Assembly (NCBI GenBank): GCA_015067005.1
Contig: SVNH01000004.1
Location: forward strand, 62,001-126,000
DNA length: 64,000 bases
Direction: 5' to 3'
Source of the DNA: Ruminococcus flavefaciens
Lineage (GTDB): Bacteria > Bacillota > Clostridia > Oscillospirales > Ruminococcaceae
Shown here: positions 1-64,000 of the stretch, piece after piece
Numbering within the stretch: position 1 is the stretch's first letter
How the letters are laid out: the number at the start of each line of letters is the position of its first letter
Translations under genes and position numbers: made by a program
The notes under the pieces: generated by a model
The model's database searches: none
Told to the model about the DNA's origin: nothing
The model's input: the letters and a program-made list of their open reading frames with translations, nothing else

Positions 1-38
1 CGAAACAAAAATGTTACAATAGCTGTATAAATATGTAT

Positions 39-72
39 GGGACTCTGTACCGAGGTACGGAGTCCCTTTTTT
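39..72 (+). terminator. Rho-independent terminator of an upstream plus-strand gene
   Basis: A 12-bp arm at 39-50 pairs with 55-66 around a 4-nt CGAG loop and is followed by six T residues. The T-run lies only on the plus-strand side, so it ends a transcript entering from left of the window. Confidence 0.85.
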
Positions 73-81
73 GTTGCCTTA

Positions 82-222
82 TCAGCAGCCGCATCCGCAG
101 CCGTTGTTGTTATCACAGCCGCAGCCGTTGTTGCATCCGCAGCCTGAGAAGAGAAGGATGAAGAGGAGGATAAGAAGAATGATCCACCAGCAGTTGTTAC
201 CGTCAAAACAAGAATTACACAT
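82..222 (-). CDS. Tiny Cys/Gly/Asn-rich single-span membrane protein
   Basis: A 46-residue protein: a short polar N-terminus with Cys2, Cys5 and Cys11, one hydrophobic span at about residues 12-26, then a tail of alternating Gly-Cys and Asn (GCGCNNGCGC type). The start at 222 is chosen over the longer frame because AAGGAG lies 9 nt upstream; the upstream Met has no such site. It resembles the very small high-cysteine proteins often annotated next to spore or envelope genes in Firmicutes, but I cannot assign a function. Its upstream region carries a 16-mer that is almost identical to one directly in front of sigK, which suggests mother-cell sporulation expression (inference). Confidence 0.7.
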   Translation of the reverse strand: MCNSCFDGNNCWWIILLILLFILLFSGCGCNNGCGCDNNNGCGCGC

Positions 223-250
223 AATCAAACACTCCTTAGTGTGATGTATT

Positions 251-272
251 TGAAGCGATTTCTGTCGCTTCA
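251..272. other. Inverted repeat upstream of the Cys-rich mini-protein
   Basis: TGAAGCGA at 251-258 and TCGCTTCA at 265-272 form a perfect 8-bp inverted repeat with a 6-nt loop. It lies where the minus-strand transcript of the Cys-rich gene would begin, so it could be a 5' stem-loop or an operator in the divergent region before clpC. Confidence 0.5.
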
Positions 273-287
273 TAGTACATAGTATGC
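272..287 (-). promoter_or_regulatory. Putative sporulation-type -10 element shared with sigK
   Basis: On the minus strand this reads GCATACTATG followed by TACTAT. It matches the element at 20476-20491 at 15 of 16 positions. CATACTAT is one base away from the B. subtilis sigma-E -10 consensus CATACAnT. The -35 side is weak here. Confidence 0.5.
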
Positions 288-412
288 TGGGGAGAAAAAA
301 GTGTTACAAAATTTTCCTCAGCCGTGAAATTCGACTATTATCGCATAATAATAGTGGCATAATATTGATGTACAGTAAAGGGTACAATAACAGAAGAATT
401 GGAGAAACTCAG

Positions 413-2755
413 ATGCTTAACACAGAGAAATTCACTAAGAAGTCGCTGAGGATAATCGAATCCGCGGTAGGAAGCGCCTCAGAGCTCGGACATACTTACA
501 TCGGAAGCGAGCACATACTCCTTGCAATGTCGGACGAAGGCTCATCGGAAGCGGCAGAGATACTCATTGAAAATGGTGTGGCGTATGACGATATACGCCG
601 CGAGATAATCGAGCTTGTAGGGCAGGGGAATCCCACTGCACTCAATCAGCGGTATTTTACGACCGCTGCAAAGCGAATACTCGAATCATCTTTCAAGATT
701 GCAGAGGCAGACAACAAAAAGCAAGCCTCTCCGGAGCATATACTTGCAGCAATTATCAGTGAGCCCTCAAGCAGTGCCTGCACAGTAATACGAAAAATGG
801 GCGGCGACCTTAACGGGATATGTTCCGGGCTGAATATGATCGGTTCCGACAGTGTCCGCAGGAATATGTACGAATCAATACGCCCTAAGCCGTCGCAGAT
901 GCCTAATCTTCTCAGATACGGCAAAAACCTTACTGATATTTCTGAGATAAAGAAGAATGATCCTCTCATAGGACGCGAAAAAGAAGTTGACCGCGTATTG
1001 CAGGTTCTTGCAAGAAAAACGAAGAATAATCCCTGTCTCGTAGGTGAAGCCGGAGTCGGAAAGACCGCAATAGTAGAGGGTGTGGCTGCTCTGTTTGTAC
1101 GGAATTTAGTACCCGATTCGCTGAAAAACCGCTTTATTATCGCACTTGACATTACCTCATTGCTGTCAGGTGCAAAGTACCGGGGGGATTTTGAAGAGCG
1201 AGTAAAAGCCTGCATGGAGGAAGCTGTAACAGCCGGAAATGTGATACTTTTCATCGACGAGATACACACGATAGTCGGCGCAGGTGCGGCAGAAGGTGCT
1301 ATTGATGCCGCAAATATAATGAAGCCTCAGCTTGCGCGCGGTGAATTGCAGATAATCGGCGCTACCACATTTGATGAATACCGTAAAACAATAGAAAAAG
1401 ACTCCGCGCTTGAGAGACGTTTTCAGCCGGTGTATGTCACTGAACCTGAAGCGGAAGGGTGTATCGGCATAATCAAGGGACTGCGGAAGAGCTACGAGAA
1501 GTACCATAATGTAGAGATAAGCGACGAAGTGATCGAGCTTGCAGTAAATATGTCAATGCGTTATATTTCTGACCGTTTTCTGCCGGATAAGGCGATAGAT
1601 GTCATAGACGAAGCCTGCGCGAGAGCGAAGATTTGCCGGAATACAGGCTTATGCTACAAGGATACGAAATACATCCGCCTTGCGCAAATGGGGATAGGTC
1701 TGCGTGATGTCGGGAAGTATATAGACAAAAATGTACCTGTCAGCGTTTCTCCAGCGGATATTATGGCGGTTATCTCGATGAAGACCGGTATTCCTCTGGA
1801 CAGGATAACCAACGAGGAAGCAGATCAGTTGAGCCAGCTAAAGGAGCGTCTCTCAGAAAGAGTTGTGGGGCATTCATATGCAGTGGACAAGATCTCAAAT
1901 GCGATAGTACGCGCAAAATCAGGTCTGCGTGACAGCAGCCGTCCGACAGCTTCGTTCATGTTTGCAGGTCCGACCGGAGTCGGAAAAACAGAGCTTGCAA
2001 AAGCACTTGCAGACTGCCTTTTCAACACTGAAAGCAGTCTTATAAGAGTGGATATGTCGGAATACATGGAGAAGCACTCAGTCTCGAAGCTTATCGGAGC
2101 ACCTCCCGGGTATGCAGGCTACGATGACAGCAGCATGACGCTCTGTGAGAAAGTCCGCCGCAATCCCTATTCGCTGATATTATTTGATGAGATCGAGAAG
2201 GCTGATCCTGAGGTCTTAAACATAATGCTCCAGATACTCGATGAAGGCGTTCTGACTGATTCTTCGATGAGGCGTATCAGCTTCCGAAGCTGCATAATCA
2301 TCATGACCTCAAACGTAGGTGCAGAGCAGCTTACGCGCCGCACATCCGTTGGATTCTCCTCTGGCGATAGTGCTAAGGACGATGAGCGTGTGCTTGAAAG
2401 TATAAGACAGCATTTCGTACCCGAACTCCTTAACCGCATAGACGAGATAATAGTATTCGGCAGACTTGAAAAGCAGGACTTAATGAAGATCAGCAGGATA
2501 GCGCTCGATAACCTCAGTAAGAGGGCGGATAGCATCGGCATAAGACTTAGTTATTCGCCAGAGGTGATAGAAGCGGTCGCAGCCGCCAGTGAGACCGATA
2601 AATATGGCGCAAGACCTATCAAGCGCCGAGTTACGGAGCTTATCGAGAATGAACTTGCACAGATGATCGTTGATTCAAGCGTTACGAGCGGCGAGCAGCT
2701 GAGGGTTGAAATGACTGATGACCGCATAAGCTTCACGAAGGGAGTGGTAGTATAA
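413..2755 (+). CDS. clpC: ClpC-like AAA+ unfoldase with shortened middle region
   Basis: A 780-aa Hsp100 ATPase that unfolds substrates, normally for ClpP. Order: two Clp-N repeats (residues about 1-145), AAA-1 with Walker A GEAGVGKT at 211-218 and Walker B ILFIDE at about 278, then AAA-2 with GPTGVGKT and ILFDEIEKA, and a C-terminal D2-small domain. The pore-loop region GAPPGYAGY is present. I start at 413 because GGAG lies 8 nt upstream and the Clp-N domain begins there; the longer frame adds 43 unrelated residues. The coiled middle segment with the UVR motif, usual in ClpC between the two ATPase modules, is replaced by a short unrelated stretch (roughly [12 protein letters not shown] to NVPVSVSP). 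No CtsR box is seen upstream. Confidence 0.9.
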
Positions 2756-2802
2756 AAGCGGTAGGCAAAGGGGAGTTCCCTTTGGCGGAATCGTGGCAAA
2801 AA

Positions 2803-2843
2803 TTACCGAGCCCGTGGTTTGAGGCTCGGTAACCCGCTTTTTC
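2803..2843 (+). terminator. Terminator after clpC
   Basis: TTACCGAGCC at 2803-2812 pairs with GGCTCGGTAA at 2823-2832. An imperfect T-run follows after five bases (2838-2842), so it is probably a modest terminator between the convergent clpC and radical SAM genes. Confidence 0.6.
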
Positions 2844-2875
2844 TGTTAAGGTGAGCCGACTTAATGTACCGCTAA

Positions 2876-3778
2876 TTACAGACCGGAAAAGTCAAAATCC
2901 GGGACGTATTCCTCGGAAGCCGACCTCTTTTCCTGAGTATAGCCTTCTATACCGAGTGCAGCAGCGTGATCTGCAACGCTGTTGTACTCCATTTTTGTTA
3001 CACGGCGCTTCAGTTCCGGGTAATCGTCACTGATGAAGCTAAAAGGCGTATACTGGTTCATAATACTCACAAGACGCGAATCAGACGGAGTATTTTCCGC
3101 TATCCAGTCGATTATATTCATAGAATCATGGCGATGCGAGGGGAGTACAAGATGACGTATCACAGTACCTTTCAGCAGTCCGCCTTCATCATTGAACGTC
3201 AGTTTACCGACCTGTTCAATCATTTTTAGGACTGCTGACGAAGCGTAAGAGAAATAATCAGGTGCATCGCAGTACCTTGCCGAAACTTCGGGCGAGAAGT
3301 ATTTGAGGTCAGGCAGATAAATGTCGATATAGCCGTTGAGCATGGAGAGCGTATCAGGGAGCTCATATCCGCCGGAGTTATAAACTACCGGGATATTCAG
3401 CCTGTGCTTAACGAGGTCGAGCGCATTTATAATAACAGGTACAAAATGAGTAGGTGTGACGAGTTCGATATTATCAGCGCCTTTATCGGCAAGACTGAGA
3501 AATACATCAGCAAGACGCTCGGTTGTAAGCGGCTTTCCGTGCATAAGATTGCTTATAGAGTTGTTCTGGCAGAAGCAGCAATGCAGACTGCATCCTGAAA
3601 AAAATACCGTACCTGCGCCGTTTTTGTAAGAAATACACGGCTCCTCCCACATATGAAGGTAAGCCTTTGCAGCGTGAACTGTACTGCTCTCTCCGCAGCA
3701 GCCTGCTCCGGAAGTACGGTCAGCACCGCACATTCTCGGACATAGCCGGCAGTTTCTGAAAATTGAATCTGTATCCAT
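2876..3778 (-). CDS. PflX-type radical SAM protein (COG1313)
   Basis: A 300-aa radical SAM protein of the group named after pyruvate formate-lyase activating enzyme. The N-terminus has a cysteine cluster (CRLCPRMCG, then CCG), and the SAM cluster motif is C63-x3-C67-x2-C70 in GCSLHCCFCQN. The start at 3778 gives the usual family N-terminus and has AAAGGTG upstream; the longer frame reads through the promoter. Its substrate protein is unknown and no glycyl-radical enzyme is adjacent. It stands alone, convergent with clpC, behind its own promoter. Confidence 0.85.
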   Translation of the reverse strand: MDTDSIFRNCRLCPRMCGADRTSGAGCCGESSTVHAAKAYLHMWEEPCISYKNGAGTVFFSGCSLHCCFCQNNSISNLMHGKPLTTERLADVFLSLADKGADNIELVTPTHFVPVIINALDLVKHRLNIPVVYNSGGYELPDTLSMLNGYIDIYLPDLKYFSPEVSARYCDAPDYFSYASSAVLKMIEQVGKLTFNDEGGLLKGTVIRHLVLPSHRHDSMNIIDWIAENTPSDSRLVSIMNQYTPFSFISDDYPELKRRVTKMEYNSVADHAAALGIEGYTQEKRSASEEYVPDFDFSGL

Positions 3779-3807
3779 GATAGCACCTTTTCGATAAATA
3801 TAGTACA

Positions 3808-3836
3808 ATTGTATCACAAATCGTGGCAAATTGCAA
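3808..3836 (-). promoter_or_regulatory. Promoter of the PflX-type gene
   Basis: On the minus strand: -35 TTGCAA (3836-3831), 17-nt spacer, -10 TACAAT (3813-3808). It lies about 30 nt before the start codon. Confidence 0.65.
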
Positions 3837-3845
3837 TAAACACCC

Positions 3846-3874
3846 TTGAAAAAACGTCCGGAATATGTTAATAT
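3846..3874 (+). promoter_or_regulatory. Promoter of the SGNH hydrolase gene
   Basis: -35 TTGAAA (3846-3851), 17-nt spacer, -10 TAATAT (3869-3874). It is divergent from, and abuts, the promoter of the radical SAM gene. Confidence 0.6.
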
Positions 3875-3920
3875 AAAGAAAACGGCAGACAATAGGCGGT
3901 CTGCGGAATGGAGTTTATAC

Positions 3921-4949
3921 ATGAAAAGGAAGATCACAGCGGCTCTGTGTGCCGGAGTAATGGCGTCAGGAGCCATCGCTTCATCGGCTGCGATTACTGG
4001 AAGTGCAGAGCAGTCACAGCGTAAGATAAAGATAATGCCGGTAGGCGATTCAATAACCGACGGCTACTGGGAACAGGGCGGCTATCGTAAATATATGAGC
4101 TATACTCTGTCTCAGAATGGCATTACAGATATTGACATAGTAGGACCTAAAGGCAGCGATTCTGAGACCTTTGAATACAATGGGCAAGAGGTCGTATATG
4201 ACGGCAACTATGCCGGTTACAGCGGATATGCGATACAGCAGATGTCAGGGACTGAGGCTCGTCAGGGAATACTTGAAACGCTTATGTCCGGCGAATATAT
4301 CAGTACATTCAAGCCGGACATCGTTCTGTTACAGATTGGCACAAATGATATAATCAGCAATTACAACGAAGGTATTACCGACAGACTTGAGAACCTGATA
4401 AACTACATACTTGATGAGGGCACAGCCGGAGAGACAGTATTCGTGACAACGATACCTGATATGGATACAGCCGTTGTGTCCGAATGGTTCTGGTCATACG
4501 GTGAAAAGAAGTGGAACAGCACTCCGGAGGAATTTTCAGCACTGATACAAAGCTGTATTGACAGCTATAACTCGTCAATTAAGCAATTGGCTGCGAAGAT
4601 GCAGTCAGAGGGGAAAAACGTCAGATTTGCCGACATACACAGCGTTGTCGACATGAAAGATGACCTCTACGACGGAGTTCATCCCAACGAGAGCGGATAT
4701 GAGAAAATGGGCAGATACTGGGCAGGAGTGCTCGAAGAATTTCTCGGCAATGAGACAGATACTACCGGACCGGTTGAGATCCCGCAGGAAGAGTACAGTA
4801 TCGCAGATCTTGTAACACTTGGAAATTTCGTGCTCGGCAGATATTCCGAAAACATTGATTTAGCATGGAAACGGCTTGATCTCGACAAAAACAATGTCCT
4901 CAACGGCTATGACTGCATATTAATGAGAAGAAAGCTCTTCTCAAAGTGA
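3921..4949 (+). CDS. Secreted SGNH/GDSL hydrolase with degenerate dockerin
   Basis: A 342-aa exported esterase-like enzyme. A signal peptide (MKRK followed by an Ala-rich core, residues 1-29) precedes a GDSL-family domain: block I GDSITDG with Ser44, block III GTND at 140-143, and block V D251-x-x-H254. Such domains commonly deacetylate or de-esterify plant polysaccharides; the substrate here is not determined. Residues about 292-341 form a dockerin-like module: the second repeat has a canonical calcium loop (D320, D322, N324, D331), while the first keeps IADLVTL and the helix but has lost its acidic loop. The start at 3921 has GGAG 7 nt upstream. A dockerin implies attachment to a cohesin scaffold, possibly a cellulosome. 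Confidence 0.85.
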   Translation: MKRKITAALCAGVMASGAIASSAAITGSAEQSQRKIKIMPVGDSITDGYWEQGGYRKYMSYTLSQNGITDIDIVGPKGSDSETFEYNGQEVVYDGNYAGYSGYAIQQMSGTEARQGILETLMSGEYISTFKPDIVLLQIGTNDIISNYNEGITDRLENLINYILDEGTAGETVFVTTIPDMDTAVVSEWFWSYGEKKWNSTPEEFSALIQSCIDSYNSSIKQLAAKMQSEGKNVRFADIHSVVDMKDDLYDGVHPNESGYEKMGRYWAGVLEEFLGNETDTTGPVEIPQEEYSIADLVTLGNFVLGRYSENIDLAWKRLDLDKNNVLNGYDCILMRRKLFSK

Positions 4950-4973
4950 CATATTTATCAGCAGCTGCTTCGC

Positions 4974-5002
4974 TTGACAATATTTACGTATTATGGTATA
5001 AT
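4974..5002 (+). promoter_or_regulatory. Strong promoter of the aro operon
   Basis: -35 TTGACA (4974-4979), exactly 17 nt, -10 TATAAT (4997-5002) preceded by TGG (extended -10). Both hexamers are perfect consensus. Confidence 0.85.
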
Positions 5003-5084
5003 TAATTGGTTAATGTAAAATTCATCTGAATGTAGCAGTAACAGCGTACATTCGATCGTATGACCTTATCTGCGGAGGTTTTCC

Positions 5085-6128
5085 ATGAAAAGAATCAGAA
5101 TCAATACAACACAGCCATATGATGTTGTCATAGAGCGCGGAAGCCTTAAAAAGTGCGGTGAATACGTTGCTTCGATAACATCCTCAAGGACAGCTGCTAT
5201 AATCACTGACGATGTCGTTGAAAAGCTGTATCTCGGCGATGTCAGGAGATCGCTCGAAGAAAACGGATTCAAATGCACTTCTTATGTCTTTCCCAACGGT
5301 GAGCAGTCCAAGAGTATCGAAAATCTGAGCAAGATATATGATTTTCTCTGCGAAAGCGAGATCACGCGAAGTGACATAATCATTGCTCTCGGCGGAGGAG
5401 TTGTCGGCGATATCAGCGGATTTGCCGCTGCTTCATACCTCAGGGGCGTTGACTATGTCCAGATTCCTACAACTCTGCTTGCACAGGTGGATTCCTCGGT
5501 GGGCGGCAAGACTGCTATCGACATTCCTGGCGGCAAAAATCTTGTCGGCGCGTTCAAGCAGCCGAGTATAGTTATCTCGGACAGTGACACATTGAAGACA
5601 CTTCCGCCGGAAACCCTTGCAGACGGTATGGGAGAGGTCATAAAGTACGGCATGATACGCGATGAAGCGTTATTTGAACTGCTTGAGAAGTATGATCTCG
5701 AAACCTGTGACAATATCATGGACGAGATCGTTGCAAACTGCGTGGACATCAAGCGAGTTGTTGTTGAGCATGATACACTGGATAAGGGTGAGCGTATGAT
5801 TCTTAATTTCGGACACACTCTCGGTCATGCGCTTGAAGGCTGGCATCACTATACAGGTTACACTCACGGAATGGGGGTAGCTGCCGGTATGTGCATTATA
5901 ACAGAAAAGCTTGCATCACCGGAGATCGCAGAACGTCTCAAAAGCTGCGTTCAGAGATATAAACTCCCGACCGGTACCGATATACCGATGAGTGAACTGC
6001 TTCCGTTCTGTTCCAAGGACAAGAAACGTGAATCAGGCAGCATTAATTACATAATCTGCAAAACTATTGGCAATGCCGAGATCGTTAAAGTGGCAGTTCC
6101 TGAATTTGCACGTCTCATGGAGGGCTGA
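5085..6128 (+). CDS. aroB: 3-dehydroquinate synthase
   Basis: A 347-aa cytoplasmic enzyme that converts DAHP to 3-dehydroquinate, the second step of the shikimate pathway, using NAD and a divalent metal. Visible motifs: GEQSKS, the NAD-binding GGGVVGDISGF, PTTLLAQVDSSVGGKTAID, and metal-ligand regions GEVIKYG, NFGHTLGHALE and THGMGVAAGM. Length is normal. The start at 5085 has GCGGAGG 8 nt upstream. It is first in an operon with aroA (2-nt gap), aroC and a DUF4364 gene. Confidence 0.97.
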   Translation: MKRIRINTTQPYDVVIERGSLKKCGEYVASITSSRTAAIITDDVVEKLYLGDVRRSLEENGFKCTSYVFPNGEQSKSIENLSKIYDFLCESEITRSDIIIALGGGVVGDISGFAAASYLRGVDYVQIPTTLLAQVDSSVGGKTAIDIPGGKNLVGAFKQPSIVISDSDTLKTLPPETLADGMGEVIKYGMIRDEALFELLEKYDLETCDNIMDEIVANCVDIKRVVVEHDTLDKGERMILNFGHTLGHALEGWHHYTGYTHGMGVAAGMCIITEKLASPEIAERLKSCVQRYKLPTGTDIPMSELLPFCSKDKKRESGSINYIICKTIGNAEIVKVAVPEFARLMEG

Positions 6129-6130
6129 TC

Positions 6131-7357
6131 GTGGATATAAAAATTACACCTTCTTTGCTCAAGGGAGCGGTTAATATTCCGGCTTCAAAGAGCTGTGCCC
6201 ATAGAGTTATTATAAGTGCGGCGCTTGCAGGCGGAAAATCTGTTATAACAGGCGTTACGATGTCCAAGGATATTGACGCTACAATGAACGCGATGTCTGC
6301 TTTAGGAGCTTCATTCAGCGTTCACGGCGAAACGATAACAGTAGAGGGCATTGAAGTTCCAACAACAAAGGCAGTTATCGACTGCAACGAAAGCGGCTCG
6401 ACACTCCGTTTTATAATGCCTATCGCAGCTGCGCTCGGAACCGATTCTGAATTTAATGGACGCGGCAGACTTCCTCAGCGTCCGATAGACATATACAAGC
6501 GCGAACTCGGCAAAAACGGCGTAAAATTCGTTACAGCCGAGATGCCGTACAGACTGCGCGGAAAGCTTAAAGGCGGCAGGTACGAGATAGAGGGCAATGT
6601 CTCTTCACAGTTCGTTACAGGGCTCCTCTTTGCACTTCCGCTGATTGAGGAGGATTCTGAGATCGTGCTGACATCTCATCTTGAATCCGCGCCTTATGTT
6701 GATATAACTATCGACATCCTCAGCCGCTTCGGCATTGTAATTGACCGTACTGAAAACGGATTCTTCATAAAGGGCGGTCAGCAGTACCGCGCACATGATG
6801 AGAAAATAGAGGGGGATTACTCTCAGGCAGCATTTTTCTGCGTTGCAAATGCACTTGGCAGTGATGTTGAACTCGGTAACCTCTTTCCTGAAAGCGTACA
6901 GGGTGATAAAAGGATATTCGATATAGTCAGCGAAGCTTGTGAAAATGGGAGGATAACTTCCTTTAAGGCTGATTGTTCGGATATACCGGATCTTGTACCT
7001 ATACTCTCGGTGTTCGGCGCGTTCGGTACCGGCGAATCAGTGATATTCAACGCTGAAAGACTTCGCATCAAAGAAAGCGACCGTCTTGCAACAACAGCCG
7101 CAATGCTTAATGAACTCGGCGGCGATGTAACAGTCACCGATGATGGACTTATAATCCGTCCTACCGGTAATATGCACGGAGGTGTAGTTGACGGCGCAGG
7201 GGATCACAGAATAGTAATGGCAGCAGCGATCGCAGCAACGCGTACATCCGGCGAGGTCATGATAAAAGGTGCAGAAGCTGCTGAAAAATCATATCCCGAT
7301 TTTTTCAAGGATTATTCAAAACTCGGAGGTAGCATAAATGTCATCCATCTGGAATAA
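6131..7357 (+). CDS. aroA: 3-phosphoshikimate 1-carboxyvinyltransferase (EPSP synthase)
   Basis: A 408-aa enzyme joining phosphoenolpyruvate and shikimate-3-phosphate to EPSP. Family motifs are present: PASKSCAHR near the N-terminus, NESGSTLRFI, GRGRLPQRPI, EGNVSSQFVTGLL, DYSQAAFF and RIKESDRL. It begins with GTG; GGAGGG at the end of aroB is correctly spaced. The 3' end overlaps aroC by 20 nt, so the two are probably translationally coupled. Confidence 0.96.
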   Translation: MDIKITPSLLKGAVNIPASKSCAHRVIISAALAGGKSVITGVTMSKDIDATMNAMSALGASFSVHGETITVEGIEVPTTKAVIDCNESGSTLRFIMPIAAALGTDSEFNGRGRLPQRPIDIYKRELGKNGVKFVTAEMPYRLRGKLKGGRYEIEGNVSSQFVTGLLFALPLIEEDSEIVLTSHLESAPYVDITIDILSRFGIVIDRTENGFFIKGGQQYRAHDEKIEGDYSQAAFFCVANALGSDVELGNLFPESVQGDKRIFDIVSEACENGRITSFKADCSDIPDLVPILSVFGAFGTGESVIFNAERLRIKESDRLATTAAMLNELGGDVTVTDDGLIIRPTGNMHGGVVDGAGDHRIVMAAAIAATRTSGEVMIKGAEAAEKSYPDFFKDYSKLGGSINVIHLE

Positions 7358-8375
7358 CAGGATCTCAATATCAATTTTCGGCGAGTCTAACGGACCCGCT
7401 ATTGGTGTTACGGTCGATAATCTGCCTTCCGGAGAATACATTGATACCGAAGCACTTGCCCGTTTTATGGCGCGCAGGAACATCGGCAGAAACAAGGTCC
7501 GTGAGAACGTTATGCCGCACGTTATGTCCGGCATATACAACGACAGGACGACTGGCACACCGTTGTGTGCTTTTATACAGAATGTATCTGTAAAAGCTCC
7601 GCAGCACTCAAATCTCGACAGACTTTCACGTACCGGTCATGCTGATTATACGGGCGCTGTACGTTACCGTGGAATAAATGATTTTCGTGATGAGGGACAC
7701 TTCACCGACAGACTGACTATACCGCTTTGCTTTGCAGGAGCTATATGTGCTCAGATCCTCGAAAGACGCGGGATTTATACCGGTGCTCATGTTCTGAGTA
7801 TCCATAGCATCAAGGATAATCCCTTTGATCCGGTAAATATTACGCGTGACGGTGTCAAGAGTATCAGGGATAAGGATTTTCCGGTCATCAACGACCGCCG
7901 CGGCTGGCTCATGCAGGATGACATATACAAAGCAAAAGAAGCCGGGGAATCGCTCGGAGGTGTCATCGAGTGTGCGTCCGTAAACGTTCCGGCAGGCGTA
8001 GGTGCACCGATATTCGATGGTCTCAAGAATAACATTGCTCAGCTTATTTTCGGTATTCCGGGAGTTACCGGTCTTGAATTCGGCATAGGCTTCCGTTCGG
8101 CACGTATGGTCGGAAGCCAGAACAATGATGAGTTCTACGTCAGTGATCGCGGATATGTACTCTCAAAGACCAACAATCACGGCGGTATAATCGGCGGAAT
8201 ATCGTCCGGTATGCCTATAACTCTGAATGTAGCGGTCAAGCCGACTGTCACAAACCTTGACAGCGGTGAGGAAATACAGGAGACCTGTACAGTGCCTTCG
8301 ACAGTCGCAAGCGTTGAAGCGGCAGTAAACATCGCACTTCTTTCACACATGATAGATTATCCGAATTTCTGTTAA
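7338..8375 (+). CDS. aroC: Chorismate synthase, divergent
   Basis: 345 aa, by position and overall fold the enzyme that eliminates phosphate from EPSP to give chorismate with reduced FMN. The start at 7338 has GGAGG 8 nt upstream. It keeps IFGES.G, GHADYTGAVRY, GGIIGGISSGMPI and the general length, but several near-invariant features differ: GESHG reads GESNG (the N-terminal catalytic His), RPGHAD reads RTGHAD, the arginine-rich ARR..PG....R.E.D segment is altered, and the C-terminal HDPC.VPRA block reads QETCTVPST. Either function is kept by an unusual variant, or this copy is degenerate and another aroC exists. The family call is firm; full activity is uncertain. Confidence 0.9.
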   Translation: MSSIWNNRISISIFGESNGPAIGVTVDNLPSGEYIDTEALARFMARRNIGRNKVRENVMPHVMSGIYNDRTTGTPLCAFIQNVSVKAPQHSNLDRLSRTGHADYTGAVRYRGINDFRDEGHFTDRLTIPLCFAGAICAQILERRGIYTGAHVLSIHSIKDNPFDPVNITRDGVKSIRDKDFPVINDRRGWLMQDDIYKAKEAGESLGGVIECASVNVPAGVGAPIFDGLKNNIAQLIFGIPGVTGLEFGIGFRSARMVGSQNNDEFYVSDRGYVLSKTNNHGGIIGGISSGMPITLNVAVKPTVTNLDSGEEIQETCTVPSTVASVEAAVNIALLSHMIDYPNFC

Positions 8376-8384
8376 GGAGTTCAT

Positions 8385-8978
8385 ATGCAGGAAGAAAATA
8401 TAAAAAAAATGGCAGCCTTTGCCGATACGGAGATAAAGGACGTTCCCACGCTCAATATACTTCTTTGTTATCTGCTGTATAAGATTGCAAAGCCTGTTGA
8501 GACCGAGCAGCTGTATGAGATAGCTATCGGAACCGGAATCGTAAACTATTTCTATTATCAGGATTCGATCGACTATCTGTTGAAAAACGGTCTTATTTCG
8601 CTTGATAAGGACGAAAGCGGTCTTGAAGTCTATGTACTCCAGCCGAAGGGCAGGGAATGTGCGCGTGAGTTAAAGACATATGCGCCGAAGTCTTACAGGG
8701 ATAAGCTTGTGCTTGCTGCACTGAGGTATTTTGCCCGCAGAAAGGCTGAACAGGAATTAAAGATCGAATACATAAAGGTCGAAAACGGATATTATGTACA
8801 TATAAGATGTCTCGATGTAAGCTGCGATCTCATGGATATGAAGCTTTATGCACCTGACCTCGCACAGGCAAAAATGATAGGGGAGCGCGTACTCCTGAAT
8901 CCAGCCGGATTCTATGGAAAAGTGGTCGAGCTTGCTCTCTCGAACGAAGAGCCGCCCTATGATCTCAGCGACAATTAG
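8385..8978 (+). CDS. DUF4364 family protein
   Basis: A 197-aa cytoplasmic protein matching the Firmicutes DUF4364 family by its N-terminal part (LNILLCYLLYKIAKPVETEQLYEIAI, split by a turn) and by YYQDSIDYLLKNGLI, which looks like a winged-helix fold. A DNA-binding role is plausible but unproven. AAGGAG precedes the ATG by 5 nt. It follows aroC by 9 nt and is the last gene before the terminator. Confidence 0.8.
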   Translation: MQEENIKKMAAFADTEIKDVPTLNILLCYLLYKIAKPVETEQLYEIAIGTGIVNYFYYQDSIDYLLKNGLISLDKDESGLEVYVLQPKGRECARELKTYAPKSYRDKLVLAALRYFARRKAEQELKIEYIKVENGYYVHIRCLDVSCDLMDMKLYAPDLAQAKMIGERVLLNPAGFYGKVVELALSNEEPPYDLSDN

Positions 8979-8984
8979 TAAAAT

Positions 8985-9010
8985 AAAAAGACTCCTTTCG
9001 GAGTCTTTTT
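8985..9010. terminator. Terminator of the aro operon (copy 1)
   Basis: AAAAAGACTCC, loop TTTC, GGAGTCTTTTT: a perfect bidirectional hairpin with A- and T-rich flanks. The same hairpin core recurs at 9161-9187. Confidence 0.85.
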
Positions 9011-9049
9011 AGCTTGTTGAAAAAGTCGAATTATACATAAAAAGCAGCA

Positions 9050-9123
9050 TGGGCGGCGGAACGCCGCCCCTACATTTTGCCAAAATACCGTTGTTTCTTG
9101 TAGGGGCGACGTTCCGTCGCCCG
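9050..9123. repeat. Paired palindromic intergenic repeat element
   Basis: Two GC-rich arms at 9050-9073 and 9100-9123 are inverted copies of one another with only three differences. Each arm is itself a hairpin with 8-bp stems: GGGCGGCG/CGCCGCCC on the left and GGGCGACG/CGTCGCCC on the right; the G-C to A-T change is compensated. Both carry the flanking CCCCTAC/GTAGGGG motif seen in abundant REP-like repeats of many bacterial genomes. The 26-nt centre is A/T rich. No protein is encoded. Confidence 0.7.
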
Positions 9124-9160
9124 CTGATAACAGAATCGAAATGTGGTTTATTGACAGACT

Positions 9161-9187
9161 GAAAAGACTCCTTTCGGAGTCTTTTTT
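9161..9187. terminator. Terminator (copy 2) shared with the U32 gene end
   Basis: GAAAAGACTCC, loop TTTC, GGAGTCTTTTTTT. It has the same core as copy 1 and serves convergent transcripts; its T-run touches the stop of the U32 gene. Confidence 0.8.
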
Positions 9188-10413
9188 TATTGGTCAAGAT
9201 TTTTGCGGATAACAGTTCCCTTAGGGAAAGTCATATCACACGGGAATGAGAAGTTCATCATAGCGTGATTAGCTGTTTCGATCTGTTCTCCGTTTTCATT
9301 GTAGAGAATGTCGAGTTTCATTTCGACCGGTTTCTGTGACGGTGCAAGCAGTTCAACAGTATCTCCGGCGAAGAAGCGGTTGCGCTGAGTACAGTATACC
9401 TTACCGTCTGCACATGATTCAACGACGGCAACAACGTCATAGTTGCGAATATAGCCGCTGTTTTCGTAATACTGCGATTCCTCGGGAACCCCGAAGAAGA
9501 AACCGTTGCAGTATTTTCTGTGACTGACTTTGAATACCTCATCGCGTATCCAGTCAGGCAGCTTGAAATTGTAAGGATCTTTATAATACTCGTCAACAGC
9601 CATCCTGTAAGCATTTGTAACAACCGCTACATAGTAAGCGGACTTAGCTCTGCCCTCGATTTTTAGGCTCATAACGCCGGCTTCGGCAAGCTTATCAATG
9701 TGGTCGATCATGCACATATCCTTGGAATTGAGGATATAAGTACCTTTCTCGTCCTCATAAACAGGGAAGAACTCACCCGGACGCTTCTCCTCCATGAGGT
9801 GATAGCCCCATCTGCATGGCTGAGCACATTCGCCGCGGTTAGCGTCACGATTTACGAGGTACTGCGAAAGCAGACATCTTCCTGAGAAAGAAACGCACAT
9901 AGCACCGTGAACGAAGGTCTCAATGTCGAGTTCCGGACTTGTTTTTGCTCTGATCTCAGCTATCTCGTCGAGTGATAACTCACGCGCGAGTACAACTCTC
10001 TTAGCGCCCATATCGTACAGCTCACGCGCAGTAACATAGTTTACTATGCCGGTCTGAGTTGAAATGTGTATCTCCATATCCGGAGCATACTTCTTAACGA
10101 GCGAGAGCAGACCAATATCCGCAACTATCAGTGCATCGACCTTAGCAGACACCGCCTCCTCGACGAACTTCTGAAAGAATGGTATCTCGTTATTTCGCGG
10201 CAGGGTATTGCAGGTGACATACACCTTTATACCCTTAGCGTGAGCGGTATTTACCGCATTTACAAGCTGTTCGTAGTCAAAATTCATGGGCGAAGCGCGC
10301 ATACCGAACTGCTGACGTCCGAGGTAAACAGCGTCTGCGCCGTAGTTTACAGCAGCGCCGAAGCGCTCCTCGTCACCGGCTGGTGCGAGGACTTCGAGTT
10401 TATTGTTGAGCAT
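9187..10413 (-). CDS. U32 family peptidase / tRNA hydroxylation protein TrhP-like
   Basis: 408 aa. The N-terminal collagenase-like TIM barrel starts LEVLAPAGDEERFGAAVNYGADAVYLG, and the U32 signature with conserved cysteines is FVHGAMCVSFSGRCLLSQYL followed by NRGECAQPCRWGY. Relatives of this type (YegQ/TrhP; YrrN and YrrO in Bacillus) are needed for 5-hydroxyuridine at tRNA position 34, rather than being proven proteases. The start at 10413 has GGAGGG 8 nt upstream and overlaps the end of mltG by 14 nt. The mltG-U32 arrangement mirrors the Bacillus yrrL-yrrN-yrrO neighbourhood. Confidence 0.9.
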   Translation of the reverse strand: MLNNKLEVLAPAGDEERFGAAVNYGADAVYLGRQQFGMRASPMNFDYEQLVNAVNTAHAKGIKVYVTCNTLPRNNEIPFFQKFVEEAVSAKVDALIVADIGLLSLVKKYAPDMEIHISTQTGIVNYVTARELYDMGAKRVVLARELSLDEIAEIRAKTSPELDIETFVHGAMCVSFSGRCLLSQYLVNRDANRGECAQPCRWGYHLMEEKRPGEFFPVYEDEKGTYILNSKDMCMIDHIDKLAEAGVMSLKIEGRAKSAYYVAVVTNAYRMAVDEYYKDPYNFKLPDWIRDEVFKVSHRKYCNGFFFGVPEESQYYENSGYIRNYDVVAVVESCADGKVYCTQRNRFFAGDTVELLAPSQKPVEMKLDILYNENGEQIETANHAMMNFSFPCDMTFPKGTVIRKNLDQ

Positions 10414-11827
10414 TTTCAGCACCCTCCTGCTGAGTAGCTTCCTTAGCAGCCTGTTCTGCCTCTCTTGAAGCCTGTTCGGCTTCATACTCAGCCTCTTCAG
10501 CGTGTATTACATCGAGATTAGCAAGATGTTCTTCATAGGTAACAGCAAATTTGGTCTCAGCTGTGTAGATATTAGCAGCGAAGTACTTGTAATCTGTCTG
10601 CAGTGCATCGAGTACAGCGTCGATAGCGTCAGTACCCGGATTGCAGATAGCTCCCGGAGGGAGTCCCTGAGATGTGTAGGTATTGTAAGCGTCGATCATG
10701 GTCGGGTTAGGAACATCGAGACGCGGCTTGATAGTGAGATTAGCGTAGTTCTTGGTAGGATCAGACTGAAGCTTTCCAGCAAATTCCTCCGGATCATTCT
10801 GACGGTTCCAGAATACAGAAGCAACATCCTTCATAGTCTCCGGTGAAGCAGCTTCGAGCTGGACTATCGAAGCGAATGTTATAAGCTGATCGAGAGTAAG
10901 TCCGCGTTCATTCATTTTACTGTAACGTTCCGGAGTCATTTTCTTATTGAAGTTGAAGTATATCTTCTGGCAAACCTCAGTTACGTCCATATCTTCGCTG
11001 AACATATAGGTATCAGGGAAAGCGTAGCCTTCCATACGTCTGAACTTCAGGCTGTTATCGGTACCCTTCAGCTGATTTTCAAAGTCGCACCCAAGACCGC
11101 CCGAATTGAAGGTGAACAGGAAGTCCTTAGCCTTACATATCTTCTTTTCTTCAAGCTGTTCTGCGATCCAATCGAGGTTCTTGCCTTCCGGAATGGTGAG
11201 CTCGACCGGATTCTTAGCCTCGCTCTGAGTAGTTGTAAGCTTCTGGATTATAGTTTCATAAGCCATATTGCCTTTTATGAAGTGTTCGCCCGGAACGTAG
11301 GCAGCGTCAGATTTTCTGAGCTTCGAGAAATAGATGAAAGCCTTTGGCGAACGGATGATACCTTCATCCTTTAGCATATATGCGATCTCCTCGGTAGTAG
11401 CACCGTCTTTTACGACAATGAGGTGAGTTGAATCATCCTTGCCGATTCCGAGCATATCCTTGCCGAAAGCGATGATAACGAGGGAAAGAACGATAGAAAC
11501 GGCAACGATGAACGTAGTGAGGATAAGAACACCTGGAACACGGCTGCGCTTCTTTTTCTTCTTTTTCTTTTTCGGATTATGCTGAGAGCGCATAGGATTC
11601 ACAGGCTGTCCGAACTGCTCCTGAGGCGGCATATCATCCGGCACAGCATGGCTTGGATAACCGCTGTCCTGAGAAACGTCCTCCGGAGTATCACCAGAAG
11701 ATATCTGAACAGGTTCGTCCTCAGCCGGCGAAGGCTCAGGAGTCTCGTCAGTTACAGGCTTTTCATTTTCAGCCTTATTATCGAGCTCGTTAAGTATATT
11801 GTTAATGAGATCATCGTTATTGTTCAT
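10400..11827 (-). CDS. mltG: Endolytic murein transglycosylase MltG
   Basis: A 475-aa single-pass membrane enzyme that cleaves nascent peptidoglycan glycan strands. An acidic, Pro-rich cytoplasmic N-terminus ends in a run of eight lysines, then one membrane span (about 98-121). The outside part holds a LysM-like region (VVKDGATTEEIAYMLKDEG) and the YceG domain, with the catalytic Glu region ASIVQLEAAS, LQSDPT, and GLPPGAICNPG near the end. A Glu/Ala-rich charged tail follows. Start at 11827 overlaps the end of fthC; its ribosome site AAAGGA is rather far (12 nt). Confidence 0.93.
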   Translation of the reverse strand: MNNNDDLINNILNELDNKAENEKPVTDETPEPSPAEDEPVQISSGDTPEDVSQDSGYPSHAVPDDMPPQEQFGQPVNPMRSQHNPKKKKKKKKRSRVPGVLILTTFIVAVSIVLSLVIIAFGKDMLGIGKDDSTHLIVVKDGATTEEIAYMLKDEGIIRSPKAFIYFSKLRKSDAAYVPGEHFIKGNMAYETIIQKLTTTQSEAKNPVELTIPEGKNLDWIAEQLEEKKICKAKDFLFTFNSGGLGCDFENQLKGTDNSLKFRRMEGYAFPDTYMFSEDMDVTEVCQKIYFNFNKKMTPERYSKMNERGLTLDQLITFASIVQLEAASPETMKDVASVFWNRQNDPEEFAGKLQSDPTKNYANLTIKPRLDVPNPTMIDAYNTYTSQGLPPGAICNPGTDAIDAVLDALQTDYKYFAANIYTAETKFAVTYEEHLANLDVIHAEEAEYEAEQASREAEQAAKEATQQEGAENAQQ

Positions 11828-12386
11828 TACAATAAAACGTCCTTTCTTCGGTTATTATCATATCGACAGTGAAGTCGTGTTCAAGAACAGGCAGATCGTC
11901 CGCAATCATACCTTCGTAAGCAAGTGCAATAGTGCGGATATACGGATGCTCAGCGAGAAACCGGTCGTAGAATCCGCCGCCGTAGCCGAGCCTGCCGCCG
12001 TATTCAGTGAAAGCAAGTCCGGGGACTATACATACAGTATCATCAGAAGTATGTGGCTGCGGGAGAGAGGATTCAGGCTCGCGGATATTGTATTTGCCGG
12101 CAGCACCGCTTTTGAGCTGCGACAGATCAGTTATTATGTGGAATGTCATGTGACCGTTCTCTCCGCATCTTGGGAAAGCCACAGTCTTACCCATTGAGAT
12201 AAGCTGTTCAGACAGTTTCCATGTGCTGATCTCTGATCCGAACGAAGCATAAAGCAGAACGAGATCGGCATTGACTACCTGTTTGAGTGACAATACATCA
12301 GCTGTAATAGTATTATCCCTGACGTCTGACTTCAATTCTTTTCTCAGCGCGGAATACTTTTTCCGCAGAGTTTTTTTGTCTGTCAT
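11817..12386 (-). CDS. fthC: 5-formyltetrahydrofolate cyclo-ligase
   Basis: 189 aa. It converts 5-formyl-THF to 5,10-methenyl-THF with ATP, recovering one-carbon folates. It begins MTDKKTLRKKYSALRK, and the C-terminal half has the nucleotide/folate motif VPGLAFTEYGGRLGYGGGFYDRFL. The start at 12386 fits the family; the longer frame runs back into the DJ-1 gene. It begins 1 nt after the DJ-1 stop and overlaps mltG by 11 nt. Proximity to thyX, whose reaction consumes methylene-THF, makes metabolic sense. Confidence 0.93.
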   Translation of the reverse strand: MTDKKTLRKKYSALRKELKSDVRDNTITADVLSLKQVVNADLVLLYASFGSEISTWKLSEQLISMGKTVAFPRCGENGHMTFHIITDLSQLKSGAAGKYNIREPESSLPQPHTSDDTVCIVPGLAFTEYGGRLGYGGGFYDRFLAEHPYIRTIALAYEGMIADDLPVLEHDFTVDMIITEERTFYCNEQ

Positions 12387-12387
12387 T

Positions 12388-12930
12388 TCAGAAGCACATA
12401 ATAGCCTTGCGCTGACGGTCGCTCTCAGCTTTTGAAACGGCAGCCTCGACCAGCTTGAGACCAAATTCGATAGCAGTACCTGCACCTCTTGAAGTGATGT
12501 AGATACCGTCCTGAACTACCGGATCTTTCAGTACCTCAGCACCTTCAAGCTGAGCTTCAAAGCCCTCATAGCAGACAGCCTTCCTGCCTCTGAGTAGTCC
12601 CTTATGACCAAGAACTGACGGAGCAGCACAGATAGCACCGATATACTTGCCGTTCTTTACGCAGAAGTCGATAGCGTTCTGGACATAAGCCGACTTTTCG
12701 AGATTCAGAGTACCCGGCATACCGCCCGGCAGAATTATCATTTCGAGTTCGTCAGTAAGTGCGGCTTCCTGAGCGATAGTATCAGTTACAACAGTGACAC
12801 CATGCGAACTTGTAATCATATTATCGCCCACACCGACTGTAACGACTTTTTTGCCGCTGCGTCTTAGCAGGTCGATAGGAGCGATAGCTTCAGTTTCTTC
12901 AAAGCCATCAGCAAGAAAAGCGTAGATCAT
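12388..12930 (-). CDS. DJ-1/PfpI family protein
   Basis: 180 aa with the class I glutamine-amidotransferase-like fold of DJ-1/YajL. Residues include Glu14 in GFEETEAI and the nucleophilic Cys101 in GAICAAPSVLG. Members act in glyoxal or protein-damage defence; the exact activity here is unknown. AAAGGA lies 8 nt before the ATG. It sits between the DUF2156 and fthC genes in the thyX operon. Confidence 0.9.
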   Translation of the reverse strand: MIYAFLADGFEETEAIAPIDLLRRSGKKVVTVGVGDNMITSSHGVTVVTDTIAQEAALTDELEMIILPGGMPGTLNLEKSAYVQNAIDFCVKNGKYIGAICAAPSVLGHKGLLRGRKAVCYEGFEAQLEGAEVLKDPVVQDGIYITSRGAGTAIEFGLKLVEAAVSKAESDRQRKAIMCF

Positions 12931-12943
12931 AATAAAAATCCTT

Positions 12944-13834
12944 TCATTTGAATGTAACTATATTTTTTTCAACGAGGAAAGCCGGGTGATAGGAGAGCTT
13001 TGATTTTCTCAGTCCCTCGATCCCCATATCTTCTTCGCGGTTGATATATCTGAAGTCTGCCGCAGCGGACTTAGCAAAGCAATTGTTGATCGCGGCGTAT
13101 ATGCCGTTGAAGGAAGTATCAGCTTTTTCAATGTGTACACAGAACGTATCGGAATTAAGTCTTTCGCCTATCGTGAGAGCAGCGATCCTGCCGTCTATAC
13201 GTATTATTCCGCCGGTCAGTCCGAGTTCCGAGTAATAACTGAAATAGGTGTTTATCGCAAACTGTTCAGCAATGATCGAACCCTCGCTGTAAGGGTACTT
13301 CTCATTGTAAGTCTGCGTACTGAAATATATACAGTCATCGAGATCCTTCTCGGTAATCATCGAAAATTCATAAGGTATCTCGCTGAATCTTGCGATATGA
13401 TTGCGTTTCTGGTGATACTTTCTGCCAGCAAGACCTATGAGATCGGCGGAGTTATAGACGTAATCAGAAGAATCACGATCAGGCACAATGCTGAACTGTT
13501 CGGGGAACAATTCGTAAAGAATATCGAGTACAGGTTTGGTAACACCAGTAAGTATCAGCGGACTGTTTTGAAGTGCCGAATAGTTTCTCAGAACACTTAT
13601 AAGCTCTCTTACATCGCCATGACCTGCCGGAAACACAAAATGCGGATGACCGTCATCGGTATCGAAAGCGCAGCAGATATAGAAGTCCTTGTAGAAAGCT
13701 ATTTTAGAGCCGGCAAGTCTTCTCCACGCCATGTTGTTTGCGAATGAGTATTCACATCCTCTGAAATCGGAACACCTCAGAGCGGCGCATATACGCTCTT
13801 TGTCGGATATTTCAATATCTCTGAATTCGAGCAT
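12944..13834 (-). CDS. DUF2156 (GNAT-like, lysyltransferase-type) protein
   Basis: A 296-aa soluble protein with two acyltransferase-like halves, matching DUF2156, the domain related to the catalytic part of phosphatidylglycerol lysyltransferase. Characteristic motifs are LAGRKYHQKRNHIARF in the middle and, near the end, HIEKADTSFNGIYAAINNCF and YINREEDMGIEGLRKSKLSY. There is no membrane domain, so lipid modification would have to be cytoplasmic. Its ATG overlaps the thyX stop as TAATG. Confidence 0.88.
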   Translation of the reverse strand: MLEFRDIEISDKERICAALRCSDFRGCEYSFANNMAWRRLAGSKIAFYKDFYICCAFDTDDGHPHFVFPAGHGDVRELISVLRNYSALQNSPLILTGVTKPVLDILYELFPEQFSIVPDRDSSDYVYNSADLIGLAGRKYHQKRNHIARFSEIPYEFSMITEKDLDDCIYFSTQTYNEKYPYSEGSIIAEQFAINTYFSYYSELGLTGGIIRIDGRIAALTIGERLNSDTFCVHIEKADTSFNGIYAAINNCFAKSAAADFRYINREEDMGIEGLRKSKLSYHPAFLVEKNIVTFK

Positions 13835-14619
13835 TATTTATTCTTACCTGCTTCGTTTCTGAGTTCTGAATAGCGCTTTGTCATTTCGGCAGCCTTTCCG
13901 CAGGACATTTTTCCTTCCGGACATTTACCGCCCGTAGCGCACGGCGGACCGGCACTTGCGAACAGATTCGGGGCTATATCCAGACAAAGCTTCAGCATTT
14001 CATCAGCGACCGCACGTATTTCCCACTGAGCTCTGTTGCAGCAGCGGTGACTGAAAAAATTGAACAGTGAGCGGACATTCATAGTAACAACTATCTTTGT
14101 CTCGCAGGCATTAGGCAGCAGGAAACGCGCATCCTCATTGGCAAGCTTACGCGCTTTTGAAGCAGCAGACTTTTCATCAAGTCCCTGAGCGATGAAATCA
14201 GCTTTATGCTTTTCAGTCAGGAGGTCAGCGATCTTAGCGTAGCTTTCGGTTATCTCAGATATAACGCGGTCAAATTCGGATTTAGCTTCCGGAAGTTCAC
14301 TTATCGCAGGAGGTGTAATGAAATCAAAACCGTTCTCGTTGACGTAACGCTGACTTTTCTGAGAGTAGGAGGCTATCCTGTGACGAACAAGCTGATGTGA
14401 ACAGGCTCTTGAGATACCCTCGATACCGAATGTGAACGAAACGTGTTCCATAACGCTTTCGTGACCGATAGAAACGAGCATATTGATGAAATCCTTGGTC
14501 TTTTCCTCGGTGAGACCATCCATGAGCGAGGAAATATCACTGCTTGAGTAGCAAAGCTTAGCAGCAGTAGCGACGATCTTTTCGGGATCGGGTGTATGAG
14601 CGAGCAGTTCGACTTTCAT
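13834..14619 (-). CDS. thyX: FAD-dependent thymidylate synthase
   Basis: 261 aa; makes dTMP from dUMP with methylene-THF, FAD and NADPH. The ThyX signature RHRxxSxxxxSxR is complete (R79, H80, R81, S84, S89, R91). The C-terminal tail is cysteine-rich (PPCATGGKCPEGKMSCG), seen in some clostridial members. AGGAGG precedes the ATG by about 6 nt. It is the first gene of a six-gene, nearly gap-free operon. Confidence 0.96.
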   Translation of the reverse strand: MKVELLAHTPDPEKIVATAAKLCYSSSDISSLMDGLTEEKTKDFINMLVSIGHESVMEHVSFTFGIEGISRACSHQLVRHRIASYSQKSQRYVNENGFDFITPPAISELPEAKSEFDRVISEITESYAKIADLLTEKHKADFIAQGLDEKSAASKARKLANEDARFLLPNACETKIVVTMNVRSLFNFFSHRCCNRAQWEIRAVADEMLKLCLDIAPNLFASAGPPCATGGKCPEGKMSCGKAAEMTKRYSELRNEAGKNK

Positions 14620-14652
14620 TATATGGCCTCCTAAAAATGAACATATACTGTT

Positions 14653-14681
14653 ATTTTACCATTTTAATAAGAGAAAGTCAA
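14653..14681 (-). promoter_or_regulatory. Promoter of the thyX operon
   Basis: Minus strand: -35 TTGACT (14681-14676), 17 nt, -10 TAAAAT (14658-14653), preceded by TGG. Confidence 0.7.
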
Positions 14682-14763
14682 GGATATGAGAGAAAATATC
14701 TGATAATACAAATTTTTAACTTGATTTTAGTGTGAAATTTTGAAAAAAATTTCGTTTTTACTA

Positions 14764-14792
14764 TGGACAAATCAAAATAAATGTAGTATAAT
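14764..14792 (+). promoter_or_regulatory. Promoter of the lipoprotein gene
   Basis: -35 TGGACA (14764-14769), 17 nt, -10 TATAAT (14787-14792). The leader of about 80 nt shows no clear structure to me. Confidence 0.65.
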
Positions 14793-14881
14793 ATAACAGT
14801 ATTTGAAATTTGGTCTGTACTTTCGCGTACTCGACCGGAAGTATGATTTTATTTTGAGAACATAATATCGGAGGAATCATA

Positions 14882-16159
14882 ATGAGAAAATTCACTAAGT
14901 TTGCCGCAGCGGCAGCTGCATTTACTCTTGCTGCAACATCATTCGGATGCAGTGCTCCGGGAGCGGTGACTATCGGCAGCGGTACTAAAACAGCTCTTAC
15001 TGTTGATGGATACGATGTCCGTGCCGGCATTTTCATATACAACGAATTATCAGCCTACGATGAAGCAGCTTACAAAATTGCTCAGAAGGAAGGCACATAT
15101 CCTTCTGCTGATGACATTGAGAATTCACGCATAGATGACCTTGATGCATCTGACTGGATACAGGATAAGGCTACTGAGTATTGCCGTCAGTTCGTTGCTA
15201 CTGAGCGCGAATTTGAAAAGGTGAACGGTTCACTTACTGCTGATGATTACACAAAGATAGACGAAGCTGTTGCTTCTGCTAAGGAGCAGGACTTCCTCAG
15301 TGATAACGGAATCGGTGAACAGTCGATCAGAGATCTTTACGAGAACAACTACAAGCTCAAGTATCTCTTCGACTACTATTACGGTATTGACAAGCAGTAC
15401 GGCTGTTCAGAGCAGGAACTCAAGGATTACTACAAGGATAACACAGCAAGAATAAAGTATCTTTCGATCAGTCTTTCGGATTCTGAGGGAAATAAGCTCG
15501 AAGGCGATGAACTCAGAGAGATCGAGAAGAAGATAGACAGCTATGTAAATCAGATAAACTCAGTAAGCGGCGATGAGGAAAAATTCAAGGAATTCGATAA
15601 GGTAAAAGCTGATTACGAGGAATACCAGAAAAAGAAGCAGGAAGAAGCTACCTCAGAGGCTGCTGCTGAAGACGGTTCAACTACTGATACCACAGTAACT
15701 ACTACTGCTGCTGCTGACGATGTATGGAGCGAGGAAGATACGACCACAACAACTACAACAACAGATCCGTTTGCAAATGAAGTTACAATGGCGAAGTACA
15801 CCTCAACAACTGCACCGGTAGGAGAAGCGGTTGAGGTAACAACTTCCGAGCCTACGGACGCTGAAAAAGCAAGCACAGCATTCAACGACAAGGTGTTCAA
15901 TGACCTTGAAAACTACAAGGCAGTACGTTACGATTACGATTCAGCAACAGCTTACATACTCATAAAGGCTGACATAGAAAAGCGTATGACCTCTGATGAT
16001 CTCTGGTCGGATGAGGTTAAGGAAAATACGCTCAATAAGAGGTATTCGCAGGATTTTCAGGATATGATGAAGTCGCTTGCTGATACACTCTCAGTTGACA
16101 AGAACAAGAAGGCGTATAAGAGATATGCACCGTTCAAGCTTGATCTTGAACAAAGCTGA
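14882..16159 (+). CDS. SurA/PrsA-like lipoprotein with Thr-rich insert
   Basis: A 425-aa exported lipoprotein: signal peptide with lipobox ending TSFGC (Cys23), then a helical SurA_N/PrsA-like chaperone domain (about 40-200) leading into CSEQELKDYYKDNTARIKYLSIS. No complete parvulin active site is visible. A low-complexity segment rich in Thr, Asp and Ala lies at about 259-325 and includes a run of eight Thr. The likely job is folding of secreted proteins at the membrane surface (inference). GGAGG is 7 nt before the ATG. It is monocistronic with its own promoter and terminator. Confidence 0.75.
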   Translation: MRKFTKFAAAAAAFTLAATSFGCSAPGAVTIGSGTKTALTVDGYDVRAGIFIYNELSAYDEAAYKIAQKEGTYPSADDIENSRIDDLDASDWIQDKATEYCRQFVATEREFEKVNGSLTADDYTKIDEAVASAKEQDFLSDNGIGEQSIRDLYENNYKLKYLFDYYYGIDKQYGCSEQELKDYYKDNTARIKYLSISLSDSEGNKLEGDELREIEKKIDSYVNQINSVSGDEEKFKEFDKVKADYEEYQKKKQEEATSEAAAEDGSTTDTTVTTTAAADDVWSEEDTTTTTTTTDPFANEVTMAKYTSTTAPVGEAVEVTTSEPTDAEKASTAFNDKVFNDLENYKAVRYDYDSATAYILIKADIEKRMTSDDLWSDEVKENTLNKRYSQDFQDMMKSLADTLSVDKNKKAYKRYAPFKLDLEQS

Positions 16160-16170
16160 TAAGAATGATA

Positions 16171-16201
16171 AAGGACAGTTCGTTTGAACTGTCCTTTTTT
16201 T
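16171..16201. terminator. Terminator between the lipoprotein and dnaC
   Basis: AAGGACAGTTC, loop GTTT, GAACTGTCCTT and five or more further T residues. It overlaps the stop codon of the convergent dnaC-like gene. Confidence 0.85.
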
Positions 16202-17153
16202 AGTCTTTTCTTTTTTGAAGACGTATGTCTTCGCCTTTAAAATCGCAGTAGACACTGGAAGAAACGATACGTGAAACGATACGTTCATCATATCTTTTGC
16301 TTATGCCTTCAAAATTGAGGTTTGTGCTGATTATCGTCTGCTTGCCGCTGTTCAGTCGCGAGTTGATTATATTGTATATCGTCGACTTGTAGAACGGCGT
16401 TTCGTATTCAGTACCAAGATCATCAAGTATCAGGAGTTCGGCATTCAGAACTGTATCAATAGTTTCAGCAGAGGAATTCCTGCTGAAATGCTCTTTTTCG
16501 ATTTTTCTGAGAATGTTTATGGCAGAATCGTAAACGACCGCAAATCCTTTACTAAGAACCTTTTCAGCGATAGCGAGCGAAAGGTGAGTTTTCCCGAGAC
16601 CTGTTCTGCCGCTCATGAAAATGCTTCTTTTGTCGTTCGGGAAATCATCTGCGTATTTTTTGGCAAATTCAAGTATCTTCTGCATTGTAACACGGTCATT
16701 GCCGGAATAATAATTCAGACTGAAAGTATCGAACGTTGAAAGCCGGACCTGTGAATTCTTATTGAACTCGTCTGCTGCAAGCTTACCGCATATCTGACGC
16801 ATACATTCACATATTTCGCCGTTACGGTAGCCCGTATCCGAACACTTTTCACAGTGATAGTGAAGGTCGAGGTAGTCGGCAGGAAGACCGTACTTCACGA
16901 GTATGTCACGCGATATTTTCTGCGCCTGAAGATTGTATCTCTTCATCTGTTCGACACGCGCCGCAACGTTTGGATCATGGCTTCCTATAAGACTTATAAG
17001 CTGCTTTCCGGTATTGAAAAGTTCATTGTTTATCTCACGGATCTGCGGTATTTTGTCGTTGATCTCACGTATGCGCTCTTCGTTCTGCTGGACAGCTCTC
17101 TGACGGCGGCTGTCAATGATACCCTGAGCTTTTTCAAAGATCTCGCTGTTCAT
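16200..17153 (-). CDS. DnaC/DnaI-type helicase loader ATPase
   Basis: 317 aa. The N-terminal coiled region (about 15-90) is followed by a four-Cys zinc motif (CEKCSDTG, then CECM) and an AAA+ domain with Walker A GRTGLGKTH and Walker B LLILDDLG. This is the layout of B. subtilis DnaI, which loads the replicative helicase. It lies 12 nt downstream of the DnaD-domain gene; the pair probably acts together in replication restart or initiation. Confidence 0.9.
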   Translation of the reverse strand: MNSEIFEKAQGIIDSRRQRAVQQNEERIREINDKIPQIREINNELFNTGKQLISLIGSHDPNVAARVEQMKRYNLQAQKISRDILVKYGLPADYLDLHYHCEKCSDTGYRNGEICECMRQICGKLAADEFNKNSQVRLSTFDTFSLNYYSGNDRVTMQKILEFAKKYADDFPNDKRSIFMSGRTGLGKTHLSLAIAEKVLSKGFAVVYDSAINILRKIEKEHFSRNSSAETIDTVLNAELLILDDLGTEYETPFYKSTIYNIINSRLNSGKQTIISTNLNFEGISKRYDERIVSRIVSSSVYCDFKGEDIRLQKRKD

Positions 17154-17165
17154 ATTTTCGACCTC

Positions 17166-18152
17166 TTAAAACTTATTAATAATGATATTATACTTATCAA
17201 TATCCGATGAACCCCCTGATCGACTATCAGAAGCGTTCTTCTGCTGTCTGAAGGCGTTCTCACTTTCAGCGACAGCGTCTTTAGTAGTAAGACCTTGTTC
17301 CTGCCAGTTCTGGAGGATCCCGTTTATGTATTCAAATGAAAGCTTGTCTATCGACTCGATAGTTCTCTCATAAGCAAGCCTGAGAAGTTCATCGCTGTAA
17401 CCGTCTTTTCTCCACTGTGTGAGAAATACTGCCTGTTTTGAAGTAGGCTTACGATTCATTTCAAACAGCTTCATTATTTTACCGGTATAATCATGAGAAG
17501 CGGTAAGCTTATCGACCTCTTCCTGAGCAGCTGTCAGGGTATTTATGTCGTTTTCAGCCCACGAGTAGGCGATCTTTTCGATATAGCCGCAATTGGTCTT
17601 TCCTATGCTGATGCAGTAGTATATCAGTGTGACGATGACCTCACGTTTTAGTCCGAGGTAATTGTGCATCCAGATAAGAGAATTCTGCTGAGTGTAGCTG
17701 AGTTTACCGAGAGCAGTTTCTGCGACCTTGAACAGTTCTGCAATGTCGTTTGATCCGCTGATAGTGCGCGAGATCTCGGAAGGTGTCAGGTTCTGGCGCT
17801 GACGTTCCGGAAGCTTATTTGCAGTCTGATCCTGCACATTGTGAGCGACCGGCTTATTGACCGGCTCTTCGATGATAGACATTGAAGCGACCGGTACCTC
17901 TTCACGAGCAGTATTCTGTGGAGTAAGTACATTTACCTGCTGCCAGAAGAGCATAGCATCAGCAGCCTGCTGCGGTGAAACACCGGTATTGAGAGAGATC
18001 TCCTCATCAGAACAATTTTTGCCTGAATATCTCAGAAGGTAAAGCAATACCTTAAGCTGATCGGCAGAAGCAAGCTTCAGAAAATTATCAGCGACAACGC
18101 ATGGAACGCCGAACATTGTACCCCATATGCCGCTGTTAGTTTTGTATTCCAC
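17166..18152 (-). CDS. DnaD-domain replication protein
   Basis: 328 aa with an N-terminal winged-helix region and a C-terminal DnaD/DnaB-like domain: CGYIEKIAYSWAENDINTLTAAQEE is the recognisable segment, broken here only by its own length. A second DnaD_2-like motif near the end reads RKDGYSDELLRLAYE followed by INGILQNWQEQG. I use the GTG at 18152, with GGAGG 7 nt upstream; the longer frame begins in the promoter. It forms a helicase-loading operon with the DnaC-like gene, functionally like Bacillus DnaB/DnaD plus DnaI. Confidence 0.88.
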   Translation of the reverse strand: MEYKTNSGIWGTMFGVPCVVADNFLKLASADQLKVLLYLLRYSGKNCSDEEISLNTGVSPQQAADAMLFWQQVNVLTPQNTAREEVPVASMSIIEEPVNKPVAHNVQDQTANKLPERQRQNLTPSEISRTISGSNDIAELFKVAETALGKLSYTQQNSLIWMHNYLGLKREVIVTLIYYCISIGKTNCGYIEKIAYSWAENDINTLTAAQEEVDKLTASHDYTGKIMKLFEMNRKPTSKQAVFLTQWRKDGYSDELLRLAYERTIESIDKLSFEYINGILQNWQEQGLTTKDAVAESENAFRQQKNASDSRSGGSSDIDKYNIIINKF

Positions 18153-18183
18153 AAAAATACCTCCAAAAAATACTGTAAAAAAC

Positions 18184-18212
18184 ATTATAACATAAAATAA
18201 CAAAAATAGCAA
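18184..18212 (-). promoter_or_regulatory. Promoter of the dnaD-dnaC pair
   Basis: Minus strand: -35 TTGCTA (18212-18207), 17 nt, extended -10 TGT+TATAAT (18189-18184). It closely resembles the promoters at 19711-19739 and 57401-57429 over its whole length. Confidence 0.75.
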
Positions 18213-18346
18213 GATGTGCGGAGAAAAACCTCAATTTTTTAAGCTTATGCAGCGAAAAACAGCGAGGCGCTCCCGCTTATAGCGTATTTTTCGGAAAATG
18301 TCACCATGCAAATATAACAAACAGCGCACAAAACTTCTGGTGATTT

Positions 18347-18778
18347 TTATTCATCAGAGTTGAGTATCCTGACAGCCTCAGCGTATTTCTGTGATAATCT
18401 GGTGCACTGTCCGGGAGTTCCGTCAAGTCTTGTAAGATCCGAATTATGAGCAATGTCAGCCAGTTTGACTTCAAGAGCGATAGGATCACTTCTGACAAAC
18501 CTCAGATAGTCCGCATAATCCTGTCCCGGCTTGTGAGTTAGGAGGCTCACAGCATTTGTGACCTCAGCGGGGAACACTTTTTCGAGATCAGCAAGCGTAA
18601 CGTCTGTGTCCTCGACAACATCGTGCAGAAGTGCCGCACATATGGCGTATTCGCTCGTCATACTTTCAGCAACGTGCATCGGATGAAATATGTAGGGGAC
18701 ACCGCCTTTATCGTATTGTCCATGATGAGCAGAATAGGCGATATTCATTGCCCTTACAGTCAGTGGTGTGTAGATCAT
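18347..18778 (-). CDS. HD-domain (p)ppGpp hydrolase-like protein
   Basis: 143 aa, a single small HD phosphohydrolase domain of the RelA/SpoT-Mesh1 type. Metal-binding segments are visible: HGQYDKGGVPYIFHP, LLHDVVEDTD and VKLADIAHNSD. There is no synthetase, TGS or ACT domain, so it resembles a small alarmone hydrolase; other nucleotide substrates cannot be excluded. Its ATGA overlaps the stop of the epimerase gene, so the two are translationally coupled. Confidence 0.85.
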   Translation of the reverse strand: MIYTPLTVRAMNIAYSAHHGQYDKGGVPYIFHPMHVAESMTSEYAICAALLHDVVEDTDVTLADLEKVFPAEVTNAVSLLTHKPGQDYADYLRFVRSDPIALEVKLADIAHNSDLTRLDGTPGQCTRLSQKYAEAVRILNSDE

Positions 18779-19680
18779 AAGCGGTCGAAATTATTGTCGA
18801 TAAAGTTTATAAGCGGCTTACGGATGATAAGTTCGCGGTTTTTGCACCACCAGTCAAACGATTCCTTCAGACCGATACTCAGCGGCTTCAGATCAGGAAG
18901 TATCGACATCATTCGTGTGACATTAAGTTCGTATTCATAGTCGTAGAACGGAAAGTATGAGCGCTGTGGAATATCAGACTTAATACACCGGATCTCCGGA
19001 GTTTTGCCGGCAGCCGCATAGCATTTGTTCACCCATTCAAGTACATCCACTGAAACAGGCTCGCCAACATTGAATATACGATGTTCAGGTCTGGTTTCGA
19101 TGATCTTCTCCATAAGTCTGCACATATCAGCGATGTGGAAAAACTGCAATTTCATAGAACCGTCTTTGGGCACGTAGAACGGTCTGTTTCCGAGAGCGCA
19201 CTCGAACACAAAAGCTTCGCGGTAAAGGTTATTCATAGGACCATAGAGATACGGCGGACGTATCACATACGCATCACGAACTCTTGCAAAGAGTTCATGT
19301 TCAGCGGCAATTTTATTGAGACCATAAGCTCCCCAGATAGTATTCCTGCCGCATTTAGCGTCCTCACGGAAAGGCTTCGGAAGAGTTTCCGGATAGACAG
19401 CGCTCGAACTGATAAGGATATATGTTCCGAAATTCCCCAAGCTATCAAGCAGGCAGCGGACATCATGTTCGTTGTAAGCAGTTATGTCAAGTACGGCATC
19501 AAAATTGATATTTTTCAACAGGGATGCAGCGTTGTGACGATCCCCTTTGAGGTGTATAACGCCTTCCGACTGTGGTCTGCTTCCGCGGTTGAGTACGTAT
19601 ACACTGTGACCGCGTGAGGCGAAAAATTCAGCTGTGAATCTGCTTGCAAAAACTGTACCGCCTGTAACGAGAATATTCAT
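18775..19680 (-). CDS. NAD-dependent epimerase/dehydratase-like protein
   Basis: A 301-aa extended short-chain dehydrogenase fold. The start at 19680 gives the canonical beginning MNILVTGG and has AGGGGG 7 nt upstream. The dinucleotide-binding GxxGxxG reads GGTVFAS, so the second and third glycines are replaced. The SDR region ISSSAVYPETLPKPF and YGLNKIAAEHE (Tyr-x3-Lys) is intact, and it belongs with the CSP41/mRNA-binding-like branch by N-terminal shape. The substrate is unknown. It is co-transcribed with the HD gene. Confidence 0.83.
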   Translation of the reverse strand: MNILVTGGTVFASRFTAEFFASRGHSVYVLNRGSRPQSEGVIHLKGDRHNAASLLKNINFDAVLDITAYNEHDVRCLLDSLGNFGTYILISSSAVYPETLPKPFREDAKCGRNTIWGAYGLNKIAAEHELFARVRDAYVIRPPYLYGPMNNLYREAFVFECALGNRPFYVPKDGSMKLQFFHIADMCRLMEKIIETRPEHRIFNVGEPVSVDVLEWVNKCYAAAGKTPEIRCIKSDIPQRSYFPFYDYEYELNVTRMMSILPDLKPLSIGLKESFDWWCKNRELIIRKPLINFIDNNFDRL

Positions 19681-19710
19681 ATATGATCCCCCTTTATTCA
19701 TTACAAGAGG

Positions 19711-19739
19711 ATTATACCATAAAATCAAAATAATAGCAA
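19711..19739 (-). promoter_or_regulatory. Promoter of the epimerase-HD pair
   Basis: Minus strand: -35 TTGCTA (19739-19734), 17 nt, extended -10 TGG+TATAAT (19716-19711). Confidence 0.75.
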
Positions 19740-19771
19740 GCTGTACGGCGAAAAAGTGCTGTTACCCGATA

Positions 19772-20455
19772 TTACAGGGGAGTGGTATCATACATTTTTC
19801 TTAGTTTTTCGATAGCCTTTTTCTCGATGCGTGATACATAAGACCGCGAAATATTCATATGTTCCGCGGTCTGACTCTGAGTATGCGGCTTTTTACCGTA
19901 AAGACCGTAGCGGTAGATTATCACATCGAATTCACGCTTATCAAGACATTTATCAAGGAAACGATAAAGCTGACGTGATTTTATCAGTGTATCGACTTGT
20001 TCGTGAATATCAATGCCATCATCTATCAGATCCATGAGAGTAAGTGAATTTCCGTCTTTATCAGTCTCGACAGGTTCGCTTATGTAGACATCTCCTGCGG
20101 ACTTCTTAGCGGCTCTGAACGTCATGAGTATCTCGTTATCTATACACCTGCTTGCATAAGTGGCAAATCTTGCACCTTTAGTGTAATCGAAAGTGCCAAC
20201 AGCTTTGATAAGACCTATCGTGCCTATCGAGATGAGTTCATCCTGATCTGACTGCGAGGATGTGTATTTTTTCACGATATGGGCAACAAGTCTGAGATTG
20301 TGTTCAATAAGTCGGTTTTTAGCTGTCTTATCGCCATTGTACATAAGTCTGAAGCACTCTTCCTCTTCCTTTTTTGAAAGAGGCTTCGGAAAGGCAGCGT
20401 TACATTCAACATGAAGCGCAAAAAAGAAAAGATTCCGGATAAGTTCAAAAAACAT
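19772..20455 (-). CDS. sigK: Sporulation sigma factor SigK, with pro-sequence
   Basis: A 227-aa sigma-70 family factor matching sigma-K: AFPKPLSKKEEE, then LIEHNLRLVAHIVKKY, ELISIGTIGLIKA and the region 4 helix-turn-helix ISRSYVSRIEKKAIEKL. The first 20 or so residues are hydrophobic (FFELIRNLFFFALHV), matching the pro-sequence that is removed during sporulation. The gene is uninterrupted; no skin-like element is inserted. AGGGAGGG lies just before the ATG. Region upstream carries a sigma-E-like promoter. In a spore former it would drive late mother-cell genes; whether this strain sporulates cannot be seen here. Confidence 0.92.
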   Translation of the reverse strand: MFFELIRNLFFFALHVECNAAFPKPLSKKEEEECFRLMYNGDKTAKNRLIEHNLRLVAHIVKKYTSSQSDQDELISIGTIGLIKAVGTFDYTKGARFATYASRCIDNEILMTFRAAKKSAGDVYISEPVETDKDGNSLTLMDLIDDGIDIHEQVDTLIKSRQLYRFLDKCLDKREFDVIIYRYGLYGKKPHTQSQTAEHMNISRSYVSRIEKKAIEKLRKMYDTTPL

Positions 20456-20475
20456 ATTATCCCTCCCTTACAGTT

Positions 20476-20511
20476 ATAGTGCATAGTATGCGGCAGAGCT
20501 TGAACAATATT
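20476..20511 (-). promoter_or_regulatory. Putative sigma-E-type promoter of sigK
   Basis: Minus strand: AATATT (20510-20505 region), 15-nt spacer, CATACTAT (20490-20483). This fits the sigma-E pattern kmATATT-N14/15-CATACAnT with one mismatch in the -10. The predicted RNA start is about 20 nt before the ATG. The 16-mer at 20476-20491 recurs at 272-287. Confidence 0.6.
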
Positions 20512-20577
20512 ATTGTGAAATGAATTATATAAAACAGCCTGCCAGAATAAATAAAATAAAAAAACAATAGAAGTATA

Positions 20578-20606
20578 TTGACGTTCTGCAATAAATATTA
20601 TATAAT
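20578..20606 (+). promoter_or_regulatory. Promoter of the rpe gene cluster
   Basis: -35 TTGACG (20578-20583), 17 nt, -10 TATAAT (20601-20606). Confidence 0.7.
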
Positions 20607-20676
20607 TAAAGTGTGTGAAATCTCACAGAAAGTAATAACAGTATCGGCTGTTACAACAACCGGAAGAAGTGATAAA

Positions 20677-21336
20677 GTGAAAAATTATGTATCAGCGTCA
20701 GTACTCAGCGCGGATATGCTGAATCTTCAGGACGAGATACGAAAGCTTGAAAGCAGCGGTATCGAAATGCTGCATTTCGACGTTATGGACGGTATATTCG
20801 TAAATAATATCACATTCGGACTGCCTGTTCTTGAAATGGTGAGGAAGTCCACTGATATGACGCTCGATGTACACCTCATGATAACAGATCCGCTGAAATA
20901 TGCCGAAAGATTCGCAAAAGCCGGCGCAGACTACATTTCGTTCCACATCGAGAGCGAGAGCGATACGGCTGAAACTATAAAGGCTATCAGGTCAGGCGGC
21001 GCGAAGCCTGCTCTTGCAATAAAGCCTGCAACACCGGCAGAGGCGGTATATGAGTATCTTGATCAGCTTGATATGGTACTCGTAATGACTGTCGAACCAG
21101 GTTTCGGGGGACAGAGTTTCATTCCCGAAACTACCGAAAAAGTTAGAAAAATAAGGAATAAGGCTGATGAACTCGGTCTTGACATAATGGTAGAGGTAGA
21201 TGGCGGTATCAATGATTCTACATCAGAGATAGTAAAGGAAGCAGGGGCAAACGTCCTCGTTTCCGGAAGTTATCTGTTCAGAGCCGCAGACATGGCGTCA
21301 GCTGCTGCCGGACTAAGGAAAGGTAAGATATGCTGA
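20677..21336 (+). CDS. rpe: Ribulose-phosphate 3-epimerase
   Basis: 219 aa; interconverts ribulose-5-phosphate and xylulose-5-phosphate in the pentose phosphate pathway. TIM-barrel motifs: ASVLSAD at the start, HFDVMDG, DVHLMI, MTVEPGFGGQSFI and EVDGGIN. The GTG at 20677 is chosen because the conserved family N-terminus begins there and GGAAG lies upstream; the longer reading would span the promoter. Its end overlaps the RnfD-like gene by 7 nt. Confidence 0.93.
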   Translation: MKNYVSASVLSADMLNLQDEIRKLESSGIEMLHFDVMDGIFVNNITFGLPVLEMVRKSTDMTLDVHLMITDPLKYAERFAKAGADYISFHIESESDTAETIKAIRSGGAKPALAIKPATPAEAVYEYLDQLDMVLVMTVEPGFGGQSFIPETTEKVRKIRNKADELGLDIMVEVDGGINDSTSEIVKEAGANVLVSGSYLFRAADMASAAAGLRKGKIC

Positions 21337-22316
21337 AAAAGGCGAAAAAAGAGCGCCTTATATGGCTCGATATAATGATAACGCTTTCTGCTCTTGAAGT
21401 AATGGCGTATTTCTATTACGGAGTGAGAGCAGCTGCACTCGGATGCCTGTGCGTGGGTGTTTCACTCATAGCCGAAGTTATCTCGCAGAGAGCAATGGGG
21501 CGCAGGTTCACTGCCGATGATCTGACCTGTACATCTGATGCACTGATAATCTCGCTTATGTTCTCAGCAGCTATGAACTACAAGCTCGCAGTATTTGCCT
21601 GCATTTTTGCAGTTGTGGCAGCCAAGAATATATTCGGCGGCAGACGCAACATGATATTCTCGCCGGCTGCTGCGGCTTATATATTCATACTGACTTCGTG
21701 GAGCAAGGAACTTCTCATGTATCCCGAACCGCATGATCATTTAGGTCTTACAGAAAAGCCGGATGAGCTTGTATATTCAGCTTCACATACATTTAACATC
21801 ACAGGAAAAATGGAGCTTACTGATTTTGAGATACTCATGGGCAATTTCAGCGGTCCGGCAGGCTCGCTCAGTGTGCTTCTGCTCGTTATCTCAGCTGTAA
21901 TGCTGATATTCCGCGGTGACATTTCCGCCGGAGCATTTCTCGGCTCCGTAAGCGGTACTGCTGCACTTGCGTTGATTTCGCCGGTATGTGAATCGCGTGT
22001 AGATTCAGTCGGATATTCGATAGTGTCAAATATGGTGCTGTTTGCTTCGGTATATATCATTGCAGATAAGCGTATAGCACCGCAAAGAAATTTCTACGCA
22101 TTTTTCTACGGATTTTTCATCGCAGCCTGTGCCTATGTAATAGTTCTCACAACTGCTAAGGAAAATGCAATAATCATGGTATCTGTGCTGTTCACGCCAG
22201 TAGCTCTGGGATTAAAAAATCTTGAAAAGCGTATTGATAAAGCGATAGATCAGGAAAAGAACGAAGCTGCTGAACTTCTTGCTGCGAAAGAGCAGAAGGG
22301 AGGCGCTGACATATGA
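21330..22316 (+). CDS. RnfD/NqrB-like membrane protein, divergent
   Basis: A 328-aa polytopic membrane protein of the RnfD/NqrB family: early hydrophobic helices, MIFSPAAAAYIF, and GNFSGPAGSLSVLLLVISAV, the counterpart of the GN.PG..GE.S segment. In true RnfD, FMN is bound covalently to the Thr of a S.AT-type site; the aligned stretch here reads VYSASHTF, with Ser in place of Thr. A charged C-terminal tail (EKRIDKAIDQEKNEAAELLAAK) is added. It overlaps rpe by 7 nt and the next gene by 4 nt. The electron-transport role is doubtful because partner subunits B, C and G are absent nearby. Confidence 0.8.
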   Translation: MLKKAKKERLIWLDIMITLSALEVMAYFYYGVRAAALGCLCVGVSLIAEVISQRAMGRRFTADDLTCTSDALIISLMFSAAMNYKLAVFACIFAVVAAKNIFGGRRNMIFSPAAAAYIFILTSWSKELLMYPEPHDHLGLTEKPDELVYSASHTFNITGKMELTDFEILMGNFSGPAGSLSVLLLVISAVMLIFRGDISAGAFLGSVSGTAALALISPVCESRVDSVGYSIVSNMVLFASVYIIADKRIAPQRNFYAFFYGFFIAACAYVIVLTTAKENAIIMVSVLFTPVALGLKNLEKRIDKAIDQEKNEAAELLAAKEQKGGADI

Positions 22317-22948
22317 ATGAAAACAAAAGATCTGTATTCGCGGGAATACTCGGTGATAATGCAGTCCTCTCCGGACTTATGGTCATTTCGCCTGTGATAG
22401 TATGCGGAGACCATATTCGCAATGCACTTGTACTCATATACGCCTTCTCGACGATAACTTTTCTGTCGGTAGTTATATCGTCATTTGTACCGCGTAAGCT
22501 TTCGTATGCCGTTAAAATAATGATATACGCCGTGATCTCATCACTTGTATATCTGCCGGTAAGAACTGCTGCGGATACATTTTTTCCGGATTCAGTAGAC
22601 AGGATAGGAATATATTTTCCGCTGCTTGCTGTAAACTCGTTTATCGTATTCCAGAGTGAGGTAAAGTTTTTCCGTATGCCGCGCGGAAAAATGACTTTAT
22701 CACTTATATTCTATATCATCGGATTCGATGCGGTCATGCTTATCACAGCCTTTATCCGCGAACTCTTCGCTTACGGTACTATAAACAGCAAAATGGCGGA
22801 TGTCGATACTCTTATAAGCGGTCTCGGCGAGCCTTTCGGCGGCTTTATCTTCCTCGGACTTATGTGCGGAGTTTACCGCAAGATACGTTCAATGGCGAGC
22901 CGAAGCAAAAATTCAGCAAGGGGTGAAACTGATGCATCTGGTAAATGA
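22313..22948 (+). CDS. RnfE/NqrD-like membrane protein lacking both cluster cysteines
   Basis: A 211-aa membrane protein aligned with RnfE: DNAVLSGLMVISPVIV corresponds to the family's N-P.....G.CP.LAV, and RIGIYFPLLAVNSFIV to GI.IPL..VNC...G. Both cysteines that bind the membrane-embedded iron-sulfur cluster in Rnf/Nqr are serine here. FIRELFAYGTI is retained. The C-terminus ends in a basic, soluble tail. GGGAGG precedes the ATG, which overlaps the previous stop as ATGA. Confidence 0.8.
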   Translation: MNENKRSVFAGILGDNAVLSGLMVISPVIVCGDHIRNALVLIYAFSTITFLSVVISSFVPRKLSYAVKIMIYAVISSLVYLPVRTAADTFFPDSVDRIGIYFPLLAVNSFIVFQSEVKFFRMPRGKMTLSLIFYIIGFDAVMLITAFIRELFAYGTINSKMADVDTLISGLGEPFGGFIFLGLMCGVYRKIRSMASRSKNSARGETDASGK

Positions 22949-23504
22949 TCTGATCGTTTTTCTTGCTGCAAATCTGATACTTAGTCAGGCACTCGGCATA
23001 AGTACAATGTTCATAGCTGCCGGAAGCCGCAGGAATCTTGTAGGAACAGCCTGCTGCATAATGGTATTCACAACAGTCGGAACAATGGCAGCTTACCTTA
23101 TAGACAGTGCGCTTCCAAGCAGACTCTCTGATCTGAGACTTTTATTCTATACTCTTGCGATCGGTGTTATGTACATCGGTTCGCTTGGTGCAGTTTACAG
23201 CATAAAACGTCTTGACTTCGCAGTAATAAGGAAGTATATACACCTTTCAGCATTCAACTGTGCTGTTATGGGAACTCTATTCACTATAAGCAATAAAGCA
23301 CGGTCAGACAGTTCGCTCATGAACTTTGCAGAATACCTGAAATTCGGCTTTGAAGCCGGTTTAGGCTTTATAACCGCAGCTCTTATACTTACGGCTGCAT
23401 ACAGAAAACTCAACTCATCGAAAGTACCGGCATCATTCCGAGGATTTCCCGCAATGCTGGTATATACAGGTATAATTTCGATGGCAGTATACTCTTTAAA
23501 GTGA
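22932..23504 (+). CDS. RnfA/NqrE-like membrane protein, one cluster cysteine lost
   Basis: A 190-aa, six-helix-type protein of the RnfA family. ANLILSQALGISTMF corresponds to NN.VLS.FLGICPF (Cys to Ser), while the second site FNCAVMG keeps its Cys; ASFRGFPAMLV near the end is the family's FqGFP motif. The ATG at 22932 has AGGGG 8 nt upstream; a GTG at 22923 is possible but would overlap that site. Overlaps the RnfE-like gene by 17 nt. Last of the D-E-A trio. Confidence 0.8.
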   Translation: MHLVNDLIVFLAANLILSQALGISTMFIAAGSRRNLVGTACCIMVFTTVGTMAAYLIDSALPSRLSDLRLLFYTLAIGVMYIGSLGAVYSIKRLDFAVIRKYIHLSAFNCAVMGTLFTISNKARSDSSLMNFAEYLKFGFEAGLGFITAALILTAAYRKLNSSKVPASFRGFPAMLVYTGIISMAVYSLK

Positions 23505-23535
23505 TAGTACAAAAGAAATAATACAGGAGACTAAA

Positions 23536-24705
23536 ATGGGACGAAAAACTAAAGGAAGGAAAATCTATAAAACTAAAGAAAAAAATTATTACGGTAAAAC
23601 TCCTCTGGGAAAAGCTTTTTCAGTTGCACTTTCTGTGCTGCTGATAGGTGGTCTTGGCTTCATCGGATACAGCGTTGCTGAACCGATAGTGAACTATACA
23701 AAGAAAAAGGGTGATGATACAGTAAATGTCTCGGATACCTCAGATCCTTCCGAAAAAAAAGGTTCAGGCAGCGAAGATTCCGAAACGGCAGTTTACAAAG
23801 CATATGCTCTTAAAGCTGCTGATCTGAAAAATATTGATGCACTCAATGCCGCTCTCGACAGGATACCTGCTGTTACCGGTATAGAATTTGTAGAAGTTCC
23901 GCTCAAAGTCAGCGGCGGAAACATATACTATAAGAGCGGAGTTCAGCTCGCAAGTGACTGCCATGCTGTTCAGGGAAGCTTAGTTCTGAGCGACATCGTG
24001 ACAGCTATCGACGATGCAGGTTATAAACCTGCCGGACTTGTAAGCGCATTCAATGACAGTCTACTTCCTAAGCTTGATAAGAATACGAGCTACCTCGTAA
24101 AAACAGGCGAGCAGTGGATCGACAATACTCAGGAAGCCGGCGGTAAACCGTGGCTTACTCCCTATTCATCGACTTCTGTCAACTATATCGGCGACATCGT
24201 TACCGAGATCGCTTCTGCCGGATTCAAGAAGATAATCTGCTCGGATATAAGCTATCCGGATTTCAGAAAAGTTGATCTTGAATATCTTCCGGATGAACTT
24301 GCAGACAAGAAGCGCTTTCAGGTGCTTACATCGGCAGCGAATCTTTTCTACGACAGAGCAGTCAACTACGGTTCATCGCTTTCTGTCGAGATCTCAGGAA
24401 CTGATATTCTCAAGGGCAATACCGATCTCATTGATGAGCCTCTTTACCTCAATGTGAAATCGCTCGTTGTCAATATCAACATTGACGAGATCAGCAAAGG
24501 TGTACACACCGACGCTACTGTATATGAATTCACAGGCACAGCGGCTGACAAAACTGCAAAATTTCTCGAACTCACCAAGGATAAACTCAAAGACTACGAC
24601 AAAGCTGTCATCAGACTTACCGGAACCTCTGTCGGGGTTGATGAACTCCTCAAAGCAAAAGAGGTCATTACTGATTACGGCTATGAATCATTCATTATAG
24701 GCTAA
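23536..24705 (+). CDS. Membrane-anchored putative glycoside hydrolase-like protein (DUF4015-type)
   Basis: 389 aa: a basic N-terminus, one membrane span (about 30-50, SVALSVLLIGGLGFIGYSVA), a Ser/Asp/Lys-rich linker to about 85, then an extracellular alpha/beta barrel. The stretch WLTPYSSTSVNYIGDIVTEI followed by AGFKKIICSDISYPDF resembles the DUF4015 'putative glycosyl hydrolase' core (W-D-P-Y ... GFDEI.LDY.RFP), with the usual acidic residues partly replaced. Activity is therefore uncertain. GGAG sits 7 nt before the ATG. Confidence 0.65.
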   Translation: MGRKTKGRKIYKTKEKNYYGKTPLGKAFSVALSVLLIGGLGFIGYSVAEPIVNYTKKKGDDTVNVSDTSDPSEKKGSGSEDSETAVYKAYALKAADLKNIDALNAALDRIPAVTGIEFVEVPLKVSGGNIYYKSGVQLASDCHAVQGSLVLSDIVTAIDDAGYKPAGLVSAFNDSLLPKLDKNTSYLVKTGEQWIDNTQEAGGKPWLTPYSSTSVNYIGDIVTEIASAGFKKIICSDISYPDFRKVDLEYLPDELADKKRFQVLTSAANLFYDRAVNYGSSLSVEISGTDILKGNTDLIDEPLYLNVKSLVVNINIDEISKGVHTDATVYEFTGTAADKTAKFLELTKDKLKDYDKAVIRLTGTSVGVDELLKAKEVITDYGYESFIIG

Positions 24706-24739
24706 AACTCCCGATAAATCGGAGAATGGAGAATTAAAG

Positions 24740-25699
24740 ATGTCCGAAAATTTCAAAGTGTCACTCCAGAAAGTGATCGACGAATTCAAGCTTGAAGTAA
24801 TATACATCCACAAAGACGCAAAAGACCTTATGATAGATGAGAACGATGTCAACAGACCAGGTCTTCAGCTCATGGGATTCTATGAGTATTTCAACCCGGA
24901 ACGCATACAGATAATCGGAAAAATGGAGTTCGCTTACCTCTCGACCATCGACGAGAAAACACGCCGTGAGAGACTTCAGCTTCTCTTCTCACAGCGTATC
25001 CCTGCACTGATAATCACAAGGGAACTGCCATATTTTGCCGAAATGCTCGAACTTGCAAAGGAATATGAGGTGCCGCTCCTCAGAAGCAAGGAAAGCACAT
25101 CTAATTTCATGTCAGGACTTATAGCGTTCCTTAACCTCACACTCGCTCCGCGTATCACACGTCATGGCGTACTCATCGAGATCTACGGCGAAGGTGTATT
25201 CATAACCGGTGAAAGCGGCGTAGGTAAAAGTGAAACAGCTATCGAGCTTGTAAAGCGCGGCCACAGACTTGTTGCCGATGATGCTGTTGAGATCAGAAAA
25301 GTATCGAATATAAGTCTTGTCGGAAGCTCTCCTGATAATATCCGCCACTTCCTTGAACTCCGCGGTATCGGTATCATCAATGCACGCCGTCTGTTCGGTA
25401 TCGGTGCTGTAAAAATGACCGAGAAGCTTGATCTCGTAGTTGAGCTCGAACAGTGGAATTCCGAGAAGGTCTATGACAGAATGGGCGTTGATACTGAGTT
25501 CGTATCACTTCTCGGCGTAAAGGTACCCTCACTCACTATCCCTGTAAAACCGGGACGTAACCTTGCCGTTATCCTCGAAGTTGCAGCTATGAACAACAGA
25601 CAGAAGAAAATGGGCTATAATGCTGCTCAGGAACTCCTTAACCGACTTGGCATGGAATCCGATTCAAAGGAGATCGTGCGCGACTACGAGGCATTCTGA
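24740..25699 (+). CDS. hprK: HPr kinase/phosphorylase
   Basis: 319 aa. It phosphorylates and dephosphorylates Ser46 of HPr, the central switch of carbon catabolite control in Firmicutes. Walker A is GESGVGKSE, followed by HRLVADDAVEI and the signature LELRGIGIINARRLFG, with NNRQKKMGYNAA at the end. The N-terminal DRTGG-like half is normal. GGAG is 8 nt before the ATG. It lies in a long plus-strand cluster with murB, rapZ and whiA. Confidence 0.96.
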   Translation: MSENFKVSLQKVIDEFKLEVIYIHKDAKDLMIDENDVNRPGLQLMGFYEYFNPERIQIIGKMEFAYLSTIDEKTRRERLQLLFSQRIPALIITRELPYFAEMLELAKEYEVPLLRSKESTSNFMSGLIAFLNLTLAPRITRHGVLIEIYGEGVFITGESGVGKSETAIELVKRGHRLVADDAVEIRKVSNISLVGSSPDNIRHFLELRGIGIINARRLFGIGAVKMTEKLDLVVELEQWNSEKVYDRMGVDTEFVSLLGVKVPSLTIPVKPGRNLAVILEVAAMNNRQKKMGYNAAQELLNRLGMESDSKEIVRDYEAF

Positions 25700-25731
25700 G
25701 ATACATAATTCATTCTGACTGGAGGGAGAAT

Positions 25732-26637
25732 ATGATCAATATCGAAGAACTCACCGGTATCTGTGATAAGCTCGGATGCCGGATAACTCCTGAGTGTTCT
25801 CTCAGGGAATATATAACATTCAGATTCGGAGGTCCGTGCCGTGCTCTGATAAGCATCAATTCAGCTGAGACCGCTGCTGAACTGATGAAGTATTTCCGCG
25901 AAAGATCGGTAAAATACGGCATACTCGGAAGAGGCAGCAATATTATCGTTCCCGATGACGGTTTCGATGGAGTTATACTCCTTTTCGGAAGCGATTTTGC
26001 TAATATAACCGTTGAAGGCACTAAAATACATTGTGAAGCAGGAGCACTTCTTGCTTCTGCTTGCGTACACGCTCAGCAGGCTGGACTTTCAGGACTTGAA
26101 AACTTGTTCGGCATCCCCGGAACTGTCGGCGGTGCGCTTTACATGAATGCAGGCGCATACGGTACTGAGATCAAGGACATAATCGTTTCAGCTGAATATA
26201 TCGACAGTGATTGCAGTATTCATACCATGCTGCCTGAGGATATGGATCTTTCCTACCGCCATAGCGTATTCTCGGGTACAGACAAAATCATCACATCTGT
26301 GACCATGCAGCTTAAAGAAGGAGAATCTGATGCTATAAAGGCTTCGATGAACGAGTGTATGGCGAAGCGAAGTTCAAAGCAGCCTCTTGATTACCCGAGT
26401 GCAGGAAGCACCTTCAAACGTCCTGCCGGCAGTTATGCGTCTCTTCTGATAGATCAGTGCGGACTGAAGGGAATGACCTGCGGCGGCGCTATGGTAAGCG
26501 AAAAGCACAGTGGATTTGTAGTAAACAAGGGCTATGCGACCTGTTCGGACGTTCTTGAATTATGCGAAAAGGTACAGAAAATAGTCAAAGAAAAGACCGG
26601 ATATATTCTGGAACTTGAACCTGTGATACTCCGATAA
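25732..26637 (+). CDS. murB: UDP-N-acetylenolpyruvoylglucosamine reductase
   Basis: 301 aa; the FAD/NADPH enzyme that makes UDP-MurNAc for peptidoglycan. FAD-binding motifs: YITFRFGG, GRGSNIIVPDDGFDG and GIPGTVGGALYMNAGAYG. The proton donor Ser lies in PSAGSTFKRP and the C-terminal Glu in LELEP. GGAGGGAG precedes the ATG. Confidence 0.96.
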   Translation: MINIEELTGICDKLGCRITPECSLREYITFRFGGPCRALISINSAETAAELMKYFRERSVKYGILGRGSNIIVPDDGFDGVILLFGSDFANITVEGTKIHCEAGALLASACVHAQQAGLSGLENLFGIPGTVGGALYMNAGAYGTEIKDIIVSAEYIDSDCSIHTMLPEDMDLSYRHSVFSGTDKIITSVTMQLKEGESDAIKASMNECMAKRSSKQPLDYPSAGSTFKRPAGSYASLLIDQCGLKGMTCGGAMVSEKHSGFVVNKGYATCSDVLELCEKVQKIVKEKTGYILELEPVILR

Positions 26638-26665
26638 GTTCCGGCAATTGAAAGGTGAGGTAAAT

Positions 26666-27547
26666 ATGAAATTACTGATAGTGACAGGAATGTCAGGATC
26701 AGGCAAATCGAGCGTTATGGACGTTCTCGAAGACATCGGCTACTATTGCATTGACAATATCCCGCCGAAGCTTATACCGCGATTTGTGGATCTGTGCCAT
26801 AAATCTGACAATCAGATAGACAAGGTCGCAGTTGCAGTAGATATAAGAACAGGCGATATGTTCGCAGAGATCATTCTTGCATGGCAGGCACTCAGGACTG
26901 AGGAGGGCGTCGATGTCAAGGTACTGTTCATTGAGGCAAGCGACGAAGTTCTTATCAAGCGCTACAAGGAAACGCGCCGCAAGCATCCGCTTGATGAGAA
27001 ATTCAGCGGCAATATGCACGAAGCTATAAACTACGAACGCGAACAGCTGGCGCAGCTGCGTGAGATCGCTGACTATTATGTTGAGACCTCAGAGCTTTCA
27101 GCCTCACAGCTAAAAGAACAGATAAAGGAACTCTTCCTCAGCAAGAACAGCGATTCCCTTGTGGTAAAGATAATGTCATTCGGATTCAAATACGGTGTTT
27201 CTACCGAATCCGATCTTGTGTTTGACGTAAGATGTCTGCCGAATCCTTATTACGTTGATGAACTGCGCGGACATACCGGATGTGAAAGCTGCGTAAGGGA
27301 TTATGTTATGAGTTTTGAGCAGTCAAAGGTGCTGTTTGACAAGATCATCGACCTCATCGACTATCTTCTTCCGCTTTACATACACGAGGGAAAAAGTCAG
27401 CTTGTTATAGCGTTCGGCTGTACGGGTGGAAAGCACCGCTCGATAACCTTTGCCGAGCTTGTTGCCAAGCATCTTGTTGAGAATGATTACCGTGTACAGA
27501 AGTACCACCGTGATATAACAAAGGATTCAAAAACTGATAAGAGGTGA
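26666..27547 (+). CDS. rapZ: RapZ/YvcJ nucleotide-binding protein
   Basis: 293 aa with P-loop GMSGSGKSS at the N-terminus, RRKHPL, FGFKYG and the C-terminal CTGGKHRS. E. coli RapZ controls GlmZ decay; Bacillus YvcJ has nucleotidase activity and a link to competence. The ATG at 26666 begins the conserved MKLLIVTG. The stop TGA (27545-27547) is in the same frame as whiA, separated from it by only two codons. The usual yvcK gene between rapZ and whiA is missing. Confidence 0.95.
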   Translation: MKLLIVTGMSGSGKSSVMDVLEDIGYYCIDNIPPKLIPRFVDLCHKSDNQIDKVAVAVDIRTGDMFAEIILAWQALRTEEGVDVKVLFIEASDEVLIKRYKETRRKHPLDEKFSGNMHEAINYEREQLAQLREIADYYVETSELSASQLKEQIKELFLSKNSDSLVVKIMSFGFKYGVSTESDLVFDVRCLPNPYYVDELRGHTGCESCVRDYVMSFEQSKVLFDKIIDLIDYLLPLYIHEGKSQLVIAFGCTGGKHRSITFAELVAKHLVENDYRVQKYHRDITKDSKTDKR

Positions 27548-27553
27548 GTTAAA

Positions 27554-28471
27554 ATATCTTTTTCAAATGAAGTCAGAAAAGAGATAAGCCTCTCAATTAA
27601 CGACAAGGACAAGCAGTTTGCCTGCCTTTACGGAATGCTGATGTTCAGCCGTTCGCTTGATCCGAACCGCATTTGCTTCCAGACAGAGAGCAGTACTGCT
27701 GCCGAAGTCTTTTCACATCTGTTTTCAAATGTTTTCAGGATCAGAATCGACTGCCAGACCAGTGTACGCCGCGGAGGTACTGAGTTTTTCAGCTTTGAGA
27801 TAACGGATCCTGAAACTATTTCAGCAGTATATAGCACATATCATTTCATTGAAAAAATAAGAACCATAGATTCCGAGATTATTGCCACAAATAGTCTCGG
27901 AGTTTTTACAGCAGGAGTATTTCTTGCCTGTGGAAGCGTAAATGATCCTGCAAAGGAATATCATCTTGAATTTTCAGTGCCTGAGGAAATGCTCGCTGAG
28001 GAGCTATGCATACTCCTTGCTGATATAGGCGTAAATGCAGGAAAGGTAGTCCGCAGGGGACAGCATATTGTCTATATCAAGGACAGCGAATCTATCGAAG
28101 ACACCCTTACCTTCATCGGCGCACAGCAGTGTACGCTTGAGCTCATGAATGTGAAGATATACAAGGATGTCCGCAACAAAGCCAATCGAATCGCTAATTG
28201 TGATGCAGCTAATATCGACAAGGTAGTAAACGCCGCCATGAAGCAGATCGAGGACATCAAGCTGATCGAACGTGTTTCCGGACTGGACAGTCTTTCTGAT
28301 GAACTTCGCGAAGTTGCTGAACTGCGCCTCGACAATATAGACATGAGCCTTCAGGAAATAGGCGAGAACCTTACTGAACCTATAAGCCGGTCCGGAGTGA
28401 ATCACAGGTTCAAAAAGCTTGCCAAAATAGCGGATTCACTGCGTACCGGAGGTAAAACTGATGAGAGCTGA
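27554..28471 (+). CDS. whiA: WhiA-family regulator with no canonical start codon
   Basis: 305 aa if begun at the ATA at 27554. The family N-terminus normally reads MSF..EV..E; here the codons give I-S-F-S-N-E-V-R-K-E, so ATA stands where ATG is expected, with GAGGTGA about 7 nt upstream. No ATG, GTG or TTG exists between the rapZ stop and this point; the first in-frame ATG (27635) would remove 27 conserved residues and has no ribosome site. The rest is complete: two LAGLIDADG-like repeats and the C-terminal helix-turn-helix (SLQEIGENLTEPISRSGVNH). WhiA binds DNA and affects cell division. Overlaps dnaE by 11 nt. Confidence 0.88.
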   Translation: MSFSNEVRKEISLSINDKDKQFACLYGMLMFSRSLDPNRICFQTESSTAAEVFSHLFSNVFRIRIDCQTSVRRGGTEFFSFEITDPETISAVYSTYHFIEKIRTIDSEIIATNSLGVFTAGVFLACGSVNDPAKEYHLEFSVPEEMLAEELCILLADIGVNAGKVVRRGQHIVYIKDSESIEDTLTFIGAQQCTLELMNVKIYKDVRNKANRIANCDAANIDKVVNAAMKQIEDIKLIERVSGLDSLSDELREVAELRLDNIDMSLQEIGENLTEPISRSGVNHRFKKLAKIADSLRTGGKTDES

Positions 28472-31400
28472 CGAATTCGTAAATCTTCATGTGCATACTG
28501 AGTACAGCCTTCTTGACGGTGCCTGCCGTATTAATGAACTGGTAAAACGTGCAGCTGAACTTGGTCAGAAGGCTGTTGCCATAACCGATCACGGAAATAT
28601 GTGCGGAGCTGTTGAATTCTGGCTTGCCGCAAAAAAACAAGGCCTCAATCCGGTCATAGGCTGCGAGGTCTATGTTGCACCAAGAGGGCATCTTGAAAAA
28701 GAGCCAAAGCTTGATGGCTCTCCGTATCATCTGATACTTCTTTGCGAGAATAACGAAGGCTATAAGAATCTTGTAAAGCTTGTCTCCATTGCAAGCATAG
28801 ACGGCTTTTACAATAAACCGAGGGTTGATAAGCAGCTGCTCCGAAAATATCACAGCGGACTTATATGTCTTTCGGCTTGTCTTGCAGGAGAAGTGCCGCG
28901 AAAGCTGCTGAACGGTCAGTATGACGAAGCAAAAGCTGCTGCACTTGAATATCGTTCGATATTCGGTGAGAACAACTACTATATAGAGGTACAGAATCAC
29001 GGCATAAAAGAGGAACTGCGTATTCTTCCGCAGCTTTACAGGCTTTCATCAGAGACCGGCATACCGCTTGCAGCTACAAACGATTGCCATTATATCAACA
29101 AGACTGATGCTGAAATGCAGAATATACTCATATGCATCCAGACCGGAAAAACTCTTGATGAACCTAATCCGCTGAGTTTCTCTACGAATGAGTTTTATTT
29201 CAAGTCAGCAGACGAAATGGCTGCTCTTTTTGCAGGACATGAGGATGCAGTTACAAATACTGCCGCAATTGCTGAAAGATGCAATGTAGAGTTTGAATTC
29301 GGCAATATAAAGCTGCCTAAGTTCAGCATAAGTGGAGTAACAGATAACGAACAGTATTTCCGCGAACTATGCCGCAGCGGAATGTATGAAAGATACGGTA
29401 AGGAACCTCCGCCGGAAGTAATACAGCGAATGGAGTATGAGCTTTCGGTCATAACCAAAATGGGCTACACTGATTACTACCTGATAGTGTGGGATTTCAT
29501 CAGATACGCGCGTGAAAATAATGTACCGGTCGGTCCGGGAAGAGGCTCCGGTGCAGGAAGCCTGTGTGCATATTGTATCGGTATCACAGGAATTGATCCG
29601 ATGAAATTCAATCTGCTTTTTGAACGCTTTCTGAATCCTGAGCGAGTTAGTATGCCGGATTTTGATATTGACTTCTGCATTGAAGGAAGACAGAGCGTCA
29701 AGGATTACGTTGTAAGGCGATATGGGGCTGACAGAGTTTCGGAAATAATCGCATTCGATACACTCAAGGCAAGAGCGGCTGTACGCGATGTAGGCAGAGT
29801 TATCGGCGCTCCGTACCAGCTATGTGACAGAATAGCCAAGCAGATAGATTTCCGTCAGACGCTTGCTGAAGCAGTTTCAGCATCTGATGAGCTCGGACAG
29901 CTATACCGCTCCGACAATACAGTCCGCAGGATAATTGACATCGCAGGGCAGATCGAGGGTATGCCGCGTCATGCCTCAACACACGCTGCCGGAGTTGTAA
30001 TATCAGCAGTGCCGCTCAGTGATCTTGTACCGCTTCAGAAAAATGACGGCACAGTCGTAACGCAGTACACCATGACGATACTCGAATCTCTCGGACTCCT
30101 CAAAATGGACTTCCTCGGACTTCGCAATCTAACCGTGATACGTGATACAGTCAATAGTATACACAAGACCGAACCGGATTTTTCGATCGGCAGCATCCCG
30201 CTCGATGATAAAGACGTATACATGATGCTTTCAAGCGGCGGTACAGAAGGGGTATTCCAGCTTGAAAGCGAGGGCATGACACAGAAGCTTACAGAAATGT
30301 GTCCGGAGCGTCTTGAAGACCTGATCGTAGCAATTTCGCTGTATCGTCCCGGACCTATGAAGTCCATACCGGTGTATATTGAGAACAAAAAAGCGCCGGA
30401 CAAGGTGCGCTATAAACACCCGATACTCAAAGAGGTCCTCAGTGACACATATGGATGTATGGTCTATCAGGAGCAGGTAATGGAAATATGCCGCAAGCTT
30501 GCCGGATATTCTTACGGTCATGCAGATATAGTGCGACGTGCAATGGCGAAGAAAAAGCATGATGTAATGCTGAAAGAACGTGAAAGCTTTGTAAACGGAG
30601 CAAAGGAACGGAATGTATCTGAACAGCTTGCGAATGAAATATTTGATGAGATGATAAGCTTTGCATCTTATGCGTTCAATAAGTCTCACGCCGCCGCGTA
30701 TGCTTATCTTGCGTATCAGACCGCATATCTGAAATACCACTACAAAGGCTTGTACATGGCTGCTCTGATGTCGAGCGTAATGGGTATGACAGGCAAGCTT
30801 TCCGAATATATCAACGTCTGTCGCAGCGAGGGTATTGAAATATGCCGTCCGGACGTAAACCGAAGCATGAAGAACTTCACTTACATTGATGATAAGATGT
30901 ATTTCGGACTTCTTGCTATCAAAAACGTAGGAGCAGGACTTGCCGAAAGGATAATCTCAGAAAGAGCACTTAACGGTGTTTACAAAGGTCTGCAAGACTT
31001 CTGCGAGCGTATAGACGGCAGGGAACTCAATAAAAAAGCCCTTGAAAACATAATTAAGGCAGGCGCTCTGGACGGTCTTGGACTGAACCGCAGACAGATG
31101 CTTGAAAATTATGAGTATATGCTTACGCTCACAAGCAGCGGTAACCGCGGCATTATCGAAGGTCAGCTGAATTTCCTCGAGGAACAGGACACATCCCAGA
31201 TGAACATCCGGATACCTTTTAAGCCCGACTATGAGCATAAGGTATTGCTGGCAATGGAAAAAGAGGCTGCCGGAATGTATATAAGCGGAAGTCCGCTGAA
31301 AGAATACGGGTATATATCCTCACTGATGCATACCCAAAGCATCAGCACGATACTAAACGGGAACGGAATCAAAGACGGCAGCAAGGTAAAGCTTCTGTGT

Positions 31401-31868
31401 ACGATACAGGAAAAGAAGCTGCACGTCACAAGAAAAGGGGAGAAGATGTGCTTTCTCACACTTGCCGATGATACCGGTGAAATAGACGCATTAGTTTTTC
31501 CTGATCTGTATTCAGCAGCTGCCTCAATACTCAATGAAGACAGTATCGTACTTGCAGGCGGCGAAATATCCGTCAAGGATGACAGACTTTCCGTGATCTG
31601 CGGAAGCCTGACAGATGAAGCATCCTTCAGCAGAATTATAGGCAACATGAAGCTTTGCATAAAAACGACAGCCAAAAATGCTTCAGTACCGCCGGAACTT
31701 GTCCGGATATGCGAAAAATACAGCGGAACGACAGCTGTATGCTTCTATCTTACAGATCTGAAAAAGACAGTAATGCCCAAAAAACAGCTTACACTTTCGG
31801 TGACTCCGCAGTCAGCCACAGAACTTATGCAGATCTTTGACATATCACAGGTCGGACTTATCAGCTGA
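28461..31868 (+). CDS. dnaE: DNA polymerase III alpha subunit
   Basis: 1135 aa. N-terminal PHP domain (NLHVHTEYSLLDGA, ITDHGNMCG), then the C-family polymerase palm with catalytic aspartates in PDFDIDFC and KMDFLGLRNL, fingers with HASTHAAGVVIS, a helix-hairpin-helix region (KKALENIIKAGALDGLG), and a C-terminal OB fold (EKMCFLTLADDTGEIDALVF). This is the DnaE type rather than PolC. GGAGG precedes the ATG within whiA's 3' end. Confidence 0.96.
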   Translation: MRADEFVNLHVHTEYSLLDGACRINELVKRAAELGQKAVAITDHGNMCGAVEFWLAAKKQGLNPVIGCEVYVAPRGHLEKEPKLDGSPYHLILLCENNEGYKNLVKLVSIASIDGFYNKPRVDKQLLRKYHSGLICLSACLAGEVPRKLLNGQYDEAKAAALEYRSIFGENNYYIEVQNHGIKEELRILPQLYRLSSETGIPLAATNDCHYINKTDAEMQNILICIQTGKTLDEPNPLSFSTNEFYFKSADEMAALFAGHEDAVTNTAAIAERCNVEFEFGNIKLPKFSISGVTDNEQYFRELCRSGMYERYGKEPPPEVIQRMEYELSVITKMGYTDYYLIVWDFIRYARENNVPVGPGRGSGAGSLCAYCIGITGIDPMKFNLLFERFLNPERVSMPDFDIDFCIEGRQSVKDYVVRRYGADRVSEIIAFDTLKARAAVRDVGRVIGAPYQLCDRIAKQIDFRQTLAEAVSASDELGQLYRSDNTVRRIIDIAGQIEGMPRHASTHAAGVVISAVPLSDLVPLQKNDGTVVTQYTMTILESLGLLKMDFLGLRNLTVIRDTVNSIHKTEPDFSIGSIPLDDKDVYMMLSSGGTEGVFQLESEGMTQKLTEMCPERLEDLIVAISLYRPGPMKSIPVYIENKKAPDKVRYKHPILKEVLSDTYGCMVYQEQVMEICRKLAGYSYGHADIVRRAMAKKKHDVMLKERESFVNGAKERNVSEQLANEIFDEMISFASYAFNKSHAAAYAYLAYQTAYLKYHYKGLYMAALMSSVMGMTGKLSEYINVCRSEGIEICRPDVNRSMKNFTYIDDKMYFGLLAIKNVGAGLAERIISERALNGVYKGLQDFCERIDGRELNKKALENIIKAGALDGLGLNRRQMLENYEYMLTLTSSGNRGIIEGQLNFLEEQDTSQMNIRIPFKPDYEHKVLLAMEKEAAGMYISGSPLKEYGYISSLMHTQSISTILNGNGIKDGSKVKLLCTIQEKKLHVTRKGEKMCFLTLADDTGEIDALVFPDLYSAAASILNEDSIVLAGGEISVKDDRLSVICGSLTDEASFSRIIGNMKLCIKTTAKNASVPPELVRICEKYSGTTAVCFYLTDLKKTVMPKKQLTLSVTPQSATELMQIFDISQVGLIS

Positions 31869-31910
31869 AAAGATTATTTCGCAAATTAATAAAAAAACTC
31901 GAAATCCCCC

Positions 31911-31939
31911 TTGACATTTTTTTTACAAAGTAGTAAAAT
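31911..31939 (+). promoter_or_regulatory. Promoter of pfkA
   Basis: -35 TTGACA (31911-31916), 17 nt, -10 TAAAAT (31934-31939). Confidence 0.75.
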
Positions 31940-31959
31940 AATAGTTGTATGGAATTATG

Positions 31960-31988
31960 TTACAGCGTCCAATGGTTGTACGCTGTAA
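31960..31988 (+). other. Hairpin in the pfkA leader
   Basis: TTACAGCGT (31960-31968) pairs perfectly with ACGCTGTAA (31980-31988) around an 11-nt loop. It lies in the 5' UTR, about 40 nt before the start codon. It lacks a T-run, so it is more likely a stability or protein-binding element than a terminator. Confidence 0.5.
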
Positions 31989-32028
31989 GTTTAATAATAT
32001 AATGCCTTGTGCAGAATGGAGAGTACTT

Positions 32029-32991
32029 ATGATCAAGAAAATCGGTGTTTTAACAAGCGGCGGAGACGCTCCCGGAATGAATGCTGCTGTGAGAGCAGTA
32101 GTAAGAACTGCGATCAGCAAGGGAATGGAGGTCTACGGCATCCGCAGAGGCTATATGGGACTCATCACCGGTGATATTTTCCCTATGGATGAGAGAAGCG
32201 TTTCTGACATCATTCACAGAGGCGGTACTGTGCTTTATACTGCAAGATGTCCTGAATTCAGAACAGCAGAGGGCGTAGCAAAGGCTAAGGCTAAGTGTGA
32301 TGAACTTGGTATCGAGGGACTTGTTGTTATCGGCGGTGACGGCTCATTCAGAGGTGCTGCTGATCTTTCAGCACAGGGTGTACTTTGTATAGGAATCCCG
32401 GGTACTATCGACAACGATATTGCCTGCACTGAATATACTATCGGATTTGATACAGCAATGAACACAGCTATGGAAATGGTAGATAAGCTTCGTGATACAT
32501 CACAGTCTCACGACAGATGCTCAGTAGTTGAAGTAATGGGCAGAGGCGCTGGTCATATCGCAGTAAATACAGGTATTGCCTGCGGTGCAACTGACATCAT
32601 CACAAAGGAAGTTGCCTACGACCTTGATGCTATCGCAAATACAATGCTTGAAAAGAAATCCAAGGGCAAGCAGAATTTCGTAGTTATCGTTGCAGAAGGC
32701 ATCGGTCACGCTCAGGAGATCGCAACTGCACTTCAGGAGAAAACACATATCGAATCAAGAGCAACTGTTCTTGGACATGTACAGAGAGGCGGCTCTCCGA
32801 CGGTAAGAGACAGAGTAGAAGCTACAAGAATGGGCTACTATGCAGTTGAACTTCTCGAGCAGGGAATCGGTAACCGCGTAGTTGGCGTAAACAAAGGTGA
32901 ACTCGTTGATTACGATATTCAGGAGGCACTCTCAATGCAGAAGCCTTATGATGTCAAGCTTCACAAGATCGCTGAGCAGATCGCATTCTAA
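32029..32991 (+). CDS. pfkA: ATP-dependent 6-phosphofructokinase
   Basis: 320 aa, the standard bacterial PfkA length. It phosphorylates fructose-6-phosphate, committing it to glycolysis. Motifs: LTSGGDAPGMNAAVRAVVR, GGDGSFRGA, PGTIDNDIACTEYTIGFDTA (split in the protein by DND) and LGHVQRGGSPT. The start at 32029 has GGAGAG upstream; the longer frame covers the leader. Monocistronic. Confidence 0.97.
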   Translation: MIKKIGVLTSGGDAPGMNAAVRAVVRTAISKGMEVYGIRRGYMGLITGDIFPMDERSVSDIIHRGGTVLYTARCPEFRTAEGVAKAKAKCDELGIEGLVVIGGDGSFRGAADLSAQGVLCIGIPGTIDNDIACTEYTIGFDTAMNTAMEMVDKLRDTSQSHDRCSVVEVMGRGAGHIAVNTGIACGATDIITKEVAYDLDAIANTMLEKKSKGKQNFVVIVAEGIGHAQEIATALQEKTHIESRATVLGHVQRGGSPTVRDRVEATRMGYYAVELLEQGIGNRVVGVNKGELVDYDIQEALSMQKPYDVKLHKIAEQIAF

Positions 32992-33004
32992 GACAGATAT
33001 ATAC

Positions 33005-33040
33005 AAGGAACGTCAGCATTGTGCCGACGTTCCTTTTTTT
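33005..33040. terminator. Terminator of pfkA
   Basis: AAGGAACGTC pairs with GACGTTCCTT around a 10-nt loop, followed by T residues. The 3' edge overlaps the stop of the convergent S1-domain gene. Confidence 0.85.
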
Positions 33041-33959
33041 ATTCAAATTCGGTGGTTATGCACCTCGATGAAGCATCCGGTGAATACTTCCATGAGGATA
33101 TATGATCATCGCTGATGAAGTAATCATGTCCGGTTTTAAGCGGAATATCTTCACATACATCGACTATTACGAGTTTGATCTTCATTTTATCGGGCAGGAT
33201 CGCTTTTATGTAAACACTTACACACTGTCCGGCTTTGATGTTTTCTTTAGGCTCTGCAAGACCTGCAAGATTCGGCGTTAATTCGACAAATACACCATAA
33301 TCCTCAACTGAGCGGACTATTCCGCCAACAGTTTCACCGGGAGAAAACTTTTCGGCGTTTTCCTCCCATGTACCGAGGAGTTCCTTGTGTGTCAGACATA
33401 TCCTGCCGTTATCGTTCGATTTAACAACAGCTTTCAGATACTGTCCGGTGACAAATCTGTCGGAAGGATGAGAAATACGCGAAACAGAAATAGCGTCGAT
33501 CGGGATGAGAGAGGGGATACCGCATCCGATATCCACGAAGCTTCCGAACTGCTCAAGATGAGTTACACGTGCGTCAATGACATCTCCCGGACGCAGCTTC
33601 AATATATAGTTTTCCATACATTCAGCCTGAGCAGCGCGGCGTGAGAGCACAGCGGTTACTGTACCGTCTGTTTCGAGAATAATGTTGATTATCTTGAAAC
33701 AGACATTTTTGTTTACTCTTGAAATAATGGCGATATCTCGTGTTTTGCCGGTATCAATACCTATCGCACCTTCTTCGCGCGGAATAATACCTTTAGCGTA
33801 CGGCAATTCAACAATGAGATCATGAGTGCTGGTGCACATTACAGCTCTTGATTCAAGGATTACACCTTTCTCCATAGCCTCTGTCATGCCTTCGATCGAC
33901 TCGAGATAGTGGTGGTTGATTTCTTTTCCTGCAAGTAGACCTTCTGGTACGTAATTCAT
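33039..33959 (-). CDS. S1 RNA-binding domain protein (RpsA-like)
   Basis: A 306-aa protein with three S1-type OB folds: residues about 30-105, 120-190 (PGDVIDARVTHLEQFGSFVDIG) and 205-270 (PGETVGGIVRSVEDYGVFVELTP), then a Ser-rich tail. It is shorter than ribosomal protein S1 of proteobacteria and is like the short S1 homologues of Firmicutes, which may bind mRNA. GGAGG lies 8 nt before the ATG. Confidence 0.87.
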   Translation of the reverse strand: MNYVPEGLLAGKEINHHYLESIEGMTEAMEKGVILESRAVMCTSTHDLIVELPYAKGIIPREEGAIGIDTGKTRDIAIISRVNKNVCFKIINIILETDGTVTAVLSRRAAQAECMENYILKLRPGDVIDARVTHLEQFGSFVDIGCGIPSLIPIDAISVSRISHPSDRFVTGQYLKAVVKSNDNGRICLTHKELLGTWEENAEKFSPGETVGGIVRSVEDYGVFVELTPNLAGLAEPKENIKAGQCVSVYIKAILPDKMKIKLVIVDVCEDIPLKTGHDYFISDDHISSWKYSPDASSRCITTEFE

Positions 33960-34049
33960 ATTTTATACCTCCGATAAAACTAATATCCGGCTGCAAGCCT
34001 TATGATAGTCAATTCTATGCGAAAGGCAGTGAATATATTCCTGAAGTAT

Positions 34050-34403
34050 TCAGATTTCAGTTTTTACTCCGAGACCTCCTAAAGCAGTAAACATACCGCT
34101 GACCTCGGAAGCCTTATCGCTGCTGCAAATTACGTACAGCTTAGTATTACGGCGTCTTGAGGGTTCAGGGATAACGTCCTCAGTTGAGGGCGATTCAATA
34201 ACGGCGGTAATATAGTTGTGAGTGGTAACAGCAGTTGGGATGACTGTGTATATGCTGCCGTTTCTCAGACTTAAAGCGCGGTCTGAGATCCTGTTGTACA
34301 TAAGACCTGATGAATATATCTCGCTGATACGCTCACGTACCTTATTAAGTGCGAGTTCAGCGAGTTCAGGTGATTCAAATTCAGCGGAAACTCTCGATAT
34401 CAT
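34050..34403 (-). CDS. Hypothetical protein
   Basis: 117 aa that I do not recognise. The N-terminus (ISRVSAEFESPELAELALNKVRERI) looks like a ferredoxin-like strand-helix start of the kind seen in small regulatory folds, and the C-terminus has a second such unit (TKLYVICSSDKASEVSGMFTALGGLGVKTEI). There is no signal peptide or membrane span. AAAGG precedes the ATG. Same strand as the S1 gene, 90 nt upstream of it. Confidence 0.65.
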   Translation of the reverse strand: MISRVSAEFESPELAELALNKVRERISEIYSSGLMYNRISDRALSLRNGSIYTVIPTAVTTHNYITAVIESPSTEDVIPEPSRRRNTKLYVICSSDKASEVSGMFTALGGLGVKTEI

Positions 34404-34499
34404 GTGATCAGCCTTTCATAATTTTAGTCGAGTTCAATATGTTTTGATGTGCGTTTTTATTATTTTTACACAAAAAGAAAAAAATATACTTCCAATATA

Positions 34500-34528
34500 T
34501 TGATTTACGGAGCTTTTTGAGGTATAAT
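34500..34528 (+). promoter_or_regulatory. Promoter of DUF951-prfA genes
   Basis: -35 TTGATT (34500-34505), 17 nt, -10 TATAAT (34523-34528). Confidence 0.65.
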
Positions 34529-34569
34529 GAAGAATGTACGATTTTTGATTTAAGGCGAGGTGGAACTTT

Positions 34570-34758
34570 TTGGACATAAGACCGGGCGATCTTCTTACAA
34601 TGAAAAAGAATCATCCATGCGGTGCAAACGAGATGTATGTTATCCGTGCCGGTATGGACTTCAGACTTAGATGTGTAAAGTGTTCAAGAGAATTCATGGT
34701 TCCCCGCAATAAGATAGAAAAGAGTATTCGTTCCGTAAGACACGCTGACGAGGGTTAG
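34570..34758 (+). CDS. DUF951 family small protein
   Basis: A 62-aa protein with the family pattern: DIRPGDLLTMKKNHPCGANEM, then RAGMDFRLRCVKCSREFMVPR. Three cysteines (HPCG and CVKC) suggest metal binding. Start codon is TTG with GAGGTGG about 7 nt upstream; this fits the family N-terminus MD..xGD. Function unknown; often found near ychF or rpsF-type housekeeping genes. Confidence 0.85.
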   Translation: MDIRPGDLLTMKKNHPCGANEMYVIRAGMDFRLRCVKCSREFMVPRNKIEKSIRSVRHADEG

Positions 34759-34804
34759 CTGCTTAAACAAACATACATAATTAATATCGAATGGAGAATT
34801 GTAA

Positions 34805-35878
34805 ATGTTTGAAAAATTAGCAGTTATGGAACAGCGCTATGAGGAGATCAGCGAGCGTCTTTCTGATCCGGACATAGTCAGCGATAATAAGCTTTACACT
34901 CAGCTTATGAAGGAATTCAAAAATATGTCTCCGATAATAGAAAAGTATCGTGAGTACAAAAAAGAGAAGGCTTCATTTGAAGAGGCTAAGGAACTTCTGG
35001 ACGGCGGCGGACTCGACAAGGATTTCAGAGAAATGGCTCAGACCGAGTATGAGGATACGCGCGAAGCTATGGAGCGTATAACCGATGAGCTGAAAGTCCT
35101 GCTTCTGCCGAAGGATCCTAACGATGACAAGAACGTCATTATCGAAATAAGAGGCGGTGCCGGTGGAGAAGAGGCTTCACTGTTTGCAAATTCGCTTTAC
35201 AGAATGTACACGATGTATGCGGAATCACGAGGCTGGAAACAGGAAGTCCTCAATGCTAACCCGACTGAGCTCGGAGGCTTCAAGGAGATAAGTTTTTCGA
35301 TCGAAGGTGACGGCGCTTACTCAAGGCTGAAATATGAAAGCGGAGTTCACCGTGTTCAGAGAGTACCGGAGACCGAATCACAGGGACGCATACACACTTC
35401 TACTGTTACGGTAGCTGTTCTCGTCGAGGCTGACGAGGTCGAATTAGAGATAAATCCAACAGACTTAAAAATAGACTATTTCCGCGCAAGCGGCGCTGGC
35501 GGACAGCATATAAATAAAACAGAATCCGCTGTCAGGATAACCTACCTTCCGACAAATGTTGTCGTTGAGTGTCAGGACGAAAGAAGCCAGCACAAGAACA
35601 AAGATAAAGCAATGAAAATTCTGCGCTCGCGTATTTACGAGGCTATGCAGGAGGAGCAAGACGCAAAAATCGCTTCGGAGAGAAAAATGCAGGTAGGTAC
35701 CGGCGACCGCTCCGAACGTATCAGGACTTATAACTATCCGCAGGGACGTCTGACAGACCACAGAATAGGTCTGACACTTTACAGGCTTGAGGACGTTCTT
35801 AACGGAAATCTTGATGAAGTATTTGACGCTCTTGCAACTGCCGATCAGGCTGCAAAGCTCGCAAATCAGGAAGCGTAG
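34805..35878 (+). CDS. prfA: Peptide chain release factor 1
   Basis: 357 aa; reads UAA and UAG and triggers peptide release. The catalytic GGQ is in [12 protein letters not shown]; the region [17 protein letters not shown], and the RF-1 type N-terminal coiled coil, separate it from RF-2. GGAG is 9 nt before the ATG. It is followed closely by the threonylcarbamoyl-AMP synthase gene, a frequent neighbour. Confidence 0.96.
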
Positions 35879-35882
35879 TTTT

Positions 35883-36896
35883 ATGTTTACAGAATTATTG
35901 AATGACACCGAAGCTGACCTTATAAAAGCGGCTGATTATATAAAAAGCGGAAAAGTTGTCGGGATCCCAACTGAGACTGTATATGGTCTTGGCGCAGATG
36001 CTGCCAATGAATCAGCTGTCAGAGCAGTCTTTGAAGCTAAAGGCAGACCGGCTGACAATCCGCTGATAGTGCATCTTGCTTCATTTTCAGATGCAGATAA
36101 TTACGCTAAGGATATACCTGACCTCGCGCGAAAGCTTGCAGAAAGGTTCTGTCCGGGACCTCTTACAATGGTCATGCCCAAAATGGATAACATTCCATAT
36201 GTGACTTCCGGCGGACTTGAAACTGTCGGTATCCGTGTGCCTTCACACTCTGTAATGCACAGGATAATTGAACTCTCAGGTACAGCTATCGCAGCGCCTT
36301 CTGCAAACACATCAGGCTATCCAAGTCCGACTACCGCCCAGCACGTTATGCGCGATATGAACGGGAAAATATCGGCAGTTGTTGACGGCGGACAGTCTGA
36401 ATTCGGCGTAGAATCGACTGTAATTTCATTCGATGATGAAGAAACTGCGCGTATACTGCGTCCGGGTGCAGTAACAAGGGAAATGCTTCTGGAAATATGC
36501 AAAAATGTAATAATTGATCCGGCAATACTAAAGGAAGTTGAAGCCGGTGCAAAGGTCGCCTCACCGGGAATGAAATACAAGCATTATTCTCCTAAGGCAG
36601 ACATAATTATGGTTGAATCTGATCTTGCAGGCTTCAACAGAGTTGTCGGCAATGACTATGATAACGGCGTATATGCGCTAATTTTTGACGGTGATGAGGC
36701 GGATTGCCCTTACAGACATCTTACTTACGGTGCTGACAGTGCTCAGCAGGCACATCTGCTCTTTCAGCGCCTGAGAGAACTTGATGAGATCGGTGCAGAA
36801 AAAGTTTACGTTCGCTCGCCGTCAACGGAAGGCATGGGACTTGCCGTGTATAATCGCCTGATAAGGGCGGCGGGATTCGAGGTGATAAGGATATGA
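35883..36896 (+). CDS. L-threonylcarbamoyladenylate synthase (Sua5/YwlC)
   Basis: 337 aa. It makes threonylcarbamoyl-AMP for t6A at tRNA position 37. The YrdC domain (KVVGIPTETVYGLGADA, KGRPADNPLIVHL, FCPGPLTMV, APSANTSGYPSPT) is followed by the Sua5 domain (PGMKYKHYSPKADI), so this is the long Sua5 form. Start at 35883, 4 nt after the prfA stop; the longer frame reads through prfA. Its TGA overlaps the coaE ATG. Confidence 0.94.
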   Translation: MFTELLNDTEADLIKAADYIKSGKVVGIPTETVYGLGADAANESAVRAVFEAKGRPADNPLIVHLASFSDADNYAKDIPDLARKLAERFCPGPLTMVMPKMDNIPYVTSGGLETVGIRVPSHSVMHRIIELSGTAIAAPSANTSGYPSPTTAQHVMRDMNGKISAVVDGGQSEFGVESTVISFDDEETARILRPGAVTREMLLEICKNVIIDPAILKEVEAGAKVASPGMKYKHYSPKADIIMVESDLAGFNRVVGNDYDNGVYALIFDGDEADCPYRHLTYGADSAQQAHLLFQRLRELDEIGAEKVYVRSPSTEGMGLAVYNRLIRAAGFEVIRI

Positions 36897-37543
36897 ACAG
36901 TCTTCACGGGGTGATGGTTGTGGGACTGACAGGACAGACTGGTGCAGGTAAAAGCACAGTGTCACGAATATTTTCAGATAATGGCTTTGCTGTGATAAAT
37001 GCAGACAACGTTGCAAGAAAAGTAGTGGAGAAGGGCTCAAAGTGTCTCGATGAGATAGCTGACTTTTTCGGTAGCGAGGTCATAACTCCTGAAAATACCC
37101 TCGACCGCAGAGCTCTTGCAGCGATCGTATTTTCAGACAAGACAAAGCTTGAAACTCTTAATACTATAATATATCCTTACATAACAGGCGAGATCCTACG
37201 CTGTATACGCCAGTATTCCGAGAGCGGCAAGAAGCTTATTCTCCTCGATGCACCGACATTGTTCGAGAGCCGTGCTGACGATTTCTGCGAGATAATCATT
37301 TCCGTACTCGCTGATGCTGATATACGCAGGGAACGTATCATAAACCGCGACGGTCTCACACCTGAACAGGCTCAGCGCAGAATGAATTCTCAGCTTGATG
37401 AGGACTTCTTTGAAACGCACTCAGACTACATTATACATAATAACGGCGAACTTGATACAGTAAGTGAGATCTCGAAGGAAGTTTCCGATAAGATACGCGA
37501 AATCTACGGAACACGCGAGCATTTAAGTGCTAAATGCGGCTGA
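36893..37543 (+). CDS. coaE: Dephospho-CoA kinase
   Basis: 216 aa; last step of coenzyme A synthesis. P-loop GQTGAGKST, INADNVARKV, and the LID-region Arg pattern RERIINRDGLTPEQAQRRMNSQ. The ATGA overlap with the previous gene supports the start at 36893, though an ATG at 36914 (MVVGLTG) is also possible. Confidence 0.94.
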   Translation: MNSLHGVMVVGLTGQTGAGKSTVSRIFSDNGFAVINADNVARKVVEKGSKCLDEIADFFGSEVITPENTLDRRALAAIVFSDKTKLETLNTIIYPYITGEILRCIRQYSESGKKLILLDAPTLFESRADDFCEIIISVLADADIRRERIINRDGLTPEQAQRRMNSQLDEDFFETHSDYIIHNNGELDTVSEISKEVSDKIREIYGTREHLSAKCG

Positions 37544-37594
37544 TGATCTAATAATATCATACTAACTAACACGACAGAAAGGAGTAGTATTACA

Positions 37595-38998
37595 ATGTCA
37601 GATACTAAAAGCAAATCCAAAGAACTCAAGGAAAAACTGCTCATGCAGCGTAAAAATGCATTCTTCCGTCTTACAGATGATGAGGTCAAAGTATGCGATG
37701 ATTTCTGCGAAGGCTACAAAAATTTCATGAACTCTTCCAAAACGGAACGAGAGGCTGTAATTACATCCGCTGAAATACTAAAAAGCAAAGGCTTCGTTGA
37801 ATACACAAACGGTATGAAGCTTAAAGCAGGTGACAAGATCTACCGTATAAACCGCAGAAAAGCTGTCATTGCCGCTGTTATAGGAACTGAAAATATTGAA
37901 AACGGTGTACGTCTCTGCGCTGCACATATCGACTCGCCGCGTCTTGATCTCAAGCAGAATCCGCTTTACGAGGACAATGAGATCGCACTTTTCAAGACTC
38001 ATTATTACGGCGGTATCAAAAAGTATCAGTGGACCACTATACCGCTTTCACTTCATGGAGTTATTGTAAAGGCTGACGGAACAAGCGTAAGCGTAAATAT
38101 AGGTGAAGCTGAGAACGATCCTGTATTCTGCGTTACGGATCTTCTTCCGCATCTTGCCAACGAACAGATGAAGAGACCACTTGCTCAGGGCGTTAAGGGC
38201 GAGGATCTCAATATAGTTATCGGTTCAAGACCTTTCAGAGATGACGAGGCAAGCAACGCTGTAAAGCTCAATATCATGAGCATTCTCAACGAGAAATACG
38301 GCATTGTAGAAGCTGATTTCATTTCAGCAGAGCTCGAAGCAGTACCGGCTTTCAAGGCTAAGGATGTAGGCTTCGACAGAAGTCTCATCGGCGCATACGG
38401 TCATGATGACAGAGTTTGTGCTTATCCTGCACTTATGGCTACTGTTGACTGTGATTCACCAAAGCATACAGTTGTGACCGTACTTACAGATAAGGAAGAG
38501 ACCGGCAGCGATGGCAATACAGGTCTTTGCTCCTCATACCTCAAATATTTCATCGCGGACATTGCAGAAGCTCTTGGCTCAAACGGCAGAACAGTCCTTT
38601 CAGCATCAGAGTGTCTCTCAGCTGACGTAAATGCGGCATTTGATCCGACATATCCTGAGGTAAACGAAAGAAACAATTGTGCCTACGTAAATAAAGGCGT
38701 TTGTATCACAAAGTATACAGGTGCAAGAGGTAAGTCCGGTACATCTGATGCTTCAGCCGAATTCGCAGGACGTATAAGACGTCTCATGGATTCTCACAAC
38801 GTTATCTGGCAGACAGGTGAGCTTGGTAAGGTAGACGAAGGTGGCGGCGGTACAGTAGCCGCATATATTGCTAACCTTAATGTTGATACGATAGATATGG
38901 GCGTACCGGTACTTTCAATGCACGCTCCATACGAAATTGTTTCAAAGATAGACACCTACATGGCTTATAAAGCATTTGCCGTATTCATGGCTGATTAA
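37595..38998 (+). CDS. M18 family aminopeptidase
   Basis: 467 aa zinc aminopeptidase of the aspartyl/ApeB-Lap4 family. Metal-binding segments: AAHIDSPRLDL, YGHDDRVCAY, TDKEETGSDGNTG and MGVPVLSMHAPYE. Soluble, cytoplasmic; probably trims peptides in protein turnover. AAAGGAG is 11 nt before the ATG. Confidence 0.93.
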   Translation: MSDTKSKSKELKEKLLMQRKNAFFRLTDDEVKVCDDFCEGYKNFMNSSKTEREAVITSAEILKSKGFVEYTNGMKLKAGDKIYRINRRKAVIAAVIGTENIENGVRLCAAHIDSPRLDLKQNPLYEDNEIALFKTHYYGGIKKYQWTTIPLSLHGVIVKADGTSVSVNIGEAENDPVFCVTDLLPHLANEQMKRPLAQGVKGEDLNIVIGSRPFRDDEASNAVKLNIMSILNEKYGIVEADFISAELEAVPAFKAKDVGFDRSLIGAYGHDDRVCAYPALMATVDCDSPKHTVVTVLTDKEETGSDGNTGLCSSYLKYFIADIAEALGSNGRTVLSASECLSADVNAAFDPTYPEVNERNNCAYVNKGVCITKYTGARGKSGTSDASAEFAGRIRRLMDSHNVIWQTGELGKVDEGGGGTVAAYIANLNVDTIDMGVPVLSMHAPYEIVSKIDTYMAYKAFAVFMAD

Positions 38999-39008
38999 AA
39001 TAATAAGA

Positions 39009-39036
39009 AAGGACGGTTCAATTGAACCGTCCTAAT
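39009..39036. terminator. Bidirectional terminator between M18 and DUF308 genes
   Basis: AGGACGGTTC, loop AATT, GAACCGTCCT, with AATTTTA on one side and TTTCTTATT when read on the other strand. Confidence 0.75.
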
Positions 39037-39043
39037 TTTATGC

Positions 39044-39580
39044 TCAGACATCAATAATATCAGGTGCAGAATCCTTATTGCGCTTGTTAATCATATGAGC
39101 AACATAGAAATTGAAAACGCCAAGCAGTATCATGATAATACCAATGATGATCCTTGCCAGATTACCGGCAGCGAAAGGTCTGAACAAGAGAAATATACCA
39201 AACGCAAGCAATGCCAGTGAGAAACCAAGACTTATTTTATTGAGGTTTTTATCCTCACCGGATTTAAACAGCCTCGAAAGCCGTGAAATAGCGTAGAATA
39301 TGAACACTATACCGGCTACTATCGGTATTCCGACTGATATTACTCTCGGCAGGAGAAGAACTATCACACCTATGATTATACCGGCAATACTGCTTCCGGC
39401 GAGAGTACCGTCCATACCCGAGTTAACTCCGCCGAGCAGCATGAAAACGCTTGATAATACGATTATTCCGCCGATTATGTAGAATATCCATGCGATTATA
39501 TTGGGGAAGAAACCTATCAGCACACCGCTTATAATTAATGTTAAACCCTTAGCAATGTAGTCAGAATTACTGATTTTCAT
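39044..39580 (-). CDS. DUF308/HdeD-like membrane protein
   Basis: 178 aa with about six hydrophobic spans arranged as repeated pairs (LIISGVLIGFFPNIIAWIF, IIGVIVLLLP, SLALLAFGIFLLFRPF and so on), the pattern of DUF308/HdeD. Function unknown; relatives are envelope stress proteins. GGAGG precedes the ATG. It follows the transglutaminase gene by 10 nt on the same strand, so it belongs to the MoxR operon. Confidence 0.83.
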   Translation of the reverse strand: MKISNSDYIAKGLTLIISGVLIGFFPNIIAWIFYIIGGIIVLSSVFMLLGGVNSGMDGTLAGSSIAGIIIGVIVLLLPRVISVGIPIVAGIVFIFYAISRLSRLFKSGEDKNLNKISLGFSLALLAFGIFLLFRPFAAGNLARIIIGIIMILLGVFNFYVAHMINKRNKDSAPDIIDV

Positions 39581-39590
39581 GTTATACCTC

Positions 39591-42221
39591 CTATAATAAG
39601 ACTTTTATAAATTTCAGTTTTATCTTAGCAAAGAAGCCTGAATTTCTGTAAATACTGTTTTCGAGTGAATCAACAGTCTGGATGCACTTGCTTATTTCCG
39701 ATTCATCCGGATCAGTGTTACTGAATCCCGAGCGCAGAGATACGTCCATAAGGTATCTGAAGCTTTCTCTGTCAAAATGAGTGCCGCCGATGCGTTTTTC
39801 AACCTTGTCCGCGAAATCAGTGTATGTAAGATGCTCACGGTTCAGTTTTAGGTAGGCAAGAAGGCTCTCACAGTGAGCGAAAATAGCACCAAGTCTGGAT
39901 GAAGAAGTGCCCCTATTGAACTTATTCCGTCTTGATCTTATGATAATAAAACGTCTGAGAAGAACCGCAGCCACTAACAAAAGTATGCCTGAGCAGATAC
40001 AAAGTATCACCTTGACTGTATGCGGTATAGTTATACCTGAACTGTGGTTGCTGCCGGAACCCATATTTGCAGCGGAAGCAGCAGAAGTATCAGTTGTCGT
40101 GGTAAGCGCTGAACTTGCCGGATCAGATGCAGTTGTTACATTCTGGGTAGTAGTTACAGCGGCAGTAGTAGTCTGAACGGTAGTAGTTACAGCAGCTGTT
40201 GTAGTAGCAGGTTCTTCACCGATGCGCTGCTCAGAATATCCGGCAGTAAATTCAAAAGGAACCCAGCCGAATCCGTCAAGATACACCTCAGCCCATGCGT
40301 GACTTCTGCTGTCCTTGACATCTATCCTGTAAACGCCGTTTTGTTTGCTGCTATCGCTGAAATCGTTCTGAACGATCACATAACCTGTTGCATAACGCGC
40401 CGGAATACCAGCCATACGTGCAAGCATAACGCCTGCGGTAGCGAAGTGTACGCAATAGCCCTTGTGATTATCCATAAGGAAATACTTTACAAAATCACGG
40501 TTCAGAGGAGTTTTTCCCGGAGAAAGAGTGTAAGTATTCTCTTTATTCATACGTTTCTTAATTTCTTGAAGAGCCGTGATCTTACGAAGATTTGACGAAT
40601 ACTTAGTTACGCCTTTGAACAGACTGCTATACCTGTCGCGTACCTCATTTATCTCAGGAGTATCCGGCACTTTCAAATAATTATCATAAACATATTTTCG
40701 ATAATCTCTTTCAACATAAACCTCAGTGTTTAAAGAAAAATCCGAAGCCAGAACATCCTCATAGCTGTTGTAATAATCAATCAAGCAATAATTCTCATCA
40801 TCATAATCGTAGTAGAACGAATCGTCCCATTCATACGGGTAATAATACTTGTAACTATCGTATCCTTGAGTAAGTGAGTCAAAAATATCCGAAGAGCTTG
40901 TGTAGTAGAACTTGAACTTTTGGTTATCCGGATCTTTATATCTGACAGTTGAATCGTTATAGTATTCAGAGTTATCATTCTTGATAACTCCATAAGGTGA
41001 AAAGCATCTTTCGTCATCTGACTGAGGGATTATATTGATTGTATTAATGGATTTGTTCGGGAAGATCGCTTTTGTGAATGCTTTATAAAAATCCTGAGGG
41101 TAAACTGATTTTTCCTTGCATTCCTTCATGATCTTTCTTAAAGAATCATTTATTTCAAGGGATTTCCATTCGTTATCTTCATAAACTCCAAGATCCTCTT
41201 CTTTCAGGTATACGGCACCATTGCAGGGCTTTGCAAATTCAACGATTAGATCGGTTTCATTATCATAGTCTATGGAGTCGTTTCTGCCAAGCTTATTACT
41301 CTTGCTGTGGACCTTGAATCCCAAAGCCTCACCAAGACGTGAAAGGCTTCCCGAAATGTCATCAAAAGTGAATTCATCAAAGGCTAATGTAATATCATGG
41401 CGCTTCTGATTGATCGCATCACTTCTTTCGTAGCCGGAGAAATGTATGTACGCAGACGAAACAGCACTTACTATCATAACAGATGCAATAATAAAAATAC
41501 CGCAGCTTTCGGTAACTTTCAGCTTCATCTTGCGCTTAGGGAAGAAAAGGTTATCTTTGCGAACAAAGCCTCCCGTACCGCCGTCATACTCACCGACATC
41601 TATCATAGACATCGCAAGCAGTGCGAGCCAGTATGCTACAACGAGCATTCCCCAGAATATCGGTATCTCTATACCATTATAGAGTCCGATCTCAATGATC
41701 GGAAATGTAACAAGAAGCGGAAGTATCGGATTCGGGCGATAGATCGTAAAGTAATAGATGACAATCGCCAGAAGCCAGACTGTAAATATCAGTAAAACAG
41801 TAGTATCGTGGTATTCGTTTTTGTGATTAACGAATTTATAATAATTATTTTTTGTATTGAACGAGCATTTATATATAACATTGTATACGAATTTGAATCC
41901 CTCAGTGATAGTATCGAGGTATCTGTAAGCAGTTCCGGCGAAAATTATCGCTGAAAAAGCGTATACCCACAGTGCCTTTTTATTCAGAAGTGTAAGTGTG
42001 ATATAGAACGCTGAGAAGCATGAAGCAGCAACCGCAAGAGCAGTCCGGTTATAATTCAGAGGAAACATACCGAGGAAAGACATAATTACCGAAGTAAAGC
42101 CGCATACAGCTATCAAAACCATGATAGGCACACGCAGAGTCCACCTTTTCGTCCTCACTGACATTATTATGCTGTCGCTGATACTAATGCCATTTGCGTT
42201 GTGAGCAAAATTACTTTTCAT
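39591..42221 (-). CDS. Membrane transglutaminase-like protein (TgpA-type)
   Basis: 876 aa. N-terminal membrane spans (about 30-265), a large extracellular domain, a transglutaminase core with Cys590 in GYCVHFATA and His642 in SRSHAWAEVYLDGFGW, then E657 in PFEFT where many members have Asp. A linker very rich in Thr, Ala and Val (about 670-720) leads to another span and a cytoplasmic DUF4129-like end. Such proteins are thought to act on extracellular substrates together with MoxR and DUF58. Its ATG overlaps the DUF58 stop as TAATG. Confidence 0.87.
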   Translation of the reverse strand: MKSNFAHNANGISISDSIIMSVRTKRWTLRVPIMVLIAVCGFTSVIMSFLGMFPLNYNRTALAVAASCFSAFYITLTLLNKKALWVYAFSAIIFAGTAYRYLDTITEGFKFVYNVIYKCSFNTKNNYYKFVNHKNEYHDTTVLLIFTVWLLAIVIYYFTIYRPNPILPLLVTFPIIEIGLYNGIEIPIFWGMLVVAYWLALLAMSMIDVGEYDGGTGGFVRKDNLFFPKRKMKLKVTESCGIFIIASVMIVSAVSSAYIHFSGYERSDAINQKRHDITLAFDEFTFDDISGSLSRLGEALGFKVHSKSNKLGRNDSIDYDNETDLIVEFAKPCNGAVYLKEEDLGVYEDNEWKSLEINDSLRKIMKECKEKSVYPQDFYKAFTKAIFPNKSINTINIIPQSDDERCFSPYGVIKNDNSEYYNDSTVRYKDPDNQKFKFYYTSSSDIFDSLTQGYDSYKYYYPYEWDDSFYYDYDDENYCLIDYYNSYEDVLASDFSLNTEVYVERDYRKYVYDNYLKVPDTPEINEVRDRYSSLFKGVTKYSSNLRKITALQEIKKRMNKENTYTLSPGKTPLNRDFVKYFLMDNHKGYCVHFATAGVMLARMAGIPARYATGYVIVQNDFSDSSKQNGVYRIDVKDSRSHAWAEVYLDGFGWVPFEFTAGYSEQRIGEEPATTTAAVTTTVQTTTAAVTTTQNVTTASDPASSALTTTTDTSAASAANMGSGSNHSSGITIPHTVKVILCICSGILLLVAAVLLRRFIIIRSRRNKFNRGTSSSRLGAIFAHCESLLAYLKLNREHLTYTDFADKVEKRIGGTHFDRESFRYLMDVSLRSGFSNTDPDESEISKCIQTVDSLENSIYRNSGFFAKIKLKFIKVLL

Positions 42222-43414
42222 TATATTTCGATGTCCTTTATAGAAGCAGATATCCTGCCAATAACAACAGGAATTGCCCTGAGTTGTTCAGGCATATTCT
42301 GAAGATTTGCAGATTGTTCAAGTGATTTCACGACAATTACAGCATTCTTGATAGCCGCATTGACGTTTGCAGCAAGGCAAGACATTGATTTCGGATCAGC
42401 ACTTGAAGAAATATACGTGATAGAAGATACATTCGGAATATCTTCACTCATAAAGTAAGCCTCCGGCGATTCACACAGAAGGTCTTCCCTGAGTGAAAAA
42501 ACAATGTCTTTCACCGTTTCGGGAATATCACTTTTTTCCTTGATCTCCTTAGTAACAAAACGTTTTATCTTGCAATCGTAATAAACAATGCTGTGAGTAC
42601 GAGCATTATCTATAAGGAAATGCGAAAGCGAGGTCAGTGTCTCGATAAGAGTATCGAAAACAGGCAGAGTATAATCTGAATCATCATAGTATTTCAGGTC
42701 GATGAAAAGAGTAGTTGAACAGTCTATCGGCAGGCTGTAATCCTTTACTATGAAGTCATCCTTTTTTGAACTCAGCTTCCAGTGGATACGATTAAGCTTA
42801 TCACCTGCGGAATACTGTCTCAGATCAAAAACCTCGGAAGGATCATCGCCGGGCTTGATCTCAGAAAACCTTATGCTCTCATCCGAAACACTTTCTGTCT
42901 CTGAAACGCTTCCGCCGATCTCATGTATCTCAGGCAGGACATACATCTCAGCAGCAAGATCTTTTGATATTTTGAAGCTGAATATCCTCAGCGGATCAAA
43001 AATGCAGATATAAGCAGTTTTGATGATAAGAGCACCGCAATATCTTGAACTCAGCTGAAACGTCATCCTCTGGGAGTTCCTTGCCTGTATCGGCATATAA
43101 ATATCAAACGTAGAAATAGAATTATTGAAGATATTGTAGTATTCGATACGTGCCTCGGCTTTTCCGATAGGGAAGAAGCTGTTATTGGTAATGCAGAGCT
43201 GCACCGGAATAGAGGTATTCTTCGCAGCAACAGCTTCCTTGAGTATGAACTGTGCATTAATTTGCTTTTTGGCGATAAAAGTCGTAACAAACATAATGAT
43301 CGGCAGTGCGATCATGACAATAAGCAATACAAGTGCAAAATCCCAGACGTACATAACATAGAATGCTGCACATATCAGGATGAGTATTGCGAAGAGAATC
43401 TTTGTAAGCAGCAT
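42221..43414 (-). CDS. DUF58 domain protein
   Basis: 397 aa: two N-terminal membrane helices (residues 4-47), a beta-rich region, and the DUF58 signature FSEIKPGDDPSEVFDLRQYS followed by NRIHWKLSSKKDDFIVKDYS. It is the standard partner of MoxR ATPases. AGGGGTG lies 7 nt before the ATG. It lies 6 nt after moxR. Confidence 0.9.
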   Translation of the reverse strand: MLLTKILFAILILICAAFYVMYVWDFALVLLIVMIALPIIMFVTTFIAKKQINAQFILKEAVAAKNTSIPVQLCITNNSFFPIGKAEARIEYYNIFNNSISTFDIYMPIQARNSQRMTFQLSSRYCGALIIKTAYICIFDPLRIFSFKISKDLAAEMYVLPEIHEIGGSVSETESVSDESIRFSEIKPGDDPSEVFDLRQYSAGDKLNRIHWKLSSKKDDFIVKDYSLPIDCSTTLFIDLKYYDDSDYTLPVFDTLIETLTSLSHFLIDNARTHSIVYYDCKIKRFVTKEIKEKSDIPETVKDIVFSLREDLLCESPEAYFMSEDIPNVSSITYISSSADPKSMSCLAANVNAAIKNAVIVVKSLEQSANLQNMPEQLRAIPVVIGRISASIKDIEI

Positions 43415-43420
43415 CCGGAA

Positions 43421-44380
43421 TCACCCCTGAGGCGCAGTAATTCCCGGAACAGGAACTGTTCTGAGTATCTCCATGATAACTTCGGAAGCCGATACGTCAG
43501 AAAGCTTAGCTTTAGAATTAAGAATTATACGATGCTCAAAAACATCACCGCAAATATATGAAATATCATCCGGAATGACGTAATCGCGTCCCATAGCAAC
43601 AGCAATACCCTTAGCGATCTGCGTCAGAGCAAGCGTACCTCGCGGACTTACGCCAAGCTTTATGTAAGGATGATTTCTTGTTGCCGCAGCTATTGCAACA
43701 ATATATTCGTAGATGCGGTCGTCAACATAGATGTTGGAAATGTATTCCTGCAGCGAGGTAATGAACGAAGCGTCTGCAACAGCTGAAACAGCGTCAAGGG
43801 GATTGGAGTTGTATTTGGATTTCAGGATAGCAACTTCACCTGCAAAATCAGGGTATCCCATGCTGAGCTTTATCATAAAGCGGTCGAGCTGTGAATCAGG
43901 AAGATTGTGAGTGCCGGCTGAACCGATAGGATTCTGAGTAGCGATAACTGTATAAGGCTCAGGGAGCTTATATGTAGTACCGTCAACAGTGATCCTTTTT
44001 TCTTCCATGAGTTCGAGAAGAGCGGACTGAGTCTTGCTTGAAGTTCTGTTTATCTCATCAGCGAGGAAAAGATTACAGAAAGCAACACCCGGACGGAATT
44101 CAAACTTGCCGTTTGATTTATTGTAAACAGAGAAACCGGTAACGTCCGAAGGCAGAACATCCGGAGTGAACTGCATACGATTATGTTCAAGAGAAAGTGC
44201 TTTAGAGAAAGCAAGTGCGAGAGTGGTCTTACCAACGCCCGGTATATCCTCAATAAGTATGTGACCTTTACAAAGTATGGCAAGCAGGACTTTTATGATG
44301 ATAGCGTCCTTGCCGATGACAGCTTTTTTAACTTCGCTGACGATTGAATTTATCTGATCTGAGTAGTAATTCTTATTCAT
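43421..44380 (-). CDS. MoxR-family AAA+ ATPase
   Basis: 319 aa with Walker A GVGKTT (in IEDIPGVGKTTLA), FTPDVLPSDVTGF, Walker B LFLADEINR, sensor 1 ATQNPI and the arginine region SPRGTLAL. MoxR proteins are chaperone-like ATPases coupled to DUF58/VWA partners. It is the first gene of the moxR-DUF58-transglutaminase-DUF308 operon. GGAG is 7 nt before the ATG. Confidence 0.93.
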   Translation of the reverse strand: MNKNYYSDQINSIVSEVKKAVIGKDAIIIKVLLAILCKGHILIEDIPGVGKTTLALAFSKALSLEHNRMQFTPDVLPSDVTGFSVYNKSNGKFEFRPGVAFCNLFLADEINRTSSKTQSALLELMEEKRITVDGTTYKLPEPYTVIATQNPIGSAGTHNLPDSQLDRFMIKLSMGYPDFAGEVAILKSKYNSNPLDAVSAVADASFITSLQEYISNIYVDDRIYEYIVAIAAATRNHPYIKLGVSPRGTLALTQIAKGIAVAMGRDYVIPDDISYICGDVFEHRIILNSKAKLSDVSASEVIMEILRTVPVPGITAPQG

Positions 44381-44437
44381 TTTGCATCTCCTGTGATTAT
44401 TTCAAGTTCAAATAGTATAAATTTACCCATACTACTT

Positions 44438-44466
44438 ATTATACCATTAATGAACCGATATTGCAA
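44438..44466 (-). promoter_or_regulatory. Promoter of the moxR operon
   Basis: Minus strand: -35 TTGCAA (44466-44461), 17 nt, extended -10 TGG+TATAAT (44443-44438). It is divergent to the copA promoter 57 nt away. Confidence 0.7.
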
Positions 44467-44522
44467 TAGAAAACAACTGAAAACATTTAATTTTACCAAT
44501 ATTTAATGTTAACCTCAGTTAA

Positions 44523-44551
44523 TTGACACAAAATAGCAGATGTGATATAAT
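44523..44551 (+). promoter_or_regulatory. Promoter of copA
   Basis: -35 TTGACA (44523-44528), 17 nt, -10 TATAAT (44546-44551); perfect consensus hexamers. I see no obvious CopY or CsoR operator. Confidence 0.8.
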
Positions 44552-44584
44552 TTGGTAGTATAATATAACAAGGGGGAGAAAAGG

Positions 44585-47074
44585 ATGAAACAGTTTAAAG
44601 TTACCGGTATGAGTTGTGCAGCTTGCAGCAGCAGAGTTGAAAAAGCTGTGTCATCAGTTGACGGAGTAAAAACGTGTACGGTAAATCTTCTCACGAACTC
44701 AATGGGCGTTGAAGGTACAGCTAATGAAGCTGATATAATAAAGGCGGTTAAAGATGCCGGTTACGGCGCATACGTGAAAAATGATGCTCATAACACGTCA
44801 AAGCATACTGAAGAGGAACTGAACGACACCGAAACTCCCGCTATAAAGCGCCGTCTCATCACCTCAATAGGCTTCCTTATCATTCTCATGTACATTTCTA
44901 TGGGACACACCATGTTTGATGCGCCGCTGCCGGATTTCATGGACGGAAATCACGTCATGACCGGTCTTGCACAAATGGTCCTCGCAGCTATCGTAATGGT
45001 CATCAATCAGAAGTTTTTCGTAAACGGTTTCAGAGGTATCATCCACAAAGCGCCTAATATGGATACACTTGTCGGACTTGGCTCAATGTCGGCATTCGTT
45101 TACAGTACATGGACACTGTTTGCTATGACTGATGCACAATATAAAGGCAACCTGTCCGCTGTCAGCGACTATATGCACGAATTGTACTTTGAGTCCGCAG
45201 CAATGATCTTAACACTAATAACTCTTGGAAAGCTTTTGGAAGCGCATTCAAAAGGAAAAACGACCGATTCACTGAAAAGTCTCATGAAGCTTGCACCGGA
45301 AACCGCTGTCGTTATCAGAGACGGAGCAGAAATAACAGTACCTGTTGAAGAAGTGGTAAAAGGCGATATATTTATCGTGCGCGAAGGTGAAAGCATACCC
45401 GTGGACGGCGTAGTTATCGAAGGACAGAGCGCGGTCAATGAATCGGTTCTTACAGGTGAAAGCATTCCTGTCGAAAAGCAGGCAGGCTCAGTATTGTCCG
45501 CGGCAACTATAAACACATCCGGCTATCTGAAATGTGAAGCAACAAGGGTAGGAGAGGACACGACTTTAGCAAAGATAATCAGCCTTGTAAATGAAGCATC
45601 TGCGTCCAAAGCACCTATCGCCAAGATAGCTGACCGCGTATCCGGAATATTCGTGCCAGCTGTAATCAGTATAGCTGCTGTTACTTTCGTCATCTGGATG
45701 TTGCTTGGACATACAGTTGGATTCTCACTTGCGAGAGCGATCTCAGTGCTTGTTATAAGCTGTCCGTGTGCCCTCGGACTTGCAACGCCGGTCGCTATAA
45801 CAGTCGGAAGCGGAGTCGCAGCAAAAAACGGAATACTGTTCAAAAACGCTGTATCTCTTGAAGAAACAGGAAAAGCCGGAATAGTCGCCTTTGACAAAAC
45901 CGGCACCATAACCAAAGGCTTGCCGGAAGTTACAGACATCATCCCATTAAACGGACACAACGAAATCTCGCTCATGAAGCTTGCATATTCGCTTGAATCC
46001 AAAAGCAGTCACCCTCTTGCCGGAGCGATAGTAACCCGTGCAGAACAAGAAAGTTTAGAGCTTGAAGAGGTATCTGATTTTGCTTCGCATTCCGGCAGCG
46101 GGGTGTCAGGAGTCCGCAATGGAATAACACTGATCGGCGGAAATTACGATTTCGTCAGAAGTAATACTCTTATTCCGGATGAAATTGCAGCTGAAGCTGA
46201 AAAACTATCGGCATCAGGCAAGACTCCGCTGTATTTTGCAGCAGGAGATAAGCTTGCAGGTATTATAGCGGTTGCAGATAAGATCAAGCCCGAAGCACGT
46301 GAAGCTGTCTCGCAGCTGAAGAAAATGGGGATACGTTCAATAATGCTTACCGGTGATAATAACGTGACAGCAAATGCTATCGCTCGTGAAGCAGGTATTG
46401 ACGAAGTCATGGCACAGCTTCATCCGGATGACAAGGAATCTGTCATACAGAAGCTTCGCAGCGAGGGCAAAGTAATAATGATAGGAGACGGAATAAATGA
46501 TGCTCCTGCCCTTACAAGTGCTGACATAGGTATTGCTATCGGAGCCGGAAATGATATAGCAATTGATTCAGCTGACATAGTCCTCATGAAGAGTTCACTG
46601 ACCGATGTGCCGGCGGCGATAGAATTAAGCCGCGCAACTCTGCGTAATATTAAAGAGAATCTTTTCTGGGCTTTTATTTACAACATTATCGGCATACCGC
46701 TTGCAGCAGGTGCATATATAAGTCTGCTCGGCTGGAAAATGAATCCTATGTTCGGAGCGGCTGCAATGAGCCTTTCGAGTTTTTGCGTAGTCACGAACGC
46801 ACTTCGGCTAAATTTATTCAAGTCCACAGCAAGCAGATATACTGATGCCGATACAATCACGATAAAGGTAAAAGGCATGATGTGCGGACACTGTGAAGAG
46901 CGTGTCAGGAAGGCTCTTGAAGAACTTGAAGAGGTACAGTCCGCAGTGACTTCTCACAAAAACGGTACTGCCGTAATTAAACTGAACTCTGAAATCAGCG
47001 AAGAAAAACTTAACAAAGCTATAACTGATGCAGGCTACAAATTCAAAGGAAAAATAAAAGGACGGTTTAATTGA
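44585..47074 (+). CDS. copA: Copper-transporting P1B-type ATPase with HMA domains at both ends
   Basis: 829 aa. N-terminal heavy-metal domain with GMSCAAC (C11, C14), eight membrane helices, actuator TGES, the metal-site SCPCALGLATP, phosphorylation DKTGTITKG, ATP-binding hinge TGDN and GDGINDAP, and a second heavy-metal domain at the C-terminus with GMMCGHC. The last domain looks like a CopZ chaperone fused to the pump. AAGGGGGAG lies before the ATG. Likely role: Cu(I) export. Confidence 0.95.
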   Translation: MKQFKVTGMSCAACSSRVEKAVSSVDGVKTCTVNLLTNSMGVEGTANEADIIKAVKDAGYGAYVKNDAHNTSKHTEEELNDTETPAIKRRLITSIGFLIILMYISMGHTMFDAPLPDFMDGNHVMTGLAQMVLAAIVMVINQKFFVNGFRGIIHKAPNMDTLVGLGSMSAFVYSTWTLFAMTDAQYKGNLSAVSDYMHELYFESAAMILTLITLGKLLEAHSKGKTTDSLKSLMKLAPETAVVIRDGAEITVPVEEVVKGDIFIVREGESIPVDGVVIEGQSAVNESVLTGESIPVEKQAGSVLSAATINTSGYLKCEATRVGEDTTLAKIISLVNEASASKAPIAKIADRVSGIFVPAVISIAAVTFVIWMLLGHTVGFSLARAISVLVISCPCALGLATPVAITVGSGVAAKNGILFKNAVSLEETGKAGIVAFDKTGTITKGLPEVTDIIPLNGHNEISLMKLAYSLESKSSHPLAGAIVTRAEQESLELEEVSDFASHSGSGVSGVRNGITLIGGNYDFVRSNTLIPDEIAAEAEKLSASGKTPLYFAAGDKLAGIIAVADKIKPEAREAVSQLKKMGIRSIMLTGDNNVTANAIAREAGIDEVMAQLHPDDKESVIQKLRSEGKVIMIGDGINDAPALTSADIGIAIGAGNDIAIDSADIVLMKSSLTDVPAAIELSRATLRNIKENLFWAFIYNIIGIPLAAGAYISLLGWKMNPMFGAAAMSLSSFCVVTNALRLNLFKSTASRYTDADTITIKVKGMMCGHCEERVRKALEELEEVQSAVTSHKNGTAVIKLNSEISEEKLNKAITDAGYKFKGKIKGRFN

Positions 47075-47085
47075 CCGTCCTTAAT
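47058..47085. terminator. Terminator between copA and the topoisomerase A gene
   Basis: AAGGACGGT (47058-47066) pairs with ACCGTCCTT (47074-47082). The minus-strand side has a long T-rich tract (TTTTATTTTT), so it mainly serves the topoisomerase operon; it overlaps the copA stop. Confidence 0.75.
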
Positions 47086-47087
47086 CT

Positions 47088-49328
47088 TTAGAATGAAAGC
47101 TGATTCGTATCGCCGAGGTCTTTTGCAGGCTTACCGGCTGCCGGTACACTCTTTGAACGATACTTTTCAAGCTCTGGAAGTTCTTCGGAAGAGATGATCT
47201 CAGCCGAAGCAAGCAGCGCATTTTTCCTGAGACTTATTACCTGTACTCCCTGAGAATCACGGGTAGTTTTAGGCAGTATCATGCCTGTATTGAATACAAG
47301 AGCATGACCTGAGGAAGTACGCAGAAGAATATCAGCTTCCTCAGCTACAAAAATTGCAGCAACAAGCGGAGATTTTTCCGAATAAGCCTTCGCAAGCTTC
47401 TTGCGGTTGGTTTTTGTCTCATAGGACTTCATCGGTACTTTAGCAGCCTTACCGTTTTCAAAGAAGAAAATGATGTGACCGCTATAATCAGTAGTCGGCA
47501 CGAGAACTCTGAGGTTTTCGCCCTCGTCAAAGCTGAGTTTTGCAGGGATATAATCACCCATAACGCTCGCTTTTGTATCATCGAAAGCACTTGCCCTTGA
47601 CTTATAAGCCTGAGCCATATCCGAGAAGAAAATGAGGTCAGTCTTATTTGTTGCCACGAAGTTCTGACTGATGAAATCGCCCTCTTTAAGCTTCTGCTCG
47701 CTGCTCATACGCAGTGACTGAGGCGTGATCTTCTTGAAGTAACCGCTTGCGGAAACGAAGATATTAACCGGATAATCGGGAGTATCATCAATTTCAATCT
47801 CTTCCTCAACGTCCGACTTATAATAGAACATAGTATGTCTTGGCTGAGCGTAATTCTTTATAACATCGCGCAGTTCATTTACGATGATCTTGCGTATCTT
47901 TTTCTTATCGCGGAGTATTTCTTCCATTTCAGCGATGTCTTTTTTCAGCTGATCTACTTCCTCGATACGGCGAAGAATGTACTGTTTATTGATGTTGCGG
48001 AGCTTTATCTCAGCAACATACTCAGCCTGTATTTCGTCAATGCCGAAGCCTATCATGAGGTTAGGTACAACATCTGCTTCATTTTCGGTCTCACGGATTA
48101 TTTTGATAGCCTTGTCGATGTCAAGAAGGATCTTGGAAAGGGCTTCAAGAAGGTGAAGCTTATCCTTCTTTTTCTGGAGGTCAAAATATGTGCGTCTCTG
48201 GACGCACTCTTCACGGAATGCAGTCCATTCGGTGAGTATCTCACGAACTCCCATGACCTTAGGAGTACCGGCGATAAGAACGTTGAAATTACAGGGATAG
48301 CTGTCCTGAAGCGGAGTGAGCCTGTAAAGCTTCTGCATGAGCTTCTCCGGATCAGTATTCTTTTTTAAGTCAATAGCGATTTTCAGACCGTCAATATCGG
48401 TCTCATCACGAATGTATGAGATCTCGCGTATTTTTCCGGCTTTGACGAGTTCGATTATTTTATCAATTATCGCTTCGACAGTAGTAGTGTACGGTATCTC
48501 AGTAATTTCGAGACAATTGGCAGACTTATCATAGTTATACTTGCATCGTATCTTTATACTTCCTCTGCCCGTTTCATAAACCTTGGAGAGTTCATCCTCG
48601 TCATAGAGCATGAATCCGCCGCCCGGGAAATCAGGACCTTTCAGTGTACTGAGAATATCATGGTTTGGATCCTTCATGAGAGCGATAGTAGTCTCACAGA
48701 CCTCTTCAAGGTTGAACGGACAAACGTTGCTTGCCATTGAAACGGCAATACCTGTATTAGAATTGACAAGAACAGTCGGGAATGTTGCAGGAAGAAGAGT
48801 AGGCTCCTGCATAGTATTATCGTAATTCGGCACGAAGTCGACAGTTTCCTTGTCAATATCGCGGAAGAGTTCAGCGCATATCTTTTCGAGCTTAACCTCT
48901 GTGTATCGAGGAGCAGCAAAGTGCATCTTGCTCGAATACTGCTTGCCGAAGTTGCCCTTGCTGTCGACATAAGGGTGAAGCAGCGACTCGTTGCCGCGTG
49001 TAAGACGCACAAGAGTTTCATAGATAGCCTGATCGCCATGCGGATTTAGCTTCATAGTCTCACCGACAACATTCGCAGACTTTGAACGTTCCTTTTCAGG
49101 ATTCAGCAAACCTTTTCTGTACATCATGTAGAGAAGCTTTCTGTGAGAGGGCTTGAAACCGTCTATCTCAGGAAGGGCACGGGAAATGATAACGCTCATA
49201 GCATAAGGCATATAGTTATTTTTAAGAACGTCAACTATCTGCTCATTGACAATACTTCCTGAGCCTTCAATGTAAGCCTCATGCTTGAAAGCCGGCTTTT
49301 TCTTTTCGGGTTCTTTTTTTCTTGGCAT
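47088..49328 (-). CDS. Type IIA topoisomerase subunit A (ParC/GyrA-like)
   Basis: 746 aa. DNA cleavage-rejoining subunit: MPYAMSVIISRALPEIDGFKPSHRKLLY, catalytic Tyr in APRYTEVKL, and a long coiled region (IRRIEEVDQLKKDIAEMEEIL) before a beta-pinwheel C-terminus that is shorter than GyrA's. The QRR/quinolone region sequence is unlike gyrase. It follows the B-subunit gene by 64 nt. It is most simply a second topoisomerase, called topoisomerase IV in clostridia. AAAGGAG precedes the ATG. Confidence 0.87.
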   Translation of the reverse strand: MPRKKEPEKKKPAFKHEAYIEGSGSIVNEQIVDVLKNNYMPYAMSVIISRALPEIDGFKPSHRKLLYMMYRKGLLNPEKERSKSANVVGETMKLNPHGDQAIYETLVRLTRGNESLLHPYVDSKGNFGKQYSSKMHFAAPRYTEVKLEKICAELFRDIDKETVDFVPNYDNTMQEPTLLPATFPTVLVNSNTGIAVSMASNVCPFNLEEVCETTIALMKDPNHDILSTLKGPDFPGGGFMLYDEDELSKVYETGRGSIKIRCKYNYDKSANCLEITEIPYTTTVEAIIDKIIELVKAGKIREISYIRDETDIDGLKIAIDLKKNTDPEKLMQKLYRLTPLQDSYPCNFNVLIAGTPKVMGVREILTEWTAFREECVQRRTYFDLQKKKDKLHLLEALSKILLDIDKAIKIIRETENEADVVPNLMIGFGIDEIQAEYVAEIKLRNINKQYILRRIEEVDQLKKDIAEMEEILRDKKKIRKIIVNELRDVIKNYAQPRHTMFYYKSDVEEEIEIDDTPDYPVNIFVSASGYFKKITPQSLRMSSEQKLKEGDFISQNFVATNKTDLIFFSDMAQAYKSRASAFDDTKASVMGDYIPAKLSFDEGENLRVLVPTTDYSGHIIFFFENGKAAKVPMKSYETKTNRKKLAKAYSEKSPLVAAIFVAEEADILLRTSSGHALVFNTGMILPKTTRDSQGVQVISLRKNALLASAEIISSEELPELEKYRSKSVPAAGKPAKDLGDTNQLSF

Positions 49329-49392
49329 TTATTCTGATTCTCCTTTGCAGTCAGCAGACTAAAAGATCTAAAGTCGTATAAGAGCCATGAAC

Positions 49393-51372
49393 TCAGCTTA
49401 TGTCAGCGAGTTCAAGGTAATCAGCACCATATTCAGAGATGTAGTCCTTACGTCCCTGAAGATCGTCACCGAGAAGCATCTCGAATATTTCCGCAGACTC
49501 TTTTATGTCGTTTACAGTCACCTTGATAAGACGGCGGGTATCGGGGTTCATAGTAGTGAGACTCATCATATCAGGCTCGTTTTCACCGAGACCTTTCGAG
49601 CGCTGTATAGTATGCTTTTTGTCTCCTATCTCATCGAGTATGCGCTGTTTTTCCTGTTCAGTATAAGCGAAGTAGGTCTTTTCCTTAGTGTTTATCTCAA
49701 ACAGGGGAGACTCAGCGATGTAAACATAGCCCTCGCTTATAAGAGTCGGAGTAAGACGGTATAGCATAGTAAGAATAAGTGTGCGTATCTGGAAACCGTC
49801 AACATCAGCATCGGTACAGATAACGATCTTGCTCCAGCGGAAATTGTCGATATTGAATGTGGAGAGTTCCTTGTTAGCCTTTGAAGTAACTTCAACGCCG
49901 CAGCCGAGTACCTTTATAAGATCGGTAATGATCTCGCTTTTGAATATTTTTGCGTAGTCAGCCTTGAGACAGTTGAGTATCTTTCCGCGGACTGGTATAA
50001 CAGCCTGAAATTCAGCGTCTCTTGCGAGTTTGACAGAACCGAGAGCCGAATCACCCTCCACGATATATATCTCTCGCCTTGTTACGTCTTTGGTGCGGCA
50101 GTCCACGAACTTTTCGACCATATTCGCAAGGTCGATAGTACCGGTAAGCTTCTTCTTTACATTCAGACGTACACGCTCTGCGTTTTCACGGCTGCGCTTG
50201 TTGATAAGTATCTGTTCCGAGATCTTCTGAGCCTCATCAGGATTCTCGATGAAGTATACTTCAAGCTGATGACGGAGAAATTCAGTCATAGCCTCGCGGA
50301 TAAATTTATTAGTGATAGCTTTTTTGGTCTGATTTTCGTAGGAAGTCTGAGTTGAGAACGACGACGAAACAAGCACAAGACACTCATCAACGTCATTGTA
50401 GGTTATCTTGCCTTCATTTTTCTGATAGCCGTTCACGGACTTTATATAAGCGTCGATCTGAGCAACAAATGCACGTTTTACGGCGTCCTCAGGAGAGCCG
50501 CCGTGCTCAAGGAAGCTTGAATTGTGGTAATACTCAGTAAGCTTGACCTTATTAGAAAAAGTAAGCGCAACATCGAGCTTGACCTTGTATTCGGGCTTGT
50601 CCTCACGGTCTCTTCCTCGTTTTTCAGCTGACCAGTGCTGAATAGTAGTCATAGCATTATCGCCGACGATCTCGGCAACATAATCCGTTATACCATCTTC
50701 ATATATAAACTCAGTTTCATTGAAGCCGCCGGCTTCGTTTTCAGAACGGAAAACAAAAAGAATATTCGGGTTCACGACAGCCTGACGTTTCAGAATGTCA
50801 CAGAAGAACTCATCGCTTACAGCAATATCTGTAAAAACTTCGAGGTCCGGACGCCAGCGTGTTTTAGTACCGGTCTGCTTCTTTTTGCACGGTTCTTTTT
50901 TCAGTCCGCCGACATTTTCGCCCTTTTCAAAGTGAAGATCATACTTGAAACCGTCACGGATGACCTGAACGTCCATGAACTCAGAAGAAAACTGAGTAGC
51001 GCAAAGACCAAGGCCGTTAAGTCCGAGGGAATACTCATAGGATTCAGCAGAATCGTCGTACTTACCGCCGGCATAGAGCTCACAGTATACAAGTTCCCAG
51101 TTGAATCGCTGTTCGTTGTTATTGAAGTCAACAGGACAGCCTCTTCCGAAGTCCTCGACCTCAATATCATGATTTCTGTAATGAGTTATGATAATTTTAC
51201 TGCCATAGCCTTCACGAGCTTCATCAATAGAGTTTGATATGACCTCAAAAATTGAGTGTTCACAGCCGTCAAGACCGTCCGAACCGAAAATTACCGCAGG
51301 ACGTTTTCTGACTTTGTCAGCGCCTTTGAGCATAGTGATACTGTCATTGCCGTAATCATTCTTCTTAGCCAT
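49393..51372 (-). CDS. Type IIA topoisomerase subunit B (ParE/GyrB-like), atypical
   Basis: 659 aa. The GHKL ATPase domain has EVISNSIDEAREG and GRGCPVDF, but the usual lid GGLHGVGASVVNALS reads GLNGLGLCATQFSS. Toprim residues are complete: EGDSALG, and TDADVDG in VICTDADVDGFQIRTL. The C-terminal Toprim-associated segment reads QRSKGLGENEPDMM. It is the ATP-driven partner of the downstream A subunit. GGAAGAG precedes the ATG. Confidence 0.87.
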   Translation of the reverse strand: MAKKNDYGNDSITMLKGADKVRKRPAVIFGSDGLDGCEHSIFEVISNSIDEAREGYGSKIIITHYRNHDIEVEDFGRGCPVDFNNNEQRFNWELVYCELYAGGKYDDSAESYEYSLGLNGLGLCATQFSSEFMDVQVIRDGFKYDLHFEKGENVGGLKKEPCKKKQTGTKTRWRPDLEVFTDIAVSDEFFCDILKRQAVVNPNILFVFRSENEAGGFNETEFIYEDGITDYVAEIVGDNAMTTIQHWSAEKRGRDREDKPEYKVKLDVALTFSNKVKLTEYYHNSSFLEHGGSPEDAVKRAFVAQIDAYIKSVNGYQKNEGKITYNDVDECLVLVSSSFSTQTSYENQTKKAITNKFIREAMTEFLRHQLEVYFIENPDEAQKISEQILINKRSRENAERVRLNVKKKLTGTIDLANMVEKFVDCRTKDVTRREIYIVEGDSALGSVKLARDAEFQAVIPVRGKILNCLKADYAKIFKSEIITDLIKVLGCGVEVTSKANKELSTFNIDNFRWSKIVICTDADVDGFQIRTLILTMLYRLTPTLISEGYVYIAESPLFEINTKEKTYFAYTEQEKQRILDEIGDKKHTIQRSKGLGENEPDMMSLTTMNPDTRRLIKVTVNDIKESAEIFEMLLGDDLQGRKDYISEYGADYLELADIS

Positions 51373-51412
51373 TGATCTCTTCCTTTCAATTTACGTCAGA
51401 ACATACTCTTAA

Positions 51413-51441
51413 ATTGTAACACACTTTGATCAGATTTGCAA
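51413..51441 (-). promoter_or_regulatory. Promoter of the topoisomerase pair
   Basis: Minus strand: -35 TTGCAA (51441-51436), 17 nt, -10 TACAAT (51418-51413). Confidence 0.65.
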
Positions 51442-51470
51442 GTAAAAAAGAAAATTTCCGCATATAAGAC

Positions 51471-51508
51471 TAAAAACAGCGGTATAAGAATCATTTCCTA
51501 TACCGCTT
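51471..51508 (-). terminator. Terminator of uppP
   Basis: AGCGGTATA (51478-51486) pairs with TATACCGCT (51499-51507). Read on the minus strand it is followed by GTTTTTAG, so it ends the uppP transcript. Confidence 0.75.
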
Positions 51509-51512
51509 ACAA

Positions 51513-52364
51513 TTATTTTATCACTGAGAAGTAAAGTATCACAAGCAGACCAAGTGCAATTCTGTACCAGCCAAAGACCTTGAAATCGTGTTTCTTGATG
51601 TAGTCCATGAGGAACTTTATAACGAACAGCGACACCACAAAGGCTGTCACCATAGCAGTAAGAAGTACAGCAAGTTCGCCGCCGGACATACTTCCGCCGA
51701 ATTTTACTATTTTCAGCAGACTTGCACCGAACATTACCGGTATAGCAAGATAGAAGGTAAACTCAGCCGCAACAGTACGGGAAATACCGATAAGCAGAGC
51801 ACCTACGATCGTAGCACCTGAACGCGAAGTGCCCGGGAATATAGCAGCAAGAAGCTGGAAGCAGCCGATAATGAATGCCATTTTGTAAGTAAGATCACTT
51901 ATTGAATTCACATTAGGTGTTTTATTCTTATTCCAGTTCTCGACAACAATGAAAGCAATACCGAAAACTATGAGTGCAATTGCAACAGTCCACGGGTTGT
52001 AAAGGTGTTCATCGATCCAGTCATCAAGAAGCAGACCTACTACTGCTGCCGGTATGCAGGCAGCGAGTACCTTGAACCACATAACGAATATGTCTTTCTT
52101 TATATAAGAGCCGAAACCAGTCTCTTTGTAGGGGACAGGATTATTCTTCTTTCCGAAAGGGAAAAGCTTGCTCCAGAATATTACCACAACAGCCATTATG
52201 GCACCCAGCTGAATGACAACATCGAACATCTCTTTGAAGTCGTCCGACTTGTCAAGGCTCACGAATTCGCTTACCAGTATCAGATGACCTGTACTGCTTA
52301 CCGGAAGCCATTCTGTTATACCTTCAACAATACCCAGTATTATCGCTTTGATTATCTCCAACAT
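51513..52364 (-). CDS. uppP: Undecaprenyl-diphosphatase
   Basis: 283 aa, about eight membrane spans; dephosphorylates undecaprenyl pyrophosphate to recycle the lipid carrier for cell-wall synthesis. Family motifs: GIVEGITEWLPVSSTGHLIL near the N-terminus (catalytic region, Glu and Ser/His) and the inverted-repeat PGTSRSGATI later. AAGGA is 9 nt before the ATG. Downstream of the Crp/Fnr gene by 58 nt on the same strand. Confidence 0.95.
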   Translation of the reverse strand: MLEIIKAIILGIVEGITEWLPVSSTGHLILVSEFVSLDKSDDFKEMFDVVIQLGAIMAVVVIFWSKLFPFGKKNNPVPYKETGFGSYIKKDIFVMWFKVLAACIPAAVVGLLLDDWIDEHLYNPWTVAIALIVFGIAFIVVENWNKNKTPNVNSISDLTYKMAFIIGCFQLLAAIFPGTSRSGATIVGALLIGISRTVAAEFTFYLAIPVMFGASLLKIVKFGGSMSGGELAVLLTAMVTAFVVSLFVIKFLMDYIKKHDFKVFGWYRIALGLLVILYFSVIK

Positions 52365-52422
52365 AAATAATTATCCTTTCCAAAAGTATCGAGAAGCATT
52401 ATATCACATTTCCGATAATATG

Positions 52423-53091
52423 TCAAATCTCGTGATCTCGGAAACGGTTAAGCCTGAATCTGCGTTTGGAAATATAAAGAACCCCGTCATTTTTGAGCCT
52501 TGTAATGACACGCTGCAAAGCACTTCTGTTGACACAAAGATAATCAGAAAGCGCAGTAGTTGAGAAAGGGATCTGCGGAGCTTTCCCGTCAGGAGTATTA
52601 TCCTCGATTATTTGCAGACAGCTGATGAGTTTATCCTCGATCGTTCTCTGGCTGAGCACCTCTATCCTTTCGCTCAGCCTTACAGCTTTTTCAGACATAA
52701 GTTCCAGCAGATTTTCGACGACTTTAGTGTGGCACTGACAGGCATTTTCACAGCGTTTGGTTATCTCAGAACGTCTCATGAACATTACTTCGCAGTCAGT
52801 CTCACTGACTATTTCTATCATACTCCTCAATGAAGCAGAATATGTAAAAAAAGCACCAAAGACACTCTGCTCATCAAGAGTTTCGATGATAGTGCGTACA
52901 CCATTTATGTCGTATTTCACAATTACAGCCTTACCGCTCAGAAGAATACCGATACGGTCGCTGCTCATAGAGAATTCAGCAATACGGCTTCCTGATTTAT
53001 ATCTGCGGATGTCAGCGTTGAAGCAGCTTATCATGCGATGACAGTCTTCTTTATCCACGCCATTGAAAAGTATATTATCTTCCGGTAGCAT
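52423..53091 (-). CDS. Crp/Fnr-family transcriptional regulator with Cys cluster
   Basis: 222 aa. Cyclic-nucleotide-binding-like beta roll (about 10-110), a long dimer helix, and a winged HTH with FSTTALSDYLCVNRSALQRVITRLKNDG (recognition SALQRVI). At the hinge a cluster C114-x3-C118-x-C120 (KRCENACQCH) could bind a metal or sense redox. It lacks the N-terminal Cys set of E. coli FNR. AAGGAGG is 9 nt before the ATG; a perfect 16-bp palindrome lies immediately upstream, so autoregulation is likely. Divergent target genes encode the NrdD-like mini-protein and rubrerythrin. Confidence 0.9.
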   Translation of the reverse strand: MLPEDNILFNGVDKEDCHRMISCFNADIRRYKSGSRIAEFSMSSDRIGILLSGKAVIVKYDINGVRTIIETLDEQSVFGAFFTYSASLRSMIEIVSETDCEVMFMRRSEITKRCENACQCHTKVVENLLELMSEKAVRLSERIEVLSQRTIEDKLISCLQIIEDNTPDGKAPQIPFSTTALSDYLCVNRSALQRVITRLKNDGVLYISKRRFRLNRFRDHEI

Positions 53092-53105
53092 AAAAAGTTC
53101 CTCCT

Positions 53106-53121
53106 TGTTGCAATTGCAACA
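53106..53121. promoter_or_regulatory. Probable Crp/Fnr operator
   Basis: TGTTGCAATTGCAACA is a perfect palindrome of 16 bp. Its centre (53113.5) lies about 41 nt before the predicted plus-strand RNA start and downstream of the predicted minus-strand start. Confidence 0.75.
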
Positions 53122-53138
53122 GATTTTTTCTACTATAT

Positions 53139-53167
53139 ATGATATAATAAATTACGTCAAAAGTCAA
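53139..53167 (-). promoter_or_regulatory. Promoter of the Crp/Fnr gene
   Basis: Minus strand: -35 TTGACT (53167-53162), 17 nt, -10 TATCAT (53144-53139). A second register (TTGACG...TATAGT) is also possible. It overlaps the divergent -10 at 53143-53148. Confidence 0.55.
53143..53148 (+). promoter_or_regulatory. -10 element for the NrdD-like/rubrerythrin genes
   Basis: TATAAT with no recognisable -35 at the correct distance (CAGATT). This is the expected form of an activator-dependent promoter. Confidence 0.55.
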
Positions 53168-53246
53168 GTTTTTATTAAAAATGCTCTGTCCGCAGGCTGA
53201 TTGACGACCGTACAACGCAGAGCTGCATTTAACAGGAGGTATTTTT

Positions 53247-53510
53247 ATGAAAGTAAACGTTATCGGTGAGCAGATCTCTCAGGATGAGATCAATGCTTAT
53301 ATCGACTATGGCAAGAAAAAGTACAGCGACCGTGAGATCGCTGCAATGACAGTCAAGATCGACGGTGATTATGTTGACCTTGAATACGATTTTGCTGATG
53401 TGCCTTTTGACCGTATCAGAAGAATTACCGGCTATCTTGTTGGTACACTCGACAGATTCAATAACGGAAAACGCGCAGAAGAGCACGACAGAGTAAAACA
53501 CACAGTATAA
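53247..53510 (+). CDS. Stand-alone NrdD C-terminal-like (glycyl radical) mini-protein
   Basis: 87 aa. The C-terminal third RRITGYLVGTLDRFNNGKRA followed by EEHDRVKH resembles the end of anaerobic ribonucleotide reductase NrdD, where the Gly of the R-x-TGY loop carries the radical. The Cys4 zinc site and catalytic barrel are absent. It may be a relative of 'spare part' glycyl radical proteins such as GrcA, or a regulator of NrdD; that is inference. AGGAGG is 8 nt before the ATG. It lies before rubrerythrin and behind a Crp/Fnr-type operator. Confidence 0.75.
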   Translation: MKVNVIGEQISQDEINAYIDYGKKKYSDREIAAMTVKIDGDYVDLEYDFADVPFDRIRRITGYLVGTLDRFNNGKRAEEHDRVKHTV

Positions 53511-53566
53511 ACTGGCAGTTATGCCTGTAACGGTTTATAAATAACAAATACGGAGGTAAATGGATT

Positions 53567-54118
53567 ATGAAAAAATATGTATGTCCTGTATGCGGCTATG
53601 TGCATGAAGGAGATGAACCGCCTGAGAGATGTCCGCAGTGTGGAGTTCCGGGTTCAAAATTTATCGAAAAGGAAGCAGGCGAGAATCTTGTATTTGCCTG
53701 TGAGCATGAGCTCGGCGTTGCAAAGGCAGTAACAGATCAGGAGATCGTAGAAGGTCTTCGTTCCAACTTTAACGGCGAATGTACAGAAGTTGGTATGTAT
53801 CTCGCAATGGCAAGAGTTGCATACAGAGAGGGCTATCCTGAGATCGGTGCATACTGGGAAAAGGCAGCATACGAAGAAGCTGAACACGCTGCAAAATTTG
53901 CAGAACTCCTCGGTGAGGTGCTTTCATCTTCGACTAAGGAAAACCTTGAAAAGAGAGTTGCAGCAGAACACGGTGCAACCGAAGGAAAGCTCAAGCTTGC
54001 AAAGAGAGCAAAGGAACTCAATCTTGACGCAATTCACGATACAGTTCATGAAATGGCAAGAGACGAGGCTCGTCACGGCAAGGCATTTGAAGGACTCCTC
54101 AAGAGATATTTCGGCTGA
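53567..54118 (+). CDS. Rubrerythrin with N-terminal rubredoxin (reverse rubrerythrin type)
   Basis: 183 aa. Rubredoxin centre first (CPVCGY at C6 and C9, then CPQCG), then a ferritin-like diiron four-helix bundle with Glu/His ligands in [34 protein letters not shown] and [11 protein letters not shown]. In clostridia, rubredoxin-first forms act as NADH-dependent peroxidases, removing H2O2 in the cytoplasm. GGAGG precedes the ATG. Likely co-expressed with the upstream mini-protein. Confidence 0.93.
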
Positions 54119-54134
54119 TACTTATGACTATACT

Positions 54135-54165
54135 ACCGGCAGGCATAATGCTTGCCGGTTTTTTT
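54135..54165 (+). terminator. Terminator after rubrerythrin
   Basis: ACCGGCA/TGCCGGT outer stem with an inner GCAT/ATGC stem, followed by seven T residues. Confidence 0.88.
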
Positions 54166-54186
54166 GTACATTTCAGACTAAACCTC

Positions 54187-54215
54187 TTGAAATTTCAATA
54201 AGAATTTGATATAAT
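54187..54215 (+). promoter_or_regulatory. Promoter of the GH3 gene
   Basis: -35 TTGAAA (54187-54192), 17 nt, extended -10 TGA+TATAAT (54210-54215). Confidence 0.7.
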
Positions 54216-54249
54216 ACAGTTAATAGTTACACAAAAGAGGTGAAACGAT

Positions 54250-57033
54250 ATGAAAAAAATACTCGATTGGAAAAAATATACCTCGACTGCTGTAAAAGTT
54301 GCAGCCGAAGGTATAGTCATGCTAAAGAACGACAATAAAGCACTGCCATTGAACAAAAACGAAACAGTTTCGGTATTCGGACGCTCTCAGCTGAATTACT
54401 ACAAAAGCGGTACAGGCTCCGGAGGAATGGTAAATGTATCGCGTGTTGTAGGAATCGTTGAAGGACTGCTTGAAACCGGAGTCAAGATCAATGAGGAACT
54501 CAGGAAAACCTACATTGAATGGGAGAAAAATAATCCCTATGACCTCGGCAAAGGCTGGGGAAGTGAACCGTGGTCGCAGAAAGAAATGCCGCTGAGTGAC
54601 GAAGTCGTAAAAACTGCTGCTATGTCAGGTAAAACCGCTGTCATTATCATAGGCAGAACTGCCGGAGAAGAACAGGACGCAAAACCCGAAGAAGGTTCAT
54701 ATCTGCTTACATCACTTGAAAAAGATATGCTTTCAAAAGTCAGAAAGTATTTTGAGAAAGTCATTGTACTTCTGAACGTAGGCGGTCTTGTAGATATGTC
54801 CTTTGTGGACGAATATTCGCCGGATTCTGTACTTTATGTGTGGCAGGGCGGCATGATCGGCGGTAACGGTGCAGCTTTGGTGCTTACAGGTGAAGAATCA
54901 CCGTCCGGAAAGCTCAGCGATACAATTGCATATAACGTTGAAGATTACCCTTCATCGCAGTATTTTGGCGACAGAAACAGGAACTACTATACGGAAGACA
55001 TTTTTGTAGGCTATCGCTGGTTCGAGACATTTGCCAAAGAAAAGGTACGCTACCCGTTCGGCTTCGGACTTTCGTATACAACTTTCAAGCTGGAAACTAT
55101 CAGCATTAATAGAGGAGACTATCTGAGATTCAGGGTTAAAGTCACTAACACGGGCAGTTTCAAAGGAAAAGAGGTTGTACAGCTCTATGCAGCGAAACCG
55201 CAGGGGAAACTCGGTCAGCCTGCAAGAGTACTTTGCGGATTTGCCAAAACCAAGGAACTTGCACCGGGAGAGTCACAGGAGGTCGTAATAATACTGACCG
55301 GTACAATGTCTGAACTTGCATCTTACGACGATTCAGGCTGTACAGGACACCCACACTGCTGGGTGCTTGAAGAAGGATATTACAATTTCTACATTGGTAC
55401 TGACGTAAGGTCAGCCGTTTCTGCAATCTCGGAACTTGTACCTCAGACAGTTGTAATTAAACAAGCAGTACAGGCAATGGCACCTGTTCAGGCATTCAAG
55501 CGTATAAGACCTGCCGAGAAGAACGGTACTCTTGTTCCGTTTGAAGATAATGTTCCGCTTAGCAAGGTAGATGAAGCACTGAGAAGACAGGAAAATATGC
55601 CGCAGGAACTGCCGTACACCGGAGATAAGGGCATAAAGCTCGCCGACGTCCGTAACGGAAAGAATAGTCTTGATGAATTCATCGCACAGCTTTCCGACAA
55701 GGATCTTGCAAGCATCATCCGCGGCGAAGGTATGGGAAGTCCGCGCGTAACTGCCGGTACTGCTTCTGCATTCGGAGGTGTTACAGACAGACTTACTGAC
55801 TTCGGCATACCGGCAGCCTGCTGCGATGACGGACCTTCCGGAATGCGTCTCGACTGCGGTACTAAGGCGTTCAGCCTGCCGAACGGTACGATGATAGCCT
55901 GTACATTCAACACTGAACTCATTACAGATCTCTTCAGATATACAGGTCTGGAGATGTGTCTTAATAAGGTCGAATGTCTGCTTGGCCCCGGAATGAACAT
56001 ACACCGTCATCCGCTGAACGGACGGAATTTCGAGTATTTTTCAGAGGATCCGTATCTGACAGGAGTTATGGCAGCCGCCGAACTGCAAGGACTTCATTCC
56101 AGCGGAGTTACAGGAACTCTAAAGCATTTCTGCGGAAACAATCAGGAAACGAACCGTCATTTCCTTGACTCGGCAGTATCTGAACGTGCGCTCAGGGAGA
56201 TTTATCTGAAGGGCTTTGAGATAGCAGTACGCGAAGGTAATGCTGACTCGATCATGACGACCTACGGTTCGATAAACGGTCTCTGGACTGCCGGAAACTA
56301 CGATCTGAATACTGTCATTCTAAGAAACGAATGGGGATTCAGCGGCTTTGTAATGACCGATTGGTGGGCTAATATCAACATCCGCGGTGATGAGCCGCAA
56401 AGAGCACTGTTTGCTCCTATGGCAGCCGCACAGAATGACGTATACATGGTATGTGCCGAGTGCGTCAGCGATGACGAGGGCATATCCAAAGCTTTGGCGG
56501 ACGGTTCGCTCACAAGGGCAGAACTCCAGCGAAATGCTGCAAATATTTGCCGGTTTATCATGAATACGAACGCTATGAAACATCTCATGGGATGTGCTGA
56601 CGAGTACGAATTGATCAATAACAACGATGAAGCAGATCAGGTCGAAGAACCGGTAATATTCTATGAACTGAACAAGGAACTCACCATTGATCTTTCCGGT
56701 ATTCAAAGCCGAAAGGGCGAGAATCACTGCTTCGCTCTGACAGTTAATGAACCGGGATGGTTTGAAGTCAGTCTGAGTGCGTCTTCAACTCAGAGCGAAC
56801 TTGCACAGATACCTGTAACGCTTTTCTTCATGGGTACTGCGAGCGGCACCCTGACATGGAACGGAACTAACGTCAAACCGGTAACGTACACTCTGAGGTT
56901 ACCTTTGTTCTCACATTTTACAGCTGCGAGGATATATTTCGCACAAAACGGTCTTGATCTGCATGAGATAAGCTTCCATAGATCTGACGAAGAAGCAGGA
57001 ATAGATATTGCATTTTTAAACGAGGGTAATTGA
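54250..57033 (+). CDS. GH3 beta-glucosidase-like enzyme with permuted domain order
   Basis: 927 aa, no signal peptide, so probably cytoplasmic. The usual C-terminal GH3 domain comes first (about 20-260: GIVMLKNDNKALPL, VLYVWQGGMIGGNG), then a fibronectin-III-like domain (about 270-400, YPFGFGLSYTTF), then the TIM-barrel domain (about 470-800) with DDGPSGMR, CLLGPGMNIHR, FSEDPYL, GVTGTLKHF and nucleophile Asp704 in VMTDWW, and a small beta domain at the end. The same switched order is known for Ruminococcus albus beta-glucosidase. GAGGTG precedes the ATG. Likely hydrolyses imported cello-oligosaccharides (inference). Confidence 0.93.
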   Translation: MKKILDWKKYTSTAVKVAAEGIVMLKNDNKALPLNKNETVSVFGRSQLNYYKSGTGSGGMVNVSRVVGIVEGLLETGVKINEELRKTYIEWEKNNPYDLGKGWGSEPWSQKEMPLSDEVVKTAAMSGKTAVIIIGRTAGEEQDAKPEEGSYLLTSLEKDMLSKVRKYFEKVIVLLNVGGLVDMSFVDEYSPDSVLYVWQGGMIGGNGAALVLTGEESPSGKLSDTIAYNVEDYPSSQYFGDRNRNYYTEDIFVGYRWFETFAKEKVRYPFGFGLSYTTFKLETISINRGDYLRFRVKVTNTGSFKGKEVVQLYAAKPQGKLGQPARVLCGFAKTKELAPGESQEVVIILTGTMSELASYDDSGCTGHPHCWVLEEGYYNFYIGTDVRSAVSAISELVPQTVVIKQAVQAMAPVQAFKRIRPAEKNGTLVPFEDNVPLSKVDEALRRQENMPQELPYTGDKGIKLADVRNGKNSLDEFIAQLSDKDLASIIRGEGMGSPRVTAGTASAFGGVTDRLTDFGIPAACCDDGPSGMRLDCGTKAFSLPNGTMIACTFNTELITDLFRYTGLEMCLNKVECLLGPGMNIHRHPLNGRNFEYFSEDPYLTGVMAAAELQGLHSSGVTGTLKHFCGNNQETNRHFLDSAVSERALREIYLKGFEIAVREGNADSIMTTYGSINGLWTAGNYDLNTVILRNEWGFSGFVMTDWWANINIRGDEPQRALFAPMAAAQNDVYMVCAECVSDDEGISKALADGSLTRAELQRNAANICRFIMNTNAMKHLMGCADEYELINNNDEADQVEEPVIFYELNKELTIDLSGIQSRKGENHCFALTVNEPGWFEVSLSASSTQSELAQIPVTLFFMGTASGTLTWNGTNVKPVTYTLRLPLFSHFTAARIYFAQNGLDLHEISFHRSDEEAGIDIAFLNEGN

Positions 57034-57034
57034 T

Positions 57035-57376
57035 ATGAATATACAGATATTCGGAGCCAAAAAGTGCTTCGACACTAAAAAAGCTGAGCGCTGGTTCAAA
57101 GAGCGCGGAATAAAATATCAACTTATAGATATGGCTGAAAAAGGAATGAGCAAAGGCGAATTCAACAGCGTAAAGCAGGCTGTCGGCGGTATAGAGGAAA
57201 TGATAAACTACAAAGCAAAGGATCAGGATACTATAACACTCATGAAATACCTTTCTGATGCTGATAAGGAAGAAAAACTTCTCGAAAATCCACAGCTTAT
57301 AAAAACCCCGGTGGTCCGCAGCGGAAAAAACGCCGTAATAGGTTTTTTTCCTGAAATATGGAGCAAATGGGAATAA
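57035..57376 (+). CDS. ArsC/Spx family protein
   Basis: 113 aa thioredoxin-like fold of the arsenate reductase/Spx family. The start reads MNIQIFGAKKCFDTKKAERWF with a single Cys11 (K-C-x-x-x-K) and the second motif LIKTPVV. There is no CXXC as in Spx, and it ends shortly after FFPEIWSKW. Enzyme activity is not certain; it may be a glutaredoxin-dependent reductase. It starts 1 nt after the GH3 stop, so they are probably co-transcribed. Confidence 0.85.
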   Translation: MNIQIFGAKKCFDTKKAERWFKERGIKYQLIDMAEKGMSKGEFNSVKQAVGGIEEMINYKAKDQDTITLMKYLSDADKEEKLLENPQLIKTPVVRSGKNAVIGFFPEIWSKWE

Positions 57377-57400
57377 TAACAAATATTTCGCATTAAACTA

Positions 57401-57429
57401 TTGCTATTTTGTTTAAATTATGTTATAAT
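57401..57429 (+). promoter_or_regulatory. Promoter of the SPFH gene cluster
   Basis: -35 TTGCTA (57401-57406), 17 nt, extended -10 TGT+TATAAT (57424-57429). Confidence 0.75.
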
Positions 57430-57511
57430 GTCAATGTAATGTATTTTTAGTACATATACTTTATTTCCGAATAATATTATTACAGGGATCTATCCCGGAA
57501 GGAGCATTAAT

Positions 57512-58870
57512 ATGGGAATCATACAGGCAGCACTTGTCGGCTCGTTATCAACACTTGCTGATACATGGGAAGAATTCTTCGTTTGTGAATCCATCCCTGC
57601 TGAAACACTCGTAGTACGCGGTGAAAAAAAGGTCGGCAAGCATTCATCAAACAAAAAAGGAAATGAAAATGTCATCTCTGACGGAAGTACCATCGTAGTA
57701 CATGAAGGTCAGGCAATGATAATGGTCGATCAGGGTGTAGTTACTGAGATCGCAACTCAGCCCGGAATCTATAAATATGAGACAGGTACAGCACCAAGCT
57801 TGTTTTCAAGTACATTCGGAGCAGGTCTCAAGAACACGTTCAAAGAAATGTGGGAGCGTATCAAACACGGCGGTGATGTTGCAAAGGATCAGCGCATCTA
57901 CTACTTCAACATGAAGGAGATCCTCGACAATAAATTCGGAACTCAGAATCCGATCCCGTTCAGAATAAACTATCAGGAAATAGGCAGAAATTTCACTGTT
58001 GGAGTTCGCTGCAACGGTATATATTCATACAAGATAGTTGACCCGGTACTTTTCTTTGCAAATGTCTGCGGCAACGTTTCCGGTTCATATGGACGTTCAA
58101 ATCTCGATTCGCAACTTAAGAGCGAGTTTCTTGATTATCTCCAGCCTGCTTTCGGAAAGATCTCTGCAAGCGGCATAAGATACGATGAACTCCCGGTAAG
58201 ACAGAGAGAAGTAAAGGAAGCTATGCAGTCAGAGCTCAATGCTAACTGGACTGAGAGAAGAGGTCTTTCTCTTGAAACAGTTTCGATAAACTCTGCAACT
58301 ATTTCTGATGAAGATACAAAACGCATCCAGCAGTTTGAAGACCGCGTTTGGAATACAAATCCTAATAATGCCGCTGCAACTCTTGTTGAGGCTCAGGCTC
58401 AGGCTATGCAGAATGCTGCAAACAATCCTAATGGCGCTGCAATGGGACTTTTCGGCATGGGAATGGCTCAGAATGTCGGCGGCTTCAATGCACAGAATCT
58501 CTTCCAGATGGCACAGGCACAGCAGGCTACACAGCCGCTTGACAATACAGCTAACGCTGCACCTGCTGCACCTCAGCAGGCAGCAGGCGGCGATAAGTGG
58601 CAGTGCGAGTGCGGTGCGATCAACTCAAAGAAGTTCTGTTCAGAGTGCGGCAAGCCTAAGCCGGCACCAGTATCCGCTGATGGCTGGACTTGCGAATGTG
58701 GTGCTGTAAATAAGGGCAAGTTCTGCTCAGAGTGCGGCAAACCTAAGCCGGCAGGCGCTCCTCTCTATCGCTGTGACAAGTGCGGATGGGAACCTGCTGA
58801 TCCGTTTAATCCGCCTAAATTCTGCGAGGAGTGCGGAGATCCCTTCAATGATGACGACATCGTAAAGTAA
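57512..58870 (+). CDS. SPFH-domain protein with tandem C-terminal zinc ribbons (YdjI-like)
   Basis: 452 aa. An SPFH/virion-core-like domain (about 25-270; GQAMIMVDQGVV, QPGIYKYETG, FRINYQEIG) is followed by an Ala/Asn/Gln-rich linker (about 280-360) and three zinc ribbons. Two are near-identical repeats (C-E-C-G-A-x-N-x-x-K-F-C-S-E-C-G-K-P-K-P) and the third has CDKCGW and CEECGDP. It matches the YdjI/YdjL-type SPFH proteins that work with zinc-ribbon membrane partners. GGAG precedes the ATG. The next two genes belong to the same set. Confidence 0.87.
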   Translation: MGIIQAALVGSLSTLADTWEEFFVCESIPAETLVVRGEKKVGKHSSNKKGNENVISDGSTIVVHEGQAMIMVDQGVVTEIATQPGIYKYETGTAPSLFSSTFGAGLKNTFKEMWERIKHGGDVAKDQRIYYFNMKEILDNKFGTQNPIPFRINYQEIGRNFTVGVRCNGIYSYKIVDPVLFFANVCGNVSGSYGRSNLDSQLKSEFLDYLQPAFGKISASGIRYDELPVRQREVKEAMQSELNANWTERRGLSLETVSINSATISDEDTKRIQQFEDRVWNTNPNNAAATLVEAQAQAMQNAANNPNGAAMGLFGMGMAQNVGGFNAQNLFQMAQAQQATQPLDNTANAAPAAPQQAAGGDKWQCECGAINSKKFCSECGKPKPAPVSADGWTCECGAVNKGKFCSECGKPKPAGAPLYRCDKCGWEPADPFNPPKFCEECGDPFNDDDIVK

Positions 58871-58880
58871 TATGATCCTA

Positions 58881-58918
58881 TATAGCGCAGCTACCGGTCG
58901 TAAGCGAAGCTGCGCTAT
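58881..58918 (+). other. Intercistronic hairpin between SPFH and YdjG-like genes
   Basis: ATAGCGCAGCT pairs with AGCTGCGCTAT around a loop of about 14 nt. No T-run follows, so it may be an RNA-processing or stability element that sets unequal expression of the two genes. Confidence 0.55.
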
Positions 58919-58946
58919 TACTATAAACAACAAGGAAGGTAAGAAA

Positions 58947-60029
58947 ATGTCAGAATTATTAGAGTATAAATGTCCGGCTTGCAGCGGAAAGCTTGAATTC
59001 AACAGCGGAACACAAAGCATGAAGTGTCCGTTTTGCGAATCTGAATTTGACATAGAAGCGGTACAGGAATTCAATCAAGCGGTAGAAACTCCGGATGAGA
59101 ACAACATGAACTGGGATACATCAGCCGGCGGCGAATGGGCTTCCGGCGAGGCTGAAAATATGAGTGTTTACCACTGTCAGTCATGCGGTGCTCAGATAGT
59201 AACCGATAATACAACAGCAGCTTCAAGCTGTCCATACTGTGACAGTCCGATAGTGATGACAGGAAGTCTTTCGGGTGACCTCAAACCAGATTACGTTATA
59301 CCATTCAAGCTTGACAAGGAAGCCGCTAAAAGTGCCCTTGACAAATATATCAAGAGCAAGAAGCTTGTTCCGGCAGTATTCAAGCAAAAGAATCATATTG
59401 ACGAGATCAAAGGCGTATACGTTCCGATGTGGCTATTTGACGCAAAAGCAGATGCACGTATAATATTCAAAGCAAAAAAAGAACACAGCTGGAGCGACGA
59501 CGACTATAACTATGTTGAAACAAGCTATTATTCAGCAGTCAGAGCGGGAACACTCGGATTTGAAAACGTACCGGTTGACGGCTCAACAAAAATGGATCCT
59601 GAGATCATGGAATCAATAGAGCCTTATGATTTCAAGGACGCTGTTGATTTCAAAACAGCCTATCTATCTGGATATTTAGCTGATCGTTATGATGTTTCGG
59701 CTGAGGACAGTGTATCAAGAGCAAACGAGCGAATCGAAAATAGTACAAAGGCTATTTTTGAGGATACCGTAAAAGGCTACGACAGTGTATCGACTGAGTA
59801 CGCAAACATATCACTTGATGACGGAAAGGGGAAATACGCATTATATCCGGTATGGATACTGAATACCTCATGGGACGGCAATAAATACACATTTGCTATG
59901 AACGGTCAGACTGGAAAATTCGTCGGAAACCTTCCGATAGATACCGGCGCAGCAATAAGACTGTTTTCGGCAATAACTGCAATCGGTACAGCTGTTATCT
60001 TCGGCATCTCGTACCTTATGTCACGATGA
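58947..60029 (+). CDS. YdjG-like double zinc-ribbon membrane protein
   Basis: 360 aa. An N-terminal TFIIB-type zinc ribbon (C9, C12, C27, C30), a second ribbon (YHCQSCGAQIV ... CPYCDSP, about 78-105), a soluble domain with DYVIPFKLDKEAAKSAL and VYVPMWLFDAKA, and one membrane span at the C-terminus (about 336-356). The start at 58947 is the family beginning and has AAGGAAGG upstream. In Bacillus, YdjG recruits and anchors the PspA-like YdjF; no PspA gene is present in this window. Confidence 0.83.
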   Translation: MSELLEYKCPACSGKLEFNSGTQSMKCPFCESEFDIEAVQEFNQAVETPDENNMNWDTSAGGEWASGEAENMSVYHCQSCGAQIVTDNTTAASSCPYCDSPIVMTGSLSGDLKPDYVIPFKLDKEAAKSALDKYIKSKKLVPAVFKQKNHIDEIKGVYVPMWLFDAKADARIIFKAKKEHSWSDDDYNYVETSYYSAVRAGTLGFENVPVDGSTKMDPEIMESIEPYDFKDAVDFKTAYLSGYLADRYDVSAEDSVSRANERIENSTKAIFEDTVKGYDSVSTEYANISLDDGKGKYALYPVWILNTSWDGNKYTFAMNGQTGKFVGNLPIDTGAAIRLFSAITAIGTAVIFGISYLMSR

Positions 60030-60042
60030 GGAGGTTATCAGA

Positions 60043-60468
60043 ATGAAACGCAAGTTATTTATAATATTCGCAGCTGTACTGGCTGTATTTTTCATCCCGG
60101 GATCAGACCTTACATCAGGCTGCACCGGAAATTTTGAAGCCTGCGCCGCATATTCAGCTGAATACAGCGATTACGCACCGGCATATAATGAGATAAGTTC
60201 AGTAACCGTAAACCTCTCTGAGCAGACAAAAAGTACAGAAAAATCTGAAAAGAAAAAATTCAGCCCTGTAAGATCACTTATTATCGCATTTGTAATATCA
60301 GCTATCATAGCACTGATAGTGGTGTTCAGCATCAAATCCGGTCTCAAAACAGTACGCAAAAAGTACGAAGCATCGAGCTATGTTATAAAGGATTCTCTTG
60401 AACTGCGTGAAAACAGTGATACTTTCCTCTACAAGAAAGTCGATAAAACTGAACGCTCACACTCCTAA
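60043..60468 (+). CDS. Short YdjH-like exported membrane protein without TPM domain
   Basis: 141 aa: a signal peptide (about 1-28), a 45-residue extracytoplasmic linker, one membrane span (about 77-99), then a cytoplasmic tail SSYVIKDSLELRENSDTFLY followed by KKVDKTERS. That tail is characteristic of YdjH/TPM-type proteins, but the TPM phosphatase-like domain that normally occupies the exported part is absent. GAGGAGG is 7 nt before the ATG, 13 nt after the YdjG-like stop. Confidence 0.7.
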   Translation: MKRKLFIIFAAVLAVFFIPGSDLTSGCTGNFEACAAYSAEYSDYAPAYNEISSVTVNLSEQTKSTEKSEKKKFSPVRSLIIAFVISAIIALIVVFSIKSGLKTVRKKYEASSYVIKDSLELRENSDTFLYKKVDKTERSHS

Positions 60469-60478
60469 CATATAGCAG

Positions 60479-60507
60479 TTGACATTATTCAGTTATTGTG
60501 CTATAAT
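60479..60507 (+). promoter_or_regulatory. Promoter of glmS
   Basis: -35 TTGACA (60479-60484), 17 nt, -10 TATAAT (60502-60507). Perfect hexamers; 38 nt before the start codon. Confidence 0.85.
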
Positions 60508-60545
60508 GTTTGTATATATTTTTATTTTTTAATGGAGGATATATT

Positions 60546-62384
60546 ATGTGTGGAATAGTAGGCTTTGCAGGAAGCTCTCAGGCTGCTCCTATATTGCTTG
60601 ACGGGCTTTCAAAGCTTGAATATAGAGGCTATGATTCGGCTGGTATAGCTGTCCGGGACGGCAGCGCTGAAACTGAAATAGTCAAAGCAAAGGGAAAACT
60701 CAAGGTTCTCAAGGAAATGACCAATAACGGCGATGCTGTAAAGGGTACCTGCGGTATCGGACATACCCGCTGGGCTACTCACGGAGAACCCTCAACACTC
60801 AATGCTCATCCGCATTGCAGTGATGACGAAAACGTTATCGCAGTGCATAACGGTATAATCGAGAATTATCAGGAACTCCGCGAAAAGCTTACAAAAAGCG
60901 GATATACATTCAATTCACAGACTGATACTGAGGTAGCTGTCAAGCTTATCGACTATTACTACAAGAAATATGCTCTTGGTCCGGTCGATTCAATCGCAAG
61001 AGCAATGATAAGAATAAGAGGTTCCTATGCACTTGCAGTTATGTTCAAGGATTATCCTGAGGAAATATACACTGCACGTAAGGACAGTCCGATGATAATC
61101 GGTATCTCAAACGGTGAGACATATGTTGCTTCTGACGTTCCTGCTATTCTCAAATATACAAGAAACGTTTACTATATCGGCAACCGTGAAATAGCAAAAC
61201 TCACAAAAGGCACAGCAACCTTCTATAATATAGACCGTGAAGAGATCGAAAAGGAACTCACAGAGATAAAATGGGATGCAGAAGCTGCTGAAAAGGGCGG
61301 TTATGAGCATTTCATGCTCAAGGAAATACATGAGCAGCCAAAGGTAGTAAGAGATACTATAAATTCAGTTGTAAAAGACGGTAAAATAGATTTCAGCGGA
61401 ATCGGTCTAACTGACGATGAAATGAAGTCACTCAGCCAGATCTATATCGTAGCTTGTGGTTCAGCATATCATGTCGGAATGGCTGTACAGTATGTAATTG
61501 AAGATTTTACTTCACTGCCAGTACGTGTTGAACTCGCTTCCGAATTCAGATACAGAAAAATGCAGCTCGTTAAGGACAGCCTTGTAATAATAATAAGTCA
61601 GTCCGGCGAAACTGCTGATAGTCTTGCTGCTCTCAGAGAAGCTAAGGATAAGGGTATCAAGACGCTTGGTATCGTGAACGTTGTTGGTTCATCTATCGCG
61701 CGTGAAGCTGATAATGTATTCTATACTCTTGCCGGACCTGAGATCTCGGTTGCTACCACAAAGGCTTACAGCACACAGCTTATCGCAGGTTATCTTCTTG
61801 CAATGCAATTTGCAGTCGCAAGAGGGGAGATGTCCGAAGAAAAGTGCAGCGAGCTTCTCAAAGAGCTTTACACGATCCCGGATAAGATCGAGAAAATTCT
61901 CGAAGATAAAGAACGTTTACAGTGGTTTGCAAATAAACTCGCAAGTGCAAAGGACGCTTTCTTTATCGGCAGAGGCATAGATTATGCTATCGGACTTGAG
62001 GGAAGTCTCAAAATGAAGGAGATAAGCTACATTCACTCCGAGGCATATGCCGCAGGCGAACTCAAGCACGGACCTATCAGCCTTATCGAAGACGGCATAC
62101 TGGTAATCAGTATACTCACACAGCAGGATCTTTACGAAAAGACCATCAGTAACATGGTAGAGGTAAAAAGCCGCGGTGCGTCTCTCATGGGACTTACGAC
62201 CTATGGTAATTACAGCATGGAAGATACTGCGGATTTCACAGTATACATTCCGCAGACAGATCCGCATTTTGCCGGAAGTCTTGCTGTTATACCGCTCCAG
62301 CTTCTTGGATACTATGTATCAGTAGCAAAGGGTTATGACGTTGATAAGCCGAGAAATCTGGCAAAGAGCGTAACCGTTGAATAA
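60546..62384 (+). CDS. glmS: Glutamine-fructose-6-phosphate aminotransferase (isomerizing)
   Basis: 612 aa. Makes glucosamine-6-phosphate from fructose-6-phosphate and glutamine, the entry to cell-wall amino sugars. Cys1 of the mature protein (MCGIVGFAG) is the glutaminase nucleophile; HTRWATHGEP, then two SIS domains (ACGSAYHVG, SQSGETADSLAAL, GRGIDY). The start at 60546 is required by that Cys; GGAGG is 5 nt upstream. The 5' UTR is only about 30 nt, so there is no glmS ribozyme. Confidence 0.97.
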   Translation: MCGIVGFAGSSQAAPILLDGLSKLEYRGYDSAGIAVRDGSAETEIVKAKGKLKVLKEMTNNGDAVKGTCGIGHTRWATHGEPSTLNAHPHCSDDENVIAVHNGIIENYQELREKLTKSGYTFNSQTDTEVAVKLIDYYYKKYALGPVDSIARAMIRIRGSYALAVMFKDYPEEIYTARKDSPMIIGISNGETYVASDVPAILKYTRNVYYIGNREIAKLTKGTATFYNIDREEIEKELTEIKWDAEAAEKGGYEHFMLKEIHEQPKVVRDTINSVVKDGKIDFSGIGLTDDEMKSLSQIYIVACGSAYHVGMAVQYVIEDFTSLPVRVELASEFRYRKMQLVKDSLVIIISQSGETADSLAALREAKDKGIKTLGIVNVVGSSIAREADNVFYTLAGPEISVATTKAYSTQLIAGYLLAMQFAVARGEMSEEKCSELLKELYTIPDKIEKILEDKERLQWFANKLASAKDAFFIGRGIDYAIGLEGSLKMKEISYIHSEAYAAGELKHGPISLIEDGILVISILTQQDLYEKTISNMVEVKSRGASLMGLTTYGNYSMEDTADFTVYIPQTDPHFAGSLAVIPLQLLGYYVSVAKGYDVDKPRNLAKSVTVE

Positions 62385-62390
62385 AAAACA

Positions 62391-62429
62391 AGAGCGAACT
62401 GAGGGAGGCTGACCAATGTTCGCTCTTTC
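62391..62429 (+). terminator. Weak terminator after glmS
   Basis: AGAGCGAAC (62391-62399) pairs with GTTCGCTCT (62418-62426); only a short T-rich tract follows. Its right side runs into the leader of the methyltransferase gene, so read-through is likely. Confidence 0.6.
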
Positions 62430-62449
62430 TGTTGAAAGGATCAAATATT

Positions 62450-63088
62450 ATGAGTAATGAGATTAAATCTGTGACCGAACTCGGAAACCCGCGTAAGCCG
62501 CAGGGAGAAGCTGGATTTGAAATGCTCAGCAGTATGAACGAGCACCACTCGGACGTGACAGACTGGGCACTTGGCTTCCTCGAACTGAATGACGATAACA
62601 GCGTACTTGACATAGGCTGCGGCGGAGGTGCAACGCTTTCAAAAATCGCAGGCATGACTAAGTCCGGACATATCATGGGAGTTGACTACTCAGATGTCTC
62701 AGTAAGAATGAGTAAGGATACAAATGCGGAAATGATAAGCACCGGAAGAATGGAAATAATCGAGGCTTCCGTTGAAAGCTTACCTCTTGATGACAACAGC
62801 TTTGACCGTATAATTACAGTCGAGAGTTTTTATTTCTGGCCGGATCCGCAGAATAATCTGAAAGAAGTGTATCGTGTTCTGAAAAACAATGGAATATTCC
62901 TGATAGTTGCGGACATAAACGGCGACGCAGATCTCAGCGAAGAGGATATGGACAATATCCGAAAATACTCGCTATACAACCCGAAAATCGCTGAATTCCG
63001 CAGTCTGCTTGAAGCAGCAGGATTCAGCAGCGTGAACATACATACAAAAGACGGTACAAGCTGGGTTTGCGCCGAGGGAAGGAAGTAA
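62450..63088 (+). CDS. Class I SAM-dependent methyltransferase
   Basis: 212 aa with motif I VLDIGCGGGATLSKIA, motif II GVDYSDVSVRMSK, and FDRIITVESFYFWPDPQNNLKE (acidic loop then helix), the pattern of ubiE-type small-molecule methyltransferases. Substrate unknown. ATG at 62450 has AAAGGA upstream. Confidence 0.87.
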   Translation: MSNEIKSVTELGNPRKPQGEAGFEMLSSMNEHHSDVTDWALGFLELNDDNSVLDIGCGGGATLSKIAGMTKSGHIMGVDYSDVSVRMSKDTNAEMISTGRMEIIEASVESLPLDDNSFDRIITVESFYFWPDPQNNLKEVYRVLKNNGIFLIVADINGDADLSEEDMDNIRKYSLYNPKIAEFRSLLEAAGFSSVNIHTKDGTSWVCAEGRK

Positions 63089-63094
63089 CAGGAA

Positions 63095-64000
63095 TTACTT
63101 ACTGTAACACCTGCCCTGGTACGTATCAAGTTCAGCAAGGCGCTTATCAATACCGCCGAGTACAGAAATTTTGTCTTTGCTCCACATCGGAGCAATAAGC
63201 TTAGACTTATCGCCATCGCCTGTAATTCGCTCGATCACAGTCTCCGGCGGCAGCAATTCAAGCTGACGTACAACAATATCAATATACTCGTCTTTGCTCA
63301 GAAGCTCAATACCACCCTTGCTGTACATTTCAGCAAGCCTTGTACCGCGGATAACGTGAAGCATCTGGAGTTTCACCGCGTCAGGGGAGAGTGCAGCTGC
63401 CTGACGAACAGTTTCAAGCATCATATCTGCCGACTCACCCGGCAGACCGTTTATAATGTGAAGACAAACGCGTATACCGCGTTCTTTAAGTTTATGGTAT
63501 CCTTCGAGGAACTCGCTGTGTGTACAGCAGCGGTTGATAAGAGTTATAGTTTTATCATGTACAGTCTGCATACCGAGTTCTACTGTAAGAGCAGTACGGT
63601 GCGAGTAATATTCAAGCATATCGAGCATATCATCCGCAAGGCAATCACCGCGGGTGCCGACAGCTATACCGGAAATTTCCGGATAAGACAGGATATTATC
63701 CATTATCGTCCGAAGTGTATCAGGCGAGGTATAAGTATTGGTATTGGACTGTAAATATGCAGCGATCTTTGGTACATATCCCAATTTACCGTTTATTCTC
63801 CTGATCTCTGAATCAAGCTGCTGCAAAACGCTCAGTTCCGGACGTGTAAAATACCCGCTGCCCGCATCGCAGAAAATACATCCTCCTCTGCCTTTGCTTC
63901 CGTCAATATTCGGGCAGGTGAATCCGCAGTTCAGAACAGCTTTATATATCTTTTCGCCGAAATTCGAGCGATTATAGTAATTCAATGTATGGTATCGCTT
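63095..64000 (-). CDS. Radical SAM protein of the YhcC/TIGR01212 type, N-terminus cut by window end
   Basis: At least 301 codons are visible. The sequence entering from the edge reads K-R-Y-H-T-L-N-Y-Y-N, the conserved N-terminal block of this family, so the true start lies beyond 64000; the TTG at 63985 is not the start. The cluster motif is C-x7-C-x2-C type: CGFTCPNIDGSKGRGGCIFCDAG split over two turns. Elongator-protein-3-like barrel. Role unknown; may modify RNA or protein. Confidence 0.9.
   Translation of the reverse strand, partial: KRYHTLNYYNRSNFGEKIYKAVLNCGFTCPNIDGSKGRGGCIFCDAGSGYFTRPELSVLQQLDSEIRRINGKLGYVPKIAAYLQSNTNTYTSPDTLRTIMDNILSYPEISGIAVGTRGDCLADDMLDMLEYYSHRTALTVELGMQTVHDKTITLINRCCTHSEFLEGYHKLKERGIRVCLHIINGLPGESADMMLETVRQAAALSPDAVKLQMLHVIRGTRLAEMYSKGGIELLSKDEYIDIVVRQLELLPPETVIERITGDGDKSKLIAPMWSKDKISVLGGIDKRLAELDTYQGRCYSK

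Follow-up and report, generated by a model that had tools for sequence, protein, structure and literature searches.

Rnf and NQR have been studied as redox pumps, in which ion movement is gated by electron steps. What, then, does an Rnf-type membrane core do when no electron carriers are encoded beside it? The question is raised by three overlapping plus-strand open reading frames, D, E, and A (positions 21330 to 23504), in the 64,000-nucleotide stretch of Ruminococcus flavefaciens DNA analyzed here (the window). They represent a second Rnf membrane core, found in Ruminococcus and related gut bacteria and often accompanied by a normal Rnf, in which almost every electron site is gone. The strong selection on the genes and their position beside a protein resembling cell-surface sugar enzymes (H) suggest an energy pump reused for another job. 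No description of a stripped Rnf set was found in searches of an open-access paper collection.

Gene content and redox sites of the D-E-A trio

A preliminary description had related the three genes to RnfD, RnfE, and RnfA and had noted that no B, C, or G subunit lies beside them. Both statements are borne out by Pfam matches and alignments to PDB Rnf chains (Table 1) and by the locus itself, which holds D, E, and A only. The NCBIfam thresholds for rnfD, rnfE, and rnfA were missed by far (e.g., 71.5 versus 207 bits for rnfD), so the three proteins are diverged relatives. The best Foldseek PDB matches of the AF2 model of A (mean pLDDT, 69.7) were NqrE (E value, 4.9e-4) and RnfA (3.1e-3); model residues 22 to 33, which include Ser27, have a pLDDT below 50, and no site geometry was read from them. 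Upstream, the conserved neighbor rpe serves as a locus marker. An Rfam search of the window returned nothing at the gathering score.

Table 1. Genes and residues of the locus. Genus counts are rows of an alignment of the best 80 of 94 loci, found with two D patterns.
Feature	Coordinates	Strand	Description	Support
rpe	20578..21336	+	Ribulose-phosphate 3-epimerase; overlaps D start	PF00834, 248.8 bits
D	21330..22316	+	RnfD/NqrB-like membrane subunit without covalent-FMN motif; 328 aa	PF03116, 118.5 bits (cutoff, 27.7); aligns to 7zc6_D
E	22313..22948	+	RnfE/NqrD-like membrane subunit, two cluster Cys replaced by Ser; 211 aa	PF02508, 74.4 bits (cutoff, 23.8); aligns to 7zc6_E
A	22923..23504	+	RnfA/NqrE-like membrane subunit, first cluster Cys replaced by Ser, second retained; 193 aa, GTG start	PF02508, 62.4 bits; aligns to 9eri_A, 8ahx_A, 7zc6_A
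H	23536..24705	+	DUF4015; N-terminal membrane helix and TIM barrel	PF13200, 45.4 bits (cutoff, 27)
D Ser150-Ala-Ser152	21777..21785	+	Covalent-FMN Thr (S.AT) region of RnfD	Genus: Ser150 81/81, Ser152 80/81 (1 Thr)
D Asp246	22065..22067	+	Equivalent of strictly conserved RnfD Asp248	7zc6_D alignment; genus: 81/81, biased because the search pattern contains it
E Ser26	22388..22390	+	RnfE Cys26 position, [2Fe-2S] ligand	Profile alignment; genus: 79/80, 1 gap
E Cys31	22403..22405	+	Cys conserved in Ruminococcus trios, absent from canonical RnfE	Genus: 79/80, 1 gap
E Ser109	22637..22639	+	RnfE Cys109 position	Profile alignment; genus: 80/80
A Ser27	23001..23003	+	RnfA Cys25 position	Genus: 79/79
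A Cys113	23259..23261	+	RnfA Cys113, sole retained cluster Cys	Genus: 79/79

PMC9588780 names four cysteines in the Clostridium tetanomorphum complex, Cys25 and Cys113 of RnfA and Cys26 and Cys109 of RnfE. In profile alignments to the solved Rnf, Ser26 and Ser109 of E fall on the two RnfE positions, and Ser27 and Cys113 of A on the two RnfA positions. Three of the four ligands of the membrane [2Fe-2S] cluster are thus serine in the trio. The preliminary description had placed these substitutions by eye and had allowed that the cysteines might lie elsewhere; the profiles match the Rnf positions and agree with it. It was also right about the covalent-FMN threonine of RnfD, which is serine in D whichever alignment register is taken (Ser150 or Ser152), and about the key letters of the FRGFP and RELFAYGTI motifs, which are conserved. 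Serine by itself does not exclude flavinylation of D, since some other proteins bear covalent FMN on serine (PMC11334425). Asp246 of D corresponds to Asp248 of RnfD, associated in PMC9588780 with riboflavin and a proposed Na+ site.

The replacement residues recur across the genus (79 to 81 rows per site). In another alignment Ser26 of E was found in 39 of 41 rows (1 Ala and 1 gap), and Ser109 and Cys31 each in 40 of 41; Asp246 of D is present in at least 95% of 41 rows and in 18/18 rows of alignment A3. Both D search patterns contain Ser111 and Asp246, which biases the genus counts for these two residues, and a few genus records carry other names (e.g., Clostridia bacterium and Alistipes sp.). 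The dN/dS test that had been proposed gave approximately 0.07 in D, E, and A alike, indicating purifying selection, and the key residues are conserved even though D identity between loci spans 45 to 98%. The trio is kept in at least 45 of the 60 genus genomes.

Stripped relatives across the order and canonical Rnf

The search for further clusters showed the same serines across the genus loci and placed the trio within one clade of stripped Rnf relatives that extends over six families of the order, with the usual gene order rpe-[C]-D-E-A-H. Neither RnfG nor RnfB was found in any of the 43 stripped loci, a nonrandom sample chosen by a high stripped-type score or a second RnfD match; rpe is present in 39 of them. 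Never more than one of the four cluster cysteines is retained among the 41 stripped loci scored. The S.AT motif occurs in 18/18 canonical D proteins versus 2/42 stripped ones (aligned Thr in 4/42), and the equivalent of D Asn124, another position on the ion path, in 18/18 versus 25/42. The riboflavin-side Asp is conserved in stripped D. Of 42 stripped A proteins, 20 do not have Cys113, and E Cys31 is mostly missing outside the genus, with a Cys one position later in L157, L158, L176, and L192. The earlier statement that every change is to serine holds within the genus but not beyond it; in the wider family Ala predominates at E position 26, and the remaining sites are variable. Where RnfC accompanies the stripped set, both [4Fe-4S] motifs are kept (13/13) and the NADH/FMN loop, as judged from the alignment, is lost (13/13). 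Outside the order, the six best-scoring A matches in a class sample of 293 genomes all belonged to complete CDGEAB sets.

For these cross-family counts Ruminococcus was represented by WIN, L040, L051, L054, and L055, and 16 further loci of the genus (L041 to L050, L052, L053, and L056 to L059) were omitted against overweighting. Because the sorting profiles drew on some of these very loci, the site counts are not entirely independent of the sorting. The D+E+A tree was built without the five site columns and omits L168, L190, and L191 (near copies), L062 (short E), and L066 and L196 (incomplete); the last two are contigs of one genome (G073), L066 stopping before A and L196 carrying A and H only. 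H is cut in L060.

Complete rnf, C-D-E-A, D-E-A, and H-alone loci all occur, a range that the preliminary description had not noted. The complete rpe-CDGEAB-H loci, together with rpe-H loci that have no D-E-A, suggest a reductive series; the order and direction of its gene and site losses are inferred.

The second, complete rnfCDGEAB that the preliminary description had advised looking for is present (L005), on the trio's own contig, making the trio a paralogue. The two FMN_bind matches in this genome lie in the canonical rnf and on contig 18. Elsewhere the two types are found apart. G002 (99% complete) and G041 (90%) carry the trio with no canonical Rnf-Nqr match, and G009 carries a canonical set without the trio. 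In four f7 genomes the Rnf-Nqr matches are exclusively of the stripped type (G123, G137, G162, and G175, with A scores below these four, were left out). ApbE and FMN_bind were not found in these four genomes; ApbE and other FMN_bind proteins are present in the two trio genomes without canonical Rnf. A five-genome Ruminococcus clade yielded neither canonical RnfD nor the trio, a joint absence that maps to a single event on the tree. This shared absence is also compatible with some connection between the two systems.

The neighbor H and the function of the core

H is the single DUF4015 match in the genome, and it lies near A in 38 of the 43 stripped loci; the four with no H near A all belong to family f24. 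H can evidently do without D-E-A, since one Ruminococcus clade (5 loci, one event) keeps it in their absence, and a different family includes an rpe-H locus lacking rnf genes (L206, G067). The local gene order is rpe-D-E-A-H-hprK. The AF2 model of H (pLDDT, 88.5) aligns to Cwp19 and to the glycoside hydrolase (GH) domain of PgaB, pointing to a glycosidase-like barrel. H would lie outside the membrane and be catalytic, likely as an enzyme acting on glycan, perhaps peptidoglycan; its Asp196 is invariant. It differs from Cwp19 and PgaB in its N-terminal membrane helix and its usual place after rnf-type genes.

We propose that the trio is what is left of another rnf operon, linked to rpe, whose electron path would have been lost stepwise: RnfB and RnfG, the RnfC NADH/FMN site, the membrane [2Fe-2S] and covalent FMN, and then RnfC. 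D, E, and A probably still assemble as an RnfD-RnfE-RnfA membrane unit, kept for a nonredox task. With no electron carrier as gate, this unit may use or respond to a Na+ or H+ gradient, ions passing by way of the acid conserved in D and the half-helices that alternate in E and A, and may hold, move, or regulate membrane-anchored H through physical contact. The conservation of Asp246 at the proposed Na+ site hints at such an ion-coupled core working with H. Among the roles that the preliminary description had offered (ion channel, transporter, or scaffold), this acid lends indirect support to ion coupling. We are fairly confident that a selected, non-electron-transferring Rnf-derived core is functionally linked to H, and we give about an even chance to the whole account, a stepwise-stripped core kept for nonredox, ion-linked work with H. 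A specific ion-coupled action of D-E-A on H is a tentative suggestion, and it is rather unlikely that the redox-gated pump became a gradient-driven machine in which Na+ or H+ flow moves or switches H in the role of the swinging domain of RnfG.

The coexistence of both sets in this genome and their shared absence from the five-genome clade would fit a trio that serves the canonical Rnf as a substitute or regulatory membrane module, swapping with or capping RnfD, RnfE, and RnfA, for example to keep the pump idle. A complete Rnf whose subunits pair with the trio was the finding that the preliminary description had set against its own reading; the set exists, but trios and stripped sets that occur where no canonical Rnf-Nqr was found (G002, G041, and the four f7 genomes) make it unlikely that pairing is the rule. 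Canonical Rnf also stands alone in G009, and the joint absence counts as one event, so that we consider such a module improbable. Slow decay, the piecemeal loss of a redundant copy with no function of its own, could explain the subunit-wise losses across the order and the clade without D-E-A; it was rejected on dN/dS and the conserved sites, retention in the genus also speaks against it, and we regard it as very improbable. Good support for reading the trio as repurposed rather than decayed, as the preliminary description already favored, comes from the single clade, from the purifying selection, from the conservation of the replacement residues, and from the lack of ApbE and FMN_bind in the four stripped-only genomes.

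The last of these observations also speaks against a trio that still moves electrons, through noncovalent riboflavin in D and a rearranged metal site of A Cys113 and E Cys31 fed by an unknown donor. Both cysteines are nearly invariant among the best 80 of 94 genus loci, the riboflavin-side Asp is conserved, and RnfC of sister sets retains both [4Fe-4S] motifs; however, neither cysteine is general outside the genus, no subunit that could donate or accept electrons is encoded next to it, and the FMN site of D is lost. We give this possibility little credence, although riboflavin could still bind D, so that some redox function may persist. It is also doubtful, and in our judgment distinctly improbable, that D-E-A transports a small molecule (a flavin, for instance, or a sugar piece that H releases) through the ammonium/urea transporter-like fold of D: the glycosidase-like barrel of H would suit such a role, but E and A would be left unexplained.

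Relation to known systems

The trio shares with Rnf the homologous D, E, and A in the same order and the NqrE/RnfA fold of the A model; some of its sister sets have an RnfC homologue, and rpe likewise precedes the complete rnf of L069 and L208. Unlike Rnf, it has no B or G and, at its locus in the window, no C; full CDGEAB, the complete quartet of cluster cysteines, the covalent-FMN Thr, and the RnfC NADH/FMN site are all missing. Cluster cysteines and the site for covalent FMN are lost in the stripped family, as is the NADH/FMN loop of any RnfC present.

Na+-NQR, as portrayed in PMC4014512 and PMC12174285, goes back to a duplicated rnf; RnfB was lost, as were cofactor sites in NqrA, which derives from RnfC, and to that extent it resembles the stripped family. 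NQR still has its two covalent FMN and the [2Fe-2S] in the membrane, and it acquired NqrF, whereas in the stripped family those sites are gone and no known input module was added; the membrane cysteines are lost, and a Pfam scan of eight neighboring proteins found no NqrF or NqrC homologue. The two-subunit NQR/RNF-like systems (PMC8238504; PMC11334425) combine a fused NAD-binding domain with a flavinylated extracytosolic FMN-bind subunit, and their RnfD-like membrane domain has no flavinylation Thr, as in D. The trio has neither FMN-bind nor NAD domain (D matches PF03116 only) and retains E and A.

Alongside NQR, the stripped series would represent another outcome of rnf operon duplication. 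As a natural, selected core without electron carriers, it offers a way to ask what the membrane part does alone and whether ion passage is separable from redox. An "RnfA/D/E" annotation in many Ruminococcaceae-type genomes does not amount to ferredoxin-based energy conservation. DUF4015 gains a testable context through its partnership with an Rnf core; the H gene sits just beyond the span covered by the preliminary description and was missed there.

Trio genes and the canonical Rnf of the same genome

Profile searches against PDB structures aligned the products of the window's D, E and A genes (the trio) to RnfD, RnfE and RnfA of C. tetanomorphum, A. woodii and A. vinelandii. The three reading frames overlap one another, and each product scores far below the NCBIfam cut-off for its Rnf subunit.

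Trio genes with their positions in the window and Pfam matches
Gene	Coordinates	Strand	Match
D	21330-22316	+	PF03116 above curated cut-off
E	22313-22948	+	PF02508 above curated cut-off
A	22923-23504	+	PF02508 above curated cut-off

The metal ligands described as invariant in C. tetanomorphum Rnf are RnfA Cys25 and Cys113 and RnfE Cys26 and Cys109 (PMC9588780). In the profile alignments, the window carries Ser27 and Cys113 at the former pair and Ser26 and Ser109 at the latter, while the covalent-FMN Thr of RnfD aligns with D Ser150 in one register and with D Ser152 in the other. The preliminary description, which placed these sites by eye, had assigned them correctly. The target motif of ApbE includes an Asp six residues ahead of the Thr; this motif is present in most canonical rows but absent in the window D.

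The second, complete set that the preliminary description left to be looked for is an rnfCDGEAB cluster (L005) on the same contig as the trio, with its four cluster Cys, D motif and RnfC loop all intact. PF02508 matches fall in four places in this genome, two per set, and PF03116 matches in two; the genome has one ApbE. The trio is a paralogue and not the cell's own Rnf. It fails the tested defining features of Rnf and is thus classed as an Rnf-derived variant rather than an Rnf complex. A known precedent is NQR, described as arising from a duplicated rnf in which RnfB disappeared, as did the cofactors of the subunit derived from RnfC (PMC4014512, PMC12174285); unlike the stripped set, however, NQR retained and uses the membrane redox centres. 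The trio also differs from the described NQR/RNF-like systems, in which an RnfD-like domain is fused to an NAD-binding domain and has a flavinylated partner (PMC8238504, PMC11334425).

Stripped relatives across the order

Loci were chosen by comparing the window D with 99 relatives and the A subunit with 297 genomes of the order, and were then fetched. Of these, 43 loci scored better with the stripped A or E profile (stripped loci, mostly without electron-carrier sites) and 18 were canonical. The stripped loci are spread over six families (f5, f7, f15, f23, f24 and f1, to which the window belongs), and no RnfG or RnfB gene was found at any of the 43. Among those with both E and A (n = 41), 19 retain no cluster Cys and 22 retain one, while four are retained in 17 of the 18 canonical sets and two in the other. 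This exception, L063 (G077), is a complete rnf in which the alignment shows one cluster Cys missing from E and another from A (AANG, GCGS). The FMN motif is present in 18/18 canonical D versus 2/42 stripped D, with an aligned Thr at the FMN site in 4/42. Stripped RnfC, present at 13 loci, retains both [4Fe-4S] motifs and lacks the GG..FP NADH/FMN loop in every case. Position 26 of stripped E (n = 42) is mostly Ala (24), followed by Ser (4), Phe (4), Tyr (3) and others (7). The Ser residues are therefore not shared family-wide, and since the replacement letters vary among genera, the all-Ser pattern is a trait of the window's genus.

A D+E+A tree computed after removal of the five site columns separates the 37 stripped rows from the rest at a single branch (support, 100/99); it is to be read with caution because L055 and L067 have long branches and the letter composition of 11 rows is skewed. 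Stripped sets that carry C sit closest to the canonical rows, and two or more losses of C may have occurred (support of one relevant branch, 93/88).

Four f7 genomes (90 to 98% complete; judged from the loci for G065, G089 and G150, and from scores alone for G108) have two PF02508 matches each, of the stripped type, and neither ApbE nor an FMN_bind protein was found in them. G026 has no PF02508 match and no ApbE, and G009 has only a canonical set, with ApbE. The trio occurs without a canonical set in G002 (99% complete, 5% contamination) and G041 (90%, 7%), and both genomes encode ApbE and other FMN_bind proteins, so ApbE loss is not general.

Several loci show further features. L072 (G075; 6622-9423) is C-D-B lacking neighbouring G, E and A genes; G075 has no RnfA-type match, and the RnfC of this locus, judged by eye, lacks the GG..FP loop. 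The f7 E has an N-terminal low-complexity extension of ~300 residues (L070, 7857-9374; L189; L190), and in several genera of the window's family D ends in a long, charged C-terminal tail that is likely cytoplasmic (eight D read among L157-L171). The E frame of G081 (L062, 7581-7985) is shortened to 134 aa, by assembly error or real truncation. In L060 (4461-5039) and L062 (9072-9605), a MecA-type gene (PF05389) on the opposite strand separates rpe, the ribulose-phosphate 3-epimerase gene upstream, from C or D; ORFs similar by eye occupy that place in L055, L066 and L067.

Conservation and selection within Ruminococcus

Trio-type D was found in 45 of 60 same-genus genomes, the window's own included (E value, 2.6e-95 or better); in two more (G017, G054) the trio is interrupted by a contig end. 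The window belongs to a Ruminococcus genome: among the matches listed, the nearest named record over D is an uncultured Ruminococcus (98%), and R. flavefaciens and Ruminococcus sp. records come next. In an alignment of the window with 80 named-record loci (the best 80 of 94 listed), Ser is kept at E26 (79/80 rows, the remaining one a gap), E109 (80/80), A27 (79/79), D150 (81/81) and D152 (80/81), as are A Cys113 and A His107 (79/79 each). D Asp246 is likewise invariant (81/81), although one of the two patterns retrieving those loci includes it; it reaches at least 95% in 41 trios retrieved by protein search or by place, and 18/18 in a further set. This 41-trio set, smaller but more diverse, has Ser at E26 in 39/41 and at E109 in 40/41.

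Median NG86 dN/dS in close pairs is 0.073 for D (51 pairs), 0.072 for E (52) and 0.082 for A (55), against 0.093 for rpe, 0.084 for whiA, 0.066 for murB, 0.026 for rapZ and 0.011 for hprK, all rough values because pairs have species in common and dS is ~1. D, E and A are under selection; decay of the trio, which the preliminary description had also discounted, is rejected by the low dN/dS and the conserved sites. One Ruminococcus genome (G020) has, besides the usual trio, a second, highly diverged rpe-D-E-A-H (L055, 5664-10308), the longest branch of the tree.

Proposed ion path and the downstream protein H

The four membrane subunits of Rnf are described as carrying electrons via [2Fe-2S], two FMN and riboflavin, the RnfA-E dimer as alternating between inward and outward states as RnfG swings, and ammonium/urea transporters as relatives of RnfD (PMC12174285); RnfD Asp248 is proposed in a Na+ site next to the riboflavin (PMC9588780). 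The Asp248 equivalent is Asp in 35/42 and Glu in 5/42 stripped D. The FMN-side Glu185 equivalent, present in 18/18 canonical D, is gone in 39/42; the Asn124 equivalent is found in 25/42 versus 18/18; the Asn90 equivalent is gone in 39/42, yet it is Asn in just 10/18 canonical rows. Thus the electron sites were lost, and the ion-path acid was mostly retained. The most likely mechanism is an ion-coupled membrane assembly supporting surface protein H, the DUF4015 TIM-barrel protein encoded downstream: D, E and A would assemble in the membrane, ions would pass through the assembly, and the ion-coupled assembly would act on or support H. Several points stand against this mechanism: H persists where D-E-A is absent, in one clade and again in a second family; f24 sets have no H near A; D may yet bind riboflavin; and one clade has neither Rnf type. 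Within Ruminococcus, the new Cys (A Cys113 and E Cys31, the latter in 79/80 named-record rows and without counterpart in canonical RnfE) could possibly bind a metal, but they are not conserved across the stripped family.

Complete rnfCDGEAB sets of other families can likewise be followed by H, as found by Pfam in L069, L182, L194 and L195 (4/18 canonical) and by profile in L207, L208 and L210; rpe lies upstream in L069 and L208 (two genomes, one genus), giving rpe-CDGEAB-H. The series continues with rpe-C-D-E-A-H and then rpe-D-E-A-H; last, five Ruminococcus genomes (L197-L201) have rpe-H, lacking D-E-A but with hprK-murB-rapZ-whiA-dnaE intact. The absence in these five is one event in the neighbour-gene tree (support, 100/100), and the window-D search found no RnfD of either kind in their genomes. 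The tree and the lost sites suggest that the series proceeds by loss. Seven more DUF4015 genes were fetched in the order, three of them after complete rnf and one (L206) after rpe without rnf; L204, L205 and L209 have neither, so not every DUF4015 gene fits the series. In L206 (G067; 6452-9416), rpe is followed by the DUF4015 gene with no rnf in the stretch, in a genome without an RnfD match.
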